Shown one piece after another: positions 1-64,000 of a DNA stretch of 64,000 nt (positions within the stretch are counted from its first letter, which is position 1; each line of letters begins with the position of its first letter). The stretch comes from Sulfitobacter sp. EhC04. GTDB lineage: Bacteria > Pseudomonadota > Alphaproteobacteria > Rhodobacterales > Rhodobacteraceae. The notes under the pieces are model-generated. The model did no database searches. It saw nothing but the letters and a program-made list of their open reading frames with translations, and was not told where the DNA came from. A program made the translations under genes and the position numbers. The DNA is taken from the NCBI RefSeq assembly GCF_001650875.1, contig NZ_LXYI01000009.1, forward strand, positions 248,001 through 312,000, in the 5' to 3' direction.

Positions 1-92
1 GGTTCCAGCAGGGGAAACTTGCGGATTTCCTGCATATAGCGGTTCAGCCCGCCTTCAGGTGTCGGTGCCGGCAGATTTGCATAATTTGCCAT
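1..92 (-). CDS. rpoH: RNA polymerase sigma-32 factor RpoH, N-terminal fragment
   Basis: Only the first 30 codons are inside the window; the gene runs off the left edge. The translation starts MANYANLPAPTPEGGLNRYM and continues into QEIRKFPLLE, which I recognise as the N-terminus of alphaproteobacterial RpoH, the heat-shock sigma factor that directs core RNA polymerase to chaperone and protease promoters. The ATG is preceded by a good ribosome-binding site (GGGAAAGGGACA, about 6 bases upstream). rluD lies upstream on the same strand with a 176-bp gap, long enough for a separate rpoH promoter. Roseobacters often carry two rpoH copies, and which one this is cannot be told from 30 residues. Confidence 0.85.
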   Translation of the reverse strand, partial: MANYANLPAPTPEGGLNRYMQEIRKFPLLE

Positions 93-268
93 CAATTGTC
101 CCTTTCCCAGTCTCGGGGGGCCTGTTCTACAGTTATGTTTAAGGCCTTAACATCCATATGGTCAGCGCTAACAGGTGTTTCAAGTCAGCCTGAGCCTGTT
201 TTCTTAAGATTGGCACAACATGAGTGAATAAACAGTTATCTTTCAACCATCTCACGCGGTTGTGCGCG

Positions 269-1300
269 TCATCCCGCCAAACGCAGCAGGTCCAGCAGAT
301 CGGCCATGTCCGCGGGCAATGGCGCTTCAAAGCGCACCGCCTCACCGGTGACCGGATGCTCAAACCCCAGCACGGCGGCATGCAGCGCCTGCCGGGCAAA
401 GCCGCGCACGACATCTGCGACACTCTCGGGCAACGCCGTCTTGGCCAGCTTGCGCTTGCCGCCATAGGTCGGATCGCCCACCAGCGCGTGACCGGCATGG
501 GTCATATGGACCCTGATCTGATGGGTCCGCCCGGTCTCAAGCCAGCATTCCATCAGCGCCAGCACCGGCGGGGTGCCAAACCGTTCAATGGTGCGGGCGC
601 GGGTCACCGCATGGCGTCCGCCCTGAAACAACACTGCCTGACGTTGCCGGTCGGTCCGGTGCCGCGCAAGCTGCGTGGTCAGTTTCAGGATATTGCCGGG
701 CTCGAATGACGCGCCCCTGACCCCGCGCAGACGCGGATCGCTGGCCTCCGGCACACCATAGACCAGGGCCTGATAATACCGCTCAACCGTATGTTTTTCG
801 AATTGCGCGGCCAGCCCGTGATGCGCGGCATCCGATTTGGCCACCACCAGCAGCCCGCTGGTGTCCTTGTCGATCCGGTGGACAATGCCGGGCCGCTTCA
901 TGCCACCCACACCGGACAGGTTGTCACCGCAATGGGCCATCAGCGCATTCACCAGCGTGCCCGACGGGGTGCCCGGCGCGGGATGTACCACCATGCCCGC
1001 AGGCTTGTTCACCACCACCAGATCGGCATCCTCGAACAGAATCTCCAGCGGGATCGCCTCGGGCCGGATGTGGCTTTCTTCCGCCTCCTCCACCCCGATC
1101 TCCACCTGCGCCCCCGCCTGCACCTGGGCGCGCGGGTCGCGCAGCACCTGACCGTCGACCCGGACCGCCCCCTGCTCGATCAACCGCGACAGCCGGGTGC
1201 GCGACAGGGCGGCTTGCTCTGGCACATCGCGGGCCAGCGCCTTATCAAGGCGCGGTGGCGGGCTGTCCGCCAGGATAAAGGTGATGGTCCGGTGCGACAT
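269..1300 (-). CDS. rluD: 23S rRNA pseudouridine synthase, RluD family
   Basis: 343 aa. An N-terminal S4 RNA-binding domain (about residues 16-70) is followed by the RluA-type catalytic domain, with HRIDKDTSG at 141-149 carrying the catalytic Asp144. The family isomerises uridines to pseudouridine in helix 69 of 23S rRNA. The family N-terminus (MSHRTITFIL) fixes the start at 1300; an in-frame start further upstream would run through the divergent gene. The start codon lies in the palindrome CATG (1298-1301), which also supplies the start codon of the plus-strand DUF6476 gene, so each gene's leader lies inside the other's coding sequence. RluD/RluC/RluA cannot be fully separated by eye; RluD fits best by length and S4 domain. 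Confidence 0.9.
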   Translation of the reverse strand: MSHRTITFILADSPPPRLDKALARDVPEQAALSRTRLSRLIEQGAVRVDGQVLRDPRAQVQAGAQVEIGVEEAEESHIRPEAIPLEILFEDADLVVVNKPAGMVVHPAPGTPSGTLVNALMAHCGDNLSGVGGMKRPGIVHRIDKDTSGLLVVAKSDAAHHGLAAQFEKHTVERYYQALVYGVPEASDPRLRGVRGASFEPGNILKLTTQLARHRTDRQRQAVLFQGGRHAVTRARTIERFGTPPVLALMECWLETGRTHQIRVHMTHAGHALVGDPTYGGKRKLAKTALPESVADVVRGFARQALHAAVLGFEHPVTGEAVRFEAPLPADMADLLDLLRLAG

Positions 1301-1601
1301 GAGTGATTCCGATGACGATGTGACAGAACCGGCCAACCTGCGGTTCCTGCGGCGGCTGGTGACGGTGCTGACCGTGGTGATGATCTGCGGCGTTCTAGTG
1401 GTGATCGGCCTGCTTGTCACCCGCCTTGGCAGCAAGGCCCCGGGCCTGCCCGATCAGATCAGCCTGCCCCAGGGTGCCTCCGCCCGCGCCTTTACCCAGG
1501 GCGACAGCTGGTACGCCGTTGTCACCGATCAGGACCAGATCCTGATCTTCGACCGCCTGACCGGCAAGATCACCCAGACTGTGCAAATCACATCCCCCTG
1601 A
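1299..1601 (+). CDS. DUF6476 family single-pass membrane protein
   Basis: 100 aa. A short acidic N-terminus (MSDSDDDVTEPANL) is followed by one strong transmembrane segment at about residues 20-42 (VTVLTVVMICGVLVVIGLLV) and a C-terminal domain that reads like two beta-strand repeats (SWYAVVTDQDQILIFDRLTG). It matches the small membrane family found next to rluD in Rhodobacterales. Function is unknown; the C-terminal half is probably periplasmic by the positive-inside rule. The ATG at 1299 overlaps the rluD ATG in CATG. Its ribosome-binding site (AAAGGTGAT region) lies within the first rluD codons, so expression of the two divergent genes may be coupled. Confidence 0.75.
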   Translation: MSDSDDDVTEPANLRFLRRLVTVLTVVMICGVLVVIGLLVTRLGSKAPGLPDQISLPQGASARAFTQGDSWYAVVTDQDQILIFDRLTGKITQTVQITSP

Positions 1602-1647
1602 TTTCTTTATGCCTGAAATACCTCCGGGGTTTGGGGCAGCGCCCCAA
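1602..1647 (+). terminator. 3' motif plus GC hairpin after DUF6476 gene
   Basis: Directly after the stop codon comes TTTCTTTATGCCTGAAATA (1602-1620), then a hairpin TTGGGGC-AGC-GCCCCAA (1631-1647). The hairpin has no clear T-run, so it may stop transcription with help or protect the 3' end. Variants of the same motif recur at 8895-8911 and, on the minus strand, at 14871-14894. Confidence 0.45.
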
Positions 1648-1720
1648 GGCTCTCAACCGGGTGTCCCCCTCACGTCACAAAAACCACGGCTTTCAACTCA
1701 TGACGTCTGGCGGGGGGGGA

Positions 1721-1797
1721 TGGTACCACCTCCTGGTCTCGAACCAGGGACCTCTTGATCCACAATCAAGCGCTCTAACCAACTGAGCTAAGGCGGC
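1721..1797 (-). tRNA. tRNA-His (GTG)
   Basis: 77 nt cloverleaf on the minus strand with encoded CCA (1721-1723). The acceptor stem is GCCGCCT/AGGTGGT, the D arm contains AGCTCAGTTGGTTAGAGC, the anticodon stem-loop is CTTGA-TTGTGGA-TCAAG with anticodon GTG (1761-1763), and the T arm is CCTGG-TTCGAGA-CCAGG. The base before position 1 is T rather than G, and the discriminator is A rather than C. Most bacteria need G-1:C73 on tRNA-His; the absence here matches the known exception in alphaproteobacteria, whose HisRS adapted to it. Confidence 0.97.
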
Positions 1798-1865
1798 ACT
1801 GGGGCCGATTTAGCCAAGCAGGACCGGGATTGCAATACCCTTGGTCAGCCATTACCGCGCCAAAT

Positions 1866-2348
1866 CTACAGGCTGATGGACCAATGCTGTTCCACATTCG
1901 GCTTCCCGAAAGACACAACCGGTTTGCTGCTGTTCAGGGTCCAGCCCGACCTGGCATAAAGCGCGCCCGCCGCGCGGTGCGATTCATGGGTCCAAAGCTG
2001 CATGCGCTGATAACCGGCATCTCTCGCAAAACCCATGCAGGTGCCCAGCATCCTGCGCCCCAGCCCCTCGCCGCGTGCATCCGGCGTCAACAGGAACAGC
2101 CGCAGTTTCGCGCAATCCTGCGTCAGCCGCACGCAAAAGATCGAGCCAAGTGGCTGTCCGTCACGCCATGCGATCCAGCCCCGCTCGCAGGTCGGATCAT
2201 GCCCCGCCAGAAAATCATCGAGGATCTGGGCCACGAGCACACCGAAGCTCGCGTCGAACCCTTCGTCGCGCGCGTAATGGACCTCGTGCTGTTCCAGCAG
2301 CCAATCCCGGTCCCCTGCGGTGAATGAGCGAATCTCGATCTCTGTCAT
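1866..2348 (-). CDS. GNAT family N-acetyltransferase
   Basis: 160 aa from MTEIEIRSF. It shows the GNAT fold with motif A LRLFLLTPDARGEGLGRRM (acetyl-CoA pyrophosphate loop, Gly-rich R/Q-x-x-G-x-G/A type) at about 95-113 and a C-terminal SHRAAGALYARSGW segment typical of motif B. The substrate is unknown. Earlier in-frame starts lack the family N-terminus and a good ribosome-binding site. It resembles the GNAT domains attached to MarR-type regulators, but no MarR domain is present here. It stands alone between tRNA-His and the divergent DUF6324 gene. Confidence 0.85.
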   Translation of the reverse strand: MTEIEIRSFTAGDRDWLLEQHEVHYARDEGFDASFGVLVAQILDDFLAGHDPTCERGWIAWRDGQPLGSIFCVRLTQDCAKLRLFLLTPDARGEGLGRRMLGTCMGFARDAGYQRMQLWTHESHRAAGALYARSGWTLNSSKPVVSFGKPNVEQHWSISL

Positions 2349-2429
2349 GACCACAGCCTGACGCGACTGCCGCTTGCCAAGCAAGCCCTGTCAGGATAGC
2401 CCTGCATCCCATCATCGGCGGAGAACACC

Positions 2430-2627
2430 ATGGGAATCAATACGGAACGCGATATCGAGGCGAACCTGCAAATCGGGCCGACCGATGCGGGCATGGTGCG
2501 GCTGTTCGTCGAAGGCGGCGGTGTGGAATTGCCGATGGACTTCACCCCCGAGGAAGCCATCGAAATCGCCGAGGAAATCATCGCCGCAGCCCACCGCGTC
2601 AGCGGCGGCAAGGGCAAGAAACGTTAA
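2430..2627 (+). CDS. DUF6324 family small protein
   Basis: 65 aa, acidic centre and basic tail (GGKGKKR). The sequence MGINTERDIEANLQIGPTDA and the FTPEEAIEIAEEI helix match a small conserved Rhodobacterales family of unknown function. The ribosome-binding site is GGCGGAGAACACC before ATG. No signal peptide or membrane segment is seen, so it is probably cytosolic. It lies between the divergent GNAT gene and the convergent mmcB gene, with only 10 bp to the mmcB stop. Confidence 0.7.
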   Translation: MGINTERDIEANLQIGPTDAGMVRLFVEGGGVELPMDFTPEEAIEIAEEIIAAAHRVSGGKGKKR

Positions 2628-2637
2628 GCGCTAGGCT

Positions 2638-3108
2638 TTACCCCCAGTCCGGCAGCATATCCGGGTCGCGCAGCATCTGTAGCCTGCGCGCCGCGCAAAA
2701 GGCGAATTTCTGCACCATGACCTTGCGCCGCGCAGGGGCCAGCCGGGCTTCCGGCCCCATGCGGACAATCTCCGCGCCATAAGCGTCACCGATGATCAAA
2801 CCGGTCTCATCCGGCAGCAATTCGGTGGGAAAATCCGCGTCCACCGCCCAGAAGAACCTGTCGGCCCACTCCAGATAGCCCTCCCATTTCTGGTCGGTCA
2901 TGAAATCCGCGCGCGATGATTTGCATTCCACCACCCAGACTTCGCCCTTGGGGCCCAGCGCCATCACATCCACCCGCAGGCCACGGGCAGGCACCAGTTC
3001 CTCCACACAGGCAAAACCATGGCTCGCCATGTGCCTGCACACCCCCCGCGCCAAAAGCTGTCCGGGTTGCGGGGCGGGCGGGGGCGGTGTCAGGTCGATC
3101 TGGGTCAT
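2638..3108 (-). CDS. mmcB: MmcB family DNA repair endonuclease
   Basis: 156 aa from MTQIDLTPPP. It has a PD-(D/E)xK-type nuclease core: RVDVMALGPKGEVWVVECKS at about 58-77 supplies the Asp and the E-x-K pair, followed by SRADFMTDQKWEGYLEWADRF. MmcB is known in Caulobacter as an SOS-induced repair protein working with the ImuABC translesion pathway. In support, a perfect alphaproteobacterial LexA box (GAAC-N7-GAAC, 3121-3135) lies 12 bp upstream of the start codon. An upstream in-frame extension is ignored because it would run over that operator. Confidence 0.85.
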   Translation of the reverse strand: MTQIDLTPPPPAPQPGQLLARGVCRHMASHGFACVEELVPARGLRVDVMALGPKGEVWVVECKSSRADFMTDQKWEGYLEWADRFFWAVDADFPTELLPDETGLIIGDAYGAEIVRMGPEARLAPARRKVMVQKFAFCAARRLQMLRDPDMLPDWG

Positions 3109-3120
3109 GCCGAAAATAAT

Positions 3121-3135
3121 GAACATTTCGTGAAC
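3121..3135 (-). promoter_or_regulatory. LexA operator (SOS box) of mmcB
   Basis: GAACATTTCGTGAAC is an exact match to the direct-repeat SOS box of alphaproteobacteria (GTTC-N7-GTTC or its complement). It lies 12 bp before the mmcB start on the minus strand. The divergent gene at 3224 starts 89 bp to the other side and might also be affected, but the position favours mmcB. Confidence 0.85.
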
Positions 3136-3223
3136 ATTTGCAAGCCCCCGGCCCCGGCAATGGCAAATCATCCCGACACACCCTATCTTGTGCGCTGGTG
3201 GATCAACGAGGGGGCGGCAGCAC

Positions 3224-4531
3224 ATGGACGATCAGGAACCGATGCATCAGGCGCAGGCACGCGGCGTGCGATACGCCCGCGAGCTGGAAGGACACCTGAC
3301 ATGGCTCGACACTTTTTCCGGCACAGCGCTTGGCGTGCTTGCCGTGGCCTCGGGCATCTATACCTATCTCGGCGTCTCCTCGCTGCTGGATGACAATGGG
3401 GCGATGTCCGCTTTTGCCGCGATTGCCTATTCTGTGGCAGTGTCGGTGGGGATTTTTGTCTTTTGGTCCTATATGTTACGGCTCTTTCCTGCGGTACGCA
3501 CCGCGCGCGCCCGCGTTGGGTTGCTGGGGGCGATGGGGCTGGGGTCAGTTGCGATCATCGCCATGTCGAGCTGGCTGAACGCGGCTGCCCTCGCCGGCTC
3601 TGCGGCGGTTGAACAGCATCTGGCCAAAACCGTGCAGGACTATCAGGGCTCACTCGAACGCGCCCATGAAATTGCCTTGTCGGCACAGGGGCTTGAGCGT
3701 GACGTGGCCCGCGTACGCCAGTCCTTCGAGGATCTCAGCGAGCAAGAGGCCACCGGCAATCTCTCGGGCCTTGCCGGGCGCGGCGCGGTGTTCCGGGTGC
3801 TGCGGCAGAAATCCGCCGAACTCTCCGGGCTTGAATCGCAGATCGCAACCCAGACCCCGCTGGTGGCCACCGCTTTTGCCGAAGGCAACCAGATCCTCAG
3901 CCGGATGCGCGCGCTGACGGTCGAACCCGGCCCGGTCGAGGCGCGTTCGGTGGAATTTTCCGAACAGGCGGTGCGGCTGGCCGGTCTGATCACCCAGTTG
4001 CGCCAGCTCTCGGTTGCCTCGCTGGTGGAACGCGCGGCACAGGATCTCTCCGCCTCGGTTGTTCTGCCCGAACTAGACGGCAGCACCGCCGAGAATCGCG
4101 GCGCACAGGGGGCGACAATCACCTCCGTGCTCGAAGTGCTGGCACAGCGCGCCGCCACGCTGGAACGCGCGGCGCAGGGGGTTCTGGCCATGCCGCCGCC
4201 AACGGAAACCACCTATACCCCGATTTCCAGCGCCGATGCGGTGATCCTCTATGCCCGCAACTTCGTGCCCTCCTGGGCCGGGGCCATCGCGATTGACCTC
4301 TTGCCTGCGGTGCTGGTTTTCATTCTTGCCATCACCCAGACCGCGATCCGCTCTGGCCGTGAGGGGGCGGCGATCGAGGACACGCTGACGCTGGCTGAAA
4401 TCCGCGCCGCCCTATCCGCGATGCGCGACATGGAGGCAGCCACACCCCCGGTGTCGCCTTCCCGCCAGACCCCAAGGGAAACCACCGATCCGCAAGAGCC
4501 GGTGCGGGTGACGCCGCTGAAATCCACATGA
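3224..4531 (+). CDS. uncharacterised four-helix membrane protein with long coiled region
   Basis: 435 aa from MDDQEPMHQ, preceded by GAGGGGGCGGCAGC. Three predicted transmembrane helices lie near the N-terminus (about 32-52, 62-84, 94-118). A long hydrophilic helical region rich in Leu, Glu, Gln and Arg follows (about 120-340; LERDVARVRQSFEDLSEQEA, GLESQIATQTPLVATAFAEG), then a fourth helix near 352-378 and a proline/threonine-rich cytosolic tail. I do not recognise a named family. The topology suggests a membrane-anchored periplasmic coil held at both ends. Its stop overlaps the next start by 4 bp (ATGA), so it is translationally coupled to a ClpP-like protease and may act as its scaffold or substrate. 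Confidence 0.7.
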   Translation: MDDQEPMHQAQARGVRYARELEGHLTWLDTFSGTALGVLAVASGIYTYLGVSSLLDDNGAMSAFAAIAYSVAVSVGIFVFWSYMLRLFPAVRTARARVGLLGAMGLGSVAIIAMSSWLNAAALAGSAAVEQHLAKTVQDYQGSLERAHEIALSAQGLERDVARVRQSFEDLSEQEATGNLSGLAGRGAVFRVLRQKSAELSGLESQIATQTPLVATAFAEGNQILSRMRALTVEPGPVEARSVEFSEQAVRLAGLITQLRQLSVASLVERAAQDLSASVVLPELDGSTAENRGAQGATITSVLEVLAQRAATLERAAQGVLAMPPPTETTYTPISSADAVILYARNFVPSWAGAIAIDLLPAVLVFILAITQTAIRSGREGAAIEDTLTLAEIRAALSAMRDMEAATPPVSPSRQTPRETTDPQEPVRVTPLKST

Positions 4532-5274
4532 CCACCGTCCGCCGCAACCCCGTTGCACGTATCCTGATGGGCGTGCTGATCTTTCAACTGGGGCTGGGGA
4601 TGCTGCTGTTCTGGGGTGATCTGCGCGACGGGCTGAGCCTGCCCGGCTTTGGCCCCCGCGCGCCCTCGCTCACCGAACCGATCCGGCCCGGCGACCAGAC
4701 CCGCCGCTATCGCCCTGACCGCGCCCCGGCACCGGGCCGCCCGATGCCCAGCACCCCCTTGCCTGACCGGCTGGTCCTGACCGCGATAGAGGCGGGCAAG
4801 ACGATCCTGCTGGAAGGGACAATCAGCGAAGGCGACGGCGCGCGCATTGCCCGGCAGATCGAGGAACTGGACCAAGCGCCTGAAGGGGTGATCCTGAACT
4901 CCCCCGGCGGATCTGTGCGGGATGCACTGGAACTGGGCCGCAGCCTGCGCGCCGCCGGTCTGACAACCGCGATGCGCGATGGCGACATCTGCTATTCCGC
5001 CTGCCCCTATGTGCTGGCCGCCGGGGTCAGCCGCGACATCCCCGAAGGTGGCTCCGTCGGCGTGCATCAGCATTACTTTGGCGAAAGCACGATCCTGCCC
5101 GCCTTTGTCGCCGTAGAGAACATCCAGCGCGGCCAGGGCGAGGTCATGGGCTATCTTCAAGAGATGGGCATCGACCCATTGGTCATGCGCCACGCGCTGG
5201 TGACGCCGCCCGATGAAATCTATGTTCTGGTCCCCGAAGAACTGCGCGCCTACGGCTTTATCGACGCAGAATAG
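4528..5274 (+). CDS. COG3904-like (ClpP/SppA-fold) periplasmic serine protease-like protein
   Basis: 248 aa. An N-terminal signal anchor (about 10-28, ILMGVLIFQLGLGMLLFWGD) and a proline-rich linker (30-80) precede a ClpP-type crotonase-fold domain. Visible landmarks are GVILNSPGGSVRDALELGRS (about 113-132), DGDICYSACPYVLAAG with the likely nucleophile Ser in YSAC, and GVHQHYFG, which offers the candidate catalytic His. The family is predicted to work outside the cytoplasm, and substrates are not known. It overlaps the membrane-coil gene by 4 bp, so the two are almost certainly one operon. Protease activity is inferred from fold and residues. Confidence 0.75.
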   Translation: MTTVRRNPVARILMGVLIFQLGLGMLLFWGDLRDGLSLPGFGPRAPSLTEPIRPGDQTRRYRPDRAPAPGRPMPSTPLPDRLVLTAIEAGKTILLEGTISEGDGARIARQIEELDQAPEGVILNSPGGSVRDALELGRSLRAAGLTTAMRDGDICYSACPYVLAAGVSRDIPEGGSVGVHQHYFGESTILPAFVAVENIQRGQGEVMGYLQEMGIDPLVMRHALVTPPDEIYVLVPEELRAYGFIDAE

Positions 5275-5310
5275 GGTGGAACCGCCCTCACCGCACACCC
5301 AAATCACCGC

Positions 5311-5358
5311 TTGACATGATACCATTTGGTTTCTAATTAAAGGATACCAAACGGTATC
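5311..5358 (+). promoter_or_regulatory. promoter with two ArsR-type operators
   Basis: A perfect -35 box TTGACA (5311-5316) is followed by two palindromes of the same design. GATACC-ATTT-GGTTTC (5318-5333) lies in the spacer, and GATACC-AAAC-GGTATC (5343-5358, perfect) lies at the expected transcription start. Their centres are exactly 25 bp apart. The best -10 is TAATTA at 5334-5339, a weak match. The regulator gene starts 91 bp downstream, so this looks like an autoregulated ArsR promoter blocked by bound repressor. Confidence 0.7.
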
Positions 5359-5448
5359 ACTTTAGAAAGACCATTCAATGTCCCACCCCCGCCATCGCTT
5401 GTCTTTGCACTCTGCCCGCGGTTGCGGTGCAAGCCGGGGAACAACCGC

Positions 5449-5769
5449 ATGACCGATCGAGCCCAGATGACGTTTCGCGCCCTGGCCGACCCGACGCGGC
5501 GCGACATCCTGCAATTGCTGGCCGGTCGCGAGATGACCATCGCTGACGTCGCCGAGCGGTTCGACATGACGCGGGCCGCCGTCAAGAAGCACCTGACCGT
5601 CCTCAGCGATGGCGGGCTGATCACGGTAGAGACGCGCGGACGCACCCGCGTCAACCGTATCAACCGCACGGGCTTTGCCCCGGTGCTGAGCTGGCTCGAC
5701 TACTTCGACAGCTTCTGGGACGACCGTCTGGACGCACTGAAATCCGCAATTGAAAAGGACAGGCAATGA
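5449..5769 (+). CDS. ArsR/SmtB family winged-helix regulator
   Basis: 106 aa from MTDRAQMTFR. Winged helix: FRALADPTRRDILQLLAG, then the recognition helix region ADVAERFDMTRAAVKKHLTV, then the wing GGLITVETRGRTRVNRINR. No metal-binding CxC or other Cys cluster is present, so it is of the non-metal ArsR type often paired with an SRPBCC (AHSA1) protein. It is preceded by two matched palindromes in its promoter and overlaps the SRPBCC gene by 4 bp. The inducing signal is unknown. Confidence 0.88.
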   Translation: MTDRAQMTFRALADPTRRDILQLLAGREMTIADVAERFDMTRAAVKKHLTVLSDGGLITVETRGRTRVNRINRTGFAPVLSWLDYFDSFWDDRLDALKSAIEKDRQ

Positions 5770-6188
5770 CCGCCAACACCCTACGCAAGACCATCATGCT
5801 GGCCGCCCCGCGCGAACAGGTCTGGGATTATCTGACCCTCCCCGAACATCTGGCAAAATGGTTTCACGCCCCGAAAGCGCCGCTGACCGAAGGCTCCGTG
5901 CTGGAACTGTTCGGCACCGAAAGCGGCAACAAGCTGATCTGGGGAAAGGTCCGCGTGGCCCGCGCGCCCGAGTATCTGGAATATACCTTTTGCGTCAATA
6001 TGATGGGCGACGCCGAAAGCGTGGTGAAATGGACGCTGGATGCGGTGCCGGGCGGCACGATGCTGTCGCTGGTGCACGAGGGACTGCCCGAAGGCGAGGC
6101 CGCGTTCAGCGTTCTGATGTCGCTTGATGCGGGATGGGACGGGCATCTGGCCCGGATGCGCGCCGATCTGAATGAAATCGCTGCATGA
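5766..6188 (+). CDS. SRPBCC (AHSA1-like) domain protein
   Basis: 140 aa. The START/Bet v1-like fold is recognised from the N-terminal pattern LRKTIMLAAPREQVWDYLTL, PEHLAKWFHAP and the C-terminal MSLDAGWDGHLARMRADLNE helix. Such proteins bind hydrophobic ligands in a cavity; partner ArsR/SRPBCC pairs are common in soil and marine bacteria. It is translationally coupled to the ArsR gene (ATGA overlap) and so shares its regulation. Ligand and role are unknown. A strong hairpin (6205-6235) follows the stop. Confidence 0.85.
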   Translation: MTANTLRKTIMLAAPREQVWDYLTLPEHLAKWFHAPKAPLTEGSVLELFGTESGNKLIWGKVRVARAPEYLEYTFCVNMMGDAESVVKWTLDAVPGGTMLSLVHEGLPEGEAAFSVLMSLDAGWDGHLARMRADLNEIAA

Positions 6189-6204
6189 CCCCTTGCCGCA
6201 CAGC

Positions 6205-6235
6205 CCCGCCACCTCTATCTCAGGGGAGTGGCGGG
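6205..6235 (+). terminator. hairpin after SRPBCC gene
   Basis: CCCGCCAC (6205-6212) pairs with GTGGCGGG (6228-6235) around a 15-nt loop, 17 bp after the stop codon. There is no T-run. It can be read as a terminator, or its right arm could instead take part in the structured RNA candidate that follows. Confidence 0.45.
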
Positions 6236-6420
6236 TTCTGCCCTGTTCGTGAGACGTTACATTCCAGTGGCCTTAAGCAAATCCGAGGGAGCTGGCTCTG
6301 TCCGGGCCCTGGTCCGGTTACCTGGTGCCCACCTGTATATACAGGTCCTCGGGAATAAAAACCGACCGGCAGGTGTGGTCCCGTCACACAAGACCAAACT
6401 CTGCCGCCCACCCCATTGGA
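6228..6420 (+). ncRNA. candidate structured RNA, possibly 6S RNA
   Basis: This non-coding stretch has the pairing pattern of a long rod. An outer stem is GTG-A-GACG with CGTC-A-CAC (left arm near 6250-6257, right arm near 6377-6386). There is a large asymmetric bubble, an inner stem CCGAGG/CCTCGG, and apical hairpins including GAGC-TG-GCTC and the perfect palindrome ACCTGTATATACAGGT (6331-6346). A closing stem, central bubble and terminal stem is the architecture of 6S RNA, the RNA polymerase mimic made by ssrS. I recall no exact roseobacter 6S sequence, so strand, ends and identity are uncertain; the plus strand is preferred because GTTCGTGA near the 5' end resembles other 6S RNAs. Confidence 0.4.
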
Positions 6421-6423
6421 ATT

Positions 6424-6561
6424 TCAAACCGTCCGAACGTCCAGTTCTTCCCGAAACAGCTGCTGGATCTCGTCCCGCGTGACAGCACGGTTCAGCCGCT
6501 TGTCTGCATTGATGTGGATCTTTGCGCTACGGTTGCGGATTGCCTTGATCAATGTCGCCAT
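6424..6561 (-). CDS. small basic protein, 45 aa, unknown
   Basis: A short reading frame starting MATLIKAIRNRSAKIHINAD and continuing KRLNRAVTRDEIQQLFREEL, ending DVRTV. An excellent ribosome-binding site (GGGGTGAG, 5 bases before ATG) and a sensible composition argue for a real gene. The N-terminal half is basic and the C-terminal half is helical and acidic, with no signal peptide and no membrane segment. It lies downstream of nusB on the same strand with a 111-bp gap, so it may be the last gene of the rib-nusB transcript or have its own promoter. No family is recognised. Confidence 0.5.
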   Translation of the reverse strand: MATLIKAIRNRSAKIHINADKRLNRAVTRDEIQQLFREELDVRTV

Positions 6562-6672
6562 TGTCTCACCCCATAATGATGCTGCCCCACGCAGCCTATG
6601 GGTGCTTGATAGGGTCAGGAACTTCAGAAGAGGTAAAGCGTCACGTGCTTTCGAACCGCATGGTTAGCGAAA

Positions 6673-7146
6673 TCAGAACGCTTCGGGCTGCGCCTCGCGG
6701 GCCATGTGATCCAGCACCGCGTTGACGAATTTCGGCTCCTTTCCATCGGGAAAGAAAGCGCGCGCCACATCGACATATTCGTTAATCACCACCCGTGGGG
6801 GCGTCCCGGTATCCCGCAATTCCGCCCCGGCGGCGCGGAACAAGGCACGCAAGGTGGGATCAATCCGCGCAATCGGCCATTTGGCCACCAGCGCACGGTC
6901 CGTCATCTGGTCGATGGCGGCCTGATGGTTCACGGCGGTTTCCAGAACGTCGGCAAAATGACCGATATCGCCATCCTGCATTTCGTCGCCCTCGTAAACC
7001 GCGCCAAAGCGGTGGTCCAGGAACTCGCGGCGCACCACCTCGACTGTCTGGCTTGAATGTTCCATCTGGAACAGCGCCTGCACGGCATAAAGCCGTGCCG
7101 CCGATTTCATCTTGCGCTTCTGGTTGCCCGACAGTGACGTGTTCAT
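6673..7146 (-). CDS. nusB: transcription antitermination factor NusB
   Basis: 157 aa from MNTSLSGNQKRKMKSAARLY. All-helical NusB fold with the signature AARLYAVQALFQMEHS near the N-terminus, MTDRALVAKWPIARIDPTLR in the middle and PRVVINEYVDVARAFFPDGK followed by the conserved KFVNAVLDHMA. NusB pairs with NusE (S10) on boxA RNA to keep rRNA transcription processive. It is the last gene of ribE-X-ribBA-ribH-nusB, overlapping ribH by 4 bp, the usual alphaproteobacterial arrangement. Confidence 0.95.
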   Translation of the reverse strand: MNTSLSGNQKRKMKSAARLYAVQALFQMEHSSQTVEVVRREFLDHRFGAVYEGDEMQDGDIGHFADVLETAVNHQAAIDQMTDRALVAKWPIARIDPTLRALFRAAGAELRDTGTPPRVVINEYVDVARAFFPDGKEPKFVNAVLDHMAREAQPEAF

Positions 7147-7694
7147 GCGATGTTGTTTCCGTCGGCCTCTCCCGCCATCAGCGTATCTTCGCCGCGCGGT
7201 CTGAAGCCGATGCCTTTGCTGGTTTGCGCCCACTTACGGCCGAGCGCGATCAGATGCAAGGCTGCTGCCGCCGCACCGCCACCCTTGTTCTGGCCATCGG
7301 GGTCAGCGCGCACATCGGCCTGCTCCTTGTTCTCGACTGTCAGGATGCCGTTGCCGATGCACAGCCCCTGCAAGCCCAGCATTTGCAGCGCGCGGCTGCT
7401 GTCATTGCAGACGGTTTCGTAATGCGTCGTCTCGCCCCGGATCACGCAGCCCAGCGCCACATATCCGTCAAAGTTGCTGCGCCGGTCACTGATCCCGATG
7501 GCGGTGGGAATTTCCAGCGCGCCGGGCATCTCGACCACCTCATAGGCGGCACCCGCCGCCTCCAGCTCTGCCTTGGCACCGTCCAGCAGCCCCTGGGCAA
7601 TGTCACTGTAATAGGGCGACATCACGATCAGCACCTTGACCGGCGCGTCGAATACAGGGCGCGGCAGGACCGTATGTTGCTGCGATGAGGCCAT
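7143..7694 (-). CDS. ribH: 6,7-dimethyl-8-ribityllumazine synthase
   Basis: 183 aa. Lumazine synthase joins the ribitylaminopyrimidine with 3,4-dihydroxy-2-butanone 4-phosphate in the penultimate step of riboflavin synthesis. Landmarks are VVEMPGALEIPTAIG, GYVALGCVIRGETTHYETVC and GILTVENKEQA, containing the phosphate-binding GET and the catalytic His in ETTHYE. The C-terminus (about 30 residues, GFRPRGEDTLMAGEADGN) is longer than in the shortest homologues. It sits 3 bp after ribBA and overlaps nusB by 4 bp. Confidence 0.95.
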   Translation of the reverse strand: MASSQQHTVLPRPVFDAPVKVLIVMSPYYSDIAQGLLDGAKAELEAAGAAYEVVEMPGALEIPTAIGISDRRSNFDGYVALGCVIRGETTHYETVCNDSSRALQMLGLQGLCIGNGILTVENKEQADVRADPDGQNKGGGAAAAALHLIALGRKWAQTSKGIGFRPRGEDTLMAGEADGNNIA

Positions 7695-7697
7695 GTT

Positions 7698-8822
7698 CTA
7701 CCCTTCCGTGATGGGGCGCGTGCCCACGATTTCGATGGCATAGGCATCAAGGCCCAGATACCGGGTTTCGGGGTTGTCCGTCAGCAGGACCAGCTGGTGC
7801 AATCCCAGCTCAGACAGGATCTGGGCGCCGAGCCCCGTGCGCTTGATCGTGCGCGGGCCGTCTTCGTCGTCCTCGTCCAGCCGCAGCCGGGGGAAAGGAT
7901 CCCGGAACAGGATCACGGCACCCCGCCCCTCCTCGGCGATGATCTGCATCGCGCGGGGCAGTTCGTCGGCGGGGCTGGGCCCAAGGCCCAGGATGTCTTC
8001 CAGCGCGTTGATCGCATGGGTCCGCACCAGCACCGGCTCGGGCGTGCTGATGTCGCCCTTGACCAGAACCACGTGATCGGTGCCGGTGATCTTGTCGGCA
8101 AAGATGCGCATCTGCCAGTCGCCGCCATAGGCGGATGTCACCTGCCGCACGTCACGTTCCACCAGCAGGTTGTCATGCTTGTGACGATAGGCGATCAGAT
8201 CGCTGATGGTGCCGATCTTGAGGCCATGTTTCGCCGCAAACTCGACCAAGTCCGGCAGCCGGGCCATGGTGCCGTCATCCTTCATGATCTCGCAGATCAC
8301 GCCGGAGGGGTGCAGCCCGGCAAGACGGCTGATGTCCACCGCCGCCTCTGTATGGCCCGCGCGCACCAGCACGCCACCATCACGCGCGCGCAGCGGAAAG
8401 ACATGGCCCGGCGTGGCGATATCCGCCTCGCCTGCCTGTTCGTCAATCGCCACGGCAACTGTGCGGGCGCGGTCGGCGGCGGAAATGCCCGTCGTGACCC
8501 CCTCGCGCGCTTCGATGCTGACGGTAAAGGCCGTCTCGTGGCGCGAGGAGTTGTTCACCGCCATCATCGGCAATCCCAATGTCGCAATCCGCTGCGCCGT
8601 CATCGGCAGGCAGATCAGGCCGCGCCCATGGGTCGCCATGAAATTGATCGCGTCCGCATCGGCATGCACCGCCGGGATCACCAGATCGCCCTCGTTCTCG
8701 CGGTCCTCGTGATCGACCAGGATGAACATGCGCCCCTGGCGCGCCTCCTCGATGATTTCCTCAATCGGGGATATGGCCGATGACAGCCCTTCTTCCACGG
8801 GTCCCGGTGTCTCGTAATTCAT
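7698..8822 (-). CDS. ribB: 3,4-dihydroxy-2-butanone 4-phosphate synthase with degenerate GTP cyclohydrolase II half
   Basis: 374 aa. The N-terminal half (about 1-210) is a full RibB: FILVDHEDRENEGDLVI supplies the acidic metal site, followed by FMATHGRGLICLPM and the RAGHTEAAVDISRLAGLHP signature. It makes the 4-carbon unit of lumazine from ribulose 5-phosphate. The C-terminal half has the RibA outline (VLVRTHAINALEDILGLG, GAVILFRDPFP, GLGAQILSELGL) but none of the three zinc-binding cysteines of a working cyclohydrolase II (normally GD-x-F/L-x-S-x-R-C-D-C). GTP cyclohydrolase activity must therefore come from another gene outside the window. It is third in ribE-X-ribBA-ribH-nusB. Confidence 0.93.
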   Translation of the reverse strand: MNYETPGPVEEGLSSAISPIEEIIEEARQGRMFILVDHEDRENEGDLVIPAVHADADAINFMATHGRGLICLPMTAQRIATLGLPMMAVNNSSRHETAFTVSIEAREGVTTGISAADRARTVAVAIDEQAGEADIATPGHVFPLRARDGGVLVRAGHTEAAVDISRLAGLHPSGVICEIMKDDGTMARLPDLVEFAAKHGLKIGTISDLIAYRHKHDNLLVERDVRQVTSAYGGDWQMRIFADKITGTDHVVLVKGDISTPEPVLVRTHAINALEDILGLGPSPADELPRAMQIIAEEGRGAVILFRDPFPRLRLDEDDEDGPRTIKRTGLGAQILSELGLHQLVLLTDNPETRYLGLDAYAIEIVGTRPITEG

Positions 8823-8986
8823 CGCATGTCCTCACGTATGGCACGCCCCACATAGCCCAGCCACCGCCCCTTGACCAGAGCACGCGCCGCTGCGTCTTTA
8901 TGCCAGAAATACGCAATCATGCCGCCTGCAAAGCACATCGCCGCCCGGTTCAACCCCGCAGGCCCAGGGCCCTCATCGGACCGGGT
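8823..8986. other. intergenic gap before ribB with repeat motif
   Basis: 164 bp without a gene. It holds TCTTTATGCCAGAAATA (8895-8911), a second copy of the short motif that follows the DUF6476 gene, here in plus orientation. A ribB leader on the minus strand must start in this gap or in the upstream gene. I see no FMN riboswitch signature. Confidence 0.4.
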
Positions 8987-9553
8987 TCAGGAAAAGTACC
9001 GTCCCGCTTCAAGGTAGCCTGCGGCCCGTGCCGCACCGGTCCAGTCACGCTCCAGCGCGGTGTCCCCGATGATAAGCACCTGGTCGCGCAGCAGGCCTTG
9101 GGCGGCGATGACCTCGCCCAGATGTGCCCGCATTTCGCCCCAGCTGTCGGTAAACTTCGGCGCAGATGCGGTCGCATCCAATACCGGGTTCGCCGCCGCC
9201 ACCAGCGTCGGGCTTAACGGGTGATGCACCAGCGCCAGCTTTTGCGCGCCTTCCAGCGCCGCCAGCTTGCCCGCGCGGCCCACCGGCATCTGCGGCGCCT
9301 CCATCCGCACCACCCTCAGGGCATTGGAAGAGAACAACAGCCCCATGACGTCACGCCCCGTCGCCTTGCGCACCGCCGCATAGGTCGGATAATCCAGCCC
9401 CAGCGCACGGGCGCGCGCCACATGCATCTTGACGACCATCAGCGGGATCGCCTTGGGCATGGCCGCATTGCGCGCCTTTTGCCACTGGAAGGTCCGCCAT
9501 TTCCGGCCGCGTTCCATCGTCGGCCCCTGATTATGCCCGATGCCTGGCGTCAT
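8987..9553 (-). CDS. conserved hypothetical protein with IGHNQGP motif, inside rib operon
   Basis: 188 aa. Starts MTPGIGHNQGPTMERGRKWR; the IGHNxGP box is a short N-terminal motif found on many unrelated alphaproteobacterial and phage proteins and has no assigned role. The body is basic and helical (WRTFQWQKARNAAMPKAIPL, DYPTYAAVRKATGRDVMGLL), and the C-terminal half contains RDQVLIIGDTALERDW. The region resembles a short DNA-binding fold, but I cannot name it. It overlaps ribE by 4 bp and lies upstream of ribB, a position kept in related genomes as far as I recall, so co-transcription with riboflavin genes is clear even though its job is not. Confidence 0.7.
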   Translation of the reverse strand: MTPGIGHNQGPTMERGRKWRTFQWQKARNAAMPKAIPLMVVKMHVARARALGLDYPTYAAVRKATGRDVMGLLFSSNALRVVRMEAPQMPVGRAGKLAALEGAQKLALVHHPLSPTLVAAANPVLDATASAPKFTDSWGEMRAHLGEVIAAQGLLRDQVLIIGDTALERDWTGAARAAGYLEAGRYFS

Positions 9554-10143
9554 GACATTTCCCCAAGCCGCGCGACATAGCGTGCCAATGTGTCGATCTC
9601 CAGGTTGATCCGGTCGCCCACAGCCACATCACCCCAGGTTGTCGCTTCCTTGGTGTGGGGAATAAAGTTGATCCCGAAGTCACAACCATCGACCTCGTTC
9701 ACCGTCAGCGATGTGCCGTTCAGCGCCACCGACCCTTTCGGCGCGATAAAGCGCGCCAGCGCCTTGGGCGCGCGCAGGGTCACGCGGGTGCTGTCGCCCT
9801 CATCCGCCATCGCCACCACTTCAGCCACACCGTCCACATGGCCCGACACGATATGCCCGCCCAGTTCATCGCCCACCTTCAGCGCGCGCTCAAGGTTCAG
9901 GCGTTTGCCAATGTGCCAGCCATTCTGGCCGATATTGGTCTTGTCCACGGTCTCGGCGCTGATCTGAACCTCGTACCAATCCGCACCAAGGCCCACGACC
10001 GTCAGGCAAACCCCGTCGCTGGCAATCGAGGCGCCCATGTCGATCCGGTCGGTCGCATAGGTGGTCTTGATCCGCGCGCGCAGATCGCCTTCCTGCGCCA
10101 GCGCGACAACAGTGCCAATATCGGTAATGATCCCTGTGAACAT
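9550..10143 (-). CDS. ribE: riboflavin synthase, alpha chain
   Basis: 197 aa from MFTGIITDIGTV, the invariant family N-terminus. Two lumazine-binding repeats are visible: residues about 1-95 (DGVCLTVVGLGADWYEVQIS) and about 98-190 (GTSLTVNEVDGCDFGINFIP), each with the S/C-x-T-V core, plus the LGGHIVSGHVDG linker. It dismutates two lumazines to riboflavin. A longer in-frame start is rejected because MFTGI is conserved and has a good ribosome-binding site (AAGGAGCAGCCC). First gene of ribE-X-ribBA-ribH-nusB, divergent from kpsS with 130 bp between. No FMN riboswitch is evident in the gap. Confidence 0.95.
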   Translation of the reverse strand: MFTGIITDIGTVVALAQEGDLRARIKTTYATDRIDMGASIASDGVCLTVVGLGADWYEVQISAETVDKTNIGQNGWHIGKRLNLERALKVGDELGGHIVSGHVDGVAEVVAMADEGDSTRVTLRAPKALARFIAPKGSVALNGTSLTVNEVDGCDFGINFIPHTKEATTWGDVAVGDRINLEIDTLARYVARLGEMS

Positions 10144-10273
10144 GGGCTGCTCCTTGACTATCCTGCCCACCGAGGTAACCCCGCGCCATCCGGACGGCAA
10201 GGGCCGCCTGCGCCACATTTTCGCCCCCATTGCGTGGCATGACCGTCCCGAACCGAGCTGCCAGAGGATTCAC

Positions 10274-11566
10274 ATGACCCGCGTTGCCCCCGAAAATCGG
10301 GTATTCCTGTTCCTTCAGGGGCCGCATGGCCCCTTCTTCAACCGCCTGGGCAAGATGCTGCGGTTGACGGGGGCAGAGGTCTGGCGCGTCGGGTTCAACG
10401 CGGGCGACCGGGCGTTCTGGTTCCATCCGCGCAGCTACATTCCGTTTCGCGGCACGGCGCAGGACTGGCCCGAAACCTTCAAATCGCTGATCGCCGACAA
10501 GCATATCACCGACATCGTGCTTTACGGCGACACCCGCCCGATCCACGCGCAAGCCGTGGCCGAGGCCAGGGCGCGCGGTGTGACCATTCATGTCTTTGAA
10601 GAAGGCTATATGCGCCCCTATTGGGTGACCTACGAGCGCGGCGGCTCGAACGGGAACTCACGCCTGATGGAAATGACGATCCCGCAGATGCAGGAGGCGC
10701 TGGAGAAATCCGACATGGAGGCCCCGCTGCCCCCCGGACATTGGGGTGACATGCGCCACCATATTTTCTACGGCGCGCTCTACCATTGGTTCGTCATGTT
10801 CCGGAACGGCGACTATCGCAATTTCCGCCCGCACCGCAGCCTGCCGGTGACCAAGGAATTCCAGCTATACCTCAAGCGCCTCTTGCTGATGCCGGTGCTG
10901 GCCGCCGACCGTCTGATCGCAACCCTGCGCATCCGGCTGGGCGGCTTTCCCTACCACCTCGCCCTGCTGCAACTGGAACATGACAGTTCTTTCCAGATGC
11001 ATTCGCCCTTCGAAACGATGAGCGACTTTCTGGAAATGGTCATCGACGGCTTTGCCAAGGGCGCGCCGAAACATCACCACCTCGTGGTCAAGGCGCATCC
11101 GCTGGAAGACGGCCGCGTGCCGGTGCGCCGCGACATCCGCCGACTTGCGCGCGAGCTGGGCGTCTCGGACCGGGTGCATTACGTGCGTGGCGGCAAGCTG
11201 GCGCAGCTTCTCAACGACGCGCGCAGCGCGGTGACCGTGAACTCGACCGCAGGCCAACAGGTGCTTTGGCGCGGAATTCCGCTCAAGGTCTTTGGCCGCG
11301 CGGTCTATGCCCAGCCCGAATTCGTCTCGGACCAGCCCCTGCCCGAGTTTTTTGCCCGCGCCAACCGCCCCGACAACAAGGCTTACAAGGATTTTCGGCG
11401 CTATCTGCTTGAAACCTCGCAAATTCCCGGCGGTTTTTACGCCGCGCGCGGGCGGCGGCAATTGCTGCGGCAGGTGGTCGACATGATGCTGGCCGAGGAA
11501 GACCCCTATGACGCGCTGGAACACGGGACCGCGGCCCCAAGGCAACAGTTGCGGGTCGTTACCTGA
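10274..11566 (+). CDS. kpsS: capsule polysaccharide biosynthesis protein KpsS (Kdo transferase)
   Basis: 430 aa from MTRVAPENRVFLFLQGPHGP, with AGAGGA upstream. Typical KpsS signatures: FLQGPHGPFFNRLGKMLR, VLYGDTRPIHAQAVAEARAR, HVFEEGYMRPYWVTYERGG and, later, VVKAHPLEDGRVPVRRDIRR with VNSTAGQQVLWRGIPLKVFG. KpsS and KpsC add the beta-Kdo linker to a lipid before group-2 type capsule export. It is the first of three plus-strand capsule genes (kpsS, OPX lipoprotein, kpsC) that split the minus-strand riboflavin genes. Glycan chemistry is inferred from the family. Confidence 0.9.
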   Translation: MTRVAPENRVFLFLQGPHGPFFNRLGKMLRLTGAEVWRVGFNAGDRAFWFHPRSYIPFRGTAQDWPETFKSLIADKHITDIVLYGDTRPIHAQAVAEARARGVTIHVFEEGYMRPYWVTYERGGSNGNSRLMEMTIPQMQEALEKSDMEAPLPPGHWGDMRHHIFYGALYHWFVMFRNGDYRNFRPHRSLPVTKEFQLYLKRLLLMPVLAADRLIATLRIRLGGFPYHLALLQLEHDSSFQMHSPFETMSDFLEMVIDGFAKGAPKHHHLVVKAHPLEDGRVPVRRDIRRLARELGVSDRVHYVRGGKLAQLLNDARSAVTVNSTAGQQVLWRGIPLKVFGRAVYAQPEFVSDQPLPEFFARANRPDNKAYKDFRRYLLETSQIPGGFYAARGRRQLLRQVVDMMLAEEDPYDALEHGTAAPRQQLRVVT

Positions 11567-11681
11567 TCTAAGCTGCTCACTTGTCTGGATTTTCAATTCT
11601 ACCTGACGTAGCCTGTCCCCAAATACGTCGAAAAAATCGGCGAAACCCGAGGCAGATTGAATAGGTCGAGGAGACCGGGCA

Positions 11682-12812
11682 GTGAAAACCAGAAAATTTC
11701 GGTGGGCGCGGCCCATCGCAGTGCTTGCGGCATTGGCCGTGATATCATCCTGCGGCTTGCCACAGGCAGGCCCCAACAAACGTCAGATCTTTTCCGGGTC
11801 GGTGCAAAAGGAAGGCGATGCTTTCGTCGTCGCGGTCAACGACCGTGTGACCCGTGCCACCGCCGTGGTCCCCGCACTTGGCTTTTCCGAAGACTTCAAG
11901 AACGCGTCCCAACTGGGATCAGACACCATCCGTCCCGGTGACGTGCTGGGCATTACCGTCTATGAAAACGTGGATGATCCGCTGCTGGGCGTCGAAGGCG
12001 CACCCGCCACCCTGCTGGAAGAAGTGCAGGTCGATGGCGCGGGCTTTATCTTTATCCCTTATGCGGGACGCATCAAGGCGGCGGGCAACAGCCCCGACGC
12101 GATCCGCCGCATCATCACCACACGTCTGGGCGAACAGACCCCCGACCCCCAGGTCGAGGTCCGCCGCGCGGCCGGTGACGGCTCGACCGTGTCGCTGATC
12201 GGCGGCATCGGCTCGCAGGGCGTCTATCCCATCGAGCGGCCCACGCGCACCCTCTCGACCATGCTGGCCCGCGCAGGCGGCGTCGCAATTGAACCCGAAA
12301 TCGCGCAGATCACCATCATTCGCGGGGCAAAACGCGGCAAGATCTGGTTCCAGGACCTCTATGAGCATCCCGAACTCGACATCGCGCTGCGCGCAGGCGA
12401 CCGCATTCTGGTCGAGGCCGATACCCGCGCCTTCACCGCGCTGGGTGCGACCGGCGGTCAGGCCCGCGTCCCATTCGAAACGCAGAACCTGTCGGCGCTG
12501 GAAGGCATCGCGCAGGTTGGCGGCCTGAACCCCAGCCTTGCGGACCCCACCGGCGTCTTTGTCTTCCGCAATGAACCACAGGAAGTGGCCGAACAGGTGC
12601 TGGGCCGCAACGATCTGTCCGGCGCGCAACGCATGGTCTATGTGCTGGACCTGACCCAGCCCAATGGCATGTTCATGGCCCGTGATTTTGTCATCCGTGA
12701 CGGCGATACCATCTATGTGACCGAAGCCCCCTTTGCCCAGTGGAGCAAGGTCATTTCCGCCATCACCGGCACCGCCGGGTCGGCCGCGAGCCTGACCTCG
12801 CTTTCGGACTGA
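11682..12812 (+). CDS. outer-membrane polysaccharide export lipoprotein (Wza/KpsD-like OPX)
   Basis: 376 aa. The signal peptide ends in a lipobox (LAVISSC, Cys at about 24), so it is a lipoprotein of the outer membrane. The Poly_export domain follows: GSDTIRPGDVLGITVYENVD at about 79-98, then the SLBB-type segments VSLIGGIGSQGVYPIERP and VPFETQNLSALEGIAQVGGL. OPX proteins form the channel through which capsule leaves the cell. The ATG is preceded by GGTCGAGGAGACC. The 115-bp gap after kpsS allows its own promoter. The inner-membrane ABC transporter (KpsM/T/E) is not in the window, so the capsule locus is split. Confidence 0.9.
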   Translation: MKTRKFRWARPIAVLAALAVISSCGLPQAGPNKRQIFSGSVQKEGDAFVVAVNDRVTRATAVVPALGFSEDFKNASQLGSDTIRPGDVLGITVYENVDDPLLGVEGAPATLLEEVQVDGAGFIFIPYAGRIKAAGNSPDAIRRIITTRLGEQTPDPQVEVRRAAGDGSTVSLIGGIGSQGVYPIERPTRTLSTMLARAGGVAIEPEIAQITIIRGAKRGKIWFQDLYEHPELDIALRAGDRILVEADTRAFTALGATGGQARVPFETQNLSALEGIAQVGGLNPSLADPTGVFVFRNEPQEVAEQVLGRNDLSGAQRMVYVLDLTQPNGMFMARDFVIRDGDTIYVTEAPFAQWSKVISAITGTAGSAASLTSLSD

Positions 12813-12817
12813 TCTGA

Positions 12818-14860
12818 ATGGCTCTCGGGCCGGAAACCTATGACACCCCCGCCGCCGGCCCTGAAAAGGACCGGCGGCTTTTTGTCTATAACGGCGGCTT
12901 CCTGACCCAGAAACGGCTGCGCCGCATCCTGCATCTGTCGGGCTATTCGCTGCACCTTGGCCTGCCGCGCGCGGGCGATCACGTCGCGGTCTGGGGCAAT
13001 TCGCCCACCGCGCACCGGGGCCTTTCGGTTGCCGCGAAACGCGGCGTGCCGGTGGTCCGCATCGAGGACGCGCTGCTGCGCTCGATCCATCCGGGGCGCA
13101 CGGATGGCGCGCCGCCACTGGGCCTGCTGATCGACCACAAGGGTCTGCATTTCGACCCGGCGCAACCCTCCGAACTGGAGGACATCCTTGCCACCCATCC
13201 GCTCGACAACACCAACCTGCTGAACCGCGCGCGCGGGGCCATCGCCCGGATGCAAGAGGCGCATCTGACCAAATACACCGGGTTCGAGCCGGAGGCCGAG
13301 GTCCCTGCCCCCGGATACGTGCTGGTGATCGACCAGACCCGCGGCGACGCCTCTGTCACCGCCTCGGGCGCAGACCGGGCGCGGTTCCTGGAAATGCTGG
13401 TCTTTGCCCAGGAGGAACACCCCGGCTGCCCGGTGGTGATCAAGTGCCACCCCGAAACCACGCAAGGCCACCGCGCAGGGTACTTCGGGCCGGAAGACAC
13501 CAACGACCGGGTGCGGCTGCTGGGCGATGCCGTCAGCCCCTGGAAGCTGTTCGAAGGGGCGGTTGGCGTCTATACCGTGTCCTCGCAACTGGGTTTCGAG
13601 GCGATCTTTGCCGGGCATAAGCCGCGCGTCTTCGGCCAGCCCTTCTATGCGGGTTGGGGGCTGACCTCGGATGAATTCCCGGTCCCGCGCCGCCAGCGGG
13701 TGCTGACCCGCGCGCAGCTTTTTGCCGCTGCGATGATCCTCTATCCAAAGTGGTATGACCCCTGCCGGGACCGCCTGTGCCCGCTTGAGGACGCGGTGGA
13801 GGCGCTGGCCGCCCAGACCCGCGCCTGGCGCGAAGACCACCTTGGGTGGACAGGGTCCAAGATCAGCCTTTGGAAACGCAAACCCCTGCAACAGTTCTTT
13901 GGCCGCACCACGCCGATGGTCTTCGAGGATGACCCGGCCCGCGCCCGCGCCGCCGCGCCCCGCCGCTGGCTGGTCTGGGCGGGCAAGGCCGAGGTCGGCC
14001 ATGGCGACGCCTGGCGCATCGAGGACGGCTTTCTGCGCTCCCGCGGATTGGGCGCGGAACTGGTGCCGCCCCTGTCACTGGTCTGTGACGACCTTGGCAT
14101 CTATTACGATCCGTCCCGGCCCAGTCGGCTGGAAAAATGGATCGAGCGCCGGGCCGATCTGCGCCCCGACCAACGCAGGCGCGCCCAGGACCTGATTGCG
14201 GCAATCCGGCAGGCGGGGCTGAGCAAATACAACCTTTCAGGTGCGGCCGACCTTTCCGCACTGCCCAAGGGGCGGCGCATCCTTGTGCCCGGACAGGTGG
14301 AGGACGACGCCTCAATCCGCACCGGCGCGGATGAGGTGCGGACCAATGCGGATCTGGTGCGGGCGGTGCGCGCCGCGCATCCGGATGCGCTGATCCTCTA
14401 CAAGCCGCACCCGGACGTGGAGGCCGGGTTGCGGAATGGCGGCGACACCGCGGCAGCCCTGGCCGATCACGTTCTGGCCCGCGCCGATCCGATTGCGCTG
14501 CTGGGACAGGTTGACGAAGTCTGGACCATGACCTCGCTGCTGGGGTTCGAGGCGCTGCTGCGGGGGGTGCCGGTCACCACGCTGGGCGTGCCTTTCTATG
14601 CGGGCTGGGGGCTGACCCGCGATCTGGGCGATGTGCCGCCGCGCAGGCGGGCAGAACCGGGGCTGGACGGGTTGGTCCATGCCACGCTGATTGATTATCC
14701 GCGCTATCTGGACCCGGTCACCGGCCAGCCCTGCCCCGTTGAGGTCGTGGTGGCGCGGCTGGCCTCGGGCGCGCTTCCGACGCCGGGGGTTGGCAACCGG
14801 GCGCTGTCCAAACTGCAGGGGCTGCTGGCGAGCCAGAGCCATCTGTGGCGCGGGCGGTGA
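12818..14860 (+). CDS. kpsC: capsule polysaccharide biosynthesis protein KpsC (bimodular Kdo transferase)
   Basis: 680 aa, the normal size. Two related glycosyltransferase modules are visible. The N-terminal one contains VVRIEDALLRSIHPG, LIDHKGLHFD, VVIKCHPET and FGQPFYAGWGLT (about 270-281). The C-terminal one contains WRIEDGFLRSRGLG, LVCDDLGIYYD, LYKPHPDVEAG and GVPFYAGWGLTRD (about 586-598). In known KpsC the two modules add successive beta-Kdo residues of the capsule linker. It starts 5 bp after the OPX stop, so it is co-transcribed. It is convergent to ribD with a 48-bp gap. Confidence 0.93.
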   Translation: MALGPETYDTPAAGPEKDRRLFVYNGGFLTQKRLRRILHLSGYSLHLGLPRAGDHVAVWGNSPTAHRGLSVAAKRGVPVVRIEDALLRSIHPGRTDGAPPLGLLIDHKGLHFDPAQPSELEDILATHPLDNTNLLNRARGAIARMQEAHLTKYTGFEPEAEVPAPGYVLVIDQTRGDASVTASGADRARFLEMLVFAQEEHPGCPVVIKCHPETTQGHRAGYFGPEDTNDRVRLLGDAVSPWKLFEGAVGVYTVSSQLGFEAIFAGHKPRVFGQPFYAGWGLTSDEFPVPRRQRVLTRAQLFAAAMILYPKWYDPCRDRLCPLEDAVEALAAQTRAWREDHLGWTGSKISLWKRKPLQQFFGRTTPMVFEDDPARARAAAPRRWLVWAGKAEVGHGDAWRIEDGFLRSRGLGAELVPPLSLVCDDLGIYYDPSRPSRLEKWIERRADLRPDQRRRAQDLIAAIRQAGLSKYNLSGAADLSALPKGRRILVPGQVEDDASIRTGADEVRTNADLVRAVRAAHPDALILYKPHPDVEAGLRNGGDTAAALADHVLARADPIALLGQVDEVWTMTSLLGFEALLRGVPVTTLGVPFYAGWGLTRDLGDVPPRRRAEPGLDGLVHATLIDYPRYLDPVTGQPCPVEVVVARLASGALPTPGVGNRALSKLQGLLASQSHLWRGR

Positions 14861-14870
14861 ATGCGGGATG

Positions 14871-14894
14871 GATATTTTGAGCCAAAAAGAAAGG
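14871..14894 (-). repeat. intergenic motif copy downstream of ribD
   Basis: On the minus strand the sequence reads TTTCTTTTTGGCTCAAAATA (14873-14892), following the ribD stop by about 16 bases. It matches the motif after the DUF6476 gene (1602-1620) at most positions (TTTCTTT-W-TG-S-C..AAATA). A shared 3'-end processing or termination role is an inference. Confidence 0.4.
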
Positions 14895-14908
14895 CGGGTG
14901 AGGCCCCC

Positions 14909-16012
14909 TCAGGCGCGGTGCCAGACGTGCAGGGCGTCTGCCCCGATACGGCGGGTTTCGCCCAGGGTGTAGCGCGGTGCGGCGGCAAGGCGGGACAGGC
15001 CCATGGCGCCGATGCCCGGCAGCCCCTCTGCCCCGATGATCAGCCCTGCGCTGAAGCCGATGAGCCGGTCCACCAGATCCGCCTCGATCAGCGATGCCGC
15101 AAGCGCGCTGCCGCCTTCGCAGAATATCCGCGTCAGGCCGTGCGCGCCAAGTTGTTGCAGCACATCGACCGGGTCAAGCTGCCCGCCCCGCGCGGCGCAG
15201 GGCAACAGCGTGGCCCCCAGATCGCGCCAGGTGCGCGCAAGGGTCGGGTCGGCGTCCCGGCCATGACACAGGATCAGCGGCACCTCGGCGGCGGTGCGTG
15301 CCAGTTTGCCCATCAACGGCAGGTCAAGGCGGCGCGACACAACCACCCGTGCGGGCTGCCATGAGACCCCAAGATCGCGCACCGTGAGGCTGGGATCGTC
15401 CTTGCGGGCCGTGCCGCCGCCCACCATCACCGCATCATGGCGCGCGCGCATGGCGTGGGTGGCGCGGCGTGCCTCCGGCCCGGTGATCCATTGGCTTTCG
15501 CCGGTGCCGGTGGCGATGCGGCCATCAAATGTCTGCGCCAGTTTCAGCGTCACAAGCGGCCGGCCTTGACGGACAAGCCTAAAGAAACCCGCGTGATCCC
15601 TTGTGGCCTCAGCCTCGCAGATCCCCTGCACCACCTCGATGCCCGCCTTGCGCAGCATGGCCACACCGCGGCCATCGACACGGTCGTCCTGATCCTGAAC
15701 CGCAATGACAACACGGGACACGCCTGCGTCGATCAGCGCTTGGGCGCAGGGCGGGGTCTGCCCGTGATGCGCACAGGGTTCCAGCGTCACATAGACATCC
15801 GCGCCCCTGGCGGCGGCACCGGCCTGGGCCAGCGCCTCGGTCTCTGCGTGGGGTCTGCCACCGGGCTGGGTCCAGCCGCGCCCGACAATCCGGCCTGCCG
15901 CCACGATCACACAGCCCACCGCCGGGTTCGGCCAGACACGCCCCTGCCCGCGCCGCCCCAGCGACAACGCATGCGCCATAAAACGCGCGTCGATGGCCGC
16001 CTGCCGGGTCAC
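14909..16012 (-). CDS. ribD: bifunctional diaminohydroxyphosphoribosylaminopyrimidine deaminase / uracil reductase
   Basis: 367 aa. The N-terminal deaminase (about 1-145) has the zinc motif HAETEAL...[11 protein letters not shown] at about 55-88. The C-terminal reductase (about 148-365) contains [36 protein letters not shown] and the NADPH-binding end [20 protein letters not shown]. It performs two middle steps of riboflavin synthesis. It overlaps nrdR by 4 bp (ATGA), so the two are one operon, separated by the capsule genes from the rest of the riboflavin set. Confidence 0.95.
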
Positions 16013-16476
16013 TCTTCCTTGGGCAGGTCGGGCCGCAGCTCGGCGACGAATTTATCGAAATCATCTGCCGCCTGGAAGTTCTTGTAAACACTGGCAAAGC
16101 GCACATAGGCAACCGTGTCGATCCGGTTCAGCGCTTCCATCACGATCTCGCCGATCTGCTTGGAACCGATGTCGGTTTCGCCCATGCTTTCCAGCCGCCG
16201 CACGATGCCGCTGATCATCTGGTCGATCCGCTCAGGCTCTATAGGGCGTTTCTGCATCGAAATCCGGATCGAGCGTTCCAGCTTGTCGCGGTCGAAATCC
16301 TCGCGCTTGCCATTGGTCTTGATTACCACAAGGTCGCGCAACTGCACCCGCTCGTAGGTGGTGAACCGCCCGCCACAGGCCGGACAAAACCGCCTGCGCC
16401 GGATGGAAACGTGGTCCTCCGCCGGGCGACTGTCTTTGACTTGGGTATCAATATTTCCGCAGAATGGGCACCGCAT
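16009..16476 (-). CDS. nrdR: transcriptional repressor NrdR
   Basis: 155 aa. A zinc ribbon with Cys at 3, 6, 31 and 34 (MRCPFCG, FCPACGG) is followed by an ATP-cone domain (about 49-139; [40 protein letters not shown]). NrdR senses ATP/dATP and represses ribonucleotide reductase genes by binding NrdR boxes. The start has a good ribosome-binding site (AAAAGGGGGA). It is the first gene of nrdR-ribD. A sequence close to an NrdR box (16579-16594) lies about 100 bp upstream, so self-regulation is possible. Confidence 0.95.
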
Positions 16477-16578
16477 CGGCCATCCCCCTTTTCTTAACCT
16501 GCCTCACTTGTGGGGCTATACGCCCTCTTGCCGAAACTTATAGGGGGTACGCGAGGTTTTGGGTAGGGGCGAAATGCA

Positions 16579-16594
16579 CCGCAACATGTTGTGT
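16579..16594 (-). promoter_or_regulatory. possible NrdR box upstream of nrdR
   Basis: On the minus strand the site reads ACACAACATGTTGCGG, close to the NrdR consensus ACACWATATATWGTGT around a CAACATGTTG palindrome. Genuine boxes usually come in pairs about 15 bp apart, and I see only one, so this is a weak call. Confidence 0.25.
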
Positions 16595-16693
16595 TTCAGG
16601 ATGTGGCCTGAACCCAACGGTTGCCCTCCTCCGTTCACCCCTGGGCAACGGGCAAGGCCTGGGCCGACTGCGATGCCGACAGAGTGACGCGGC

Positions 16694-17116
16694 TTAGCCC
16701 CGGTCGGCGCTGAAATGCGCCGCGACGGTCCGCCGGTGCGGCGCATCGCGGTGCTCGAACAGGTAGATGCCCTGCCATGTCCCCAGTTGCAGCCGCCCTC
16801 CGGCCACGGGAATGGACAGGTTCACCGGCAGCATCGCCGCCTTGATATGCGCGGGCATGTCGTCGGGCCCTTCCATCCGGTGCCGAAGATAACGCATCGT
16901 GGGGTCGTTCGCGGGCGGCACCAGCCGTTGGTAGAATGCCAGCAGATCGGTCTGCACATCCGGGTCGGCGTTTTCCTGTATCAGAAGAGAGGCCGAGGTG
17001 TGGCGGATCAGCAGCGTCAGCAACCCATCGCCCTGACCGGCAACCCAATCCGCAACGTCATCGGTAAAGGGATAAAGCCCCTGACCCCCGGTAGAAATGG
17101 TAAAGCTGTTCTGCAT
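16694..17116 (-). CDS. YjbQ/UPF0047 family protein (secondary thiamine-phosphate synthase-like)
   Basis: 140 aa from MQNSFTISTGGQGLYPFTDD. Conserved family blocks are LLIRHTSASLLIQENADPDV and the C-terminal VNLSIPVAGGRLQLGTWQGI with YLFEHRDAPHRR. The UPF0047 family forms trimers with a metal site built from conserved His residues; weak thiamin-phosphate synthase activity has been reported for E. coli YjbQ, but the true role is open. It is followed by the nrdR-ribD operon on the same strand after 217 bp, which holds a 7-bp hairpin (GTTGCCC/GGGCAAC near 16619-16649) that could end its transcript. Confidence 0.88.
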   Translation of the reverse strand: MQNSFTISTGGQGLYPFTDDVADWVAGQGDGLLTLLIRHTSASLLIQENADPDVQTDLLAFYQRLVPPANDPTMRYLRHRMEGPDDMPAHIKAAMLPVNLSIPVAGGRLQLGTWQGIYLFEHRDAPHRRTVAAHFSADRG

Positions 17117-17191
17117 GGTTCCGATTTGCCCTTCGCCCCGTGAATCGACGCAATCCCGCATCCACCTCTGTCGGCTTCAGTTCAGAATGCT

Positions 17192-17638
17192 TCAGTTAAG
17201 ATCGGGCCGAAACCGGATGTTGTCGAATTCAAGCAGGTAGTCTTTGCAGAACTGGTTGGCGTGATAGACCGGCAGGCCGAGGCCGGGCGTATCCACACGC
17301 ACCGCGACAGAGCGGGACGGTTCTGTCGGCAAACTGGATACATCGGTGGTAAAGACAACACCGATCCGCCCTGCGCCGCTTTGCGACCGACCACGGGGGG
17401 ATTTGACATAAAGCCGCTGGGTCGTCGGCACGCCAAGCTGGTGGATCGCATAATCCGCCGCGGCACACCACATGCCGCGCGCGCCTTCGCCAAGCGATTC
17501 AATGACCTCGAAAGAGGTCTGCGTCATGCCATAAACTTTCAGATGATTGACAGCTTTATAGGATGGGGCAGCCGCAGCAGCCGATAGACCGCCCGTCAAA
17601 ATTGCCACTGTCAGGGCTGCAAACCTCAATGATCGCAT
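17192..17638 (-). CDS. secreted conserved hypothetical protein
   Basis: 148 aa from MRSLRFAALTVAILTGGLSA; a clear Sec signal peptide ends near AAAAAPS (cleavage about 24). The mature part has three Cys-free beta-like stretches and a WCAAADYAIHQLGVPTTQRL block, then VFTTDVSSLPTEPSRSVAVR, VYHANQFCKDYLLEFDNIRF. Two cysteines (in MWCAAADY and QFCKDY) could form a disulfide. The WCAA.DYA pattern belongs to a family I have seen only in Rhodobacterales, with no known function. It has its own leader and lies 54 bp before a HxlR-type regulator gene on the same strand. Confidence 0.65.
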   Translation of the reverse strand: MRSLRFAALTVAILTGGLSAAAAAPSYKAVNHLKVYGMTQTSFEVIESLGEGARGMWCAAADYAIHQLGVPTTQRLYVKSPRGRSQSGAGRIGVVFTTDVSSLPTEPSRSVAVRVDTPGLGLPVYHANQFCKDYLLEFDNIRFRPDLN

Positions 17639-17730
17639 GTCGTATCCTTTGCTTCGCTGATCCACCCAGAAATAGGCCGATCTGCGGCCAAGTCTATTCA
17701 CACCTGCGTCACCTTTTGCGCCGTCCGGGA

Positions 17731-18147
17731 TCATGCATTCGCAGCGTCGTAACGGGCGCGGGCCGCGCTGAGGGCGGTTTCATGTGTCTTGGCCCAGCCG
17801 ATCAGCGACCGGATCGGTCCCATCACCGAATGGCCCAACGGGGTCAGGGCATACTGCACGGAGGGCGGCTTGGTCGGGAAAACGGTCCGTTCGATGAACC
17901 CGCCTCTCTCAAGGTCACGCAGGCTTTGCGTCAGCATGCGCCGCGAGATATCCGGCAGCATCCGCAGCAAGGCGTTGAAGCGTCTTGGCTCCTCCTCCAG
18001 CGCCAGAAGAACAAGGGTCGTCCACTTTGCTGCAATGTGGTCAAGCAGGTCACGCACCGGGCAGGCCCCCTCGGCGGAGGGGTGCAATTCACTCATGCTC
18101 GCCGAGCCCTGCTTGGGCGCGGTTCCTTCCAGGTTACCTTGTGACAT
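17731..18147 (-). CDS. HxlR family regulator, QorR/YtfH type
   Basis: 138 aa. HxlR winged helix: CPVRDLLDHIAAKWTTLVLL, FNALLRMLPDISRRMLTQSL and RDLERGGFIERTVFPTKPPS, then VQYALTPLGHSVMGPIRSLI. Cys29, just before the first helix, is the position of the redox-sensing Cys of QorR in corynebacteria. The gene is divergent from a QorB-like oxidoreductase with 77 bp between, the classic layout for this pair. A shorter start (MSELHP at 18096) would also keep the domain. Confidence 0.82.
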   Translation of the reverse strand: MSQGNLEGTAPKQGSASMSELHPSAEGACPVRDLLDHIAAKWTTLVLLALEEEPRRFNALLRMLPDISRRMLTQSLRDLERGGFIERTVFPTKPPSVQYALTPLGHSVMGPIRSLIGWAKTHETALSAARARYDAANA

Positions 18148-18224
18148 GAACTTGCCTCCTTTCGGTGCGGCATTGTGATCTCTAAATGAGACTTACACTC
18201 AATTCGGAACCAAAGGAAAATCAA

Positions 18225-19094
18225 ATGTCATCGAAAACCATTCTTGTTACCGGGGCAAGCGGCCAGTTGGGACAGCGCGTTCTAGATCACCTGAAACGTC
18301 TGGCCCCCGACGCCGCCATCGCGGGCCTTGTGCGCAAGGAAGAGGACGCCGCCGCCCTGCGGGCCAGGGGCGTTGAGCCAAGGATGGGCGATTATACCGA
18401 TCCCGCCAGCCTGAGCCACGCAATGGCTGGGGTTCACAAGGTGCTGCTGATCTCCTCCAGCGCAGTGGGGCAGCGCACCGCCCAGCATCAAAACGTGATC
18501 GACGCCGCCAGGGCCGCGGATGTCGACCTGATCGCCTATACGTCGATCCTGCGGGCCGACACCTCGCCCATGGCGCTTGCCGAGGAACACAAACAGACCG
18601 AAGCCGCGCTGAGCGGTTCGGGCCTGCCAACCGTCTTGCTGCGCAATGGCTGGTACACTGAAAACCTGCTTGGCGGGCTGGAAAGCGACCTGAAGCTGGG
18701 CCAGCATTTCGGTGCAGCTGGCAATGGCAAGTTCGCGACCGCGACGCGCGACGACTATGCCGAAGCTGCCGCCGTTGCACTGCTGAGCGCGGAGTCCGCT
18801 GGCAAGGTTTACGAATTGGCTGGGCAGCCCGCCTATACGCTGGAAGAGTTCGCAGAGACCCTGAGCGCCGAGGCTGGCAGCACAGTCGCCTATGTGGACA
18901 TGCCGCAGGAGACCTTCGCCCAGGCATTGGTCGGTGCGGGCCTGCCGGAAGGTTTCGCAGGCATTCTTGCGGACAGCGACGCGCAGGCCGCCAAGGGTGC
19001 GCTGGATACCGACAGCACGGATCTTGAAGATCTGATCGGACGGCCCGCAACGCCGTTGAAGGACGCGATCAAGGCGGCACTGGCAGCCCGGTAA
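18225..19094 (+). CDS. NmrA-like NAD(P)H:quinone oxidoreductase (QorB/YtfG type)
   Basis: 289 aa from MSSKTILVTGASGQLGQRVL, the Rossmann-type nucleotide-binding motif (TGASGQLG) at about 8-15. Further family blocks are LLISSSAVGQRTAQHQNVID, LAEEHKQTEAALSGSGLPTV, LLRNGWYTENLL and the C-terminal VYELAGQPAYTLEEFAETLS. It resembles QorB, which reduces quinones with NADPH without forming semiquinones. The divergent HxlR regulator, with a Cys at the redox position, suggests induction by electrophiles or quinones. The gene ends 15 bp before a bidirectional terminator shared with rpoD. Confidence 0.85.
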   Translation: MSSKTILVTGASGQLGQRVLDHLKRLAPDAAIAGLVRKEEDAAALRARGVEPRMGDYTDPASLSHAMAGVHKVLLISSSAVGQRTAQHQNVIDAARAADVDLIAYTSILRADTSPMALAEEHKQTEAALSGSGLPTVLLRNGWYTENLLGGLESDLKLGQHFGAAGNGKFATATRDDYAEAAAVALLSAESAGKVYELAGQPAYTLEEFAETLSAEAGSTVAYVDMPQETFAQALVGAGLPEGFAGILADSDAQAAKGALDTDSTDLEDLIGRPATPLKDAIKAALAAR

Positions 19095-19109
19095 CGCCCC
19101 CGAAAACGA

Positions 19110-19136
19110 AAAGGACCGGCACAGAGCCGGTCCTTT
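19110..19136. terminator. bidirectional terminator between qorB-like gene and rpoD
   Basis: AAAGGACCGGC (19110-19120) and GCCGGTCCTTT (19126-19136) form an 11-bp stem with a 5-nt loop. Flanking A- and T-rich ends make it work in both directions, serving the two convergent genes. Confidence 0.85.
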
Positions 19137-19169
19137 GCATCTCTGTTATCACCCTTTCGGGCCGCCCGC

Positions 19170-21152
19170 CTATTGGTCCAGGAAACTCCGCAGCTTCCGG
19201 CTCCGGCTCGGGTGCTTGAGCTTGCGCAGCGCCTTGGCTTCGATCTGACGAATACGTTCGCGGGTCACGCTGAACTGTTGGCCGACTTCTTCCAGCGTGT
19301 GGTCGGTGTTCATGCCGATGCCAAACCGCATCCGCAACACACGTTCCTCGCGCGGGGTGAGCGAGGCCAGTACCCGTGTGGTCGTTTCCTTGAGGTTTTC
19401 CTGAATGGCGCTGTCCAGCGGCAGCACGGCATTCTTGTCCTCGATGAAATCGCCCAGCTGGCTGTCTTCCTCGTCGCCGATTGGGGTTTCCAGCGAAATC
19501 GGCTCCTTGGCGATCTTCATCACCTTGCGGACCTTTTCCAGCGGCATTTGCAGCTTTTCGGCCAGTTCTTCCGGCGTCGGCTCGCGACCGATCTCGTGCA
19601 GCATCTGGCGGCCGGTGCGGACCAGCTTGTTGATCGTCTCGATCATATGGACCGGGATACGGATGGTGCGGGCCTGATCCGCGATGCTCCGCGTGATCGC
19701 CTGCCTGATCCACCATGTCGCATAGGTCGAGAATTTATAGCCGCGACGGTATTCGAACTTGTCCACCGCCTTCATCAGGCCGATGTTGCCTTCCTGAATG
19801 AGATCAAGGAATTGCAGCCCGCGGTTCGTGTACTTTTTCGCAATCGAGATCACCAGACGCAGGTTTGCCTCGACCATTTCCTTCTTGGCCTGACGGGCTT
19901 CTTTCTCGCCCTTCTGGACCTGTTGGACGATGCGGCGGAATTCAGAGATGTCGAGGCCGACATACTGACCGACCTGCGCCATATCCGCGCGCAGCTCTTC
20001 AACCTTGTCGGAGGAGCGTTCGATGAACATCTGCCAGCCGCGACCGGACCGATCGGCCATCCGCTCCATCCAGTTTGGGTCAAGCTCGTAGCCGCGATAG
20101 GCGTCGACGAATTCCTTGCGGTTGATGCGGGCCTGATCGGCCAGCTTCACCATGGCGGAGTCGATCTGCATGATCCGGCGGTTGATGCCGTAAAGCTGGT
20201 CGATCAGCGCTTCGATACGGTTGTTGTGCAGGTGCAGTTCATTGACCAGCAGCACGATTTCGGACCGCAGTTTCTGATATTTGTCTTCCTGCTTGCTGGA
20301 AAAGGACCCATCCTCGTTCAGCGTGGCAGAGATACGGCTGTCCTGCATTTCGCTCAACTTGGCGTAGTCATCGGCGATGATGTCCAGCGCTTCCAGCACC
20401 TGCGGTTTCAGCGCCGCTTCCATGGCCGCCAGGCTCATGTTGGCCTGTTCGTCCTCATCATCGTCGTCGTCACTTGCAATCGGGTTGCCGTCAGCGTCCA
20501 GTTCCTGCTTGTCGTCGTCCGATTTCGCCTCCGTCGCGCCACCGGGGGCGACCACGGGCGAGGTTACTTCTTCGTCGCCCAGCTGGTTGCCGAATGTCGC
20601 CTCAAGGTCGATCACGTCGCGCAGCAGAATGTCCTCGGACAGCAGTTCGTCGCGCCAGATGGTGATCGCCTGAAAGGTCAGCGGGCTTTCACACAGGCCC
20701 GCGATCATGGTGTTGCGACCGGCCTCGATCCGCTTGGCGATGGCAATCTCGCCCTCGCGGGACAGCAGTTCGACGCTGCCCATCTCGCGCAGGTACATGC
20801 GCACCGGGTCGTCGGTGCGGTCCAGCTTTTCGGCGGTGCCGGAGGAAAGCGCAACTTCCTTGGCGCTGTCGGTGGTGGCCAGTTCGGTGGACCCCTTGGC
20901 GTCTTCCTCCTCGGCGTCTTCATCCTCGATGATGTTGATGCCCATTTCGGACAGCATCGACATCACGTCCTCGATCTGTTCGGAAGAGACCTGATCCGGC
21001 GGCAGGACGGTGTTCAGCTGATCATAGGTGATATAGCCCTTTTCCCGCGCCTCGGAGATCATCTTCTTGACGGCGGCCTGGCTCATATCCAGCGAATGAC
21101 CGCTGTCGGAGTCGTCCCGTTTCGTGTCTTCGTTGGTGTCCTTAGCGGCCAT
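19170..21152 (-). CDS. rpoD: RNA polymerase primary sigma factor RpoD
   Basis: 660 aa from [14 protein letters not shown]. Region 1.1 is about 20-90, followed by an acidic non-conserved region typical of alphaproteobacteria ([20 protein letters not shown]). Regions 2.1-2.4 ([40 protein letters not shown]), region 3 and region 4 ([20 protein letters not shown]) are complete. It is the housekeeping sigma70. It is the downstream partner of dnaG on the same strand, 130 bp apart, the conserved macromolecular synthesis arrangement without rpsU. The ATG has an adequate ribosome-binding site (GGAGGACGTTCA). Confidence 0.97.
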
Positions 21153-21282
21153 TGAACGTCCTCCAGCGCGGTTGCGCGAATCAGTGTGAGTGATTCGGTT
21201 GTCGCGAATCATGCGGGGTTTGCGGTGATTCTTAAACCCGTTGTACTGCTTTTTCCCAAAGACCCTGCCAAAAGGTCACTTT

Positions 21283-23253
21283 TCAGCTTCGGCCCTTGGG
21301 TTTCTCATAGGTAATGTTCTCAAGCAGCGCGTCCAGCGCGCTGCGTTCATCGCGGGACATCCGTGCGCCGTTCTCGCCCACCTCGTATTCCGCCTTGTCT
21401 TCCTGCCCCGACCGCGTCGCCTGATCAGCGCTGCGCACAGCCTCGCTCAACCGCCAGGTCAGGCCCTCGTCTGCGGTGCCTGCCATGTCTTCCTCGGCCT
21501 CGGCGATTTCCGCGCTCAGCCCCCGCGCCGCTTCCAGCTTGGCCAGTTCCTCGGCCACGGTCATGGTGGCCATCTCGGTGTTGCCCGGATTGCGGATACA
21601 GGGGGTGATGGCGACATGGCGCTGTGCGGTCAGGTTTTCAAGGGCATCCGGCCCCAGTGCGCTGGAAATTTTTTCGCGCAACACGGCAGCACCCTGCCCC
21701 GCGTGACGCAGAATCATGTCGCGCATCACCGCATGGTCGCGGTCGCGGCAAGGCATGCTTTCAAGGCCGCTTTCGAAATTCTCGGCGATCTCGGGGCAGC
21801 CCAGGATGGCGGCAAGGATCACCGCCTCGCGCAGGTGATGGGCAACATGGTTGTCGCCGCCCACCAGCACCGACGCCTTGGTGCTGGGCAAAGGTGCCAG
21901 CGGCGGTGCCTGCCACTTGCCGCCCGGTCGCACCACCTGACCGCGTGCGCCGGTCCGTGCCCCGGAACCGGGCCGGAAAAGTTGCCAGCGCAGGTCCTTT
22001 ATTTCCTGCCCGTAGTGGCTGCGGATCGACGGGTCCCTGATCAGCTTGATCTTCTCGCGCAGGGACTTGTCCAGCGCCGCCTTGCGCTCGGGGCTGTCAA
22101 ACACCCGACCCTCGGTTTCACGCTGCCACAAAAGGCGCACCATCGGGACAGCCTGGTCGATCAGCTTCTGAAACGCGCCCGCTCCGGCTGATTTCAGCAA
22201 ATCATCCGGGTCCTGCCCCTCCGGCATCATGGCAAAGCGCAGCGACTGGCCCGCCTCAAGCAAGGGCAGCGCAAGGTCGATCAGGCGCAGCGCCGCGCGC
22301 TGGCCCGCGGTATCGCCGTCCAGCGTGATGATCGGTTCCGGGTCGATCCGCCAGAGCATCTGCAACTGGTTTTCCGTGATCGCGGTGCCCAGGGGGGCCA
22401 CTGCCGCCTCGAACCCCGCGCCATGCAGGGCAATCACATCCATATAGCCTTCGGCCACCAGCAGCGGCTGCCCCTTGCCCGCCGCCGTCCGCGCATCGCG
22501 CACGTTGTAAAGGCTGCGGCCCTTGTCGAACAATTCGGTCTCGGGCGAATTGAGGTATTTGGCATTGTCGTTCGGGTCCATCGCGCGGCCGCCAAAGGCA
22601 ATCGCACGCCCCCGCGCATCGCGGATCGGGAACATGATGCGCCCGCGAAAGGTGTCATAGGGTTTGCCGCCCTTGGACGATGGCTTGGCCAGCCCCGCAT
22701 CCAGGATCATCTGGTCCGACACGCCCTTGCCGGTCAGCGCGTCCCACAGCCCTTGCCAGCTGTCCGGCGCAAAGCCGATTTCCCAATGGTCGAGCGCCTT
22801 TTCCTCCAGCCCCCGCCGCGCCAGATAGGTCCGCGCCTCCGCCGCAGCACCGGTCTGCAATTGCAGGCGGAACCAGCGCACCGCCAGTTCCATGACCTCG
22901 GCCAGATCGCTGCGCTTGTCCGCCTTTTCGGCGGCTCTGGGGTCGCGTGCAGGCATCGGCATGCCCGCCTCCCGCGCGAGGATCTCCACCGCCTCCATGA
23001 AGCCGACATTCTCCGTCTCGCGCACGAAAGAGATCGCATCCCCCTTGGCGTGACAGCCAAAGCAGTAATAAAACCCCTTGCGGTCATCGACGTGAAAGCT
23101 GGCGGATTTTTCCTGATGGAACGGGCAAGGTGCCCACATGTCGCCCTTGCCCTGATTGGACTTGCGCTGATCCCACATGACTTTGCGGCCGACGACCTGA
23201 GACAGGCTCGCTCGGCTGCGCAATTCGTCCAGGAATCCGGGTGGCAGGCTCAT
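21283..23253 (-). CDS. dnaG: DNA primase
   Basis: 656 aa from MSLPPGFLDELRSR. The CHC2 zinc finger (Cys43, His46, Cys64, Cys67; CPFH...CFGC) comes first, then the catalytic TOPRIM core (about 258-345, with VAEGYMDVIALHGAGFEAAV and ITLDGDTAGQRA carrying the metal-binding acidic residues), then a C-terminal helicase-binding domain. It makes RNA primers at replication forks. A further upstream start (23292) is rejected because the MSLPPGF N-terminus is conserved. The preceding 248 bp hold no gene. Confidence 0.97.
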   Translation of the reverse strand: MSLPPGFLDELRSRASLSQVVGRKVMWDQRKSNQGKGDMWAPCPFHQEKSASFHVDDRKGFYYCFGCHAKGDAISFVRETENVGFMEAVEILAREAGMPMPARDPRAAEKADKRSDLAEVMELAVRWFRLQLQTGAAAEARTYLARRGLEEKALDHWEIGFAPDSWQGLWDALTGKGVSDQMILDAGLAKPSSKGGKPYDTFRGRIMFPIRDARGRAIAFGGRAMDPNDNAKYLNSPETELFDKGRSLYNVRDARTAAGKGQPLLVAEGYMDVIALHGAGFEAAVAPLGTAITENQLQMLWRIDPEPIITLDGDTAGQRAALRLIDLALPLLEAGQSLRFAMMPEGQDPDDLLKSAGAGAFQKLIDQAVPMVRLLWQRETEGRVFDSPERKAALDKSLREKIKLIRDPSIRSHYGQEIKDLRWQLFRPGSGARTGARGQVVRPGGKWQAPPLAPLPSTKASVLVGGDNHVAHHLREAVILAAILGCPEIAENFESGLESMPCRDRDHAVMRDMILRHAGQGAAVLREKISSALGPDALENLTAQRHVAITPCIRNPGNTEMATMTVAEELAKLEAARGLSAEIAEAEEDMAGTADEGLTWRLSEAVRSADQATRSGQEDKAEYEVGENGARMSRDERSALDALLENITYEKPKGRS

Positions 23254-23501
23254 ACCATATCCTAGGTCGTGTTGACACTCATTGTCGACCACCCGTTTCA
23301 GTCCAAAATTGCTCAGTTCCAGGCAAGAGAACGCAGGAATAGCCAGCTATTTCAAGCTCTCTTAACGCAGAAATGGGCAATTTTGGCGAAACCCCTTCGG
23401 GGCGCGCCCGGCATCGTCCAGCGGGCGCAGTGGCAGCACATTAACAGGTTCACATTTCGGCAGCCCGTTCAGGCTCGCCATTCAGGCTGACCGGTCGGAA
23501 G

Positions 23502-23804
23502 TCACTGTGCCAGGCACATCTCTTTCCATGCCGCCGACAGGTCCTTTGCCTTCACCTCACGCATCTTCATCTCATAGACCCAGGGGGTCACCAGCGTGAT
23601 GGCGGTATTGTAGCGGTCGGGCCATGTCGCATTGGCAGCCACATGCGCAGGCACCTTGCGTTCGCCCACCCGGTCAATCCGCGCCTTCTGAACAGCGGCC
23701 ACCACCGCGGCCTGATGCCCGCAATCGGTTTCCTTCTTGCTGGCCGCCATCGCCGGGCCGCAGAGCGCTGCAACAACCGCTGAAACCACGAAATACTTTA
23801 CCAT
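23502..23804 (-). CDS. small secreted hypothetical protein
   Basis: 100 aa. A Sec signal peptide (MVKYFVVSAVVAALCGPAMA, cleavage about 20/21) is followed by a 79-residue mature domain with two cysteines (TDCGHQAAVV and EMCLAQ) likely to form a disulfide, and a VPAHVAANATWPDRYNTAIT block. I do not recognise a family; it is probably periplasmic. It lies between soxG and dnaG on the same strand. Confidence 0.6.
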   Translation of the reverse strand: MVKYFVVSAVVAALCGPAMAASKKETDCGHQAAVVAAVQKARIDRVGERKVPAHVAANATWPDRYNTAITLVTPWVYEMKMREVKAKDLSAAWKEMCLAQ

Positions 23805-23834
23805 TGGGCTACTCCACTCATGTGCCGCCCCGCC

Positions 23835-24377
23835 TTAACCGCGCGCGGCCACCGCTTCCATCGCTGTTTTCATATCATGCACCAATGTGGCTGCCATCGA
23901 CCGAAAGACAAGGATCATGAAGCTATCCGCCCCGGTTTTCGTGATCGACGCCGACATGTGGTAAAGCTGCGTGCGCGAGGTATGGCCGCGTTTGAACGTC
24001 CCGTCGCGCAGGTCCACCGGGACCAGCCGCGCCAGCACGGCCACGGCGCCTGGCCCTTTCAACTGCACCACGGCCCAGGCGTCGGACTGGTCCACAACAG
24101 CGGCATGACGGCCAAGCGCCGGATCGGGCGCAGGGCCCATCAGCAGCGCCGTGTCGCGCCCGAACCAGATGCAACGCGCGCCTTCCTTGCCACGCGCCCG
24201 CAACGGCGCGGGCCAGCCCAGCCCATGCGCCTTTTCCAGTGCCGCGCCCAATGCCGCCGCATCGCCCAAAGGTGTCAGCGAGGTCAGCACCCCCGCCGCC
24301 ACCTCCGTAAGCTGCGCCTCTCCGATGCTCAGCGGCAGCAGCCCGTCACAGGGGGTTTTCGCTGTCAATTCAACCAC
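23835..24377 (-). CDS. soxG: sarcosine oxidase, gamma subunit
   Basis: 180 aa if started at the GTG at 24377, which gives an 8-nt overlap with soxA; a longer start at 24428 exists but would lie inside soxA. The SoxG/GcvT-like fold is seen in LTSLTPLGDAAALGAALE, WFGRDTALLMGPAPD and VVDQSDAWAVVQLKGPGAVA with LARLVPVDLRDGTFKRGHTS. The gamma subunit completes the heterotetrameric SoxBDAG that oxidises sarcosine to glycine with tetrahydrofolate as methyl acceptor. Last gene of soxBDAG. Confidence 0.87.
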   Translation of the reverse strand: MVELTAKTPCDGLLPLSIGEAQLTEVAAGVLTSLTPLGDAAALGAALEKAHGLGWPAPLRARGKEGARCIWFGRDTALLMGPAPDPALGRHAAVVDQSDAWAVVQLKGPGAVAVLARLVPVDLRDGTFKRGHTSRTQLYHMSASITKTGADSFMILVFRSMAATLVHDMKTAMEAVAARG

Positions 24378-27303
24378 GCACCCGCTCCCCTTCACGATCA
24401 AGAAACACCGGATGGCAGATCTCCACATCCGCCTCCAGCCCGCGCAGATGATCCACCATGCGGATCACCTCGCCTTCACGGGCCATGCCGCGCCTGACGA
24501 AACCCAGCCCGACCATATGCCCCAGATCGGGCGAGAACCCGACCGAGGTGACATAGCCCTGATCGTTCTCGCGCACCGCCTCTGCGCCAGCATCGAACAG
24601 ATGCGCGCCCGCGCTGATCTGCCTGACCGCGCCCACAGGCTTCAGCCCCACCAGTTGCTCGCGCGCCTCCTCCACCAGACCGGGCCGCGCTGCCATGGTC
24701 TTGCCGATGCAATCCTTTTTGGCCGACACCATCCGCCCCATGCCGATGTCAAATGCCGTGGTGCGCCCGTGGATTTCCGAATGGGTAATGAACCCCTTCT
24801 CGATCCTCAGCACGTTCAACGCCTCCATTCCGTAAGCCCCGCCGCCCAACGCCTCGGCGCGCTTGACCAGCAGGTCGAACAGGCTCGCCCCGAAACGCGC
24901 AGGCACCGCCACCTCATAGGCATGTTCGCCCGAGAAAGAGATGCGAAAGAGCCGCCCTTGAACCCCGGAAACCTCGACCGGGCCGCAGGCCATGAAAGGC
25001 CAGCTTTCGCCGTCGATTTCGGCACCCAGCAGGCCATTCAGCAGTTCGCGCGACTTTGGCCCGGCCACGGCAAACTGCGCCCATTGTTCGGTGACCGAGG
25101 TAAAGGCGACCTGCCATTCGGGGTGCAGACACTGGCTCACGAAGTCCAGATGCCGCATCACCTGCCCCGCCGCTGCCGTGGTGGTGGTCATCACATAATG
25201 CGTCTCCCCCAGCCGCGCGGTGGTGCCATCATCCATCACATGGCCATCCTCGCGCAGCATCAGACCATAGCGCACCCGCCCGACCGGCAGCGTCGAAAAC
25301 ATGTTGGTATAGACGAAATCCAGCAGCTTCGCCGCATCCGGCCCCTGAATGTCGATCTTGCCCAGGGTGGAGACATCGCAAACCCCCACCGCCTTGCGGA
25401 CATAGCCCACCTCCCGGTCACAGGATTGTCGCCAGTTGGTCTCCCCCGCTTTGGGAAAATAGCTGGGCCGATACCACAGCCCCGCTTCGATCATCGGTGC
25501 CCCCATCGCCACTGACGCCCTGTGCGAGGTGGTAAAACGCTGCGGCGCAAACCCCTTGCCCTGCGCCCCTGCCCCCATCGCGGCAATCGCCACCGGCACA
25601 TAGGGCGGCCGAAACGTCGTGGTCCCCGTCTCAGGTATCCCTCGCCCGGTGGCATCCGCCAGGACCGCCAGCGCGGCCACGTTCGAATTCTTGCCCTGAT
25701 CCGTCGCCATGCCCTGCGTCGTGTACCGCTTCATATGCTCGACCGAGCGGAAGTTCTCCACCGCCGCCTGTTTCACATCCTTGACCGACACGTCGTTCTG
25801 GAAATCGAGCCAGGCACGCCCCTTGCCCGCCACCGCCCAAAGCGGCTCCATTGCGTAAGCTCCATCCTCGGCGCGCGGCACATCCACTGAACCGGCCTTC
25901 TTGCCCAGCGCCGACAGCGCCTCGCCCGCCGCATCGACGCCAGCCTTCAGACAGGCATGGGTCGAGAACACGCCATTGCAGGCCCCCGCCGCGATCATCC
26001 CCGGCACCGCATCCGGCACCGGCACAAAAGCCTGAATCGCGGCGTCCCACCGGGGCCGCCCATTCATGTGGCAGGTCAGATGCACGGTGGGGTTCCACCC
26101 CCCCGACATCGCCAGACAATCGGTCTGGATCGCCTGCTCGCCGCTGGCCGTCCGAATGGTGATCGCCTCCAGCTCCTTGCGACCCGCCGCATTGCAGACC
26201 TGCGCGCCGGTGTAGAACGGAAACTCCGCCCCCTCGACCAGCACATCGGCGCGGCTGTCGATCAGGGCCGCGACATGCACCCCCGCCGCCGCCAGATCGC
26301 GCGCGGTGCGGTGGGCATCGTCGTTGTTGCCAAAGACCGTCACATGTTTGCCGGGGCTCACCCCCCAGCGGTTCAGATAGGCCCGCACCGCTCCGGCGGT
26401 CATCACACCGGGGCGGTCGTTGTTCTGGAAGGCCACGGGTCGTTCCAGCGCCCCTGCCGCCAGAATGCTGCGGCGCGCGTGGATGCGCCAGAAGGTCTCC
26501 AGCGGCACTCCCTCGCGCCGCGCGGCATGGTGGTTCACCCGCTCCAGCGCGCCATACATGCCGCCGTCATAGGCTCCGGTGACAGTGGTACGCGTCATCA
26601 GCCGCACATTCGGCATGGCAGAAAGCTCCGCCACAATGCCCATGGCCCAGGCATGACCCGGCTGATCGCCGATCACCCCGGTCTCGGCGTTCAGCCGCCC
26701 GCCCATACGCGCATCCTCATCCGCCAGGATCACATCCGCCCCGGCGCGTGCCGCCGTCAGCGCCGCCATCAGGCCCGTGGGCCCGGCCCCGATTACCAGC
26801 AGATCGCAGAACGCATAGGCGCGCTCGTACCGGTCGGGATCATGCTTGCCACTCAGCGCCCCCAGACCGGCCGCGCGCCGGATGATCGGCTCATAGACCG
26901 CTTCCCAGAACTTCGCGGGCCACATGAAGGTCTTGTAATAGAACCCCGCCCCCAGAAAAGGCGCGGCCAGATCGTTCACCGCCATCACGTCGAAGTCGAG
27001 CGAGGGCCAGGCATTCTGGCTGCGCACCTCCAGCCCGTCATAAATCTCCTGCACGGTTGCACGCAGATTGGGGTCCGCCTGCGCGCCCCTGCCGACGGTG
27101 ATCAGCGCATTCGGCTCCTCCGAACCTGCCGTCAGCACGCCACGCGGGCGGTGGTACTTGAACGACCGCCCCATCAGCTTCTGATCATTGGCCAGCAGGG
27201 CAGAGGCAACGGTATCGCCCTCGAATCCATCATAGGACCGCCCGTCAAAACGAAAGGTGACCGGCCTGGCCCGGTCGATCAGCCCCTTGCCCGCGATCCT
27301 CAT
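24370..27303 (-). CDS. soxA: sarcosine oxidase, alpha subunit
   Basis: 977 aa from MRIAGKGLIDRARPVTFRFD. The N-terminal 2Fe-2S-like/HcnA module is about 1-100 and is followed by a FAD/NAD-binding domain (DLLVIGAGPTGLMAALTAAR near 168-187). The C-terminal third is an aminomethyltransferase (GcvT-like) domain (GKIDIQGPDAAKLLDFVYTN, FSGEHAYEVAVPARFGASLF, RIEKGFITHSEIHGRTTAFD) that passes the one-carbon unit to tetrahydrofolate. Its start overlaps the soxD stop by 4 bp. With soxB, soxD and soxG it forms one transcript. Confidence 0.96.
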   Translation of the reverse strand: MRIAGKGLIDRARPVTFRFDGRSYDGFEGDTVASALLANDQKLMGRSFKYHRPRGVLTAGSEEPNALITVGRGAQADPNLRATVQEIYDGLEVRSQNAWPSLDFDVMAVNDLAAPFLGAGFYYKTFMWPAKFWEAVYEPIIRRAAGLGALSGKHDPDRYERAYAFCDLLVIGAGPTGLMAALTAARAGADVILADEDARMGGRLNAETGVIGDQPGHAWAMGIVAELSAMPNVRLMTRTTVTGAYDGGMYGALERVNHHAARREGVPLETFWRIHARRSILAAGALERPVAFQNNDRPGVMTAGAVRAYLNRWGVSPGKHVTVFGNNDDAHRTARDLAAAGVHVAALIDSRADVLVEGAEFPFYTGAQVCNAAGRKELEAITIRTASGEQAIQTDCLAMSGGWNPTVHLTCHMNGRPRWDAAIQAFVPVPDAVPGMIAAGACNGVFSTHACLKAGVDAAGEALSALGKKAGSVDVPRAEDGAYAMEPLWAVAGKGRAWLDFQNDVSVKDVKQAAVENFRSVEHMKRYTTQGMATDQGKNSNVAALAVLADATGRGIPETGTTTFRPPYVPVAIAAMGAGAQGKGFAPQRFTTSHRASVAMGAPMIEAGLWYRPSYFPKAGETNWRQSCDREVGYVRKAVGVCDVSTLGKIDIQGPDAAKLLDFVYTNMFSTLPVGRVRYGLMLREDGHVMDDGTTARLGETHYVMTTTTAAAGQVMRHLDFVSQCLHPEWQVAFTSVTEQWAQFAVAGPKSRELLNGLLGAEIDGESWPFMACGPVEVSGVQGRLFRISFSGEHAYEVAVPARFGASLFDLLVKRAEALGGGAYGMEALNVLRIEKGFITHSEIHGRTTAFDIGMGRMVSAKKDCIGKTMAARPGLVEEAREQLVGLKPVGAVRQISAGAHLFDAGAEAVRENDQGYVTSVGFSPDLGHMVGLGFVRRGMAREGEVIRMVDHLRGLEADVEICHPVFLDREGERVRG

Positions 27304-27572
27304 GCGCCCGCCTCCTTGACGTCGGCGGCCAGCGCCACCTTGGATATCTCGTGGCTGACCGTGTCCCGCGTCACCACCAGCCAGGCCGAACATCCCGCCT
27401 CGTGATGCCACAGCTCCCTTGTCTGTCCCGCCGGATTGTCGCGCAGATGCACATAATCGTCCCAGGCCGCCTCACCGGCGTCCGGCGCAGGTCGCGCAAG
27501 GGCCACCGCAGCGCCCTGATAGTAGAATTCACGCATGTCGCGTGATCCGCACAAGGGGCAGTCGATCCTCAT
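27300..27572 (-). CDS. soxD: sarcosine oxidase, delta subunit
   Basis: 90 aa from MRIDCPLCGSRDMREFYYQG. The N-terminal CxxC (C5, C8), with a further Cys in EAGCSAWLVVTRDT, gives the zinc-binding site of this subunit, which sits at the interface of the alpha and beta chains. A longer start is rejected since MRIDCPLCG is conserved and has a clear ribosome-binding site (GAGAGGACGAC). It overlaps soxA by 4 bp. Confidence 0.93.
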   Translation of the reverse strand: MRIDCPLCGSRDMREFYYQGAAVALARPAPDAGEAAWDDYVHLRDNPAGQTRELWHHEAGCSAWLVVTRDTVSHEISKVALAADVKEAGA

Positions 27573-27665
27573 GTCGTCCTCTCCGACAGGGTGCCAACAC
27601 CCCGTTTCATTGTTCCCAAAATACACGCCACAACGCCCACCACGGGCGCGCGGCCGGCGTGGGGC

Positions 27666-28919
27666 TCAGTGAAGGTTATGCTGCGCACCGGTGCCCTCCT
27701 CGTCCATCAACCCGGCGCCGGTGCGAAACCGGTCCAGCCGGAACTTCGCCGCCGGCGCGTGGTGCTCTCCCGTTGCCATCAGATGCGCAAAGGAAAAGCC
27801 CGAGCCCGGCACCGCCTTGAAGCCGCCGTAACACCAGCCGCAATCTATGAACAAACCCTCGGTATCGGTCTTGTCGATGATCGGGCTGCCATCGGGTGTC
27901 ATGTCCATGATCCCGCCCCAGGACCGCAACACCCTGGCCTTGCCGATCATCGGCATCAGGGTCATCCCCGCCTCCATCACATGTTCCATCATCGGCATGT
28001 TGCCGCGCTGCGCGTAGGAGGCGTAGAAATCCAGATCGCCGCCAAAGACCAGCCCGCCCTTGTCGGACTGACTGATATAGAAATGGCCCATGCCAAAGCT
28101 GACCACATGGTCGATCACCGGTTTCACCCCTTCGCTGACAAAGGCCTGCAGGACATGGCTTTCGATCGGCAGGCGCATGCCGGCCATCGCGGCCACCTGG
28201 CCCGAGCGGCCCGCCACCACGATGCCGACCTTCCTGGCCCGGATCGGCCCGCGCGTGGTCTGCACGCCGCGCACCTTGCCGTTCTCGATGTCGATTCCGG
28301 TGACTTCACATTGCTGGATCAGGTCCACCCCGCGCTGGTCTGCACCGCGCGCAAAGCCCCAGGCCACCGCGTCATGTCGCGCCGTCCCCCCGCGCGGATG
28401 CAGCAGCCCGCCGTAGATCGGAAAGCGGCCATTGTCGAAGTCGAGATAGGGCAGATACCGGCGCACGCCCTCGCGGTCCAGCAGCACCGCGTCATCGCCC
28501 TGGTTGATCATCGCATTGCCGCGCCGGGCAAAGGCATCGCGCTGACCGTCGGAATGAAACAGGTTGATCAGCCCGCGCTGCGAATGCATCGCGTTGTAGT
28601 TCAGGTCTTTCTCCATCCCCTCCCACAGCTTCAGCGAATGGGAATAGAACTCCGAATTGCCCTGCAGAAAGTAGTTGGCGCGCACGATTGTGGTGTTGCG
28701 GCCCACGTTGCCGCCGCCGAGGTAGCCCTTTTCAAGCACCGCGATATTGGTCATGCCGTGGTTCTTGGCCAGGTAATAGGCGGTCGACAGGCCGTGCCCG
28801 CCGCCACCAATGATCACGGCATCATATTCCGGCTTGGGTTCCGGATCGCGCCAGTGCGGCGTCCAGCCCTTGTTGCCGGTCAGCCCCTCGCGCAGCACGC
28901 GCCATCCTGAAAACCGCAT
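27666..28919 (-). CDS. soxB: sarcosine oxidase, beta subunit
   Basis: 417 aa from MRFSGWRVLREGLTGNKGWT. The FAD-binding Rossmann motif DAVIIGGGGHGLSTAYYLAK is at about 33-52, followed by VLEKGYLGGGNVGRNTTIVR, which carries the covalent flavin region, and a C-terminal CGWCYGGFKAVPGSGFSFAH block. The beta subunit oxidises the amine and passes electrons to oxygen. It is first of soxBDAG, 93 bp from soxD. A 17-bp perfect inverted repeat (29020-29061) lies about 100 bp upstream. Confidence 0.95.
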   Translation of the reverse strand: MRFSGWRVLREGLTGNKGWTPHWRDPEPKPEYDAVIIGGGGHGLSTAYYLAKNHGMTNIAVLEKGYLGGGNVGRNTTIVRANYFLQGNSEFYSHSLKLWEGMEKDLNYNAMHSQRGLINLFHSDGQRDAFARRGNAMINQGDDAVLLDREGVRRYLPYLDFDNGRFPIYGGLLHPRGGTARHDAVAWGFARGADQRGVDLIQQCEVTGIDIENGKVRGVQTTRGPIRARKVGIVVAGRSGQVAAMAGMRLPIESHVLQAFVSEGVKPVIDHVVSFGMGHFYISQSDKGGLVFGGDLDFYASYAQRGNMPMMEHVMEAGMTLMPMIGKARVLRSWGGIMDMTPDGSPIIDKTDTEGLFIDCGWCYGGFKAVPGSGFSFAHLMATGEHHAPAAKFRLDRFRTGAGLMDEEGTGAQHNLH

Positions 28920-29019
28920 CGAAAACTCCCCTTGCCTGGACCGGAGTGAACCAAGTCCCGTCCAGAGGTGCAATGCCCTCCGACCAGATGCACGGTGCTT
29001 TTCGACAGAAAGTGTTTCA

Positions 29020-29061
29020 GGGGCGACCATATGGCCAAGTTACGGGCCATATGGTCGCCCC
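29020..29061. repeat. 17-bp perfect inverted repeat between gdhA and soxB
   Basis: GGGGCGACCATATGGCC (29020-29036), loop AAGTTACG, GGCCATATGGTCGCCCC (29045-29061). It lies 15 bp after the gdhA stop on the minus strand and 100 bp before the soxB start. As RNA it is a very stable hairpin without an obvious T-run, so it could end gdhA transcription with help, protect the 3' end, or, as DNA, be a binding site for a sox regulator. Confidence 0.7.
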
Positions 29062-29076
29062 GAGGCGGCGCGGCCG

Positions 29077-30513
29077 TCAGATGCCCTTGGCCCGGTAACT
29101 GGCCGCGACCTTGCCGATTGCACAGATATAGGCCGCCGTGCGCAGGTCATCCACGTCGTCGCGGCCATGCCAGACCTCCGCCATGGACTGATAGGCGGTC
29201 TGCATCGTGTCATCGAGGCCGGAACGGACAAGTTCAAGCTCGCCTGCGCCGCGCAGGTACTTGTCCTTGAAATTCGGGCTCAACTGCCAGCCGATGCCGC
29301 TGTCCGCGCTCAGCCGCTCCAGCTCGTCCACAACCAGCTGGTGACGCGCTTCTTCCTGGCGGCGCTGCATCCGGCCAAACCGGATATGGCTGAGGTTCTT
29401 GACCCATTCGAAGTAGGACACCGTCACACCGCCCGCGTTGGCATACATGTCGGGAATGATGACCGTTCCCTTCTTGCGCAGGATCTCATCCGCGCCCGCC
29501 GTGACCGGTCCGTTCGCCGCTTCCACGATCAGAGGCGCGCGGATCCGGTCTGCGTTGGACAGGTTGATCACCCCTTCCATTGCCGCCGGGATCAGAACTT
29601 CGCATTCCGCCTCCAGCAGCTTGGCACCGTCAGGATCAAGCGGCGCTTTGGGGTAGCCCTTGATCGTGCCATGTTTGGTGATCCACTGATGCACCTGCTC
29701 CACGTCCAGCCCCTTGTCGTCGAACAGCGCACCATCGCGTTCGATGATCGCGGTGATCAGACAGCCATCCTCCTCGCTCAGGAACTTGGCCGCGTGATAC
29801 CCCACGTTGCCCAGACCCTGCACCACCACGCGCTTGCCATCCAGCTCGCCGGTCAGACCGGCCAGCTTCATGCCCTTGGGATCGCGGAAAAACGCGTGCA
29901 AGGCATATTGCACGCCGCGCCCCGTGGCCTCTGTCCGGCCCTGGATACCGCCCGCATGGGTCGGTTTGCCGGTCACGCAGGCCACGCCGTTGATATCGGT
30001 GGTGTTCATCCGCTTGTACTGGTCCGCGATCCAGGCCATCTCGCGCTCGCCCGTGCCCATGTCGGGGGCCGGCACGTTCTGCGCCGGGTTGATCAGGTCG
30101 CGTTTGATCAGCTCATAGGCAAAGCGGCGTGTGATCAGCTCAAGCTCGTGTTCGTCGTATTCGCGCGGGTCGATGCACAACCCGCCCTTGGATCCGCCAA
30201 ACGGTGCCTCGACCAGCGAGCATTTATAGGTCATCAGCGCCGCCAGCGCCTCGACCTCGTCCTGGTTGACGCCCAGCGAATATCGAATGCCACCCTTGAC
30301 CGGCTCCATATGTTCGGAATGGACGGAGCGGTAGCCGGTAAAGGTATGGATCTTGCCCCGCAGCCGCACGCCGAAGCGGACTGTGTAGGTCGCATTGCAA
30401 ACCCTGATCTTCTCCTCAAGCCCCGGCGAAAGGTCCATCAGCGCCACCGCGCGGGTGTACATCAAATCAACGCTTTCGCGAAAGCTTGGCTCATTGGATG
30501 GGGTCATCGTCAT
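29077..30513 (-). CDS. gdhA: glutamate dehydrogenase (Glu/Leu/Phe/Val family)
   Basis: 478 aa. The catalytic segment APFGGSKGGLCIDPRE contains the substrate Lys, and the cofactor domain shows RTEATGRGVQYALHAFF and VVVQGLGNVGYHAAKFLSEE (G-x-G-x-x-G/A). NADPH or NAD use cannot be settled by eye, although the length and the EATG/GLGNVG pattern are nearer the hexameric NAD-type GDH. It converts glutamate to 2-oxoglutarate and ammonium or the reverse. Upstream of sox, on the same strand, it would feed nitrogen from methylated amines, but the inverted repeat between suggests separate transcripts. Start MTMTPSN is taken; MTPSN two codons later is equally possible. Confidence 0.93.
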   Translation of the reverse strand: MTMTPSNEPSFRESVDLMYTRAVALMDLSPGLEEKIRVCNATYTVRFGVRLRGKIHTFTGYRSVHSEHMEPVKGGIRYSLGVNQDEVEALAALMTYKCSLVEAPFGGSKGGLCIDPREYDEHELELITRRFAYELIKRDLINPAQNVPAPDMGTGEREMAWIADQYKRMNTTDINGVACVTGKPTHAGGIQGRTEATGRGVQYALHAFFRDPKGMKLAGLTGELDGKRVVVQGLGNVGYHAAKFLSEEDGCLITAIIERDGALFDDKGLDVEQVHQWITKHGTIKGYPKAPLDPDGAKLLEAECEVLIPAAMEGVINLSNADRIRAPLIVEAANGPVTAGADEILRKKGTVIIPDMYANAGGVTVSYFEWVKNLSHIRFGRMQRRQEEARHQLVVDELERLSADSGIGWQLSPNFKDKYLRGAGELELVRSGLDDTMQTAYQSMAEVWHGRDDVDDLRTAAYICAIGKVAASYRAKGI

Positions 30514-30852
30514 CTCCAGTCATTTCAGTCTGGCCTCAAGAGCGACTCATCACGGCCGCATCCCGGCAATCCCACCCTAAGGCCGGTTTTTTCAAAGTGC
30601 GACCAGATTGAGCACATCTGCCCGAATCCCTGCCGGAATGTGCGATTCGCCACCTCAAATGGCTCAGCGTCTACGGATCGGAAACAAACACCGAAATCCC
30701 CTCCAATTGATCATAAATTCATGAATAATAAGCAGTTTTTAGGCACTTTCCCGCCTAATTTCCGCCACGTTGGCCGATCACAACGGGACAACGGCAAAGT
30801 CTGCCCGAAGTCCGGCACGCAAAATGTGTCTCGGTAGAAAAGGTTAACAAAT
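30514..30852. other. 339-bp divergent promoter region gdhA / tad-like genes
   Basis: No gene is seen. The left part is GC-rich with a T6 run near 30587, following a weak GGCC stem (near 30553-30585). The right part (30695-30750) is AT-rich, with several TTGATC/ATAAAT tracts that would suit a promoter for the plus-strand tad-like genes. The tad gene has AAAAGG 10 bases before its ATG. Confidence 0.4.
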
Positions 30853-32310
30853 ATGAAACGTATGACACGTGAAAATCGCCTGACAGCCGGGGACCTGTTG
30901 GCACTCTCTCGCCATTTCTCAAAGACGGAAGACGGCTCAATCACCATCTTCGCCTGCTTCATGGTCGTGATCATGATGATGATCGGCGGGATCGGTGTGG
31001 ACATGATGCGCCACGAAATGGAACGCACGCGCCTTCAGGCCGTGTCAGACCGCGCCGTGCTGGCCGCCGCCGACCTGGACCAGACCCTGGACCCCGAAGC
31101 GGTGGTGCGGGACTACTTTGCCAAATCCGGCATGGCCGATTATGTCTCGGCGGTCAATGTCGACGAGGGGCTGAACTACCGCACCGTGACGGTGGACGCC
31201 ACCAACACGATCAAGACACAGTTCATGGATACCCTCGGGGTGGAAAACCTCTCGGTGCCCGCCTACGCCAAGGCCGAAGAGAAAATCCAGAAGGTCGAGA
31301 TTTCGCTTGTGGTCGATATCTCCGGCTCGATGAACAACAACAACAAGATGCAGAACCTCAAGAACGCCGCGGGCGTCTTTGTGGATACCGTGCTGAAGCC
31401 GGAGAACGAAGACCTGATATCGGTCTCGCTCATACCCTATTCGGAACATGTGAACGCAGGACCGGGCATCTTCGACCAGCTCAACGTCAACCAGGTTCAC
31501 CCCTGGTCCCATTGTGTGGAAATTCCGGACAGTGAATTCAGCAGTGCCAACTTCGATATCAACCGCAGCTACGATCAGATGCAGCATTTCCAGTGGAACT
31601 CCTACTCGATCGAGAGCGGCAACCAACAGAACACACTCCACGACACGGTCTGCCCGCAAAACGGCAACCTTAACAGCCACACCTACGAAAATTACGAGGC
31701 GATCACCGCCTTCAGCCAGAATGCCGCCGCCCTCAAGGCCCAGATCAACAAGTTCAAGCCCCGGTCGGGTACGTCGATCTTCCTCGGCATGAAATGGGGC
31801 GTGGGGATGCTGCAGCCGAACTTCCGCCCGATCATCACCACATTGTCCAACTCTGGCAAGGTCGACGCTGCATTTTCCAACCGGCCGTCCGCCACGAACG
31901 ATCCCGAAACGCTCAAGACCGTGATCCTGATGACCGACGGGCAGAACGACCGCTCCATGCGTATCCCGGACTGGTATTACAACTCCGACAGCGAAATCAT
32001 GCACTGGAGCCGCTATAACCTCCAGTACTACATGAACCGCTACGTGAACTACTACTACCGCAGCGACTTCTACTACGAAAAGTACAACGCATCCCAGGGC
32101 GACAACCTGCTGGACAGCATCTGTGACGCCGCCAAGGAAGCGCGGATCGTGATCTGGTCCATCGGCTTCGAAGTCACCGATCACGGTGCGGACGTGATGC
32201 GCAACTGCGCCTCCTCGCCCAGCCACTTCTTCAGGGTCGAAGGTGTGGAGATCGAGGATGCCTTTGAAGCCATCGCACGCCAGATCAACCAGCTGAGGCT
32301 CACACAATGA
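30853..32310 (+). CDS. TadG-like pilus assembly protein with von Willebrand A domain
   Basis: 485 aa. The N-terminal region EDGSITIFACFMVVIMMMIG is the TadE/TadG-type secretion and membrane segment (about 27-46), followed by AVSDRAVLAAADLDQ. A VWA domain starts near 150 with the MIDAS DISGS (155-159). A second acidic MTDGQNDRS stretch and CDAAKEARIVIWSIGFEVTD close the domain. Its central part holds an unusual Tyr/Asn-rich segment (31969-32088, 12 Tyr in 40 residues). TadG proteins are minor pilus or adhesion components of the Tad system; the secretion ATPase and prepilin peptidase are not in the window. Overlaps the next gene by 4 bp. Confidence 0.85.
   Translation: MKRMTRENRLTAGDLLALSRHFSKTEDGSITIFACFMVVIMMMIGGIGVDMMRHEMERTRLQAVSDRAVLAAADLDQTLDPEAVVRDYFAKSGMADYVSAVNVDEGLNYRTVTVDATNTIKTQFMDTLGVENLSVPAYAKAEEKIQKVEISLVVDISGSMNNNNKMQNLKNAAGVFVDTVLKPENEDLISVSLIPYSEHVNAGPGIFDQLNVNQVHPWSHCVEIPDSEFSSANFDINRSYDQMQHFQWNSYSIESGNQQNTLHDTVCPQNGNLNSHTYENYEAITAFSQNAAALKAQINKFKPRSGTSIFLGMKWGVGMLQPNFRPIITTLSNSGKVDAAFSNRPSATNDPETLKTVILMTDGQNDRSMRIPDWYYNSDSEIMHWSRYNLQYYMNRYVNYYYRSDFYYEKYNASQGDNLLDSICDAAKEARIVIWSIGFEVTDHGADVMRNCASSPSHFFRVEGVEIEDAFEAIARQINQLRLTQ
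31969..32088 (+). other. Tyr/Asn-rich segment in the VWA protein
   Basis: About 40 residues (373-412) hold 12 tyrosines, including NLQYYMNRYVNYYYRSDFYY, with Trp and Asn between. Such stretches resemble adhesive or amyloid-like binding surfaces. It lies in a loop between MIDAS elements, so it may be a contact face rather than a structural part. Confidence 0.6.
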
Positions 32311-32846
32311 AGACGCCTTTCTTCAGACGCCTGTTCCGGTTCCGCCGGGACGAAGAGGGCGGGATCTTTCTGGTCGAGTTCTGCATCCTGGTGCCCATCC
32401 TGTTCGGCGCGTTCATGATGGCGGTCGAAATGGGCCTCTACTCCATGCGCCAGATGTATCTCGACCGGGGCGTGGACATCGCGGTCCGCTATATCCGGCT
32501 GAGCACGAACACACCGATCGCGCACAATCAGATCAAGCAGATCGTCTGCGACAACGCGGGCTTTATCGAGGATTGCGAAAGCACCCTGCGGCTGGAAATG
32601 ATCCCGCTGCTGCCCCGCGCCTTCGCCACTTTCGACCAGACGCCCGACTGCGTGGACACCTCTGCTCCGGCCACGCCGGTCCGGGGGTTCATCCTGGGCC
32701 GCGAGCACGAGATCATGATCCTGCGGGCCTGCGTCAAGTTCAAGCCGGTCTTCGCCACCACAGGTCTGGGCAAGGAGCTTGAGAAAGACGGCAGCGGACG
32801 GGCCCGACTGATCGCGGTCTCCGCCTTTGTACAGGAGCCGAAATGA
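32307..32846 (+). CDS. TadE-like pseudopilin
   Basis: 179 aa. The N-terminal DEEGGIFLVEFCILVPILFG followed by AFMMAVEMGLYSMRQ is the TadE-type motif: short basic leader, Gly-Gly, then a hydrophobic helix with a Glu (about 15-45). The C-terminal domain has four cysteines (VCDNAGFIEDCE, DCVDTSA, ACVKFKP) that probably form disulfides. It overlaps the VWA gene and the next gene by 4 bp each, so the three are one translation-coupled operon. Role: minor pilin of a Tad-type pilus. Confidence 0.8.
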   Translation: MKTPFFRRLFRFRRDEEGGIFLVEFCILVPILFGAFMMAVEMGLYSMRQMYLDRGVDIAVRYIRLSTNTPIAHNQIKQIVCDNAGFIEDCESTLRLEMIPLLPRAFATFDQTPDCVDTSAPATPVRGFILGREHEIMILRACVKFKPVFATTGLGKELEKDGSGRARLIAVSAFVQEPK

Positions 32847-33418
32847 TGCGTGCCACCTTGCTCAAACTCCGCCTGCAATCACTCCTGCGCTGCGATTTCC
32901 TGCGCAAACAGGACGGTTCGATCTCCATCGAGGCGATGATCGTCCTGCCGGTGATGTTCTGGTCTTTCCTTGCCATGTTCTCGATCTTTGACGCGTTCCG
33001 CATGTACGGGATCAACCAGAAGGCGGCTTTCACCGTGGGCGACGCAATTTCCCGCGAGACGCTGCCGCTGGATGACGATTACCTTGACGGCGTGCACAAC
33101 CTGTTCGAGTACCTGTCCTTCAGCGAAGGCAAATCCGCGATGCGGGTCAGCTCGATCTGGTTCGACGAGGACAACAACCGTTACCGCACCGACTGGTCCA
33201 AGACACGCGGCAACGTCACTTCATTGGCCAGCAGCGATGTGCAGAACTGGCACAACCGCCTGCCGGTGATGCCGGACAACGAACGCGTGCTGCTGGTCGA
33301 AACCTGGAGCGATTACGAACCGCCCTTCGCCACCGGCCTGGAAGAACGGGAAATCCAGAACTTCGTGTTCACGCGCCCGCGTTATGCCCCCCGCGTCTGC
33401 TGGGAATACTGCAACTAA
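32843..33418 (+). CDS. TadE/TadG-like pseudopilin
   Basis: 191 aa. After a basic leader the motif QDGSISIEAMIVLPVMFWSF occurs at about 23-42, with a Gly before a Ser-Ile-Ser-Ile-Glu start, as in TadE. The remainder is acidic, with VSSIWFDEDNNRYRTDWSKT and the C-terminal YAPRVCWEYCN ending. Part of the same operon as the two genes before. A terminator follows 28 bp after the stop, overlapping the end of the convergent gene. Confidence 0.78.
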   Translation: MMRATLLKLRLQSLLRCDFLRKQDGSISIEAMIVLPVMFWSFLAMFSIFDAFRMYGINQKAAFTVGDAISRETLPLDDDYLDGVHNLFEYLSFSEGKSAMRVSSIWFDEDNNRYRTDWSKTRGNVTSLASSDVQNWHNRLPVMPDNERVLLVETWSDYEPPFATGLEEREIQNFVFTRPRYAPRVCWEYCN

Positions 33419-33446
33419 GGCGCGCGCCGCACCACCGCACCAGATC

Positions 33447-33482
33447 AGACCCGCCGGACCCTCAGTCCTGCGGGTCTTTTTG
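33447..33482. terminator. terminator of tad-like operon, overlapping a convergent stop
   Basis: AGACCCGC (33447-33454) pairs with GCGGGTCT (33470-33477); inner GGAC/GTCC pairs extend it, and TTTTT follows on the plus strand. The stop codon of the convergent gene is at 33462-33464, inside the hairpin loop. Confidence 0.8.
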
Positions 33483-33953
33483 CGCCAGCATCGCGGCCAG
33501 CACATCTGCCATGAACTTGGTCTGGCTGCCCGGTGTCATGCCGCCGACGCCCACCCGGCGGCCCATGCGCCACCACAGGCCGGGCCGCCAGCGGCGGCTG
33601 TCGCCCTCGCTCAGTTTGAGCAGGAAGCCGTTGGACGGTTTGAAGGCAAAGAACCCCCGGTCGATCCCGGTGATCTGATCGACCTGCGCGATCACAGTGC
33701 CATCCGCATCGCGCAGGACCAGCGGCGTCAGTTCCAGCTTGCTGGCCGTCGCGCGCCGCATGGCGCCTGCAACCCAAAGCGATCCTGCACCGACAACGAT
33801 GAGGAAAACCTGCCAGTGCAGGGCGGGCGCACGCATGAACCCCATGTAGATCAGCAGGAACCCAAGCAACCCCAGGCACCCGATCCCCATGGCGCGCCGC
33901 CCGACAGAGGCCTGCACGGTGGCCAATACTTCGGTGCTGTCATCAAAGTTCAT
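33462..33953 (-). CDS. uncharacterised small membrane protein
   Basis: 163 aa from MNFDDSTEVLATVQASVGRR. Two transmembrane segments lie at about 21-39 and 44-62 (IGCLGLLGFLLIYMGFMRA, VFLIVVGAGSLWVAGAM). A cytosolic C-terminal domain follows, with ELTPLVLRDADGTVIAQVDQ, DRGFFAFKPSNGFLLKLSEG and an arginine-rich part (RRWRPGLWWRMGRRVGVGGM). The domain looks like a PH-like membrane-bound fold. I cannot assign a family or role. It is convergent to the tad-like operon. The upstream gap (33954-34367) holds two large inverted repeats, so its promoter is unclear. Confidence 0.62.
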   Translation of the reverse strand: MNFDDSTEVLATVQASVGRRAMGIGCLGLLGFLLIYMGFMRAPALHWQVFLIVVGAGSLWVAGAMRRATASKLELTPLVLRDADGTVIAQVDQITGIDRGFFAFKPSNGFLLKLSEGDSRRWRPGLWWRMGRRVGVGGMTPGSQTKFMADVLAAMLAQKDPQD

Positions 33954-33983
33954 GGGCGCTCCTTCGGCTTTGGTTCTGCCTAC

Positions 33984-34081
33984 AGCGTTTCGGGGTAAAC
34001 CTGAAACATCGCAGATCACTTTTCGCGTTCGACCGAAGGGAGAGGCAGCGCACAAGTGATCCAAGTGTATCCCGAAACGCT
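33984..34081. repeat. nested inverted repeat, MITE-like or extragenic hairpin
   Basis: AGCGTTTCGGGGTA (33984-33997) pairs with TATCCCGAAACGCT (34068-34081) with one G-T mismatch. Inside, GATCACTT (near 34014) pairs with AAGTGATC (near 34054). The centre is GC-rich. The nested form, about 100 bp long, is what miniature elements and extragenic palindromes look like. Whether other copies exist in the genome cannot be seen here. Confidence 0.55.
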
Positions 34082-34184
34082 TTAAGGTATTTGCGGCGCG
34101 TTGCAATCGGAAAGCGGAAGCGGGGGAGAAAGCGGATTTGGCGGCCAATGTGCACCGGCATCCCGTATCCCTTTGTACAAACGC

Positions 34185-34220
34185 AAAAGATGACATGTCA
34201 TTTTTGACATGTCATCTTTT
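34185..34220. repeat. 16-bp perfect palindrome with TTTT loop
   Basis: AAAAGATGACATGTCA (34185-34200), TTTT, TGACATGTCATCTTTT (34205-34220). The hairpin holds two copies of the 10-bp palindrome TGACATGTCA, 15 bp apart. It can be a strong intrinsic terminator (T-run in both directions) after the ECF operon, or a double operator. Symmetry to the base makes it more than chance. Confidence 0.75.
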
Positions 34221-34367
34221 CGACAGATCGCCAAACAAGGTCTCGCCATGCAGGCGCAGCTATGGCGCAACATTCAGACGGTTCGCGCGTCAACCCAATC
34301 AATCGCGCGCCAACATGCCCAATCGCATCCAAGGCCCGTCACGCCGCCCCCCGGACCGGCCTGCCCC

Positions 34368-34889
34368 TCACTCTGCCATCTCAGGTTCCGCGCGCGGCTT
34401 CTTTCCGCGTTTGCCGGGTCTGCGCGTCAGCTCCTCCGCAACCCGGTCGGCATAGGCCGCCCGTTCTTGCGGAGACATCGCCGACACCTCGGCCAGCCAG
34501 GCGCCTTCCGCCGCAGTCTGAAGCCCCAGCGCGACGCGCCCCTGTTCGCGCAGGACAGCCTCGACCGCTGCGGCGTCAAACGGCTCTGTGCGCAGCGCGG
34601 CAAGCACCCGGTCATACAGCGCGCGCCGCTCTGACCGGCTGGGCATCCCGCTGCCGGATCTGCGCAAATCACGGAACATGGCGCGCCGCACCTCGCGCGG
34701 CAGAGCCCTGACATAGGGCGATCCATAGCTGCGCGCGCCCGGACCGTCGGCATGCTCCCTTGCGCCCGGCCCGCCCGCATGGCGGTAAACCGCCCCGGCC
34801 ATCAACCCGATGAAAATCAGGTTCAGCGCCAGCGACGCCACCAGAACCCAACGCGACCAGCGCCTTGCAGGTTTGCCTGTGTTATCCAT
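34368..34889 (-). CDS. periplasmic heavy-metal sensor-like protein (ZraP/CnrX type)
   Basis: 173 aa. One N-terminal membrane anchor (about 15-33, VLVASLALNLIFIGLMAGAV) is followed by a helical domain, with a gap region rich in Gly and His (HAGGPGAREHADGPGARS) and helices LPREVRRAMFRDLRRSGSGM, LYDRVLAALRTEPFDAAAVE, ALREQ-type. This is the outline of the LTXXQ/CnrX family of periplasmic sensors that often sit beside ECF sigma factors. Metal binding is not shown; the family name is a best match. Three bp after the anti-sigma-like gene, third after the sigma gene in the same operon. Confidence 0.62.
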   Translation of the reverse strand: MDNTGKPARRWSRWVLVASLALNLIFIGLMAGAVYRHAGGPGAREHADGPGARSYGSPYVRALPREVRRAMFRDLRRSGSGMPSRSERRALYDRVLAALRTEPFDAAAVEAVLREQGRVALGLQTAAEGAWLAEVSAMSPQERAAYADRVAEELTRRPGKRGKKPRAEPEMAE

Positions 34890-34892
34890 CCA

Positions 34893-35237
34893 TCAACCCT
34901 CTTCGATGTCCCATCCAAAACCGGACAAATCCGGCGCAGTTTCATCGGCCATGACCTGCTGACCCAGGATCTGATCGGCCAGGTCCGGCATCCCCTCGGG
35001 CGGCGCCACGCCCAGCCAGAACCCAACGCAGGTCGCCGTCACCAGCCCGCCCAGTCCCGGCAGACCCCCCAACATCCGCCACCATCCGCGCATCCGGTTT
35101 CCGGCACTGGACGGTTGCAGACGCCGGGCATCCTCAATGACCCGCGCAAGCACCCGGTCGGGCAATGCAGGCGGATGCGACCGCGCCTCGGCAAAGAGCG
35201 CCTCCAGCACGTCGTCACTGTGTTCTGACTTAGTCAT
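34893..35237 (-). CDS. putative anti-sigma factor / membrane regulator
   Basis: 114 aa. The N-terminal helical part (MTKSEHSDDVLEALFAEARS, LPDRVLARVIEDARRL) is cytosolic, followed by one transmembrane helix (about 55-76, MLGGLPGLGGLVTATCVGFW) and a short acidic periplasmic tail (TAPDLSGFGWDIEEG). It overlaps the ECF sigma gene by 4 bp, the standard place for its anti-sigma factor, and has the correct topology. No zinc-binding anti-sigma motif (HxxxCxxC) is present. Family cannot be named; function inferred from context. Confidence 0.6.
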   Translation of the reverse strand: MTKSEHSDDVLEALFAEARSHPPALPDRVLARVIEDARRLQPSSAGNRMRGWWRMLGGLPGLGGLVTATCVGFWLGVAPPEGMPDLADQILGQQVMADETAPDLSGFGWDIEEG

Positions 35238-35815
35238 GTTTCATACCCCAATGCCTCTTTCTGACCGGCCAATGCAGCCACCAGCCCCCGCTTGCCCCGT
35301 GCCGTCAGGCTTTCCACGGCCTCGACCCCGATATCGAGGATCTGCGCGATCTCGGGGTTGGCCAGCCCCTCGATGTGCCGCAATACCACCGCCTGCCGCT
35401 GCCGGTCCGGCAGGCTTTGCAATGCGGCCTGCAAGGCATCGGCCCTTGCGCGTTGCTGCAACAGCTGTGCTGCGTCCGGGCGCGGGTCCGCGGGCTCGGC
35501 CACATCTTCCAGTGGCACCGACCGGCGCTTGCGCAGCCGGTCCGTACACAGGTTGGCCACCACCCGGTAACACCAGGTGCTGACCTTCGCCTCGCCCGCC
35601 CGCCAGTCCGGCGCGATCTTCCACAGGCGCAGCAAGGCCTCCTGCGTCACATCCTCGGCCTCATGCCCGTCGCCCAGCACCCGCACCGCATGGGCAAAAA
35701 GCCGGGGCGCCAATTGTGACGCCAGCACGCGCGCCGCCGCAGCGTCACCGCCAGCATAGCGCGCCAGCAGCAAGGCCTCCGCATCAGAGGCGGGATCGGG
35801 CGGGAAATGATGCAT
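35234..35815 (-). CDS. ECF-type RNA polymerase sigma factor
   Basis: 193 aa from MHHFPPDPASDAEALLLARY. Sigma region 2 is LASQLAPRLFAHAVRVLGDG-HEAEDVTQEALLRLW, followed by WCYRVVANLCTDRLRKRRS. Region 4 is LPDRQRQAVVLRHIEGLANP-EIAQILDIGVEAVESLTARG. It belongs to the ECF group that carries its anti-sigma in the next gene. Its start is chosen at 35815; the extension further upstream would run into the EF-hand gene. 55 bp separate the EF-hand stop from this start. Target promoters cannot be read from this window. Confidence 0.9.
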   Translation of the reverse strand: MHHFPPDPASDAEALLLARYAGGDAAAARVLASQLAPRLFAHAVRVLGDGHEAEDVTQEALLRLWKIAPDWRAGEAKVSTWCYRVVANLCTDRLRKRRSVPLEDVAEPADPRPDAAQLLQQRARADALQAALQSLPDRQRQAVVLRHIEGLANPEIAQILDIGVEAVESLTARGKRGLVAALAGQKEALGYET

Positions 35816-35870
35816 ACTCTCAGGGGTTAGCCCGACCGGGCCCGCCAGACAAGCAGGCCCGGTTCGCATC

Positions 35871-36431
35871 TCAGCCCTTGTCGCCGTGATGACGCTTGCC
35901 GCCATGCCCGCGCATCTTGCCGAACTCCTCGGCGCTCAGCGCACCGTCACCATCCGCATCCAGCCGTTCGAACATCCTGGCCGGATCGCGCCGCGCGGTC
36001 ATCTCTTCAAGGCTCAGCTTGCCGTCCTTGTCGCTGTCCATACGGTCCATCATCCGGGCCTGCCATTTGCCGCTCCGCCCCTTGCCTGCGCGGCCCTCGC
36101 CACCTGCGGCAAGCTCCTGCGCGTTCAAGGCACCATCGCCGTCGGTGTCCAGCTCCTTGACCATCCGGGCCGAGCGTTCAAGCCGCATCGCGTCACGCGC
36201 CGCCGACATTTCCTCGGGTGTCAGAAAGCCGTCGCCATCTGTATCTGTCGCCGCGAAACGGGCTGCGGCATGTGCGGCGATTTCCTCTTGGGTGATGGAC
36301 CCGTTGCCATCGGCGTCAATGTCGCCGAACATTCCGGCGCGGTCGCCGGTCCGTGCGCTTGCGCCTGCAACCGCAGCCACCACGATCGTCGTGCTGAGGG
36401 CAACCAACTGGACTTTTGCTCGAAGTTTCAT
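35871..36431 (-). CDS. secreted EF-hand calcium-binding protein
   Basis: 186 aa. A signal peptide (about 1-26, KVQLVALSTTIVVAAVAGAS) is followed by five EF-hand-like loops: DIDADGNGSITQEE (near 37), DTDGDGFLTPEEMS, DTDGDGALNAQELA, DSDKDGKLSLEEMT and DADGDGALSAEEFG. Each has the canonical acidic Asp/Glu at positions 1, 3, 5 and 12. It is likely a periplasmic calcium buffer or sensor. It lies upstream of the ECF sigma gene on the same strand, and a similar pairing is common in roseobacters. Calcium binding by each loop is likely but not shown. Confidence 0.82.
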   Translation of the reverse strand: MKLRAKVQLVALSTTIVVAAVAGASARTGDRAGMFGDIDADGNGSITQEEIAAHAAARFAATDTDGDGFLTPEEMSAARDAMRLERSARMVKELDTDGDGALNAQELAAGGEGRAGKGRSGKWQARMMDRMDSDKDGKLSLEEMTARRDPARMFERLDADGDGALSAEEFGKMRGHGGKRHHGDKG

Positions 36432-36632
36432 GTGATCTCTCCATTGTTCCCACGCCCCTTTGTGCGGCGCGATACCCCTCTAACGGGGCGGCACAAAACT
36501 TCCGTCGCCGGGCAACCGGATTTTTTTCCTCCGATCCCGACGGGCTTTGCGACACAGCGCCGCAAGGGCCACTTTCACCCTTCCATTTTTGACGCCTTGG
36601 CCACATGTAGACGCAAGATCAAGGAACGCATC

Positions 36633-37034
36633 ATGCAACGAAACATCGACACCGCGCAGGCAGAACCCAAGGACCGCGCCCGTTGGCCCGCCATGCGCAG
36701 GGGTTGGCGCGGCAAATGCCCGAATTGTGGTTCGGGCCCCCTGCTCAAGAGCTATCTCAAGGTCAACCACGACTGTGCCGTCTGCCGCGAGGAATTCCAC
36801 CATCACCGGGCCGATGACGGGCCTGCCTACCTGACCATCCTCCTTGTCGGCCATCTGATGGCCCCGACGCTGCATCTGGCCTTTGTGACCTGGCGGCCGG
36901 AGCCGCTGACCCTGTTCACGATTTTTGCGGTTGGCTGTGTCGGCCTCTCGCTCTACCTTCTGCCCAGACTGAAGGGGGCCATGATCGGCTTTCAATGGGC
37001 CAAGGGCATGGGCGGTTTCGCGTCCTCGACCTGA
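36633..37034 (+). CDS. DUF983 family membrane protein
   Basis: 133 aa from MQRNIDTAQAEPKDRARWPA. A zinc-ribbon-like CPNCGSGPLL...CAVC (two CxxC pairs, residues about 30-56) precedes two transmembrane segments (YLTILLVGHLMAPTLHLAF near 72-90 and TLFTIFAVGCVGLSLYLLPR near 98-117). A start further upstream, through the EF-hand gene, is rejected; AAGGAACGCATC precedes the ATG. The family occurs widely in alphaproteobacteria near cytochrome oxidase or Nudix genes. Function unknown. Confidence 0.85.
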   Translation: MQRNIDTAQAEPKDRARWPAMRRGWRGKCPNCGSGPLLKSYLKVNHDCAVCREEFHHHRADDGPAYLTILLVGHLMAPTLHLAFVTWRPEPLTLFTIFAVGCVGLSLYLLPRLKGAMIGFQWAKGMGGFASST

Positions 37035-37069
37035 TCTTCCCCTTCGGCAACCGATGACCGAGGGAACAC

Positions 37070-37765
37070 ATGACCATCGACAAAAGCCAGATCCGCGATG
37101 CCGCCACGGTGATCGTGCTGCGCGACAGGTTCGACGCGCCGCGCATCCTGATGGGACAGCGCGGGTCCAAGGCCGTGTTCATGCCCAACAAGTTCGTCTT
37201 TCCCGGCGGCGCGGTTGACGCAGGCGACGCCGACGTGCCCCTGGCCACCCCGCTGCCTGCCACCTGCGCCACCCGTCTGGCCGAAGACGCGGACCCGGCC
37301 CTGACCCATGCCATTGCCGTCGCCGCCATCCGCGAGCTGTGGGAGGAAACCGGCCTGATCCTGGGCCGCCCCGGCGCCTGGGACAGCCCCCCGCCCCCCG
37401 ATTGGGAAAGCTTTGCCGCCACCGGCCATGTGCCGCATGCGGCCCCCTTGCAATTCACCTTCCGCGCCCTGACCCCACCGGGGCGCCCGCGCCGCTTTGA
37501 CGCGCGCTTCTTCCTGGTGGATGCGGATGACATCGCCACGGATCTCGATGATTTCGATGCGGCCTGCGACGAACTCAGCCACCTGCAATGGGTCCCCCTG
37601 TCCGAGGCGCGGTCCTTTGACATGCCTTTCATCACCGAAGTCGTCATGGCCGAGGTCGAGGCCCGCGCCCGCGACCGCACCCCGCCTGCCTCGGTGCCGT
37701 TCTTCAAGAACAACGACGAGGAAACCTTGTTCATGCGTCTGCGTGGACGGCCGATGGCGGGTTAA
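37070..37765 (+). CDS. Nudix hydrolase, NUDT19/RppH-like with insertion
   Basis: 231 aa. Nudix box: GGAVDAGDADVPLATPLPAT begins the motif, an insertion follows, then AIAVAAIRELWEETGLIL completes REUxEExGU. The insertion between the first Gly and the REUxEE helix is typical of the long Nudix group of alphaproteobacteria (NUDT19-like). Likely hydrolyses a nucleoside diphosphate derivative or CoA compound, but the substrate is unknown. It follows the DUF983 gene with a 35-bp gap, so they are probably co-transcribed. Confidence 0.85.
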   Translation: MTIDKSQIRDAATVIVLRDRFDAPRILMGQRGSKAVFMPNKFVFPGGAVDAGDADVPLATPLPATCATRLAEDADPALTHAIAVAAIRELWEETGLILGRPGAWDSPPPPDWESFAATGHVPHAAPLQFTFRALTPPGRPRRFDARFFLVDADDIATDLDDFDAACDELSHLQWVPLSEARSFDMPFITEVVMAEVEARARDRTPPASVPFFKNNDEETLFMRLRGRPMAG

Positions 37766-37871
37766 AGCGCCCCGCCTTGAACTTGAATCGCCAATGCCCT
37801 GAGAGCACGCAGCGCGGCAGGGGATTGGCCTGAGTCAAGGATGGAGAAATTTAACCTATTGTTAATAAACA

Positions 37872-37896
37872 AGGTTTCGCGGCGAAACCTGCTTTT
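37872..37896 (+). terminator. terminator after Nudix gene
   Basis: AGGTTTCG (37872-37879), loop CGG, CGAAACCT (37883-37890), then GCTTTTCC. The hairpin with a four-T run lies about 107 bp after the Nudix stop, before the convergent EamA gene. Confidence 0.65.
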
Positions 37897-37930
37897 CCGG
37901 GGGCGCGGACCCTGCCCGGCATGGCCCCGG

Positions 37931-38848
37931 TCAGATCACCAGGACCAGCATCAGGATCGACGCCACCAGCACCGCCATTCCGGCCCATTCGCGCCTGGTG
38001 ATCTTCTCATGGAAAAACAGCGTGGTCGCCGCCACGCTCAGGATCAGTTCAACCTGCCCCAGCGCCTTCACATAGGCGGCGTTCTGCAAGGTAAATGCAA
38101 TGAACCAGCACAGCGATCCCCCCATCGAGGTCAGCCCGATCCACAGCGCCACGCGCCGCGCCGCCCAGACCGCCCTGATCTGCCCCGGCTCGCGCAGCCG
38201 CAGCCAGACCAGCATGATCACCGTCTGCATCACCACCACCGCCGCCAGCGTCACCGATGCGCGCAGGATCGGGTCAGCCTCAGCCACGCTCAGCGACGCA
38301 CCCCGGTAGGTGACCGCCGAAATCGCGAACAAGATGCCCGAGGCGATGCCCAGTCCCGCCGCCTTGTTGCGCATGTCGCGCCAATGGAACCCGGTCACCT
38401 CCGGCCCGCCGGACAGCAGCAGCAACCCCACGATGCCCAGCGCGATGGCCGCGAAACCGGGCAGAGAGACCCCCTCGCCCAGCACGATCCAGCCCACCAG
38501 CACGGTCTGTATCACTTCGGTCTTCTTGAAGGTGATGCCGACCGCAAAATTGCGCTGTTTGAACAGCATCACCACACAGACAGTCGCCAGAATCTGCGCC
38601 GATGCGCCCGCCAAGCCATAAAGCCAGAACCCATCGCCCAAAGCCGGAAGCGGCTTGCCTGCCGCGACCAGATAGACCGCCAGCAAAAGCAGAATGAACG
38701 GGACCGAATACAGAAACCGCGAAAACGTGGCACCCGCGGCGGACAGGGTCGCCGTTGCCAGATGCTTTTGCAGCATGAACCGCACCGTCTGAAACGATGC
38801 GGCGGCAAGGGTGACGAGAATCCAAAGATCGGGCAATACAGCACTCAT
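37931..38848 (-). CDS. EamA/DMT-family drug-metabolite transporter
   Basis: 305 aa from ATG at 38848. About ten hydrophobic helices in two EamA repeats: LPDLWILVTLAAASFQTVRF ... VVMLFKQRNFAVGITFKKTE and KAAGLGIASGILFAISAVTY ... VKALGQVELILSVAATTLFF. Family members export amino acids, purine ribosides or drugs; the substrate here is unknown. A GTG two codons upstream is an alternative start. It is 14 bp downstream of the desaturase gene and so co-transcribed, but the functional link is not clear. Confidence 0.88.
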   Translation of the reverse strand: MSAVLPDLWILVTLAAASFQTVRFMLQKHLATATLSAAGATFSRFLYSVPFILLLLAVYLVAAGKPLPALGDGFWLYGLAGASAQILATVCVVMLFKQRNFAVGITFKKTEVIQTVLVGWIVLGEGVSLPGFAAIALGIVGLLLLSGGPEVTGFHWRDMRNKAAGLGIASGILFAISAVTYRGASLSVAEADPILRASVTLAAVVVMQTVIMLVWLRLREPGQIRAVWAARRVALWIGLTSMGGSLCWFIAFTLQNAAYVKALGQVELILSVAATTLFFHEKITRREWAGMAVLVASILMLVLVI

Positions 38849-38862
38849 GCCCACCGATTAGG

Positions 38863-39816
38863 TCAATCCTGCGACCCGCGCCAGAGCGGATGTGCCACCG
38901 GGTCTTTCGCCGAAAAGAGATGTCGGCGGAACACTTCCGCATAGCTGCGATAGACATAGCCCTGATTGCGCCGCAGAAATCTGTCCCGCCGCGCCGCATA
39001 GACCCCCGGCAGCCTGTACCAGGGCAGCTGCGGATGCACGTGATGCACCACATGGAAATTGTTGTTCAGAAACAGCAGCGCCAGCAGCCCCCGGTCCTCG
39101 ACCACGACGGTCCGGCCCGAGGCACGGGCATGGGCCTGATGCTCCAGGAACGTGCGGATCTTCAGCACGGACATGGCCCCATAGCAGCCCGCCAGATACA
39201 ACCAGAGCGGCAAGGGCGACCACAGCACCACCACCAACGTCAGGACAACGCCGGGCAGATGCAGCAGCCAGTGCCGGGTCACCTCGGCATTGCCCGCCCT
39301 GATCTGGCGCAGGTCGTCGCGCAGAAACGCCACCATCCCGACCAGCGGCCCGATCAGCATCCGGCCCGCAAGGGTGTTGTTCAGCAACAGCACCCGCCGG
39401 TGCCAGCGCGGCAGCCGCTCCCAACGGTCGGGGTCCAGATAATTGCTTTCCGGATCATCATAGGGATCGGTCAGGCGGGAATCCTGGTGGTGTTCCAGAT
39501 GCAGCGCCTTGAACCGCAGGTACGGCACGAACAATCCGGGCTGTATCAGGCCCAGCACCGTGCCCGCCGTTTCGGACCGGAACGGCCCCCCATGCAGAAA
39601 CTCGTGGCTGAGCGAGGAATGCAGCGTCAGCGCCAGCACCAGCAGGATCAGCGACACCGCCCCCGATGTCAGCATTACCGCAACCGCCCAGATCGCAAGA
39701 ACCGCCACAAACAGCCCGATCGTGGGCCATTCCCAACGCGCCATGGCCCGCAACGCGGGCCGCAGATATCGGGTGTCCGGGGTGGCGCGGTTCTGCCCAA
39801 CCTCGCTCAAATGCAT
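38863..39816 (-). CDS. membrane fatty acid desaturase-like protein
   Basis: 317 aa from MHLSEVGQNRATPDTRYLRP. The three histidine clusters of membrane di-iron desaturases are visible: SHEFLHGG (about 73-80), HLEHHQD (about 110-116) and NNFHVVHHVHP (about 255-265). Four transmembrane stretches are placed around them. Family members include acyl-lipid desaturases and carotenoid hydroxylases; substrate not determined. AAGGAACTTGCG precedes the ATG. An XRE regulator is divergent to it, so it may control desaturation. It is followed by the EamA gene. Confidence 0.85.
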   Translation of the reverse strand: MHLSEVGQNRATPDTRYLRPALRAMARWEWPTIGLFVAVLAIWAVAVMLTSGAVSLILLVLALTLHSSLSHEFLHGGPFRSETAGTVLGLIQPGLFVPYLRFKALHLEHHQDSRLTDPYDDPESNYLDPDRWERLPRWHRRVLLLNNTLAGRMLIGPLVGMVAFLRDDLRQIRAGNAEVTRHWLLHLPGVVLTLVVVLWSPLPLWLYLAGCYGAMSVLKIRTFLEHQAHARASGRTVVVEDRGLLALLFLNNNFHVVHHVHPQLPWYRLPGVYAARRDRFLRRNQGYVYRSYAEVFRRHLFSAKDPVAHPLWRGSQD

Positions 39817-39923
39817 CGCAAGTTCCTTATGAAGTCTTTTGTCCACAAGGTGATCGCCCTTGCGTGAACAGGCCATTCCGATAATGATGAACAAAGCTTA
39901 CATTCGGTGACAATAGTTAACAT

Positions 39924-40784
39924 ATGCCTGAAACAGACAACAAATCCGCTCGCGCACAGACCTTTCGCACCCGTCTTGCCCAGGCGATCCGCACCGCCGG
40001 GATCAGCCAAAGCGCGCTGGCAAGGGACATCGGCGTCGACCGCTCCACCCTGTCGCAGGCGCTGTCTGACCAGGGCGCTCGCCTGCCCGGTGCCCATGTT
40101 GTCGGTGCCTGCGCGCAGGTGCTCGGCGTCTCTTCCGACTGGCTGCTGGGCATCTCGGATCGCCCGGAATCCGCAGCCGACCTGATGTCCAACAGCGTGT
40201 CCATGTCACAGGCCCCGCGCGCCTTTGTCGATGACCAGCTTTTTGTCTGGCACCAGGAGGCGCGCGGCTACAAGATCCGCCACGTCCCCGCAGCCCTGCC
40301 CGACATGCTGAAAACCGACGACATGCTGGCCTGGGAATACGGGCCCCACCTGCGCCGCACCGCGCAACAGGCGATCAACGCCTCGCGCGACCGGCTCGAC
40401 CTGATGCTCGACGCCACCTCCGAATATGAAATCGCCCTGCCGCTGTATGAACTGGAGTGTTTCGTGCGCGGCGCGGGGTACTACCGGGGCCTGCCCGCCC
40501 CTGTCCGCCTGGCGCAATGCGACCACATGATCAGGCTCACCCGGCAGCTTTACCCCCGCCTGCGGCTCTACCAGTTCGACGCCCGCAGGCTCTATTCCGC
40601 ACCGATCACCATCTTCGGCCCGCTCATCGCGGTGCTTTACACCGGCGGCCACTACATGGCCTTCCGCGACCGCGCCCGGATCGACATTTTCACTCAGGAT
40701 TTCGACACCCTCCTGCGCGAAGCCTCCCACACCGCGCGCGATTTCCCCGACCTGCTGAACGAGATGCGCGCCCTGATCCGATAA
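39924..40784 (+). CDS. XRE-family HTH transcriptional regulator
   Basis: 286 aa. An N-terminal HTH (about 14-76: TFRTRLAQAIRTAGISQSAL, ARDIGVDRSTLSQALSDQ) precedes a long C-terminal region with no recognised sensor fold (FVWHQEARGYKIRHVPAALP, ITIFGPLIAVLYTGGHYMAF). The second half is conserved in a family I know only as uncharacterised Rhodobacterales regulators. It is divergent from the desaturase with 107 bp between, so it probably regulates the desaturase-EamA pair and itself. Confidence 0.82.
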   Translation: MPETDNKSARAQTFRTRLAQAIRTAGISQSALARDIGVDRSTLSQALSDQGARLPGAHVVGACAQVLGVSSDWLLGISDRPESAADLMSNSVSMSQAPRAFVDDQLFVWHQEARGYKIRHVPAALPDMLKTDDMLAWEYGPHLRRTAQQAINASRDRLDLMLDATSEYEIALPLYELECFVRGAGYYRGLPAPVRLAQCDHMIRLTRQLYPRLRLYQFDARRLYSAPITIFGPLIAVLYTGGHYMAFRDRARIDIFTQDFDTLLREASHTARDFPDLLNEMRALIR

Positions 40785-41098
40785 ACCGCCTCTGGTCCGG
40801 AGCCGCCCTCGCTTGAGACCGGGACGGCACCGGGCAGACCGGCGGTCCGGCAAAATCGCCGAGGGGCCCCGCCCCGCGGGGAGACGGCTATTTTGCTGGA
40901 GGGCCGGGCGGCGCGCTGCCAGACCGGGGATCAATCGCGGGCGGCTCCGGGCCTCTGGGACGGTGAGACCCGAAGCGGCAAACCCATAATGTAACGCGCG
41001 CGCAGCGCGCTCATTTTGACAACACCCCCGGCTCTCTCACCAGTTCGGGTCGACTTTCCTCTCAATGCCCAAGACCTCAGCGGCGATCAGCACAGGTT
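40785..41098. other. 314-bp intergenic region with nested inverted repeats
   Basis: No gene. The left half contains a large nested inverted repeat (40794-40953); the right half holds a short GC palindrome (GCGCGCGCAGCGCGC near 40997-41011) followed by TCATTTT, a probable terminator for the XRE gene side. The carnitine dehydrogenase gene ends at 41099 from the other side. Confidence 0.5.
40794..40953. repeat. nested inverted repeat of 160 bp
   Basis: Outer arms GGTCCGGAGCCGCCC (40794-40808) and GGGCGGCTCCGGGCC (40939-40953) match with one wobble. Within, CAAAATCGCC (40851-40860) pairs with GGCTATTTTG (40886-40895), and the centre CCCCGC/GCGGGG forms a tight hairpin. The middle is very GC-rich. 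Such a nested structure suggests a remnant mobile element, a structured RNA or a complex terminator. Confidence 0.5.
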
Positions 41099-42571
41099 TC
41101 ACCGAGGCGCGCCAATCGCACGACCCAGCCCCTCGGGCCGGCCCAGCGCGGCATGGCCTTCGGCAAAGCGCAGCAGCGCCGCCTCGATCTCGGGCGCGGG
41201 CGCGCATGGTTTGCGGGTTTCCAGCGAGACATGCAGCAGGAAATGCTCGCCCGTCGCCAGCAGCCTGCCGCCCTCGACCATCTCATGAAACAGATGCATC
41301 TTCTTGCCTGCCCCGGCGATCACCTGGGTGCGGACCTCGATCACCGCACCGGCATGCACTTCGTCCAAATGGCGAATATGCGTCTCGGCGGTGAAATAGC
41401 TGCCGCCGGAGGCGATGTATTCCGCATCGCAGCCAATGATCTCCATAAAGCGGTCGGTGGCATCGGCAAAGGCCTGCAAATACCGCGCTTCGGTCATGTG
41501 GCCGTTGTAGTCGGTCCAGTCCAGCGGCACGGTCCGCCGCGCGGTCAGCACCGGCGCGTCGGCCGGCAAATCCTCTGCCCGCGCGCCCAGCGCCGTGCCC
41601 GCCCGCATCTGCGCCTCCTGCGCATTCAGCAGCGCACCGGCCCCCCAGTCCTGCGCCTTGAGGCCGCGCATCATGGTCACCAGATTGTTGTCGCGGATAC
41701 GCTCCAGCGCCCGGATCGAATGCGCCCCCGATTGCGCGTCCGACTGGTCCGCGATCAGGTCCACCAGTTCCTCCGTGAATTCCGGCACATCCGTCAGCTT
41801 CGTCCAGGGCCATTGCAGGCAGGGCCCGAACTGCGCCATGAAATGCTTCATCCCCGCTTCGCCGCCCGCCACACGGTAGGTCTCGAACAGGCCCATCTGC
41901 GCCCAGCGGATGCCAAAGCCGTAGCGGATGGCGTTGTCGATCTCTTCCGTCGTGGCGATACCGTCCTTGACCAGCCACAGCGCCTCGCGCCAGACCGCCT
42001 CAAGAAACCGGTCGGCCACATGGGCGTCGATTTCCTTTTTCAGGTGCAGCGGGTACATGCCCAGCGAGGTCAGAATTTCCTTTGCCCGGTCCACCACGGG
42101 GCCGTCAATGCCGTTGCCCGGCACCAGTTCGACCAGCGGCAGCAGGTAGACCGGGTTGAACGGATGCACGACCATGATCTGCGCGGGCCGCGCCATGCCC
42201 CGCTGCAACTCAGACGGCTTGAAGCCCGAGGTAGAGGAGCCGATGACCGCCTGCGGGTCACAGGCCTGCTGGATTGCACCGAATGTCTTGTGCTTGATGT
42301 CCAGCCGCTCGGGCACGCTTTCCTGAATCCAGGCTGCCCCCTCGACCGCCTCATGGATGCTGTCGTGAAAGGTGATCGCCCCTTCGGCAGGCAGCGCCAC
42401 GTCGGTCAGACCCGGCAAGGACCGCCGCGCATTGGCCATGACCTCGCCGATCTTGCGCGCCGCCTCCGGGTCCGGATCGAACACGCGCGCATTCCAGCCG
42501 TTCAGCGCAAACCGCGCCGCCCAGCCGCCGCCGATCACGCCGCCGCCAATAATTGCCGCTGTCTTTGTCAT
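41099..42571 (-). CDS. lcdH: L-carnitine dehydrogenase fused to a thioesterase
   Basis: 490 aa from MTKTAAIIGGGVIGGGWAAR. The N-terminal part (about 1-320) is a 3-hydroxyacyl-CoA-dehydrogenase-type NAD-binding protein (GGGVIGGGWAARF; ESVPERLDIKHKTFG; VVHPFNPVYLLPLVE) that oxidises L-carnitine to 3-dehydrocarnitine. The C-terminal part (about 340-480) is a hotdog-fold thioesterase (VPLDWTDYNGHMTEARYLQA, HIRHLDEVHAGAVIEVRTQV). In related bacteria the fused thioesterase hydrolyses betainyl-CoA formed in the next step. Operon with a small membrane protein, a lipoprotein and a BKACE enzyme. Last gene, overlapping the preceding 57-aa gene by 4 bp. Confidence 0.9.
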   Translation of the reverse strand: MTKTAAIIGGGVIGGGWAARFALNGWNARVFDPDPEAARKIGEVMANARRSLPGLTDVALPAEGAITFHDSIHEAVEGAAWIQESVPERLDIKHKTFGAIQQACDPQAVIGSSTSGFKPSELQRGMARPAQIMVVHPFNPVYLLPLVELVPGNGIDGPVVDRAKEILTSLGMYPLHLKKEIDAHVADRFLEAVWREALWLVKDGIATTEEIDNAIRYGFGIRWAQMGLFETYRVAGGEAGMKHFMAQFGPCLQWPWTKLTDVPEFTEELVDLIADQSDAQSGAHSIRALERIRDNNLVTMMRGLKAQDWGAGALLNAQEAQMRAGTALGARAEDLPADAPVLTARRTVPLDWTDYNGHMTEARYLQAFADATDRFMEIIGCDAEYIASGGSYFTAETHIRHLDEVHAGAVIEVRTQVIAGAGKKMHLFHEMVEGGRLLATGEHFLLHVSLETRKPCAPAPEIEAALLRFAEGHAALGRPEGLGRAIGAPR

Positions 42572-42741
42572 ATGCCCATTCCCATCAGAATCACGCCTGC
42601 CAGCGCCAATCCCGCACAAAGGAATGCGCAGGTCCTGACGCTCCAGCCGAAGGGCGGTGTGTCCCGCACCCCCAATACCATGCCGCCAACCCAGAAAGCC
42701 CCAAAGGTCAGGGCCGCGACAATCAGAAGAACACCAATCAT
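42568..42741 (-). CDS. 57-aa small membrane protein in carnitine operon
   Basis: 57 aa: MIGVLLIVAALTFGAFWVGG, a linker with RDTPPFGWSVRT, then CAFLCAGLALAGVILMGMGI. Two transmembrane hairpin helices make up most of it. The stop overlaps the dehydrogenase start (ATGA) and its start overlaps the preceding lipoprotein stop (ATGA), so it is certainly in the operon. No family is recognised; a small subunit or transporter accessory is a guess. Confidence 0.65.
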   Translation of the reverse strand: MIGVLLIVAALTFGAFWVGGMVLGVRDTPPFGWSVRTCAFLCAGLALAGVILMGMGI

Positions 42742-43229
42742 TGTGCCACACCCCGCAGTTGGCTGACGTCCCAGCCATTGAAATCAAGGATCTCGCGCGC
42801 CGCCGCGATCCGGTCGGCCCCGCCGCTGCGGCTGCGGTCGATGATCGCGGCGCGGCTGCCGTCGGCCAGCCCCACGGCGGCGGTGCGGAACCCCTCGTCG
42901 ACCCACATCACCACCAGCACGTCATCGCCCGCGGTCGCCCGCAGGATGCCCGGCGCGCCGGGCAGATAGGCGCGGCTGCCGCGCGCGTCACTCTCGGAAA
43001 GCGCCCCGGTCAGGCTTTGGGTAAAGCTGACCGATGGCACGCAGGGCCCCAGGCAGGCCCGCGTCACCCAGTCGCCGGTAAAGCGCCCGGGATCGAACCG
43101 CGCGGTGCCGCCCAGCGGCGCTGTCGGGTTGCGCAGCGGCAGCGTGCCGGTGGGATAGCCCGCCTGCTTTGCCGCACAGCCCGCCAGCGCCAGAACGCCA
43201 GCCATCGCAACCCCGCAAAGATATTTCAC
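42738..43229 (-). CDS. lipoprotein, possibly lipocalin-like, in carnitine operon
   Basis: 163 aa from a GTG (VKYLCGVAMAGVLALAGCAA): signal peptide with lipobox LALAGC (Cys at about 18). The mature domain (GRFTGDWVTRACLGPCVPSV, VVMWVDEGFRTAAVGLADGS, REILDFNGWDVSQLRGV) reads like a short lipocalin barrel, a ligand-carrier fold, which would suit a periplasmic binding role for carnitine or its products. Start GTG overlaps the stop of the BKACE gene by 4 bp (GTGA). The lipocalin label rests on weak similarity. Confidence 0.6.
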   Translation of the reverse strand: MKYLCGVAMAGVLALAGCAAKQAGYPTGTLPLRNPTAPLGGTARFDPGRFTGDWVTRACLGPCVPSVSFTQSLTGALSESDARGSRAYLPGAPGILRATAGDDVLVVMWVDEGFRTAAVGLADGSRAAIIDRSRSGGADRIAAAREILDFNGWDVSQLRGVAQ

Positions 43230-44137
43230 GCCTTGGGTGCCCGTTTGGTCAGCCCCAGCCGCCTGCGCACCTCTGCCGGGGTGATCACCCGTGCGCCCAT
43301 GTTCTCGATGATGGTCGCTGCCCGTTCGACAAGCTGCCAGTTCTCGGCCAACTGCCCCTTGCCCAGCCACAGGTTGTCCTCCAGCCCCACGCGCACGTTG
43401 CCCCCCGCCAGCACGGCGGCGGCGACATAGGCCATCTGGTTGCGCCCCAGTGCAAATGCCGAAAAGGTCCAGTCGTCGGGCACGTTGTTGACCATCGCCA
43501 TGAAGGTATTCAGATCATCCGGTGCCCCCCAGGGCACCCCCATGCAAAGCTGCACCAGCGCAGGCGCATCCAGCACGCCGTCTTTCACCAGCTGCTTGGC
43601 GTACCACAGGTGGCCGGTGTCAAAGGCCTCGATCTCGGGTTTCACGCCAAGATGGGTCATCATCGACCCCATCGCGGTCAGCATGCCGGGCGTGTTGGTC
43701 ATCACGTAATCGGCCTCGGCAAAATTCATCGTGCCGCAGTCCAGCGTGCAGATCTCGGGCAGGCATTCCGCGATGTGCTGGACCCGCTCGGAGGCGCCGA
43801 TCATATCGGTGCCTTCAATCGGGGGCATCGGGCGTTCGGTGGGGCCAAAGACGATGTCGCCGCCCATGCCTGCGGTCAGGTTCAGCACCACGTCGGTCCC
43901 GGATTCGCGGATGCGCTCTGTCACCTCGCGGTAATAGGCCAGATCCCGGCTCGGCTTGCCGCTCTCGGGGTCGCGGACGTGACAATGCACGATCGCGGCC
44001 CCGGCCTTGGCCGCCGCGATGGCGCTGTCGGCGATCTGCGCGGGGCTGCGCGGCACATGCGGGCTGCGGTCCTGGGAACTGCCCGATCCGGTCACGGCGC
44101 AGGTGATGAACACCTCCTGGTTCATGGTCAGCGGCAT
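43226..44137 (-). CDS. beta-keto acid cleavage enzyme (BKACE), 3-dehydrocarnitine type
   Basis: 303 aa from MPLTMNQEVFITCAVTGSGS. The DUF849 family uses a Zn site with the HCHVRDPESGKPSRDLAYY segment (about 48-66), LDCGTMNFAEADYVMTNTPG and NVRVGLEDNLWLGKGQLAEN. These enzymes cleave beta-keto acids with acetyl-CoA; with carnitine dehydrogenase next door the likely substrate is 3-dehydrocarnitine, giving betainyl-CoA and acetoacetate. The start has AAGGAGCCATTCC. First gene of the minus-strand operon; the regulator is divergent. Confidence 0.9.
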   Translation of the reverse strand: MPLTMNQEVFITCAVTGSGSSQDRSPHVPRSPAQIADSAIAAAKAGAAIVHCHVRDPESGKPSRDLAYYREVTERIRESGTDVVLNLTAGMGGDIVFGPTERPMPPIEGTDMIGASERVQHIAECLPEICTLDCGTMNFAEADYVMTNTPGMLTAMGSMMTHLGVKPEIEAFDTGHLWYAKQLVKDGVLDAPALVQLCMGVPWGAPDDLNTFMAMVNNVPDDWTFSAFALGRNQMAYVAAAVLAGGNVRVGLEDNLWLGKGQLAENWQLVERAATIIENMGARVITPAEVRRRLGLTKRAPKA

Positions 44138-44218
44138 GGAATGGCTCCTTTGTGATCTGTTGTTGCGATCATGACGGCACTTGGCAAGCAGCGCTTTGCA
44201 CAATACGAAACAAGATTG

Positions 44219-45166
44219 ATGAAATCCGCAGAAATCACCCATACCACCCTGTTGGTTCTCGACGGCTGCAACACGCTGACGCTGGCGGCGGCGGTCGATC
44301 CGCTGCGCGCGGCAAACCGGCAGGCGGGACAGCGATTGTATGAATGGCATTTTGCCACGCCCCGTGACCATCCCGTGCGCCTGACCAGCGGCCTGGAAAT
44401 CCCCGCCTCACCGATCCACAAGATGCCTGTGACCGATCTTTTGATCATCGTCGCAGGCTTTGCGGTCGAGGCGCAGACCACACCGCAGCTGACCGCCAGC
44501 CTGCGCCGGATCGCGGCGCAGGGCGCGATTGTGGCCGGCATTGACGGCGGCCCCTGGGTGATGGCGCGGGCCGGAATTCTGGACGGGCACAGCGCCACCA
44601 CCCATTGGGAGGACTTCGAAGGGTTTTCCCATCATTTTCCGGCAGTTGAGCTGGTAAATACCCGCTATCAGGTCAGTGGAAAACGCCTGACCTCCGCCGG
44701 GGCGGCCCCGGCACTGGAGATGATGCTGCACCTGATCGGGGACCGGCACGGCACGACGCTGGCCGGGCGCATCGCCACTGCCTTTATCTTCGACCCGGCC
44801 CCGCCGCGCCCGCAAAGCCGCGCGCAGGACCCACGCCATTCGCGGCTGACCGCCCGTGCCCAGCAGCGGATGGAGGCTGCACTGGAAACGCCCCTGCCCT
44901 TGCGGGACATCGCGGCGGCCCTTGGGGTTTCCGAGCGGGCAATGCAGCAGCAGTTCAAAGCCCATCTGGGTGTGACCCCACAGGCGCATTACCTGGCCCT
45001 GCGGCTGTCACAGGCCGAAAGGCTGGTGCGCGACACCCAACTGCCGCTGCAGGAGATCGCGCTGAACACCGGCTTTGGCTCTCCGGCCAGCTTCGCGCGG
45101 GCCTTCAGGACGCGGTTTCAGATGTCGGCCAGCCAGATGCGGCAGCAAACAGGCAAGCCAGGCTAG
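44219..45166 (+). CDS. GlxA-family AraC-type regulator (CdhR-like)
   Basis: 315 aa from MKSAEITHTTLLVLDGCNTL. The N-terminal DJ-1/PfpI-like domain (about 1-170; LLVLDGCNTLTLAAAVDPLR, GIDGGPWVMARAGILDGHSA) is followed by an AraC helix-turn-helix pair (about 230-310; PLRDIAAALGVSERAMQQQF, LQEIALNTGFGSPASFARAF). This is the layout of CdhR, the activator of carnitine genes, and it is divergent from the BKACE gene. A start at 44171 is possible but would leave only 33 bp for the divergent promoters. Confidence 0.88.
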   Translation: MKSAEITHTTLLVLDGCNTLTLAAAVDPLRAANRQAGQRLYEWHFATPRDHPVRLTSGLEIPASPIHKMPVTDLLIIVAGFAVEAQTTPQLTASLRRIAAQGAIVAGIDGGPWVMARAGILDGHSATTHWEDFEGFSHHFPAVELVNTRYQVSGKRLTSAGAAPALEMMLHLIGDRHGTTLAGRIATAFIFDPAPPRPQSRAQDPRHSRLTARAQQRMEAALETPLPLRDIAAALGVSERAMQQQFKAHLGVTPQAHYLALRLSQAERLVRDTQLPLQEIALNTGFGSPASFARAFRTRFQMSASQMRQQTGKPG

Positions 45167-45210
45167 CCGATTTTTTCAAAAAAATCGGGCCGGAATTTTC
45201 GAAAATTCCG
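45167..45210. terminator. two tandem hairpins between convergent genes
   Basis: The hairpin CCGATTTTTT-C-AAAAAAATCGG (45167-45188) is followed by the perfect palindrome CGGAATTTTCGAAAATTCCG (45191-45210). A/T-rich stems with closing GC pairs can stop transcription from both sides. They lie directly at the regulator's stop (45164-45166) and 22 bp before the aldo/keto reductase stop. Confidence 0.7.
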
Positions 45211-45232
45211 CCCGTTCCTTCGACAGGGCACC

Positions 45233-46276
45233 TCAATAGGGCATCGGATGCGCCTTGTGGACCGCGTTCAGCGCCGCGTTGACCTCATCGCTCAGCGTCA
45301 GCTCCGCCGCGCCCAGAGCGCGCTGCACCTGCCCCGTGCTGGTCGCGCCGAAAATCACGGACCCCATGAAAGGCCGCGCCCGGCACCAGGCCAGTGCCAT
45401 CTGCACCGGGTCCAGATCAAAATCGCGCGCCACTTTCAGATAGGCGTCAACGGCGTCAAAGACCCGCGCCGTCTTGCGCCCGCCCAAATCACCGTTGAGC
45501 GACATGCGCGAGCCCTCCGGCACCGCGCCGACCTGATACTTGCCCGTCAGCAGCCCTGCCGCCAGTGGTGAAAAGGCAAAAAGATCAATTTCTTCGTTGA
45601 TGCAGGCCTCTGCCACATCCGTATCGGCCAGACGGCATAGCAGCGAATATTCGTTCTGCACCGACACCGGCCGTGGCCCGCCCACACGCTCGGCCACGCT
45701 GGCCCATTGCGCCATGCCCCAGGCGCTTTCATTGCTCAGCCCAAAGGCGCGGATGGTGCCGCGCTTGACCTCGTCCTGAAGCGCGCCCAGCGCGTCCTCC
45801 ATATGCGCGATGGTGTCGGCACGGTTCTGACCGGAGGGGTCAAAGCCCCAGTTCTTGCGGAACATGTAGCTGCCCCGGTTGGGCCAGTGAAACTGATAAA
45901 GGTCGATGTAATCGGTCTGCAGCCTGCGCAGGGACCCTTCGATGGCCTGTGGGATCGTCGCTGCCGAAATCGGCGCGCCATCGCGGACATGCGCCATGCC
46001 TTCGCCGGAGTGTTTCGTGGCCAGCACCACCTCGTCGCGCCGGTTGTCGCGTTCGAACCACAGCCCGATGATCCGCTCTGTCCGGCCAATGGTCTCTGCG
46101 CTGATCGGATTGACCGGATACATCTCTGCGGTGTCGATGAAATTGACACCCGTATCCAGGGCCAGGTCGATCTGGTCGTGCCCTTCTTCTGCGGTGTTCT
46201 GCGTGCCCCAGGTCATCGACCCCAGGCACAGGTCCGTCACGGCCAGTTCGCTGCTGCCCAATTTCCGTTTTTGCAT
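45233..46276 (-). CDS. aldo/keto reductase (Tas-like)
   Basis: 347 aa from MQKRKLGSSELAVTDLCLGS. AKR fold: NFIDTAEMYPVNPISAETIG (catalytic Asp-Tyr region), YIDLYQFHWPNRGSYMFRKN, RAFGLSNESAWGMAQWASVA and SVIFGATSTGQVQRALGAAE. Length and the MYPVN segment match E. coli Tas, NADPH-dependent, of unclear physiological substrate. Its own promoter is probably upstream in the 164 bp before the divergent MFS gene. A GTG/ATG-free N-terminal extension is rejected. Confidence 0.9.
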   Translation of the reverse strand: MQKRKLGSSELAVTDLCLGSMTWGTQNTAEEGHDQIDLALDTGVNFIDTAEMYPVNPISAETIGRTERIIGLWFERDNRRDEVVLATKHSGEGMAHVRDGAPISAATIPQAIEGSLRRLQTDYIDLYQFHWPNRGSYMFRKNWGFDPSGQNRADTIAHMEDALGALQDEVKRGTIRAFGLSNESAWGMAQWASVAERVGGPRPVSVQNEYSLLCRLADTDVAEACINEEIDLFAFSPLAAGLLTGKYQVGAVPEGSRMSLNGDLGGRKTARVFDAVDAYLKVARDFDLDPVQMALAWCRARPFMGSVIFGATSTGQVQRALGAAELTLSDEVNAALNAVHKAHPMPY

Positions 46277-46440
46277 GGTCTTCCCCTTTGTTGTCGGGCA
46301 ACCTAACCGGCGGCGGTCCGGCTGCAAGGGTCAATGCCCTGACAGCTGCGCATAACTTTCTCACAAAAGGTTAAGATTTCGGGACCAATCCCTGAAAAGC
46401 GACGCGGGCTGTCGGGTTTCAGCTTGGGTAGGACAGAAGT

Positions 46441-47691
46441 ATGGGCCAGATATATCCCATGCGTATGCTGATTTCATTTGCCGCCCTGTTTTTCTCGGTC
46501 ATCCTGTTGCAGCTGTCATCCGGCGGTGTGGGGCCGCTTGACGTGTTGTCCGGCACCGCGCTGGGGTTTTCGCGGCAGGAAATCGGCCTGCTTGGTTCCG
46601 GGCATTTTCTGGGCTTCTTCATCGGTTGCTGGTGGGCCCCACGCCTGATGGGGTCGGTGGGTCACAGCCGCGCTTTCGCGGCCTTTACCGCTTCCGGTTC
46701 GATCGGGCTGATGGCGCATATGCTGGTGGTCGATGCCTTTGCCTGGACAGTAATGCGCATCGCCTCGGGGCTTTGTATGGCGGGCTGCTATACCGTGATC
46801 GAGGCCTGGTTGCAGGCCAAGGTCACCAATGAGACACGGGGCCGCACCATGGGCACCTACCGGATCGTCGACATGACCGGGTCGATGGCCGCGCAGATGA
46901 TCGTCGGCATCCTCGCCCCGGCGTCTTACGTTTCCTACAACATCCTTGCCATCGTCTGCTGTGCCGCGCTTCTGCCGATCACGCTGACCACTGTGCGGCA
47001 GCCCGAAACGCCAAGCCAACCGCGTCTGCGGCCACGGCTGGCCTTTGACCGGTCCCCGCTTGCCGCAGCCGGTGTGGTGGTCGCGGCCCTGTCGAGCGCA
47101 TCGTTCCGGATGGTTGGCCCGATCTATGGCCAGGAGGTCGGCCTGAGTGCGGCACAGATCGCATGGTTTCTGACCGCCTTTGTTCTTGGCGGTGCCATTG
47201 CCCAATGGCCGGTGGGCTGGCTTGCCGACAAGTTCGACCGGCGCTGGGTGCTGATCTGGCTGTCGGTGGCGGCGATGGTGGCCTGCGCGGTCACGGTATC
47301 GTCTGCCGGTCTGGGCACGGTGAGCATTTTCCTGACCGCCGGGCTGTTCGGGCTGACCACCTTTCCGATCTATTCGGTTGCCGCAGCCCATGCCCATGAT
47401 TTCGCCAGCGACGACGAACGGGTCGAACTTTCCGCCGCCTTGATGTTCTGGTTCGCGGCGGGTGCGATCTTTGCCCCCTATATCGCTTCGGTCCTGATTG
47501 AGAACTTCGGGCCTTCCGCGCTCTTCATGATGATCTCGGTCGGGCATGGGGTGCTGGTGGTCTTTGGTCTGGTGCGGATGCACCGGGGCCGGGTCGGGGC
47601 GAAACGCACCCGCTATATCTATGCCCCGCGCACCAGCTTTCTGATCGGACGGCTCACGGGGCGCGCCCGCGACAGCCAGCGTCGTGATTGA
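46441..47691 (+). CDS. MFS transporter, YcaD-like
   Basis: 416 aa with twelve predicted helices (first ISFAALFFSVILLQLSSGGV, conserved cytoplasmic loop LVVDAFAWTVMRIASGLCMA, then GWLADKFDRRWVLIWLSVAA, the classic loop 8-9 motif). It resembles the YcaD/Bcr-like efflux group of small substrate transporters; the substrate is unknown. GGTAGG precedes ATG at 46441. The gene is divergent from the aldo/keto reductase and is followed by metG after 64 bp. Confidence 0.9.
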   Translation: MGQIYPMRMLISFAALFFSVILLQLSSGGVGPLDVLSGTALGFSRQEIGLLGSGHFLGFFIGCWWAPRLMGSVGHSRAFAAFTASGSIGLMAHMLVVDAFAWTVMRIASGLCMAGCYTVIEAWLQAKVTNETRGRTMGTYRIVDMTGSMAAQMIVGILAPASYVSYNILAIVCCAALLPITLTTVRQPETPSQPRLRPRLAFDRSPLAAAGVVVAALSSASFRMVGPIYGQEVGLSAAQIAWFLTAFVLGGAIAQWPVGWLADKFDRRWVLIWLSVAAMVACAVTVSSAGLGTVSIFLTAGLFGLTTFPIYSVAAAHAHDFASDDERVELSAALMFWFAAGAIFAPYIASVLIENFGPSALFMMISVGHGVLVVFGLVRMHRGRVGAKRTRYIYAPRTSFLIGRLTGRARDSQRRD

Positions 47692-47755
47692 CGGGCTGGC
47701 ATGCGGCATGCGGTGCTGTTAAAGCAGCGCTGATCACTGACCAAAGGCCGGCCCC

Positions 47756-49498
47756 TTGACCCGACATCTCATCACTTCCGCGATCCCCTATATCAATGGC
47801 ATCAAACATCTGGGAAACCTCGTGGGCAGCCAGCTGCCCGCTGACCTTTATGCCCGCTATCTGCGGGGGCGCGGTCACGAGGTTCTGTTTCTCTGCGCCA
47901 CCGATGAACACGGCACCCCGGCAGAGCTGGCCGCGGCCAAGGCCGGCAAGCCGGTGGCCGAATATTGCGCCGAAATGCATCAGGTGCAGGCCCGCATCGC
48001 CGAAGGGTTCGGTCTGTCCTTCGATCACTTCGGGCGCTCGTCCTCGCCGCAGAACCGCGTTTTGACCCAGCATTTCGCGGGTGTGCTGGCAGACCGCGGG
48101 TTGATCGAGGAAGTGTCTCAGGAACAGATCTATTCCCCCACCGACGGGCGTTTCCTGCCGGATCGCTATGTCGAGGGGACCTGCCCCAATTGCGGGTTCG
48201 AAGACGCGCGCGGCGATCAATGCGACAATTGCACCAAGCAGCTGGACCCCGCCGATCTGATCAATCCGCGCAGCACGATTTCGGGGGCCACGGACCTTGA
48301 GATGCGCGAGACAAAGCATCTGATGCTGCGCCAGAGCCAGATGAAGGACCAGTTGAACGACTGGATCAATGCCAAGGTGGACTGGCCGGTATTGACGACC
48401 TCCATTGCAAAGAAATGGCTGCATGACGGCGACGGCTTGCAGGACCGGGGCATCACCCGCGACCTCAACTGGGGCGTGCCGGTCAAACGCGGCGAGGCCG
48501 ATTGGCCGGGCATGGAGGGCAAGGTTTTCTATGTCTGGTTCGACGCGCCGATCGAATACATCGCCTCCGCGCAGGAATGGGTGGATGCGGGCAAGGGCCC
48601 CGCGCCCCAACCGGGCGCAAGCAGGGACAGTGTCTGGGAGAGCTGGTGGCGCACCGACAAGGGTGCCGATGACGTGCGCTATACCCAGTTCATGGGCAAG
48701 GACAACGTGCCGTTCCACACGCTGAGCTTTCCCGCCACGATCATGGGCTCGGGCGAGCCCTGGAAGCTGGTCGATTACATCAAATCCTTCAACTACCTGA
48801 CCTATGACGGGGGGCAGTTCTCCACCTCGCGGGGGCGTGGTGTGTTCATGGATCAGGCGCTTGAGATCCTGCCCGCGGATTACTGGCGGTGGTGGCTGTT
48901 GAGCCATGCGCCCGAAACATCGGATGCGGAATTCACCTGGGAGAATTTCCAGGCCTCGGTGAACAAGGACCTTGCCGATGTGCTGGGCAATTTCGTCAGC
49001 CGGATCACCAAATTCTGCCGCGCCAAATTCGGCGAGACGGTGCCGGAAGCCGGTGAATATGGCCCCGAGGAAGAGGCGCTGATCGCGGACATCACCGCGC
49101 GCGTGGACCGCTACCAGGCGCAGATGGACGCGGTGGAGGTGCGCAAGTCAGCCGCCGAATTGCGCGCGATCTGGGCGGCTGGCAACGAATATCTGCAGGC
49201 CCAGGCGCCCTGGTCCGTGTTCAAGACGGACCCCGACAAGGCGGCGGCACAGGTACGTCTGGCGCTGAACCTGATCCCGCTTTATGCCACGCTGTCGGCC
49301 CCTTTCATCCCCGATGCCGCGGCGCGGATGCTGGCCGCGATGCGCCTTGAGGCCCCGGCCTGGCCCGATGACGTCCCCGCCGCCCTCGCCGCGCTGCCGC
49401 CGGGACATGCCTTTGACGTGCCCGAGGTGCTTTTTGCAAAGATCACCGATGAGGATCGCGAAAGCTGGGCGGAACGCTTTGCGGGCAAACGGGACTGA
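47756..49498 (+). CDS. metG: methionyl-tRNA synthetase, atypical signature motifs
   Basis: 580 aa, lacking the C-terminal EMAP tRNA-binding domain. HIGH-like motif is HLGN (residues 18-21, in [17 protein letters not shown]); zinc knuckle C-P-N-C...C-D-N-C at about 142-158; the KMSKS-like loop is FSTSRG (about 355-360). These are not the E. coli-type HLGH and KMSKS but the variant found in the archaeal/eukaryotic-like MetRS group. In many bacteria this variant resists inhibitors of the normal type. It attaches methionine to tRNA-Met. It seems complete; whether a second metG exists is not visible. Confidence 0.93.
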
Positions 49499-49521
49499 CC
49501 CGCCTGCCCGCAATTGCTGTT

Positions 49522-49610
49522 TCCTGAACCTGACCGGGTCAGCAGCTGCGGCGTCCTGAACCAGACGGAGACGGCTGCTGTGCTGTTCTGAACCTGACCG
49601 GGTCAGCGGC
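49522..49610. repeat. tandem 25-bp repeats holding CTGACCGGGTCAG palindromes
   Basis: Repeat 1 TCCTGAACCTGACCGGGTCA-GCAGC (49522-49546) and repeat 2 TTCTGAACCTGACCGGGTCA-GCGGC (49586-49610) agree at 23 of 25 bases with a period of 64; a partial third GTCCTGAACC sits between. Each contains CTGACC-G-GGTCAG. They lie between the metG stop and the convergent chemoreceptor stop and may act as paired terminators or a binding site. Confidence 0.6.
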
Positions 49611-49652
49611 CGCCGCCAGACTCGCCGCGCGGTTGAACTGCGCCTGCGCGGT

Positions 49653-52247
49653 TTAGAATTCTTCCCATCCGTCAGCATCCACGTCCTGCGACATGTCCAG
49701 CGCGGCGTTGCCCTGGGTGGCCGGGGCCGCGACCCGTGGCTGGGCCACGGGCACCGGCGCTGCAGCAGGTCTGGATACCGCCGCAACCGCTGTTTCGCCA
49801 TTCAGCCGGAACCGCGCCACCGCAGCCGCCAGCGCATCGGCCTCGGCTGTCAGGGCATGGCTGGCGGCGGTGGTTTCCTCGAACATGGCGGCGTTCTGCT
49901 GGGTGACGTGGTCCAGCTCGTTGACGGCGGTGTTGATCTCGGCCAGGCCGCTGGACTGTTCCCGTGCCGATGAGGCGATGTTCGACACCCGGTTCGAGAT
50001 TTCGGAGACGGAGGTCACGATGGCGGCCAGCGCGGAACCGGTCCGGTCCACCAGATCAACACCCTGACTGACCTGTTCGCCGCTGGAGGAGATCAGCGCG
50101 TTGATCTCGCGCGCGGCATCCGAAGACCGTTGCGCAAGGGCGCGCACCTCGGTTGCGACAACGGCGAAACCGCGCCCTGCCTCACCGGCGCGGGCAGCTT
50201 CGACCCCCGCGTTGAGCGCAAGCAGATTGGTCTGGAAAGCGATATCGTCGATGACAGAGGTGATTTTCGAGATTTCCTGGGACGAGGTTCTGATCCCGTC
50301 CATGGCCGCCACCGCCTGCCGTGCGATATCTCCGCCCTGCTGGGCATTCTTCTGCGCTTCGGCGGACATTCTGCTGGCATCGTCAGCCCCTTCGGCGGCA
50401 GAGCGCACGGACACCGTCAGCTCATCAAGGGCCGCGGCGGTTTCCTCAAGGGTTGCCGCCTGTTTTTCCGTCCGGCGCGACAGGTCATCGGCGGCAGAGG
50501 TGATTTCGGCAGTTTCGTTGCGGATTGAATCCGAATTATGCATGACCGCCGACATCGCTTCGCGCAGCGAGTCGACTGTGCCGTTGAAATCGCGGCGCAG
50601 CTTTTCATAAGAGGCCGGTACATCGCTGGTCAGGTCGGCCCGCAGATCACCATTGGCCAGCTTGTTCAGCGCGTCGCCAAGCAGCGCGACCACATTCGCC
50701 TGCTCCGCGGCGCTTTCCTCGCGGGCTGCTTCAGCGGCACGCATGGCGTGATCCTGCTCCGTCACGTCGTTGCCCAGGAAAATCAACCTGTGTGGCTTGT
50801 CTTGATGGTCGGTCAGAACGGAGAAACTGCCGTCAATCACGAAGGTTTTTTGCGCATGAAAGCTAAAGACGTTGAAGCGCCCCCGCATGGGCTCTCCGGA
50901 AATGACCTTGCTTACAAACTTGCTGCCATCTTCGTCGCCTTCAATGTTCTTGGCAAACATCGTGGCCAGGTTGCAGGCGCGGGTGTCCTCCTTGGTCCCG
51001 TCAATCAGGTCAAGGAAGTTCTGGTTTGCATCCTGTATCTTGCCCTTCAGATTGTATTCCACTGTCAGTTGGTTCGAATCCAGTGCGTGATGCAAAGCAG
51101 CGTTGCGCTGCGCATCGGTCCGGTCTGTCCATTCGATAACGGATCCGATCAGTTCCCCCTCCTGCCCCAGCGCAGCATTCAGGGTGATCCGCAACAGACG
51201 CTCCCCCAACTGGACCATCTGTTGGACAGCCTCGGTTCCGCCCCGCAGGGCGCCACCCTCAACCTGTGCGACAACGCCCCGGAGCGGTTCGAAGCTGCGC
51301 AGGTCGGCACCAATCAATGTTTGACCGCTGACCCCTGGCCATACTTTTGTCAGTTCTTGCAGATTGGCCTTCACCAGTTCCTCACATGCGGGATTGGCAA
51401 AGATCACCCGAAAATCACGATCCACCATCATCAAAGATGCCGAGGACCCGGCAAAGGCCGCGCTTTTGAATGCGGTCTCATGGGCGGCTTCGTCTGCATC
51501 GCGCAGAACCGCGCGCAGCGCCTCAAGTTGGGCGGCCATCATGCCGATCTCATCCCGGCGGGCCGTATGTGGGACGCCAGTTTCATAGTCGCCCTGCGCC
51601 ACGCCCCCCATGCAGCGGCCCAGTCCGGCGAGGGGAACGGAGATCAATTTGTACAGCAGATACGCCGCGCCAGCCAGCGCGCACAGCAGGGCCACCAGCC
51701 CTGCCAGAAGGCTTAGAAGGGCCGATGTCTTGTAATCTGCCAGAATGAATTCATCCGTCCAACGCGTTGCGATGGCACCGACCACCAGGTTTTCGCCACC
51801 GAAGGTGACAGGCGTCGCCATGATCAGCCTGTTCTGGTCCACGACAGGCCCCCCGTTTTCCGCCGCTTCCCTGGCGAAGGCGAGCAATTCGGCCTCGGGC
51901 GGCGGCCCTTGCTCTGCCTGAAGCGCTGTCCCCGCCGCATCGACGGCCACAGCCGCCACAGCATCCGGTCTGGAGTTTTCCAGGGTGCCCGCCACGATTT
52001 CGGACAGGGCGTCATGGTTCTTGAACTTGATCGCCCCGCCCAGTTGCAGGGCAAGCAGGTCGGTCATTTCCGTCGCGCGGGTCATGATCGCCTGGTGCAG
52101 GCGCTGCTGCGCGGATCGGGTGTTGATCACCTCGATCGCGGCAACGACACCAACCGTGCAAAACGCCACAACAAGAGCGGTCTTGAAAAACAGGCTGCGC
52201 ATCGGATGAACGCGGTCAAGTCTCGTAGCCGGTTCTGACATTGGCAT
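49653..52247 (-). CDS. methyl-accepting chemotaxis protein with PAS domains
   Basis: 864 aa. Helix TM1 is about 18-38 and TM2 about 186-208. Between them lies a short periplasmic sensor, with a HAMP domain after TM2 ([20 protein letters not shown]). Two PAS domains follow ([20 protein letters not shown] and [20 protein letters not shown]). The signalling domain carries the conserved tip [20 protein letters not shown]. The C-terminal DGWEEF is an xWxxF-type tether for the methyltransferase CheR/CheB. It begins at the ATG in GAAGGGAAAATG (52247). Ligand unknown. Confidence 0.93.
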
Positions 52248-52397
52248 TTTCCCTTCGAAGAACAGATTCGGCCCGACGCCGGGCGATTACGCTGAACCAT
52301 AGGGACCCATGTCTTACGACCCGCTTAACGCAACCACGGGCACCAGCGGGGTCGGCGCGCGCCAAATGCGTCGGATTTTAAGTAAACCGCCGTTGGT

Positions 52398-53324
52398 TCA
52401 GGCCTGCGGACCGTCTTCGGGCGGGGTATCAACCGCCACTTCGGCGGCCTCCCGCACCAGTTGGGCAAACCTGGCCTGATGCCGGGTCAGCGGGCTGGTC
52501 TTGCGCCAGATCATGCCGACCGTGCGCTTGGGCTGCGGCCCGGCAAAGGGCACCCAATCCACCGCGGCCGAACGGGTTTCCACCCGCACGGCCATCTGCG
52601 GGATCACGGTAACCCCGATCCCCGAACCCACCATCTGCACCAGCGTGGCCAGCGAACTGCCGTCCAGACCGGTGCGCGGGACCGACGCGGGACGGTTGCA
52701 GAACGCCAGCGCCTGGTCGCGGAAACAATGGCCCTCTTCTAGCAGAAGCACCCGCATGTCAGCCAGGTCCCTGCCGCTTGGCACCGGTCGGCCAGCAGCG
52801 GTTTTCGGCCGGACAAAAACAAAACTCTCGGAAAAGACCGGAATCTCGGTGAGAGAGGAAGCAGAGACCGGCAGTGCCACGATCGCAGCGTCCAGCCGAC
52901 CATCCTGCAATTCCTGCACCAGCCGTGATGTCAGCGTCTCGCGGACATGCAGGTCAATGCCGGGATAGGCTGCCGTCAGGGGACCAATCAGCCGGGGCAG
53001 CAGATAGGGCGCGATTGTCGGAATGATGCCAAGGCGAAACTGCCCCGACAGATCGCCCTGCGCCTCGCGGGCGAAATTCTCAAGCGCCTCGACCTGTTCC
53101 AGCACCGCGCGCACATGGCCTGCGAACTCCTCGCCGAATGCGGTTGGGCGCACTTGCCTCGGCCCCCGCTCGAACAGCGGTTTGCCAAGGGCGGTTTCCA
53201 TCTCTTTGATCTGGGTAGACAGGGCCGGTTGCGAAATCGCGCAAACCTGGGCCGCGCGGCCGAAATGCCGCTGCTCCGCAACCGCCTCAAAATAACGAAA
53301 CTGTCTTATGGTGAGATTCTTCAT
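52398..53324 (-). CDS. oxyR: hydrogen peroxide-sensing regulator OxyR
   Basis: 308 aa. LysR HTH at about 4-60 (MKNLTIRQFRYFEAVAEQRH, QPALSTQIKEMETALGKPLF). The redox pair Cys200 and Cys209 in LLEEGHCFRDQALAFC corresponds exactly to C199/C208 of E. coli OxyR. Oxidation to a disulfide activates katG. Divergent from katG with 96 bp between; a half-site of an OxyR box overlaps its start codon. Confidence 0.94.
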   Translation of the reverse strand: MKNLTIRQFRYFEAVAEQRHFGRAAQVCAISQPALSTQIKEMETALGKPLFERGPRQVRPTAFGEEFAGHVRAVLEQVEALENFAREAQGDLSGQFRLGIIPTIAPYLLPRLIGPLTAAYPGIDLHVRETLTSRLVQELQDGRLDAAIVALPVSASSLTEIPVFSESFVFVRPKTAAGRPVPSGRDLADMRVLLLEEGHCFRDQALAFCNRPASVPRTGLDGSSLATLVQMVGSGIGVTVIPQMAVRVETRSAAVDWVPFAGPQPKRTVGMIWRKTSPLTRHQARFAQLVREAAEVAVDTPPEDGPQA

Positions 53325-53337
53325 AACCTTAAACTAT
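53323..53337. promoter_or_regulatory. candidate OxyR-binding half site
   Basis: ATAACCTTAAACTAT fits the OxyR pattern ATAG-N7-CTAT at seven of eight fixed bases. A second half site 7 bp downstream (ATCAGCAAATCCAAC) is weak. It is placed 83 bp upstream of katG and at the start of oxyR, where control of both would be expected. Confidence 0.45.
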
Positions 53338-53396
53338 CAGCACAATCAGCAAATCCAACTTATAAATCCCCGCGCACCGGGTTATAACGATTCTAA

Positions 53397-55646
<2,250 letters not shown>

Positions 55647-55668
55647 TCCGGGTTTGAATGTGAAAAGG

Positions 55669-55694
55669 CGGCGCCCCCCTCCGGGGCGCCGTTT
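55669..55694 (+). terminator. terminator of katG
   Basis: CGGCGCCCC (55669-55677) pairs with GGGGCGCCG (55683-55691) and TTT follows. It lies 23 bp after the katG stop. Confidence 0.75.
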
Positions 55695-55742
55695 GCGTTT
55701 GTGGCGCTTGCATGGGGCACGCTAAATGTTCGATATGCGCCC

Positions 55743-56747
55743 ATGACCAAAGTTGAACCCGATCACCTGACCTTCCTCACCCGGCATGGCCACGGCCAGG
55801 CGGTGCTGACCCCCCTGCCCGGAGATGCCTCTGCCCGGCGGTATCTCAGGGTCAGCGGTGCCGACCTGCTGCTGATGGATGATCGCCATGATCCAACCGG
55901 CTTTGACGCCTTTGTCCGCCTTGCCCGGCACCTGCGCGACCTTGGATTGAGCGCGCCAAAGGTATGGGCCACGGATGCAGGCAAGGGTCTGGCGCTGATC
56001 GAGGATTTCGGCACCGCGACCTATGGCGCGCTGCTGGACCAGGGCGCGGACGAGATGGCGCTGTACGAGTTGGCCATCGACGCGCTGGTGCACCTGCATG
56101 CGGCCCCCGCCGCAACCCGGATCGAGGTGCCGCATTACAGCATGGACATGCTGCTGGACGAACTCAGCATCTTTTCACACTGGTTCCTGCCCGCCCTGCG
56201 CCCCGACCTGTCCCCGGTTGACTTTGACGGTCCTTGGCGCGCGCTGTGGCAGAAGGCTTTGACCCCGCTGGAGAATGGCCGCAACACCCTTGTTCTGAGG
56301 GATTTTCACATCGACAACCTGATGTTGCTGGCAGACCGGAACGGCGTCGCAGGCTGCGGAATGCTGGATTTCCAGGATGCGGTGCTGGGACCGGCGGAAT
56401 ATGATCTGGTGTCCTTGCTTCAGGATGCGCGGCGCGATCTGGCGCCGGGGCTGGAGGCGCGTCTGCTGGCTCGATACCTGGCCGCCGTCCCCGCCGAGAT
56501 GGGCGCCGATGCCGACATCCGGCACCGCTATCACCTGCTGGGCGCGCAGCGACACACCCGGATTGCGGGGCTGTTCCCCCGCCTGAACAAGCGCGACGGC
56601 AAACCGGGATACCTGCGGTTCATGCCACGGGTGCTGGGCCAGATGCAGACCGCCCTGCGGGACGCCGGCCTGACGGAAATCTCCGACCACCTTGACGCCA
56701 CCCTGCCCGGCTGGCGCAGCGCCGGGGCACGCCTGTCCTCGGTCTGA
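55743..56747 (+). CDS. AmgK-like sugar kinase (aminoglycoside phosphotransferase fold)
   Basis: 334 aa from MTKVEPDHLTFLTRHGHGQA. The APH fold is recognised by LPGDASARRYLRV, LVLRDFHIDNLMLLAD (Brenner motif HxDN) and GMLDFQDAVLGPAEYDLVSL (metal-binding DFQD). The DFQDAxLGP-type sequence is that of AmgK, which phosphorylates N-acetylmuramate or N-acetylglucosamine in cell-wall recycling. The usual neighbours murU and tsaE are not in this window. A start further upstream (55701) is possible but lacks a ribosome-binding site. Confidence 0.8.
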   Translation: MTKVEPDHLTFLTRHGHGQAVLTPLPGDASARRYLRVSGADLLLMDDRHDPTGFDAFVRLARHLRDLGLSAPKVWATDAGKGLALIEDFGTATYGALLDQGADEMALYELAIDALVHLHAAPAATRIEVPHYSMDMLLDELSIFSHWFLPALRPDLSPVDFDGPWRALWQKALTPLENGRNTLVLRDFHIDNLMLLADRNGVAGCGMLDFQDAVLGPAEYDLVSLLQDARRDLAPGLEARLLARYLAAVPAEMGADADIRHRYHLLGAQRHTRIAGLFPRLNKRDGKPGYLRFMPRVLGQMQTALRDAGLTEISDHLDATLPGWRSAGARLSSV

Positions 56748-56809
56748 AACTGGGAAGACGACTGCACGCGCCCGCGTTTCGAGCAAAAGCGGCACGCTGT
56801 CATTGGCTG

Positions 56810-58036
56810 TCAGGGACCCACATTCTGCACATAGGCGTCCGGCACTTGCGGTGCCTGAACCCCTGCCAGCAGATCATCTGTGGAGGTGGCCTCAAACAGC
56901 CTCAGATCGGCCAGCGCCGCACCATCGACATGAACCGGATCACAGCCCAGCGCCAGGGCGGCATCGGTGGTGATCATCGGCAGGCGATCGCCCAGCGGCG
57001 GGTCCAGATGCGCGGCCATGACCGCAAGCGCCAGACTGGCGCGCGGATCATGCCGCCCGATGGGGCAGAAAGCATCACGCACGTTGTCCGTGCCGATCAG
57101 GCAGCGCACCCCGGCGTTGCGCAGTTCATGCAACCGGGTGATCCCCCGCCGGTCCGGGGTGCCGCCCCCCCGCCCCTGCAGGTAAAGGTTGGTGGTTGGC
57201 AGGGCCGCCACGAACAGACCTGCCTTTGCGATCAATTCAAGGGCACGGGCCAGTTCGGCACCGTCACGGTTCATCAGACTGCAAGCATGGCCACACAGGA
57301 TCGGCCCCTGAAACCCTGTCTCCAGCGCGATCCGAGCGATCAGGACCAGCCCGTCCAACCCGTTCTCCAGCCCCTCATCCACGTGGAAATCCAGCGCGAG
57401 GCCAAAGCGTTCAGCGGCGGCAAACATCGCCCTGATCCCCGCTTCACGGTCCCGGTGCAGATGGACGAAGCCGCCCAGCACGCCGCCGCTGCCCGAGACC
57501 TGTTCTGCGATGGTTTGCGCCAGGCCGGACCGGGCCAGCTTGTCCACCCCCAGAAGCGGCGATTGCTGAACCCTCAGGGGCATTTCCGCGAGCGCCTCTT
57601 TCAGGATCGACCATGCCAGCGGGGCGGACCCGTCGTCGGGCCAGTCGATGTGGCTGCGGACAAGACCACATCCCGCTGCCGCCAGTTCTCTCAGGCCCCG
57701 CATCATCCGGCTGCGCAGATCATCGGTTGTCCAGTTCACATGGTCACGCGCCTGAGCGTCTATGGCGGCACGCAGATCACCGCCCACGGCAGGCAGACGG
57801 TCTGCGGTGTGACATTTGTCCAGATGCACATGTACTTCGGTCAGCGCGGGCAGGATCATGTGGCGCGGGGCTGCCACGTCAGCCGTGGGGCGCAGCCCGG
57901 CAACCCTGCCTCCCCGCACGATCAGGTCGCCTTGCAGGCAATCCCCCATCCGGGTCCCTGGCATCTGCCCAGGCCGCGACAGCACAGAACAGGGCACCAA
58001 CACGTTTGCGATGACACCATCAGCCCGCCCCTTCAT
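56810..58036 (-). CDS. cytosine deaminase-like amidohydrolase
   Basis: 408 aa from MKGRADGVIANVLVPCSVLS. The TIM-barrel metal site is visible in TEVHVHLDKCH (HxH), the DFHVDEGLENGLDGL and GHACSLM stretches with His, and the LIGTDNVRDAF Asp. The pattern GTDN plus HLDKCHT is that of cytosine/isoguanine deaminases (CodA-like), but substrate prediction needs structure comparison. Convergent with the AmgK-like gene; its start has AAAGGTCATGCC. Confidence 0.82.
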   Translation of the reverse strand: MKGRADGVIANVLVPCSVLSRPGQMPGTRMGDCLQGDLIVRGGRVAGLRPTADVAAPRHMILPALTEVHVHLDKCHTADRLPAVGGDLRAAIDAQARDHVNWTTDDLRSRMMRGLRELAAAGCGLVRSHIDWPDDGSAPLAWSILKEALAEMPLRVQQSPLLGVDKLARSGLAQTIAEQVSGSGGVLGGFVHLHRDREAGIRAMFAAAERFGLALDFHVDEGLENGLDGLVLIARIALETGFQGPILCGHACSLMNRDGAELARALELIAKAGLFVAALPTTNLYLQGRGGGTPDRRGITRLHELRNAGVRCLIGTDNVRDAFCPIGRHDPRASLALAVMAAHLDPPLGDRLPMITTDAALALGCDPVHVDGAALADLRLFEATSTDDLLAGVQAPQVPDAYVQNVGP

Positions 58037-58120
58037 GGCATGACCTTTCGAAGATCTACAGTATGGCGTTTGACCTGAAGCACCCCTTATCACTTAGAGC
58101 GCTGAAATCAGATTGTAAAA

Positions 58121-58204
58121 TGGTGCGGGTGAAGGGACTCGAACCCCCACGCCATAGGCGCCAGAACCTAAATCTGGTGCGTCTACCAATTCCGCCACAC
58201 CCGC
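58121..58204 (-). tRNA. tRNA-Leu (TAG)
   Basis: 84 nt with encoded CCA (58121-58123). The acceptor stem is GCGGGTG/CACCCGC, the anticodon loop CCAGA-TTTAGGT-TCTGG gives TAG (58168-58170), there is a long variable arm CGCCTATGGCG, and the T arm is GGGGG-TTCGAGT-CCCTT. Type II tRNA as expected for leucine. Reads CUA and other CUN codons. Confidence 0.97.
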
Positions 58205-58367
58205 ACGCGGCCCCATTCGCGGCCTGATGCGCTGATTACCAAACCCGATGACGATAGGCGAGAGCAAAAAAGCCGCCCTGCCAGTCTAAAAAAAGGCAAG
58301 ACATTAACAAGTTGTTGTCATATGTTGGGGATAACCTGAGGCAGGTACAGATAAGAAAGAGACGCCC

Positions 58368-58889
58368 ATGAAACCGAATACGGTCGGGCGCGTAGGCGAC
58401 GAAGATCGCCATGCGGGCCAATACACCCCCTACGCCGTCCTGGATACAGGACTGGTCCAAGGTGCCATGTTGCTGACGCTTGACGGCGAAATTCCGGTGG
58501 AATTTCTCTCTGTCGGTGACAAGATCATCACCCGCGACACCGGTATTTCCAAGGTCAAACACATCCAGCGCAGCACCCGCGCCGTGCATCAGATCGGCCT
58601 GTCGGCAGGGTCGCTGGGCCATACCCGGCCCGAGCGGGACGCTATTCTAGCCGGGGACCAGATGATCCTGATCCGTGACTGGCGGGCGCGCGCGCTGTTC
58701 AATTCCGAACGCGCGCTGGTGGCGGCACGGACGCTGGTGGACAATGAGTTCATCACCGATCTGGGCACCCATGAGACAACGCTGTACCAGGTTTTCTGCG
58801 ACGGGCCGCATATCCTTTATGCCGACGGTCTGGAACTGGGCACTGCCGACGCCGCAAAAGCACGCGGCGCTGTTTTGCACGCGGCCTAG
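58368..58889 (+). CDS. Hint (hedgehog/intein) domain protein
   Basis: 173 aa. Hint domain is seen in LTLDGEIPVEFLSVGDKIIT, RDTGISKVKHIQRSTR, a later LILIRDWRARALFNSERALV-type region (DQMILIRDWRAR) and the closing THETTLYQVFCDGPHILYAD. No N-terminal Cys of an active self-splicing intein is present; such Rhodobacterales proteins are not known to splice. The stop codon TAG lies on the TA of an inverted-repeat element (58887-59047); before insertion it would have read TAA. Confidence 0.78.
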   Translation: MKPNTVGRVGDEDRHAGQYTPYAVLDTGLVQGAMLLTLDGEIPVEFLSVGDKIITRDTGISKVKHIQRSTRAVHQIGLSAGSLGHTRPERDAILAGDQMILIRDWRARALFNSERALVAARTLVDNEFITDLGTHETTLYQVFCDGPHILYADGLELGTADAAKARGAVLHAA

Positions 58890-59047
58890 GGTCAGGCCCC
58901 ATCAATGTCGCACCTCTGGCGCCAAAGCCGCGAAATTTCAGTGGTTTGAGCCGTGCAGCAACTAACGGGTTAATTGCAAATGGCTCACGCCGCTGAAGTG
59001 AAGCGGCTTTGACGCCAGCGGTACGACATGAATGGGGCCTGACCCTA
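58887..59047. mobile_element. MITE-like inverted-repeat element with TA duplication
   Basis: A 157-bp core (58889-59045) flanked by TA on both sides. Its ends are inverted copies: TAGGGTCAGGCCCCAT is shared exactly, and over the first 45 bases 40 are identical; the pairing continues with gaps to about base 66 (54 of 66). The rest of the core is a short non-paired centre. The size, TA duplication and terminal inverted repeats are those of a miniature element mobilised by a Tc1/mariner-IS630 type transposase, which is not in the window. It sits at the shared stop dinucleotide of two convergent genes, and the folded RNA may also serve as a terminator. Confidence 0.75.
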
Positions 59048-60703
59048 AAGCCCCAGCTCGCGAAAAACCTGCGGCAATTGCTCCGGCAGATCTTCCGCGA
59101 TCAACCCGGGGCCAAAGTGCCGCGCACATTCCACATGCAGATATACGGCCAGTTCAGCGACAGCAAACAGGCCCGCGCTTGTCTGTCCTGCCGCAAGACC
59201 GGCGATCATGCCCGCCAGCACATCGCCTGCCCCGGCTGTTGCAAGCCAATGCGCTTCACGGCCATAGGCCGCCACATGCACTGATGCGCCGCCTTCGGGA
59301 TTGGCGATGACCGTATCCACACCTTTCAGCAGGATGATGCAGCCCGCGCGTTTTGCCGCCTCTCGCACCACGTCGACCTTGGATTTGCCCTGTCGCTGCG
59401 ACGGGCCGAGATCTGGAAACAGCCTCTCGAACTCCCCTTCATGGGGCGTCAGGATGGTGCGGGCGTGGGTATGGGCAAAAAGCGCTGCGGGGTCTTGGGC
59501 AAAACTGCTCAGCGCATCGGCATCCAGCACCACCACCGGATCGCGCCAGTCACGGGGGCCTGCGCGGCGGCTCAATACCTGCTCGACCAGGGACCGCGTG
59601 CGGGGTGTCACGCCCATACCCGGCCCCATGCAGAAACCGGTCACCCGCGCGTCTGCGACATTGGCCAGCGGCACATCCTTTTTCAGGGGGCGCAGCATGA
59701 TCGCGTTCAATTGGCAGGCGTTCTCGATCAGCGCGGCGGGCGGGCAGAGCACGGTCACCAGACCCGCCCCGGTCCGCAAGGCAGCGCGGGCGGCAAGACG
59801 GGCCGCACCACCCTGTCCGACACCCCCCGCAAACACCGCCACATGACCGAAATCGAACTTGTGACCCGCGATACCGGGCTTGGCCATCACGGACTTCAAC
59901 CACATGCGCGGCTTGACGGCACGCCCGCCGAAGACGGGTTCAACCAGCCGGATGCACTCCGGATCCGGTTCTTCCATGACGGACCGCCGCCCGGGTGCTG
60001 CACCGCTCAGGCCGATGTCCACCGCGCGCACCTCACCACACAGGATCGGACCCATGGCAAGGTAATGGCCCGGTTTCGGGCTGTGGAAGGTCACGGTCAG
60101 GTCGACCGTGTTCATGGTTCTGGGCCATGCACTGCCTGACGCCTCGACCGCATCCATATCGACGGCAGTCATGCCGGTATCCAGATTCAGCCCCGATGGG
60201 CAATCGACCGCCATGCGTCTGATCAAGCGCGGCTGTTTCCACGCATTCATCGCGCCCACGTCCAGCACCTGCGCGACCGCATCGGGCACCGGGCGCGACA
60301 GACCGATGCCAAAGACCGCATCGATCCAGACATCCGGGCGCGGCCCGGTGAAAACGGTGGCGGTGTCCAGCGCAAGAACCGGCTCCTCCGCCGCCCAAAG
60401 GTCGTGATTGGCCTTCGCGTCTTGAGGCATCCGCGCGGGATCACCGAAAAGATGCACACGCACCGTCCAGCCCATCGCTCGCAACAGCCGCGCGATGACA
60501 AAGCCGTCGCCGCCGTTGTTACCCGGCCCGCACAGCACGACGGCGCTGCGGTTGCCTTCTGCCATCTCGGGCCATCGCGCCAGAATCGCATCCACCACGC
60601 CCTGTCCGGCACGTTCCATCAATGTGCGGCCCGTGACAGCGCCGCTGTCGATCTGGGCTTTTTCAAGGGCGCGCATCTGGCTGCTGCTGAGTAATTCGGT
60701 CAT
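59045..60703 (-). CDS. nnr: bifunctional NAD(P)HX epimerase / dehydratase
   Basis: 552 aa. The N-terminal YjeF_N epimerase (about 1-210; RTLMERAGQGVVDAILARWP, CGPGNNGGDGFVIARLLRAM) and C-terminal ADP-dependent dehydratase (about 265-540; GHVAVFAGGVGQGGAARLAA, VLDADALSSFAQDPAALFAH, TPHEGEFERLFPDLGPS, HWLATAGAGDVLAGMIAGLA) are complete. The fused enzyme repairs hydrated NADH and NADPH. The stop codon TAG lies on the TA of the inverted-repeat element; both its TA flank and the first G of the element form the codon. Confidence 0.95.
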   Translation of the reverse strand: MTELLSSSQMRALEKAQIDSGAVTGRTLMERAGQGVVDAILARWPEMAEGNRSAVVLCGPGNNGGDGFVIARLLRAMGWTVRVHLFGDPARMPQDAKANHDLWAAEEPVLALDTATVFTGPRPDVWIDAVFGIGLSRPVPDAVAQVLDVGAMNAWKQPRLIRRMAVDCPSGLNLDTGMTAVDMDAVEASGSAWPRTMNTVDLTVTFHSPKPGHYLAMGPILCGEVRAVDIGLSGAAPGRRSVMEEPDPECIRLVEPVFGGRAVKPRMWLKSVMAKPGIAGHKFDFGHVAVFAGGVGQGGAARLAARAALRTGAGLVTVLCPPAALIENACQLNAIMLRPLKKDVPLANVADARVTGFCMGPGMGVTPRTRSLVEQVLSRRAGPRDWRDPVVVLDADALSSFAQDPAALFAHTHARTILTPHEGEFERLFPDLGPSQRQGKSKVDVVREAAKRAGCIILLKGVDTVIANPEGGASVHVAAYGREAHWLATAGAGDVLAGMIAGLAAGQTSAGLFAVAELAVYLHVECARHFGPGLIAEDLPEQLPQVFRELGL

Positions 60704-60761
60704 CTCGCCACCGTCCCGGATTTCAATTACGCCTAAAATTTGGGCGCTTTGCCTGTTTTAA

Positions 60762-60830
60762 CACCGCATGGTGCGGATTAACGTAGAACCATGCCGCAGG
60801 GTCAGGACCATATATGGATTCCCCCCTGCC
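60762..60830 (+). promoter_or_regulatory. candidate NtrC site and sigma54-like promoter of glnBA
   Basis: CACC-GCAT-GGTG (60762-60773) resembles an NtrC box with spacing one base short of the usual. A GG (60816-60817) and GC (60828-60829) lie 10 bp apart, as in a -24/-12 promoter, but the surrounding bases (TGGATTCCCCCCTGCC) match poorly. The region controls glnB-glnA, so nitrogen control is expected; the sites themselves are weak. Confidence 0.3.
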
Positions 60831-60837
60831 AAAATGA

Positions 60838-61218
<381 letters not shown>

Positions 61219-61249
61219 ACTGCACTACCTGCCAAAAGGATCACAGCCC

Positions 61250-62656
61250 ATGAGCACCAAAGACTTCCTCAAAAAGATCAAGGACGAAGACATCGACTAT
61301 GTCGATGTTCGTTTCACCGACACGCGCGGCAAGTTGCAGCACGTGACCGTCGTCAGCGATCTGGTGGACGAGGACTTCATCGAAGAGGGCTTCATGTTCG
61401 ACGGCTCTTCCATCGCGGGCTGGAAAAGCATCGAAGCCTCCGACATGAAGCTGATGCTGGATGTCGAAAGCGCCTATATCGACCCCTTCTATGCCGAAAA
61501 AACGATCTGCGTGCATTGCTCGATCGTCGAACCCGACACCGGCGAAAGCTATGAGCGCGACCCGCGCGGCACCGCCGAAAAGGCCGAGGCCTATCTGATC
61601 TCGTCGGGCATCGGCGATCAGTCGTTCTTTGGCCCCGAGGCGGAATTCTTCCTTTTCGATGACGTGAAGTTCTCCAATTCGATCAACAAGGTATCCTACG
61701 AAGTTGATGCGTCCGACGCGTCCTGGAACACGGACACGGATTACGAGATGGGCAACATGGGCCACCGTCCCGGCCTGAAGGGCGGCTATTTCCCGGTCAA
61801 CCCCACCGACGAAGCACAGGACCTGCGCGCCGAGATGCTGTCGACCATGAAACGCCTCGGCATGAAGGTGGACAAGCACCACCACGAGGTTGCCTCCTGC
61901 CAGCACGAACTGGGCCTGATCTTTGGTTCGCTGACCAAACAGGCGGACGAGTTGCAGAAATACAAATACGTGATCCACAATGTGGCCCACGCCTATGGCA
62001 AATCCGCGACCTTCATGCCCAAGCCGATCTATGGCGACAACGGCTCCGGCATGCACGTCAACATGTCGATCTGGAAAGACGGCAAGCCGCTGTTTGCAGG
62101 CGACAAATATGCCGACCTGAGCCAGGAGGCGCTGTGGTACATCGGCGGTATCCTCAAGCACGCCAAGTCGCTGAACGCCTTCACCAACCCCTCGACCAAC
62201 TCCTACAAGCGTCTGATCCCCGGTTTCGAAGCCCCCGTGCTGCGCGCCTATTCCGCGCGCAACCGGTCGGGCTGTGTGCGTATCCCGTGGACAGAATCGC
62301 CCAAGGCAAAACGTGTCGAGGCGCGCTTCCCCGATCCGGCGTCCAACCCCTACCTGTGCTTTGCGGCGCTGCTGATGGCCGGCCTTGACGGGATCAAGAA
62401 CAAGATTGATCCGGGCGAGGCGATGGACAAGAACCTCTATGACCTGCCCGCAGAGGAACTGGCGGACATCCCGACAGTCTGCGGCAGCCTGCGCGAAGCG
62501 CTGGAAGAACTGCAGGGCGACATGGATTACCTGCTGGCCGGTGACGTGTTCACCCGCGACCAGATCGAAGGCTATATCGAGCTGAAGATGGAAGAAGTGC
62601 ACAAGTACGAGCACACACCCCATCCGGTCGAATTCGGCATGTATTACAGCTGCTGA
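61250..62656 (+). CDS. glnA: glutamine synthetase type I
   Basis: 468 aa from [20 protein letters not shown]. Signatures: [20 protein letters not shown], the ATP-binding [19 protein letters not shown], and [20 protein letters not shown] with the adenylylation Tyr397. It assimilates ammonium into glutamine; PII and GlnE control it by adenylylation. Completes the glnBA operon. An in-frame N-terminal extension (61166) overlaps glnB and is rejected. Confidence 0.97.
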
Positions 62657-62683
62657 TCCCGATCTCAGATCTTGCAAACAAAT

Positions 62684-62710
62684 GGGCATCCCTGCGGGGG
62701 TGCCTTTTTT
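62684..62710 (+). terminator. terminator of glnBA
   Basis: GGGCATCCC (62684-62692) pairs with GGGGTGCC (62697-62704) with one wobble, loop TGCGG, then TTTTTT. Lies 28 bp after the glnA stop. Confidence 0.85.
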
Positions 62711-62815
62711 GTTGCCCAAACCGTCTGAAATCGACCCCGCAGCCGTCACAATTCGAACCAAATTGGAAACGATACTGAATCCCACCAAAGGCAGGAACCA
62801 GCGGAAAGATCCGAT

Positions 62816-63064
62816 ATGAACAATGCAGCAAACGAAGCAGGTTTCGCCAGTCGGATCACCCGGATCGAGAAACACGCCCGCAAGCTGGATCGCCAGCGCA
62901 AGAAGCGCCGGTCACGCAGCCTGGGCAGCTACCTGGTGACCCCGCTGATGCTGTGTTTCTTCATGGCAGGCGGCACGGTTTTTGCCTGGGACGCAATGGA
63001 CCGCCCCACCGATTCCCCGCTGGAGATGGCAGGCATCCTGACCTCGAAAATACTGGCCTACTAG
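62816..63064 (+). CDS. small membrane protein with basic N-terminus
   Basis: 82 aa. The N-terminal half is strongly basic (RIEKHARKLDRQRKKRRSRS), then one transmembrane segment (about 38-57, SYLVTPLMLCFFMAGGTVFA) and a short periplasmic tail (DAMDRPTDSPLEMAGILTSK). It could be a membrane-anchored nucleic-acid or membrane-interacting peptide. I recognise no family. AGCGGAAAG lies upstream of ATG. It has its own promoter region after the glnA terminator. Confidence 0.6.
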   Translation: MNNAANEAGFASRITRIEKHARKLDRQRKKRRSRSLGSYLVTPLMLCFFMAGGTVFAWDAMDRPTDSPLEMAGILTSKILAY

Positions 63065-63176
63065 GGCCGACCCATATCCGGCGCGCCAGACTTTTCCTTT
63101 TCATGAAGTTCCTGCCAGTCTAAGCTACACGTCACGGCACTTGTGTCTGTCGTTTTACAATTGGCTGAGGATTATC

Positions 63177-63980
63177 ATGCGCCCTTTCAAATCTATTGTT
63201 ATTTCATTGAGTGTTATCACCGCCCTCGCCGCCCCCGGCTTTGCCGCGACCTGCGGCAACAATTCGGGCGGTTTCAACGCATGGAAAGCTGCCTTTGCCG
63301 GTGAGGCCAAGGCAGCCGGTGTCGGTCAGCGCGGGCTCGATGCGCTGGCTTCGGCACAATATGCATCCGGCACCATCGCAGCGGACCGCAATCAGAAGTC
63401 GTTCAGATATTCTCTGTCCAAATTCATGCAGGTGCGCGGGGCCGATACGATTGTGGCGCAGGGCCGCAAGCGCAAGGGGCAGAGTGCAGGCTTCTACCAG
63501 TCGCTTGAGCAGGCTTACGGCGTGCCTGCGGGCGTGCTGCTTGCCATCCACGGAATGGAAACCGGCTTTGGCGGGTTCATGGGCAATTCCTCCGTTGTCT
63601 CCGCGATCACGACGCTGGCCTATGACTGCCGCCGCTCCAGCTTTTTCGTGCCACATGCGATTGGCGCGCTGAAACTGGTGGACCGTGGCGCGATCACCGT
63701 GAACACCAAGGGCGCCAAACATGGCGAATTGGGCCATACCCAGTTCCTGCCGGGCAATGCCCTGCAATACGGCGTCGATGGCAATGGCGACGGGCGGGTC
63801 GATTTCTACAACCAGGCCGATGCAATGGCCTCCACCGCGAACTTCCTGCGCCGCAAGGGCTGGCAGCCCGGACAGGGCTATCAGGAAGGCCAGCCGAACT
63901 TCCGCGTGATCAAGCAGTGGAACGCCGCCACCGTCTATCAGCAAGCCATCGCGATCATGGGCGCACGCATCGACGGCTGA
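63177..63980 (+). CDS. lytic murein transglycosylase (SLT2/MltB-like)
   Basis: 267 aa from MRPFKSIVISLSVITALAAP; Sec signal peptide cleaved near residue 24. The MltB-type domain has catalytic Glu128 in GMETGFGGFMGNSSVVSAIT and HGELGHTQFLPGNALQYGVD with the later GDGRVDFYNQADAMASTANF. It cuts glycan strands of peptidoglycan with formation of 1,6-anhydro ends. A GCTGAGGATTATC region gives the ribosome-binding site; a longer in-frame start is rejected because it would disturb the signal peptide. Its substrate preference is not visible. Confidence 0.88.
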   Translation: MRPFKSIVISLSVITALAAPGFAATCGNNSGGFNAWKAAFAGEAKAAGVGQRGLDALASAQYASGTIAADRNQKSFRYSLSKFMQVRGADTIVAQGRKRKGQSAGFYQSLEQAYGVPAGVLLAIHGMETGFGGFMGNSSVVSAITTLAYDCRRSSFFVPHAIGALKLVDRGAITVNTKGAKHGELGHTQFLPGNALQYGVDGNGDGRVDFYNQADAMASTANFLRRKGWQPGQGYQEGQPNFRVIKQWNAATVYQQAIAIMGARIDG

Positions 63981-64000
63981 CCATTCCCGCTGACCACGGG

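Follow-up and report, generated by a model that had tools for sequence, protein, structure and literature searches.

A one-armed MITE at the shared stop dinucleotide of two convergent Sulfitobacter genes, and the stop codons at which its family commonly lies

Introduction

IS711 of Brucella is a member of the IS427 group, and IS5 of Escherichia coli represents another group of the IS5 family. In extracts of PMC3281130, the IS427-group elements of Paracoccus (IS1248, ISPpa2 and ISPpa6) are given as 832-865 bp long with terminal repeats of 13-21 bp, a 2-bp target duplication (4 bp for one of them) and two overlapping open reading frames (a single frame in one). IS711, also named IS6501, measures 842 bp, has 20-bp imperfect repeats and two overlapping reading frames, and is reported to use the target YTAR with apparent duplication of TA and a preference for palindromic repeats (extracts of PMC2266754). 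The target motif of IS5 of E. coli is given as YTAR as well (extracts of PMC10359306). Among short mobile elements, the Correia/NEMIS and RUP MITEs are non-autonomous and span about 107-155 bp, RUP being attributed to an IS630 transposase that uses TA as its target (extracts of PMC2229807). MITEPye1 of Paracoccus yeei is an alphaproteobacterial MITE that forms a long stem-loop and shows a preference for intergenic DNA (extracts of PMC11578231).

The element described here lies in a 64,000-nucleotide stretch of Sulfitobacter sp. EhC04 DNA, referred to below as the window. It differs from the IS427-group elements as portrayed in the same extracts (PMC3281130) in measuring 161 bp and lacking a transposase, whereas its likely parent elements appear to resemble them in length (836-928 bp), in their imperfect terminal repeats, in the TA at both ends and in the two long reading frames seen in four of the eight examined. 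For IS711, the extracts of PMC2266754 mention neither a MITE derivative nor a stop-codon bias. IS5 of E. coli shares the YTAR target with the parent system but is a full insertion sequence, and the extracts of PMC10359306 hold nothing on stop codons. RUP depends on a different transposase family and no stop-restoring terminus is described in the extracts of PMC2229807, while MITEPye1 differs in its attribution to IS1182-family transposases (extracts of PMC11578231). Within the extracts of these papers and of PMC5896051, the literature search found a description neither of this MITE family nor of a stop-codon bias of such elements.

Results and discussion

The element and the two genes that it joins

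The features of the locus are listed below in window coordinates.

58368..58889, plus strand: Hint_2-domain gene, now ending at a TAG inside the left element end
58887..59047, no strand assigned: MITE, one-armed short form, 161 bp with the TA at both ends included
58887..58888, no strand assigned: left TA copy, which with the G at 58889 makes the TAG stop of the Hint gene
58887..58919, plus strand: left arm of the outer stem, columns 1-33 of the family fold A2
58920..59014, no strand assigned: arm 1, the arm kept in this copy, at about columns 34-129 of A2
59015..59047, minus strand: right arm of the outer stem, columns 237-269 of A2
59046..59047, no strand assigned: right TA copy, which joins base 59045, the outermost of the right repeat, in making the minus-strand TAG stop of the nnr gene
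59045..60703, minus strand: nnr-like gene (NAD(P)H-hydrate epimerase/dehydratase), whose stop is now a TAG inside the right element end

When the flanks are joined without the element they read gcggcc-TA-aagccc, so that the TAA of the Hint gene and the TAG of the nnr gene have the TA in common. With the element in place both genes stop at TAG and keep their full reading frames. A tRNA gene lies upstream of the Hint gene (58124-58204, minus strand; Rfam score 55.9 bits).

The terminal repeats of the 161-bp element match at 40 of 45 bases and at 54 of 66 over a longer span; repeat finding on the window returned 66-nt arms that are 82% complementary and separated by 29 nt, and 12 bases, GGGTCAGGCCCC, are present at both element ends in inverted orientation. 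The element with short flanks has a fold energy of -120.1 kcal/mol, whereas 200 shuffled versions average -60.7 (z = -13.65) and none of them folded as low. No open reading frame of at least 60 aa lies wholly within the 161 bp, and the element is too short for a transposase. Columns 130-236 of A2, which hold arm 2 and a mini-hairpin, are absent, leaving a single continuous hairpin. The element belongs to a MITE family, of which it is a one-armed form. Its exact sequence occurs once in its own genome, and its length is unique among the 57 paired copies shorter than 600 bp in the matches listed; a one-armed copy of 162 bp (L219) was found in another genus.

Inspection of the sequence bore out most of what the initial annotation had said of this locus: the coordinates, the TA at each border, the two TAG stops, the 40-of-45 repeat match and the sparing of both genes by the insertion. 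Its description of the element as MITE-like also holds, given the short length, the inverted terminal repeats, the absence of a transposase and the dispersed copies described below. Its further suggestion, that the inverted repeat supplies a ready-made bidirectional terminator, was not sustained, as no T-run follows the hairpin on either strand. An intrinsic terminator, a stem followed by a T-run, is not supported by the terminator scan either: that of 58300-59600 returned two sites (1.3 expected), none of them inside 58887-59047 on either strand. Comparison with known RNA families yielded, at or near the element, sub-threshold miRNA matches only.

Empty sites in relatives

Eighteen loci with relatives of the Hint gene were sampled (L054-L071), and both genes could be scored in 16 of them, L062 and L071 being left out. 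The Hint and nnr genes are convergent neighbours in all 16. The end pattern of the family, searched with up to four mismatches, was absent from all 18 loci. Seven of the 16 (L057, L058, L060, L061, L065, L066 and L067, the first four from Sulfitobacter) have an empty site with a four-base gene overlap, in which a single TA belongs to both stops, as in S. sabulilitoris (L061), where the site reads gccgcc-TAA-agccc. The remaining nine have Hint/nnr spacings of 2-155 bases; they include the closest relative (L054, 96% protein identity), which ends in TGA. The shared stop is thus common among relatives, and the element is most simply taken as the newcomer at this site. A second locus agrees: another copy in the same genome (L108) likewise joins two stops, and in its empty counterpart (L245), where the 402 bases of left flank are 89% identical, just one TA stands between a TAA and a TAG stop. 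Both the empty site with shared-TA stops and the TA target had been predicted from the window sequence.

A dispersed family of palindromic copies

Of the 62 genus genomes, 35 carry the end pattern TAGGSTCWGGMCCCATTAA with at most one mismatch, the element's own among them, and the control for this search gave no matches across the 62. Its own genome holds 32 matches, against none for the reversed pattern. An exact and slightly narrower pattern was found in 27 of 295 genomes of the taxonomic family (26 of 294 genera), again including its own, with no control matches. A DNA search of its own genome with the element sequence yielded just three credible places, because most copies there have another terminal type, TAGGCTCTGG; these were recovered by the end pattern.

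Among the matches listed, a list completed for six genomes, paired ends delimit 57 copies shorter than 600 bp in 11 genomes. For other genera, 20 places were sampled, a subset of the listed pairs (one pair in genome G199 falls outside the sample). TA stands at both ends of 50 of the 57 copies and is missing from one end of the other seven, in agreement with the expected TA duplication in other copies. Lengths of 265-267 bp account for 23 of these listed copies, and the others include classes of 306-311, 347-353 and 389-396 bp. Two copies with interiors unlike the family (L129 and L193) were retained in the counts as intergenic. Among 73 insertions, flanks are similar in one pair only (L104/L143, both intergenic), so the stop count reported below is not inflated by shared ancestry.

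Two pairs from another genus, of 1321 and 1438 bp (L221:1001-2321 and L222:1001-2438), were considered as larger parents and rejected, both being MITE copies broken by unrelated insertion sequences. From their motifs we take one of the interrupting elements to be like IS630 and the other like IS3. A 40-bp remnant (L229:1001-1040) consists of two terminal repeats end to end and lies at the stop codon of a called gene. Solo or truncated family ends occur in the window's own genome at C9:101011 (L048), where the end reads TAG at an apparent gene end, and at C19:35207 (L052, also numbered L113), where the end supplies a coding frame with its TAG stop.

Insertion at stop codons

Genes were called on joined, element-removed sites with a home-made, simple codon-usage caller. 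The background comprised 464 kb of the element's own genome (the window and 20 further stretches of this one genome) and contained 309 non-coding Y-TA-R sites, of which 50 are stops and three are double stops. One copy with short flanks (L169) was dropped, which left 56 classified copies, and removal of the single coding copy (L102) left 55 non-coding ones. L238 was scored by hand with its right partner, and in two of the stop calls the frame is short, at 46 codons (L101) and 68 codons (L230).

Among the matches listed, the 56 classified copies comprise 23 at one stop, four at two stops, 28 in intergenic DNA and one in a called reading frame, and 50 of the 56 joined sites conform to Y-TA-R. 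Stops thus account for 27 of 55 non-coding copies against 50 of 309 background sites (Fisher test, 3.9e-7). Because its stop position was the reason for selecting the window copy, the comparison was repeated without it, with a similar result (26 of 54, 9.1e-7). The proportion is 6 of 11 in the element's own genome (p = 0.005; 5 of 10, p = 0.016, when the window copy is excluded) and 9 of 16 non-coding copies in seven other genera (p = 0.0005; 9 of 17 with the one in a reading frame). L221, L222 and L229 were left out of these counts, and with all three the other-genera stops come to 11 of 20. Double stops are also enriched (4 of 55 versus 3 of 309, p = 0.012; 3 of 54, p = 0.045, when the window copy is excluded). 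After correction for flanking bases, the expected stop fraction is just 0.16-0.24. Stops are therefore a common site for the family, and the arrangement in the window is not a unique coincidence.

Much of this bias can be traced to position. Copies within 30 bp of a gene 3' end are in excess (34 of 55 versus 70 of 309), and within that distance stops make up 27 of 34 copies and 50 of 70 background sites, which is no significant difference (p = 0.27). Most Y-TA-R sites near gene 3' ends are stops, so target choice and purifying selection explain much of the bias, and additional targeting is not needed at this range. In wider comparisons an excess is present: 27 of 39 versus 50 of 98 within 60 bp of a gene 3' end (p = 0.039), 27 of 42 versus 50 of 130 within 100 bp (p = 0.003), and 22 of 33 versus 33 of 95 more than 200 bp from any gene start (p = 0.0014). 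Thus the stop preference is largely due to the Y-TA-R target, and a factor beyond target and filter may contribute to the remainder.

A candidate parent transposase

Elements of 836-928 bp are bounded by ends with 0-4 mismatches to the MITE end pattern, and TA stands at both ends of 13 of the 14 pairs longer than 600 bp. The two long reading frames noted above belong to L117, L125, L128 and L149 (836-853 bp). In four 928-bp copies from one genome (L130-L133), only the second frame is among their three longest. These copies exceed the 853-bp form by ~75 bp and their transposase translations diverge from it in the middle, yet they are dispersed; judged from lengths and translations, this would fit movement in trans.

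The frames of one element, identical in L128 and L149, matched PF13340 (DUF4096), PF01609 (DDE_Tnp_1) and NF033580 (transpos_IS5_3); ORF2 passes the NF033580 cut-off, and ORF1 alone falls just under it (104.6 of 110). Relatives of this transposase at E <= 1e-40 occur in 29 of the 62 genus genomes and at two places in the window's own genome. The parent is therefore likely to belong to the IS5 family with traits of the IS427 group, the group being assigned from traits and family models. A likely parent transposase, the last of the expectations raised by the initial annotation, thus appears to be present, with matching ends on IS5-family elements.

The family fold and its hairpin modules

Alignment A2 contains 21 copies of 266-267 bp. 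Its consensus forms an outer stem, two hairpin arms and a mini-hairpin, with 89 pairs and 97.8% of cells paired. Double-change pairs number 34 versus 22.6 in shuffles (none of 500 reached this value), and the covariation score is 0.336 as compared to at most 0.067 in slid controls; further pair types are not raised (63 versus 64.2; 429 of 500 shuffles). Of the 89 pairs, 79 are found on both strands, and their cells contain 31 G-U and 20 A-C combinations. The A2 strand folds slightly better (-115.2 versus -107.7 kcal/mol) and holds 10 private pairs with 49 G-U cells. A function of one RNA strand was considered and rejected: the orientation of copies relative to the stop is unbiased (15:16) and the shared pairs have no clear excess of G-U over A-C, with the slightly better folding of one strand standing on the other side. 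Because the fold is mostly the same on both strands, the main indication is of a DNA palindrome that selection or self-correction maintains, rather than of a single RNA.

Length variants (29 copies, among them L100, L102, L105, L108, L109, L152, L153, L160, L167 and L169) carry 60 inserts of at least 20 bp, mostly palindromes of 38-46 bp. Forty-six inserts follow columns 76/77, 134/135, 161 or 212, which are unpaired in the consensus; five follow columns 190-192, at a distance of one to three columns from an apical loop, and the other nine occupy further positions in L166, L167 and three copies from other genera that align poorly. Different loops can hold one and the same module type. Its five own-genome matches with up to three mismatches all lie inside MITEs, and the module was rejected as an independent repeat. 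The covarying fold, largely alike on both strands, and the hairpin modules placed mostly in loops are new here.

Origin of the insertion

The observed TA borders, empty sites, dispersed family, matching IS ends, target bias and stop counts are very probably best explained by a MITE that is moved in trans by an IS427-like transposase of the IS5 family, with a Y-TA-R target, TA duplication and a purifying filter; the mobilisation and the filter are what we infer. An IS5-family transposase with IS427-group traits would act on the non-autonomous element, insert it at Y-TA-R and duplicate the TA. As the terminal repeat starts with G, a TA copy and this G would make TAG for a gene entering from either side. 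A Y-TA-R read in frame is necessarily a TAA or TAG stop, and an insertion at it therefore leaves the gene with a stop; convergent genes with stops on a common TA would both keep theirs. Selection would purge insertions in coding and 5' regions; since most Y-TA-R sites near gene 3' ends are stops, about half of the surviving copies would then be expected on stops. The window copy, which lacks the second hairpin arm, would have arisen by this route.

It is very improbable that the element was never mobile and that its palindrome formed at this very site, either as a terminator for the convergent genes or through local duplication. The single occurrence of the exact window sequence in its genome would suit such an origin, but the homologues found at unrelated sites, the resemblance of the ends to IS ends and the dissimilar flanks of all but one intergenic pair speak against it, and the empty sites already contradict it. 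Retention at gene ends because the hairpin works there, in transcription termination or mRNA 3'-end protection, is unlikely. Such a role would fit the very stable hairpin, the conserved covarying fold, the excess of copies near gene 3' ends and the slightly better folding of the A2 strand with its private G-U cells. It is weakened by the absence of both a T-run and a terminator call at the element, by the intergenic position of half of the classified copies, and by the strand-symmetric pairs and balanced orientation, which leave no RNA strand clearly favoured. Active targeting of stop codons or gene ends by the transposase, for example via terminator structure or translation, is quite unlikely. 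It would account for a stop fraction above every null tried but the 30-bp-restricted one, and for the recurrence of stop sites in other genera; against it stand the lack of excess in that restricted comparison and the IS-like copies longer than 600 bp, none of which lies at a coding stop (0 of 14, 12 of them with less than 200 bp of one flank).

One further reading seems rather doubtful: stops might be a safe harbour to which the family is adapted, the Y-TA-R target, G-initial ends and a nearly strand-symmetric branched hairpin acting together so that gene ends, and shared convergent stops among them, become its favoured home in the long term. Length variants would gain and lose palindromic modules, mostly of 38-46 bp, in or beside loops, as if a second process handled whole hairpins.

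Conclusions

The family provides a counted example of how the target and first base of a transposon permit entry into stop codons with the reading frame intact. The same rule is predicted for other TA-duplicating elements that combine a Y-TA-R target with G-initial ends, and annotators should be prepared for apparent TAG stops that are part of mobile DNA. With the covarying fold and the modules in its loops, it becomes possible to test whether selection or self-correction during replication maintains such palindromes.
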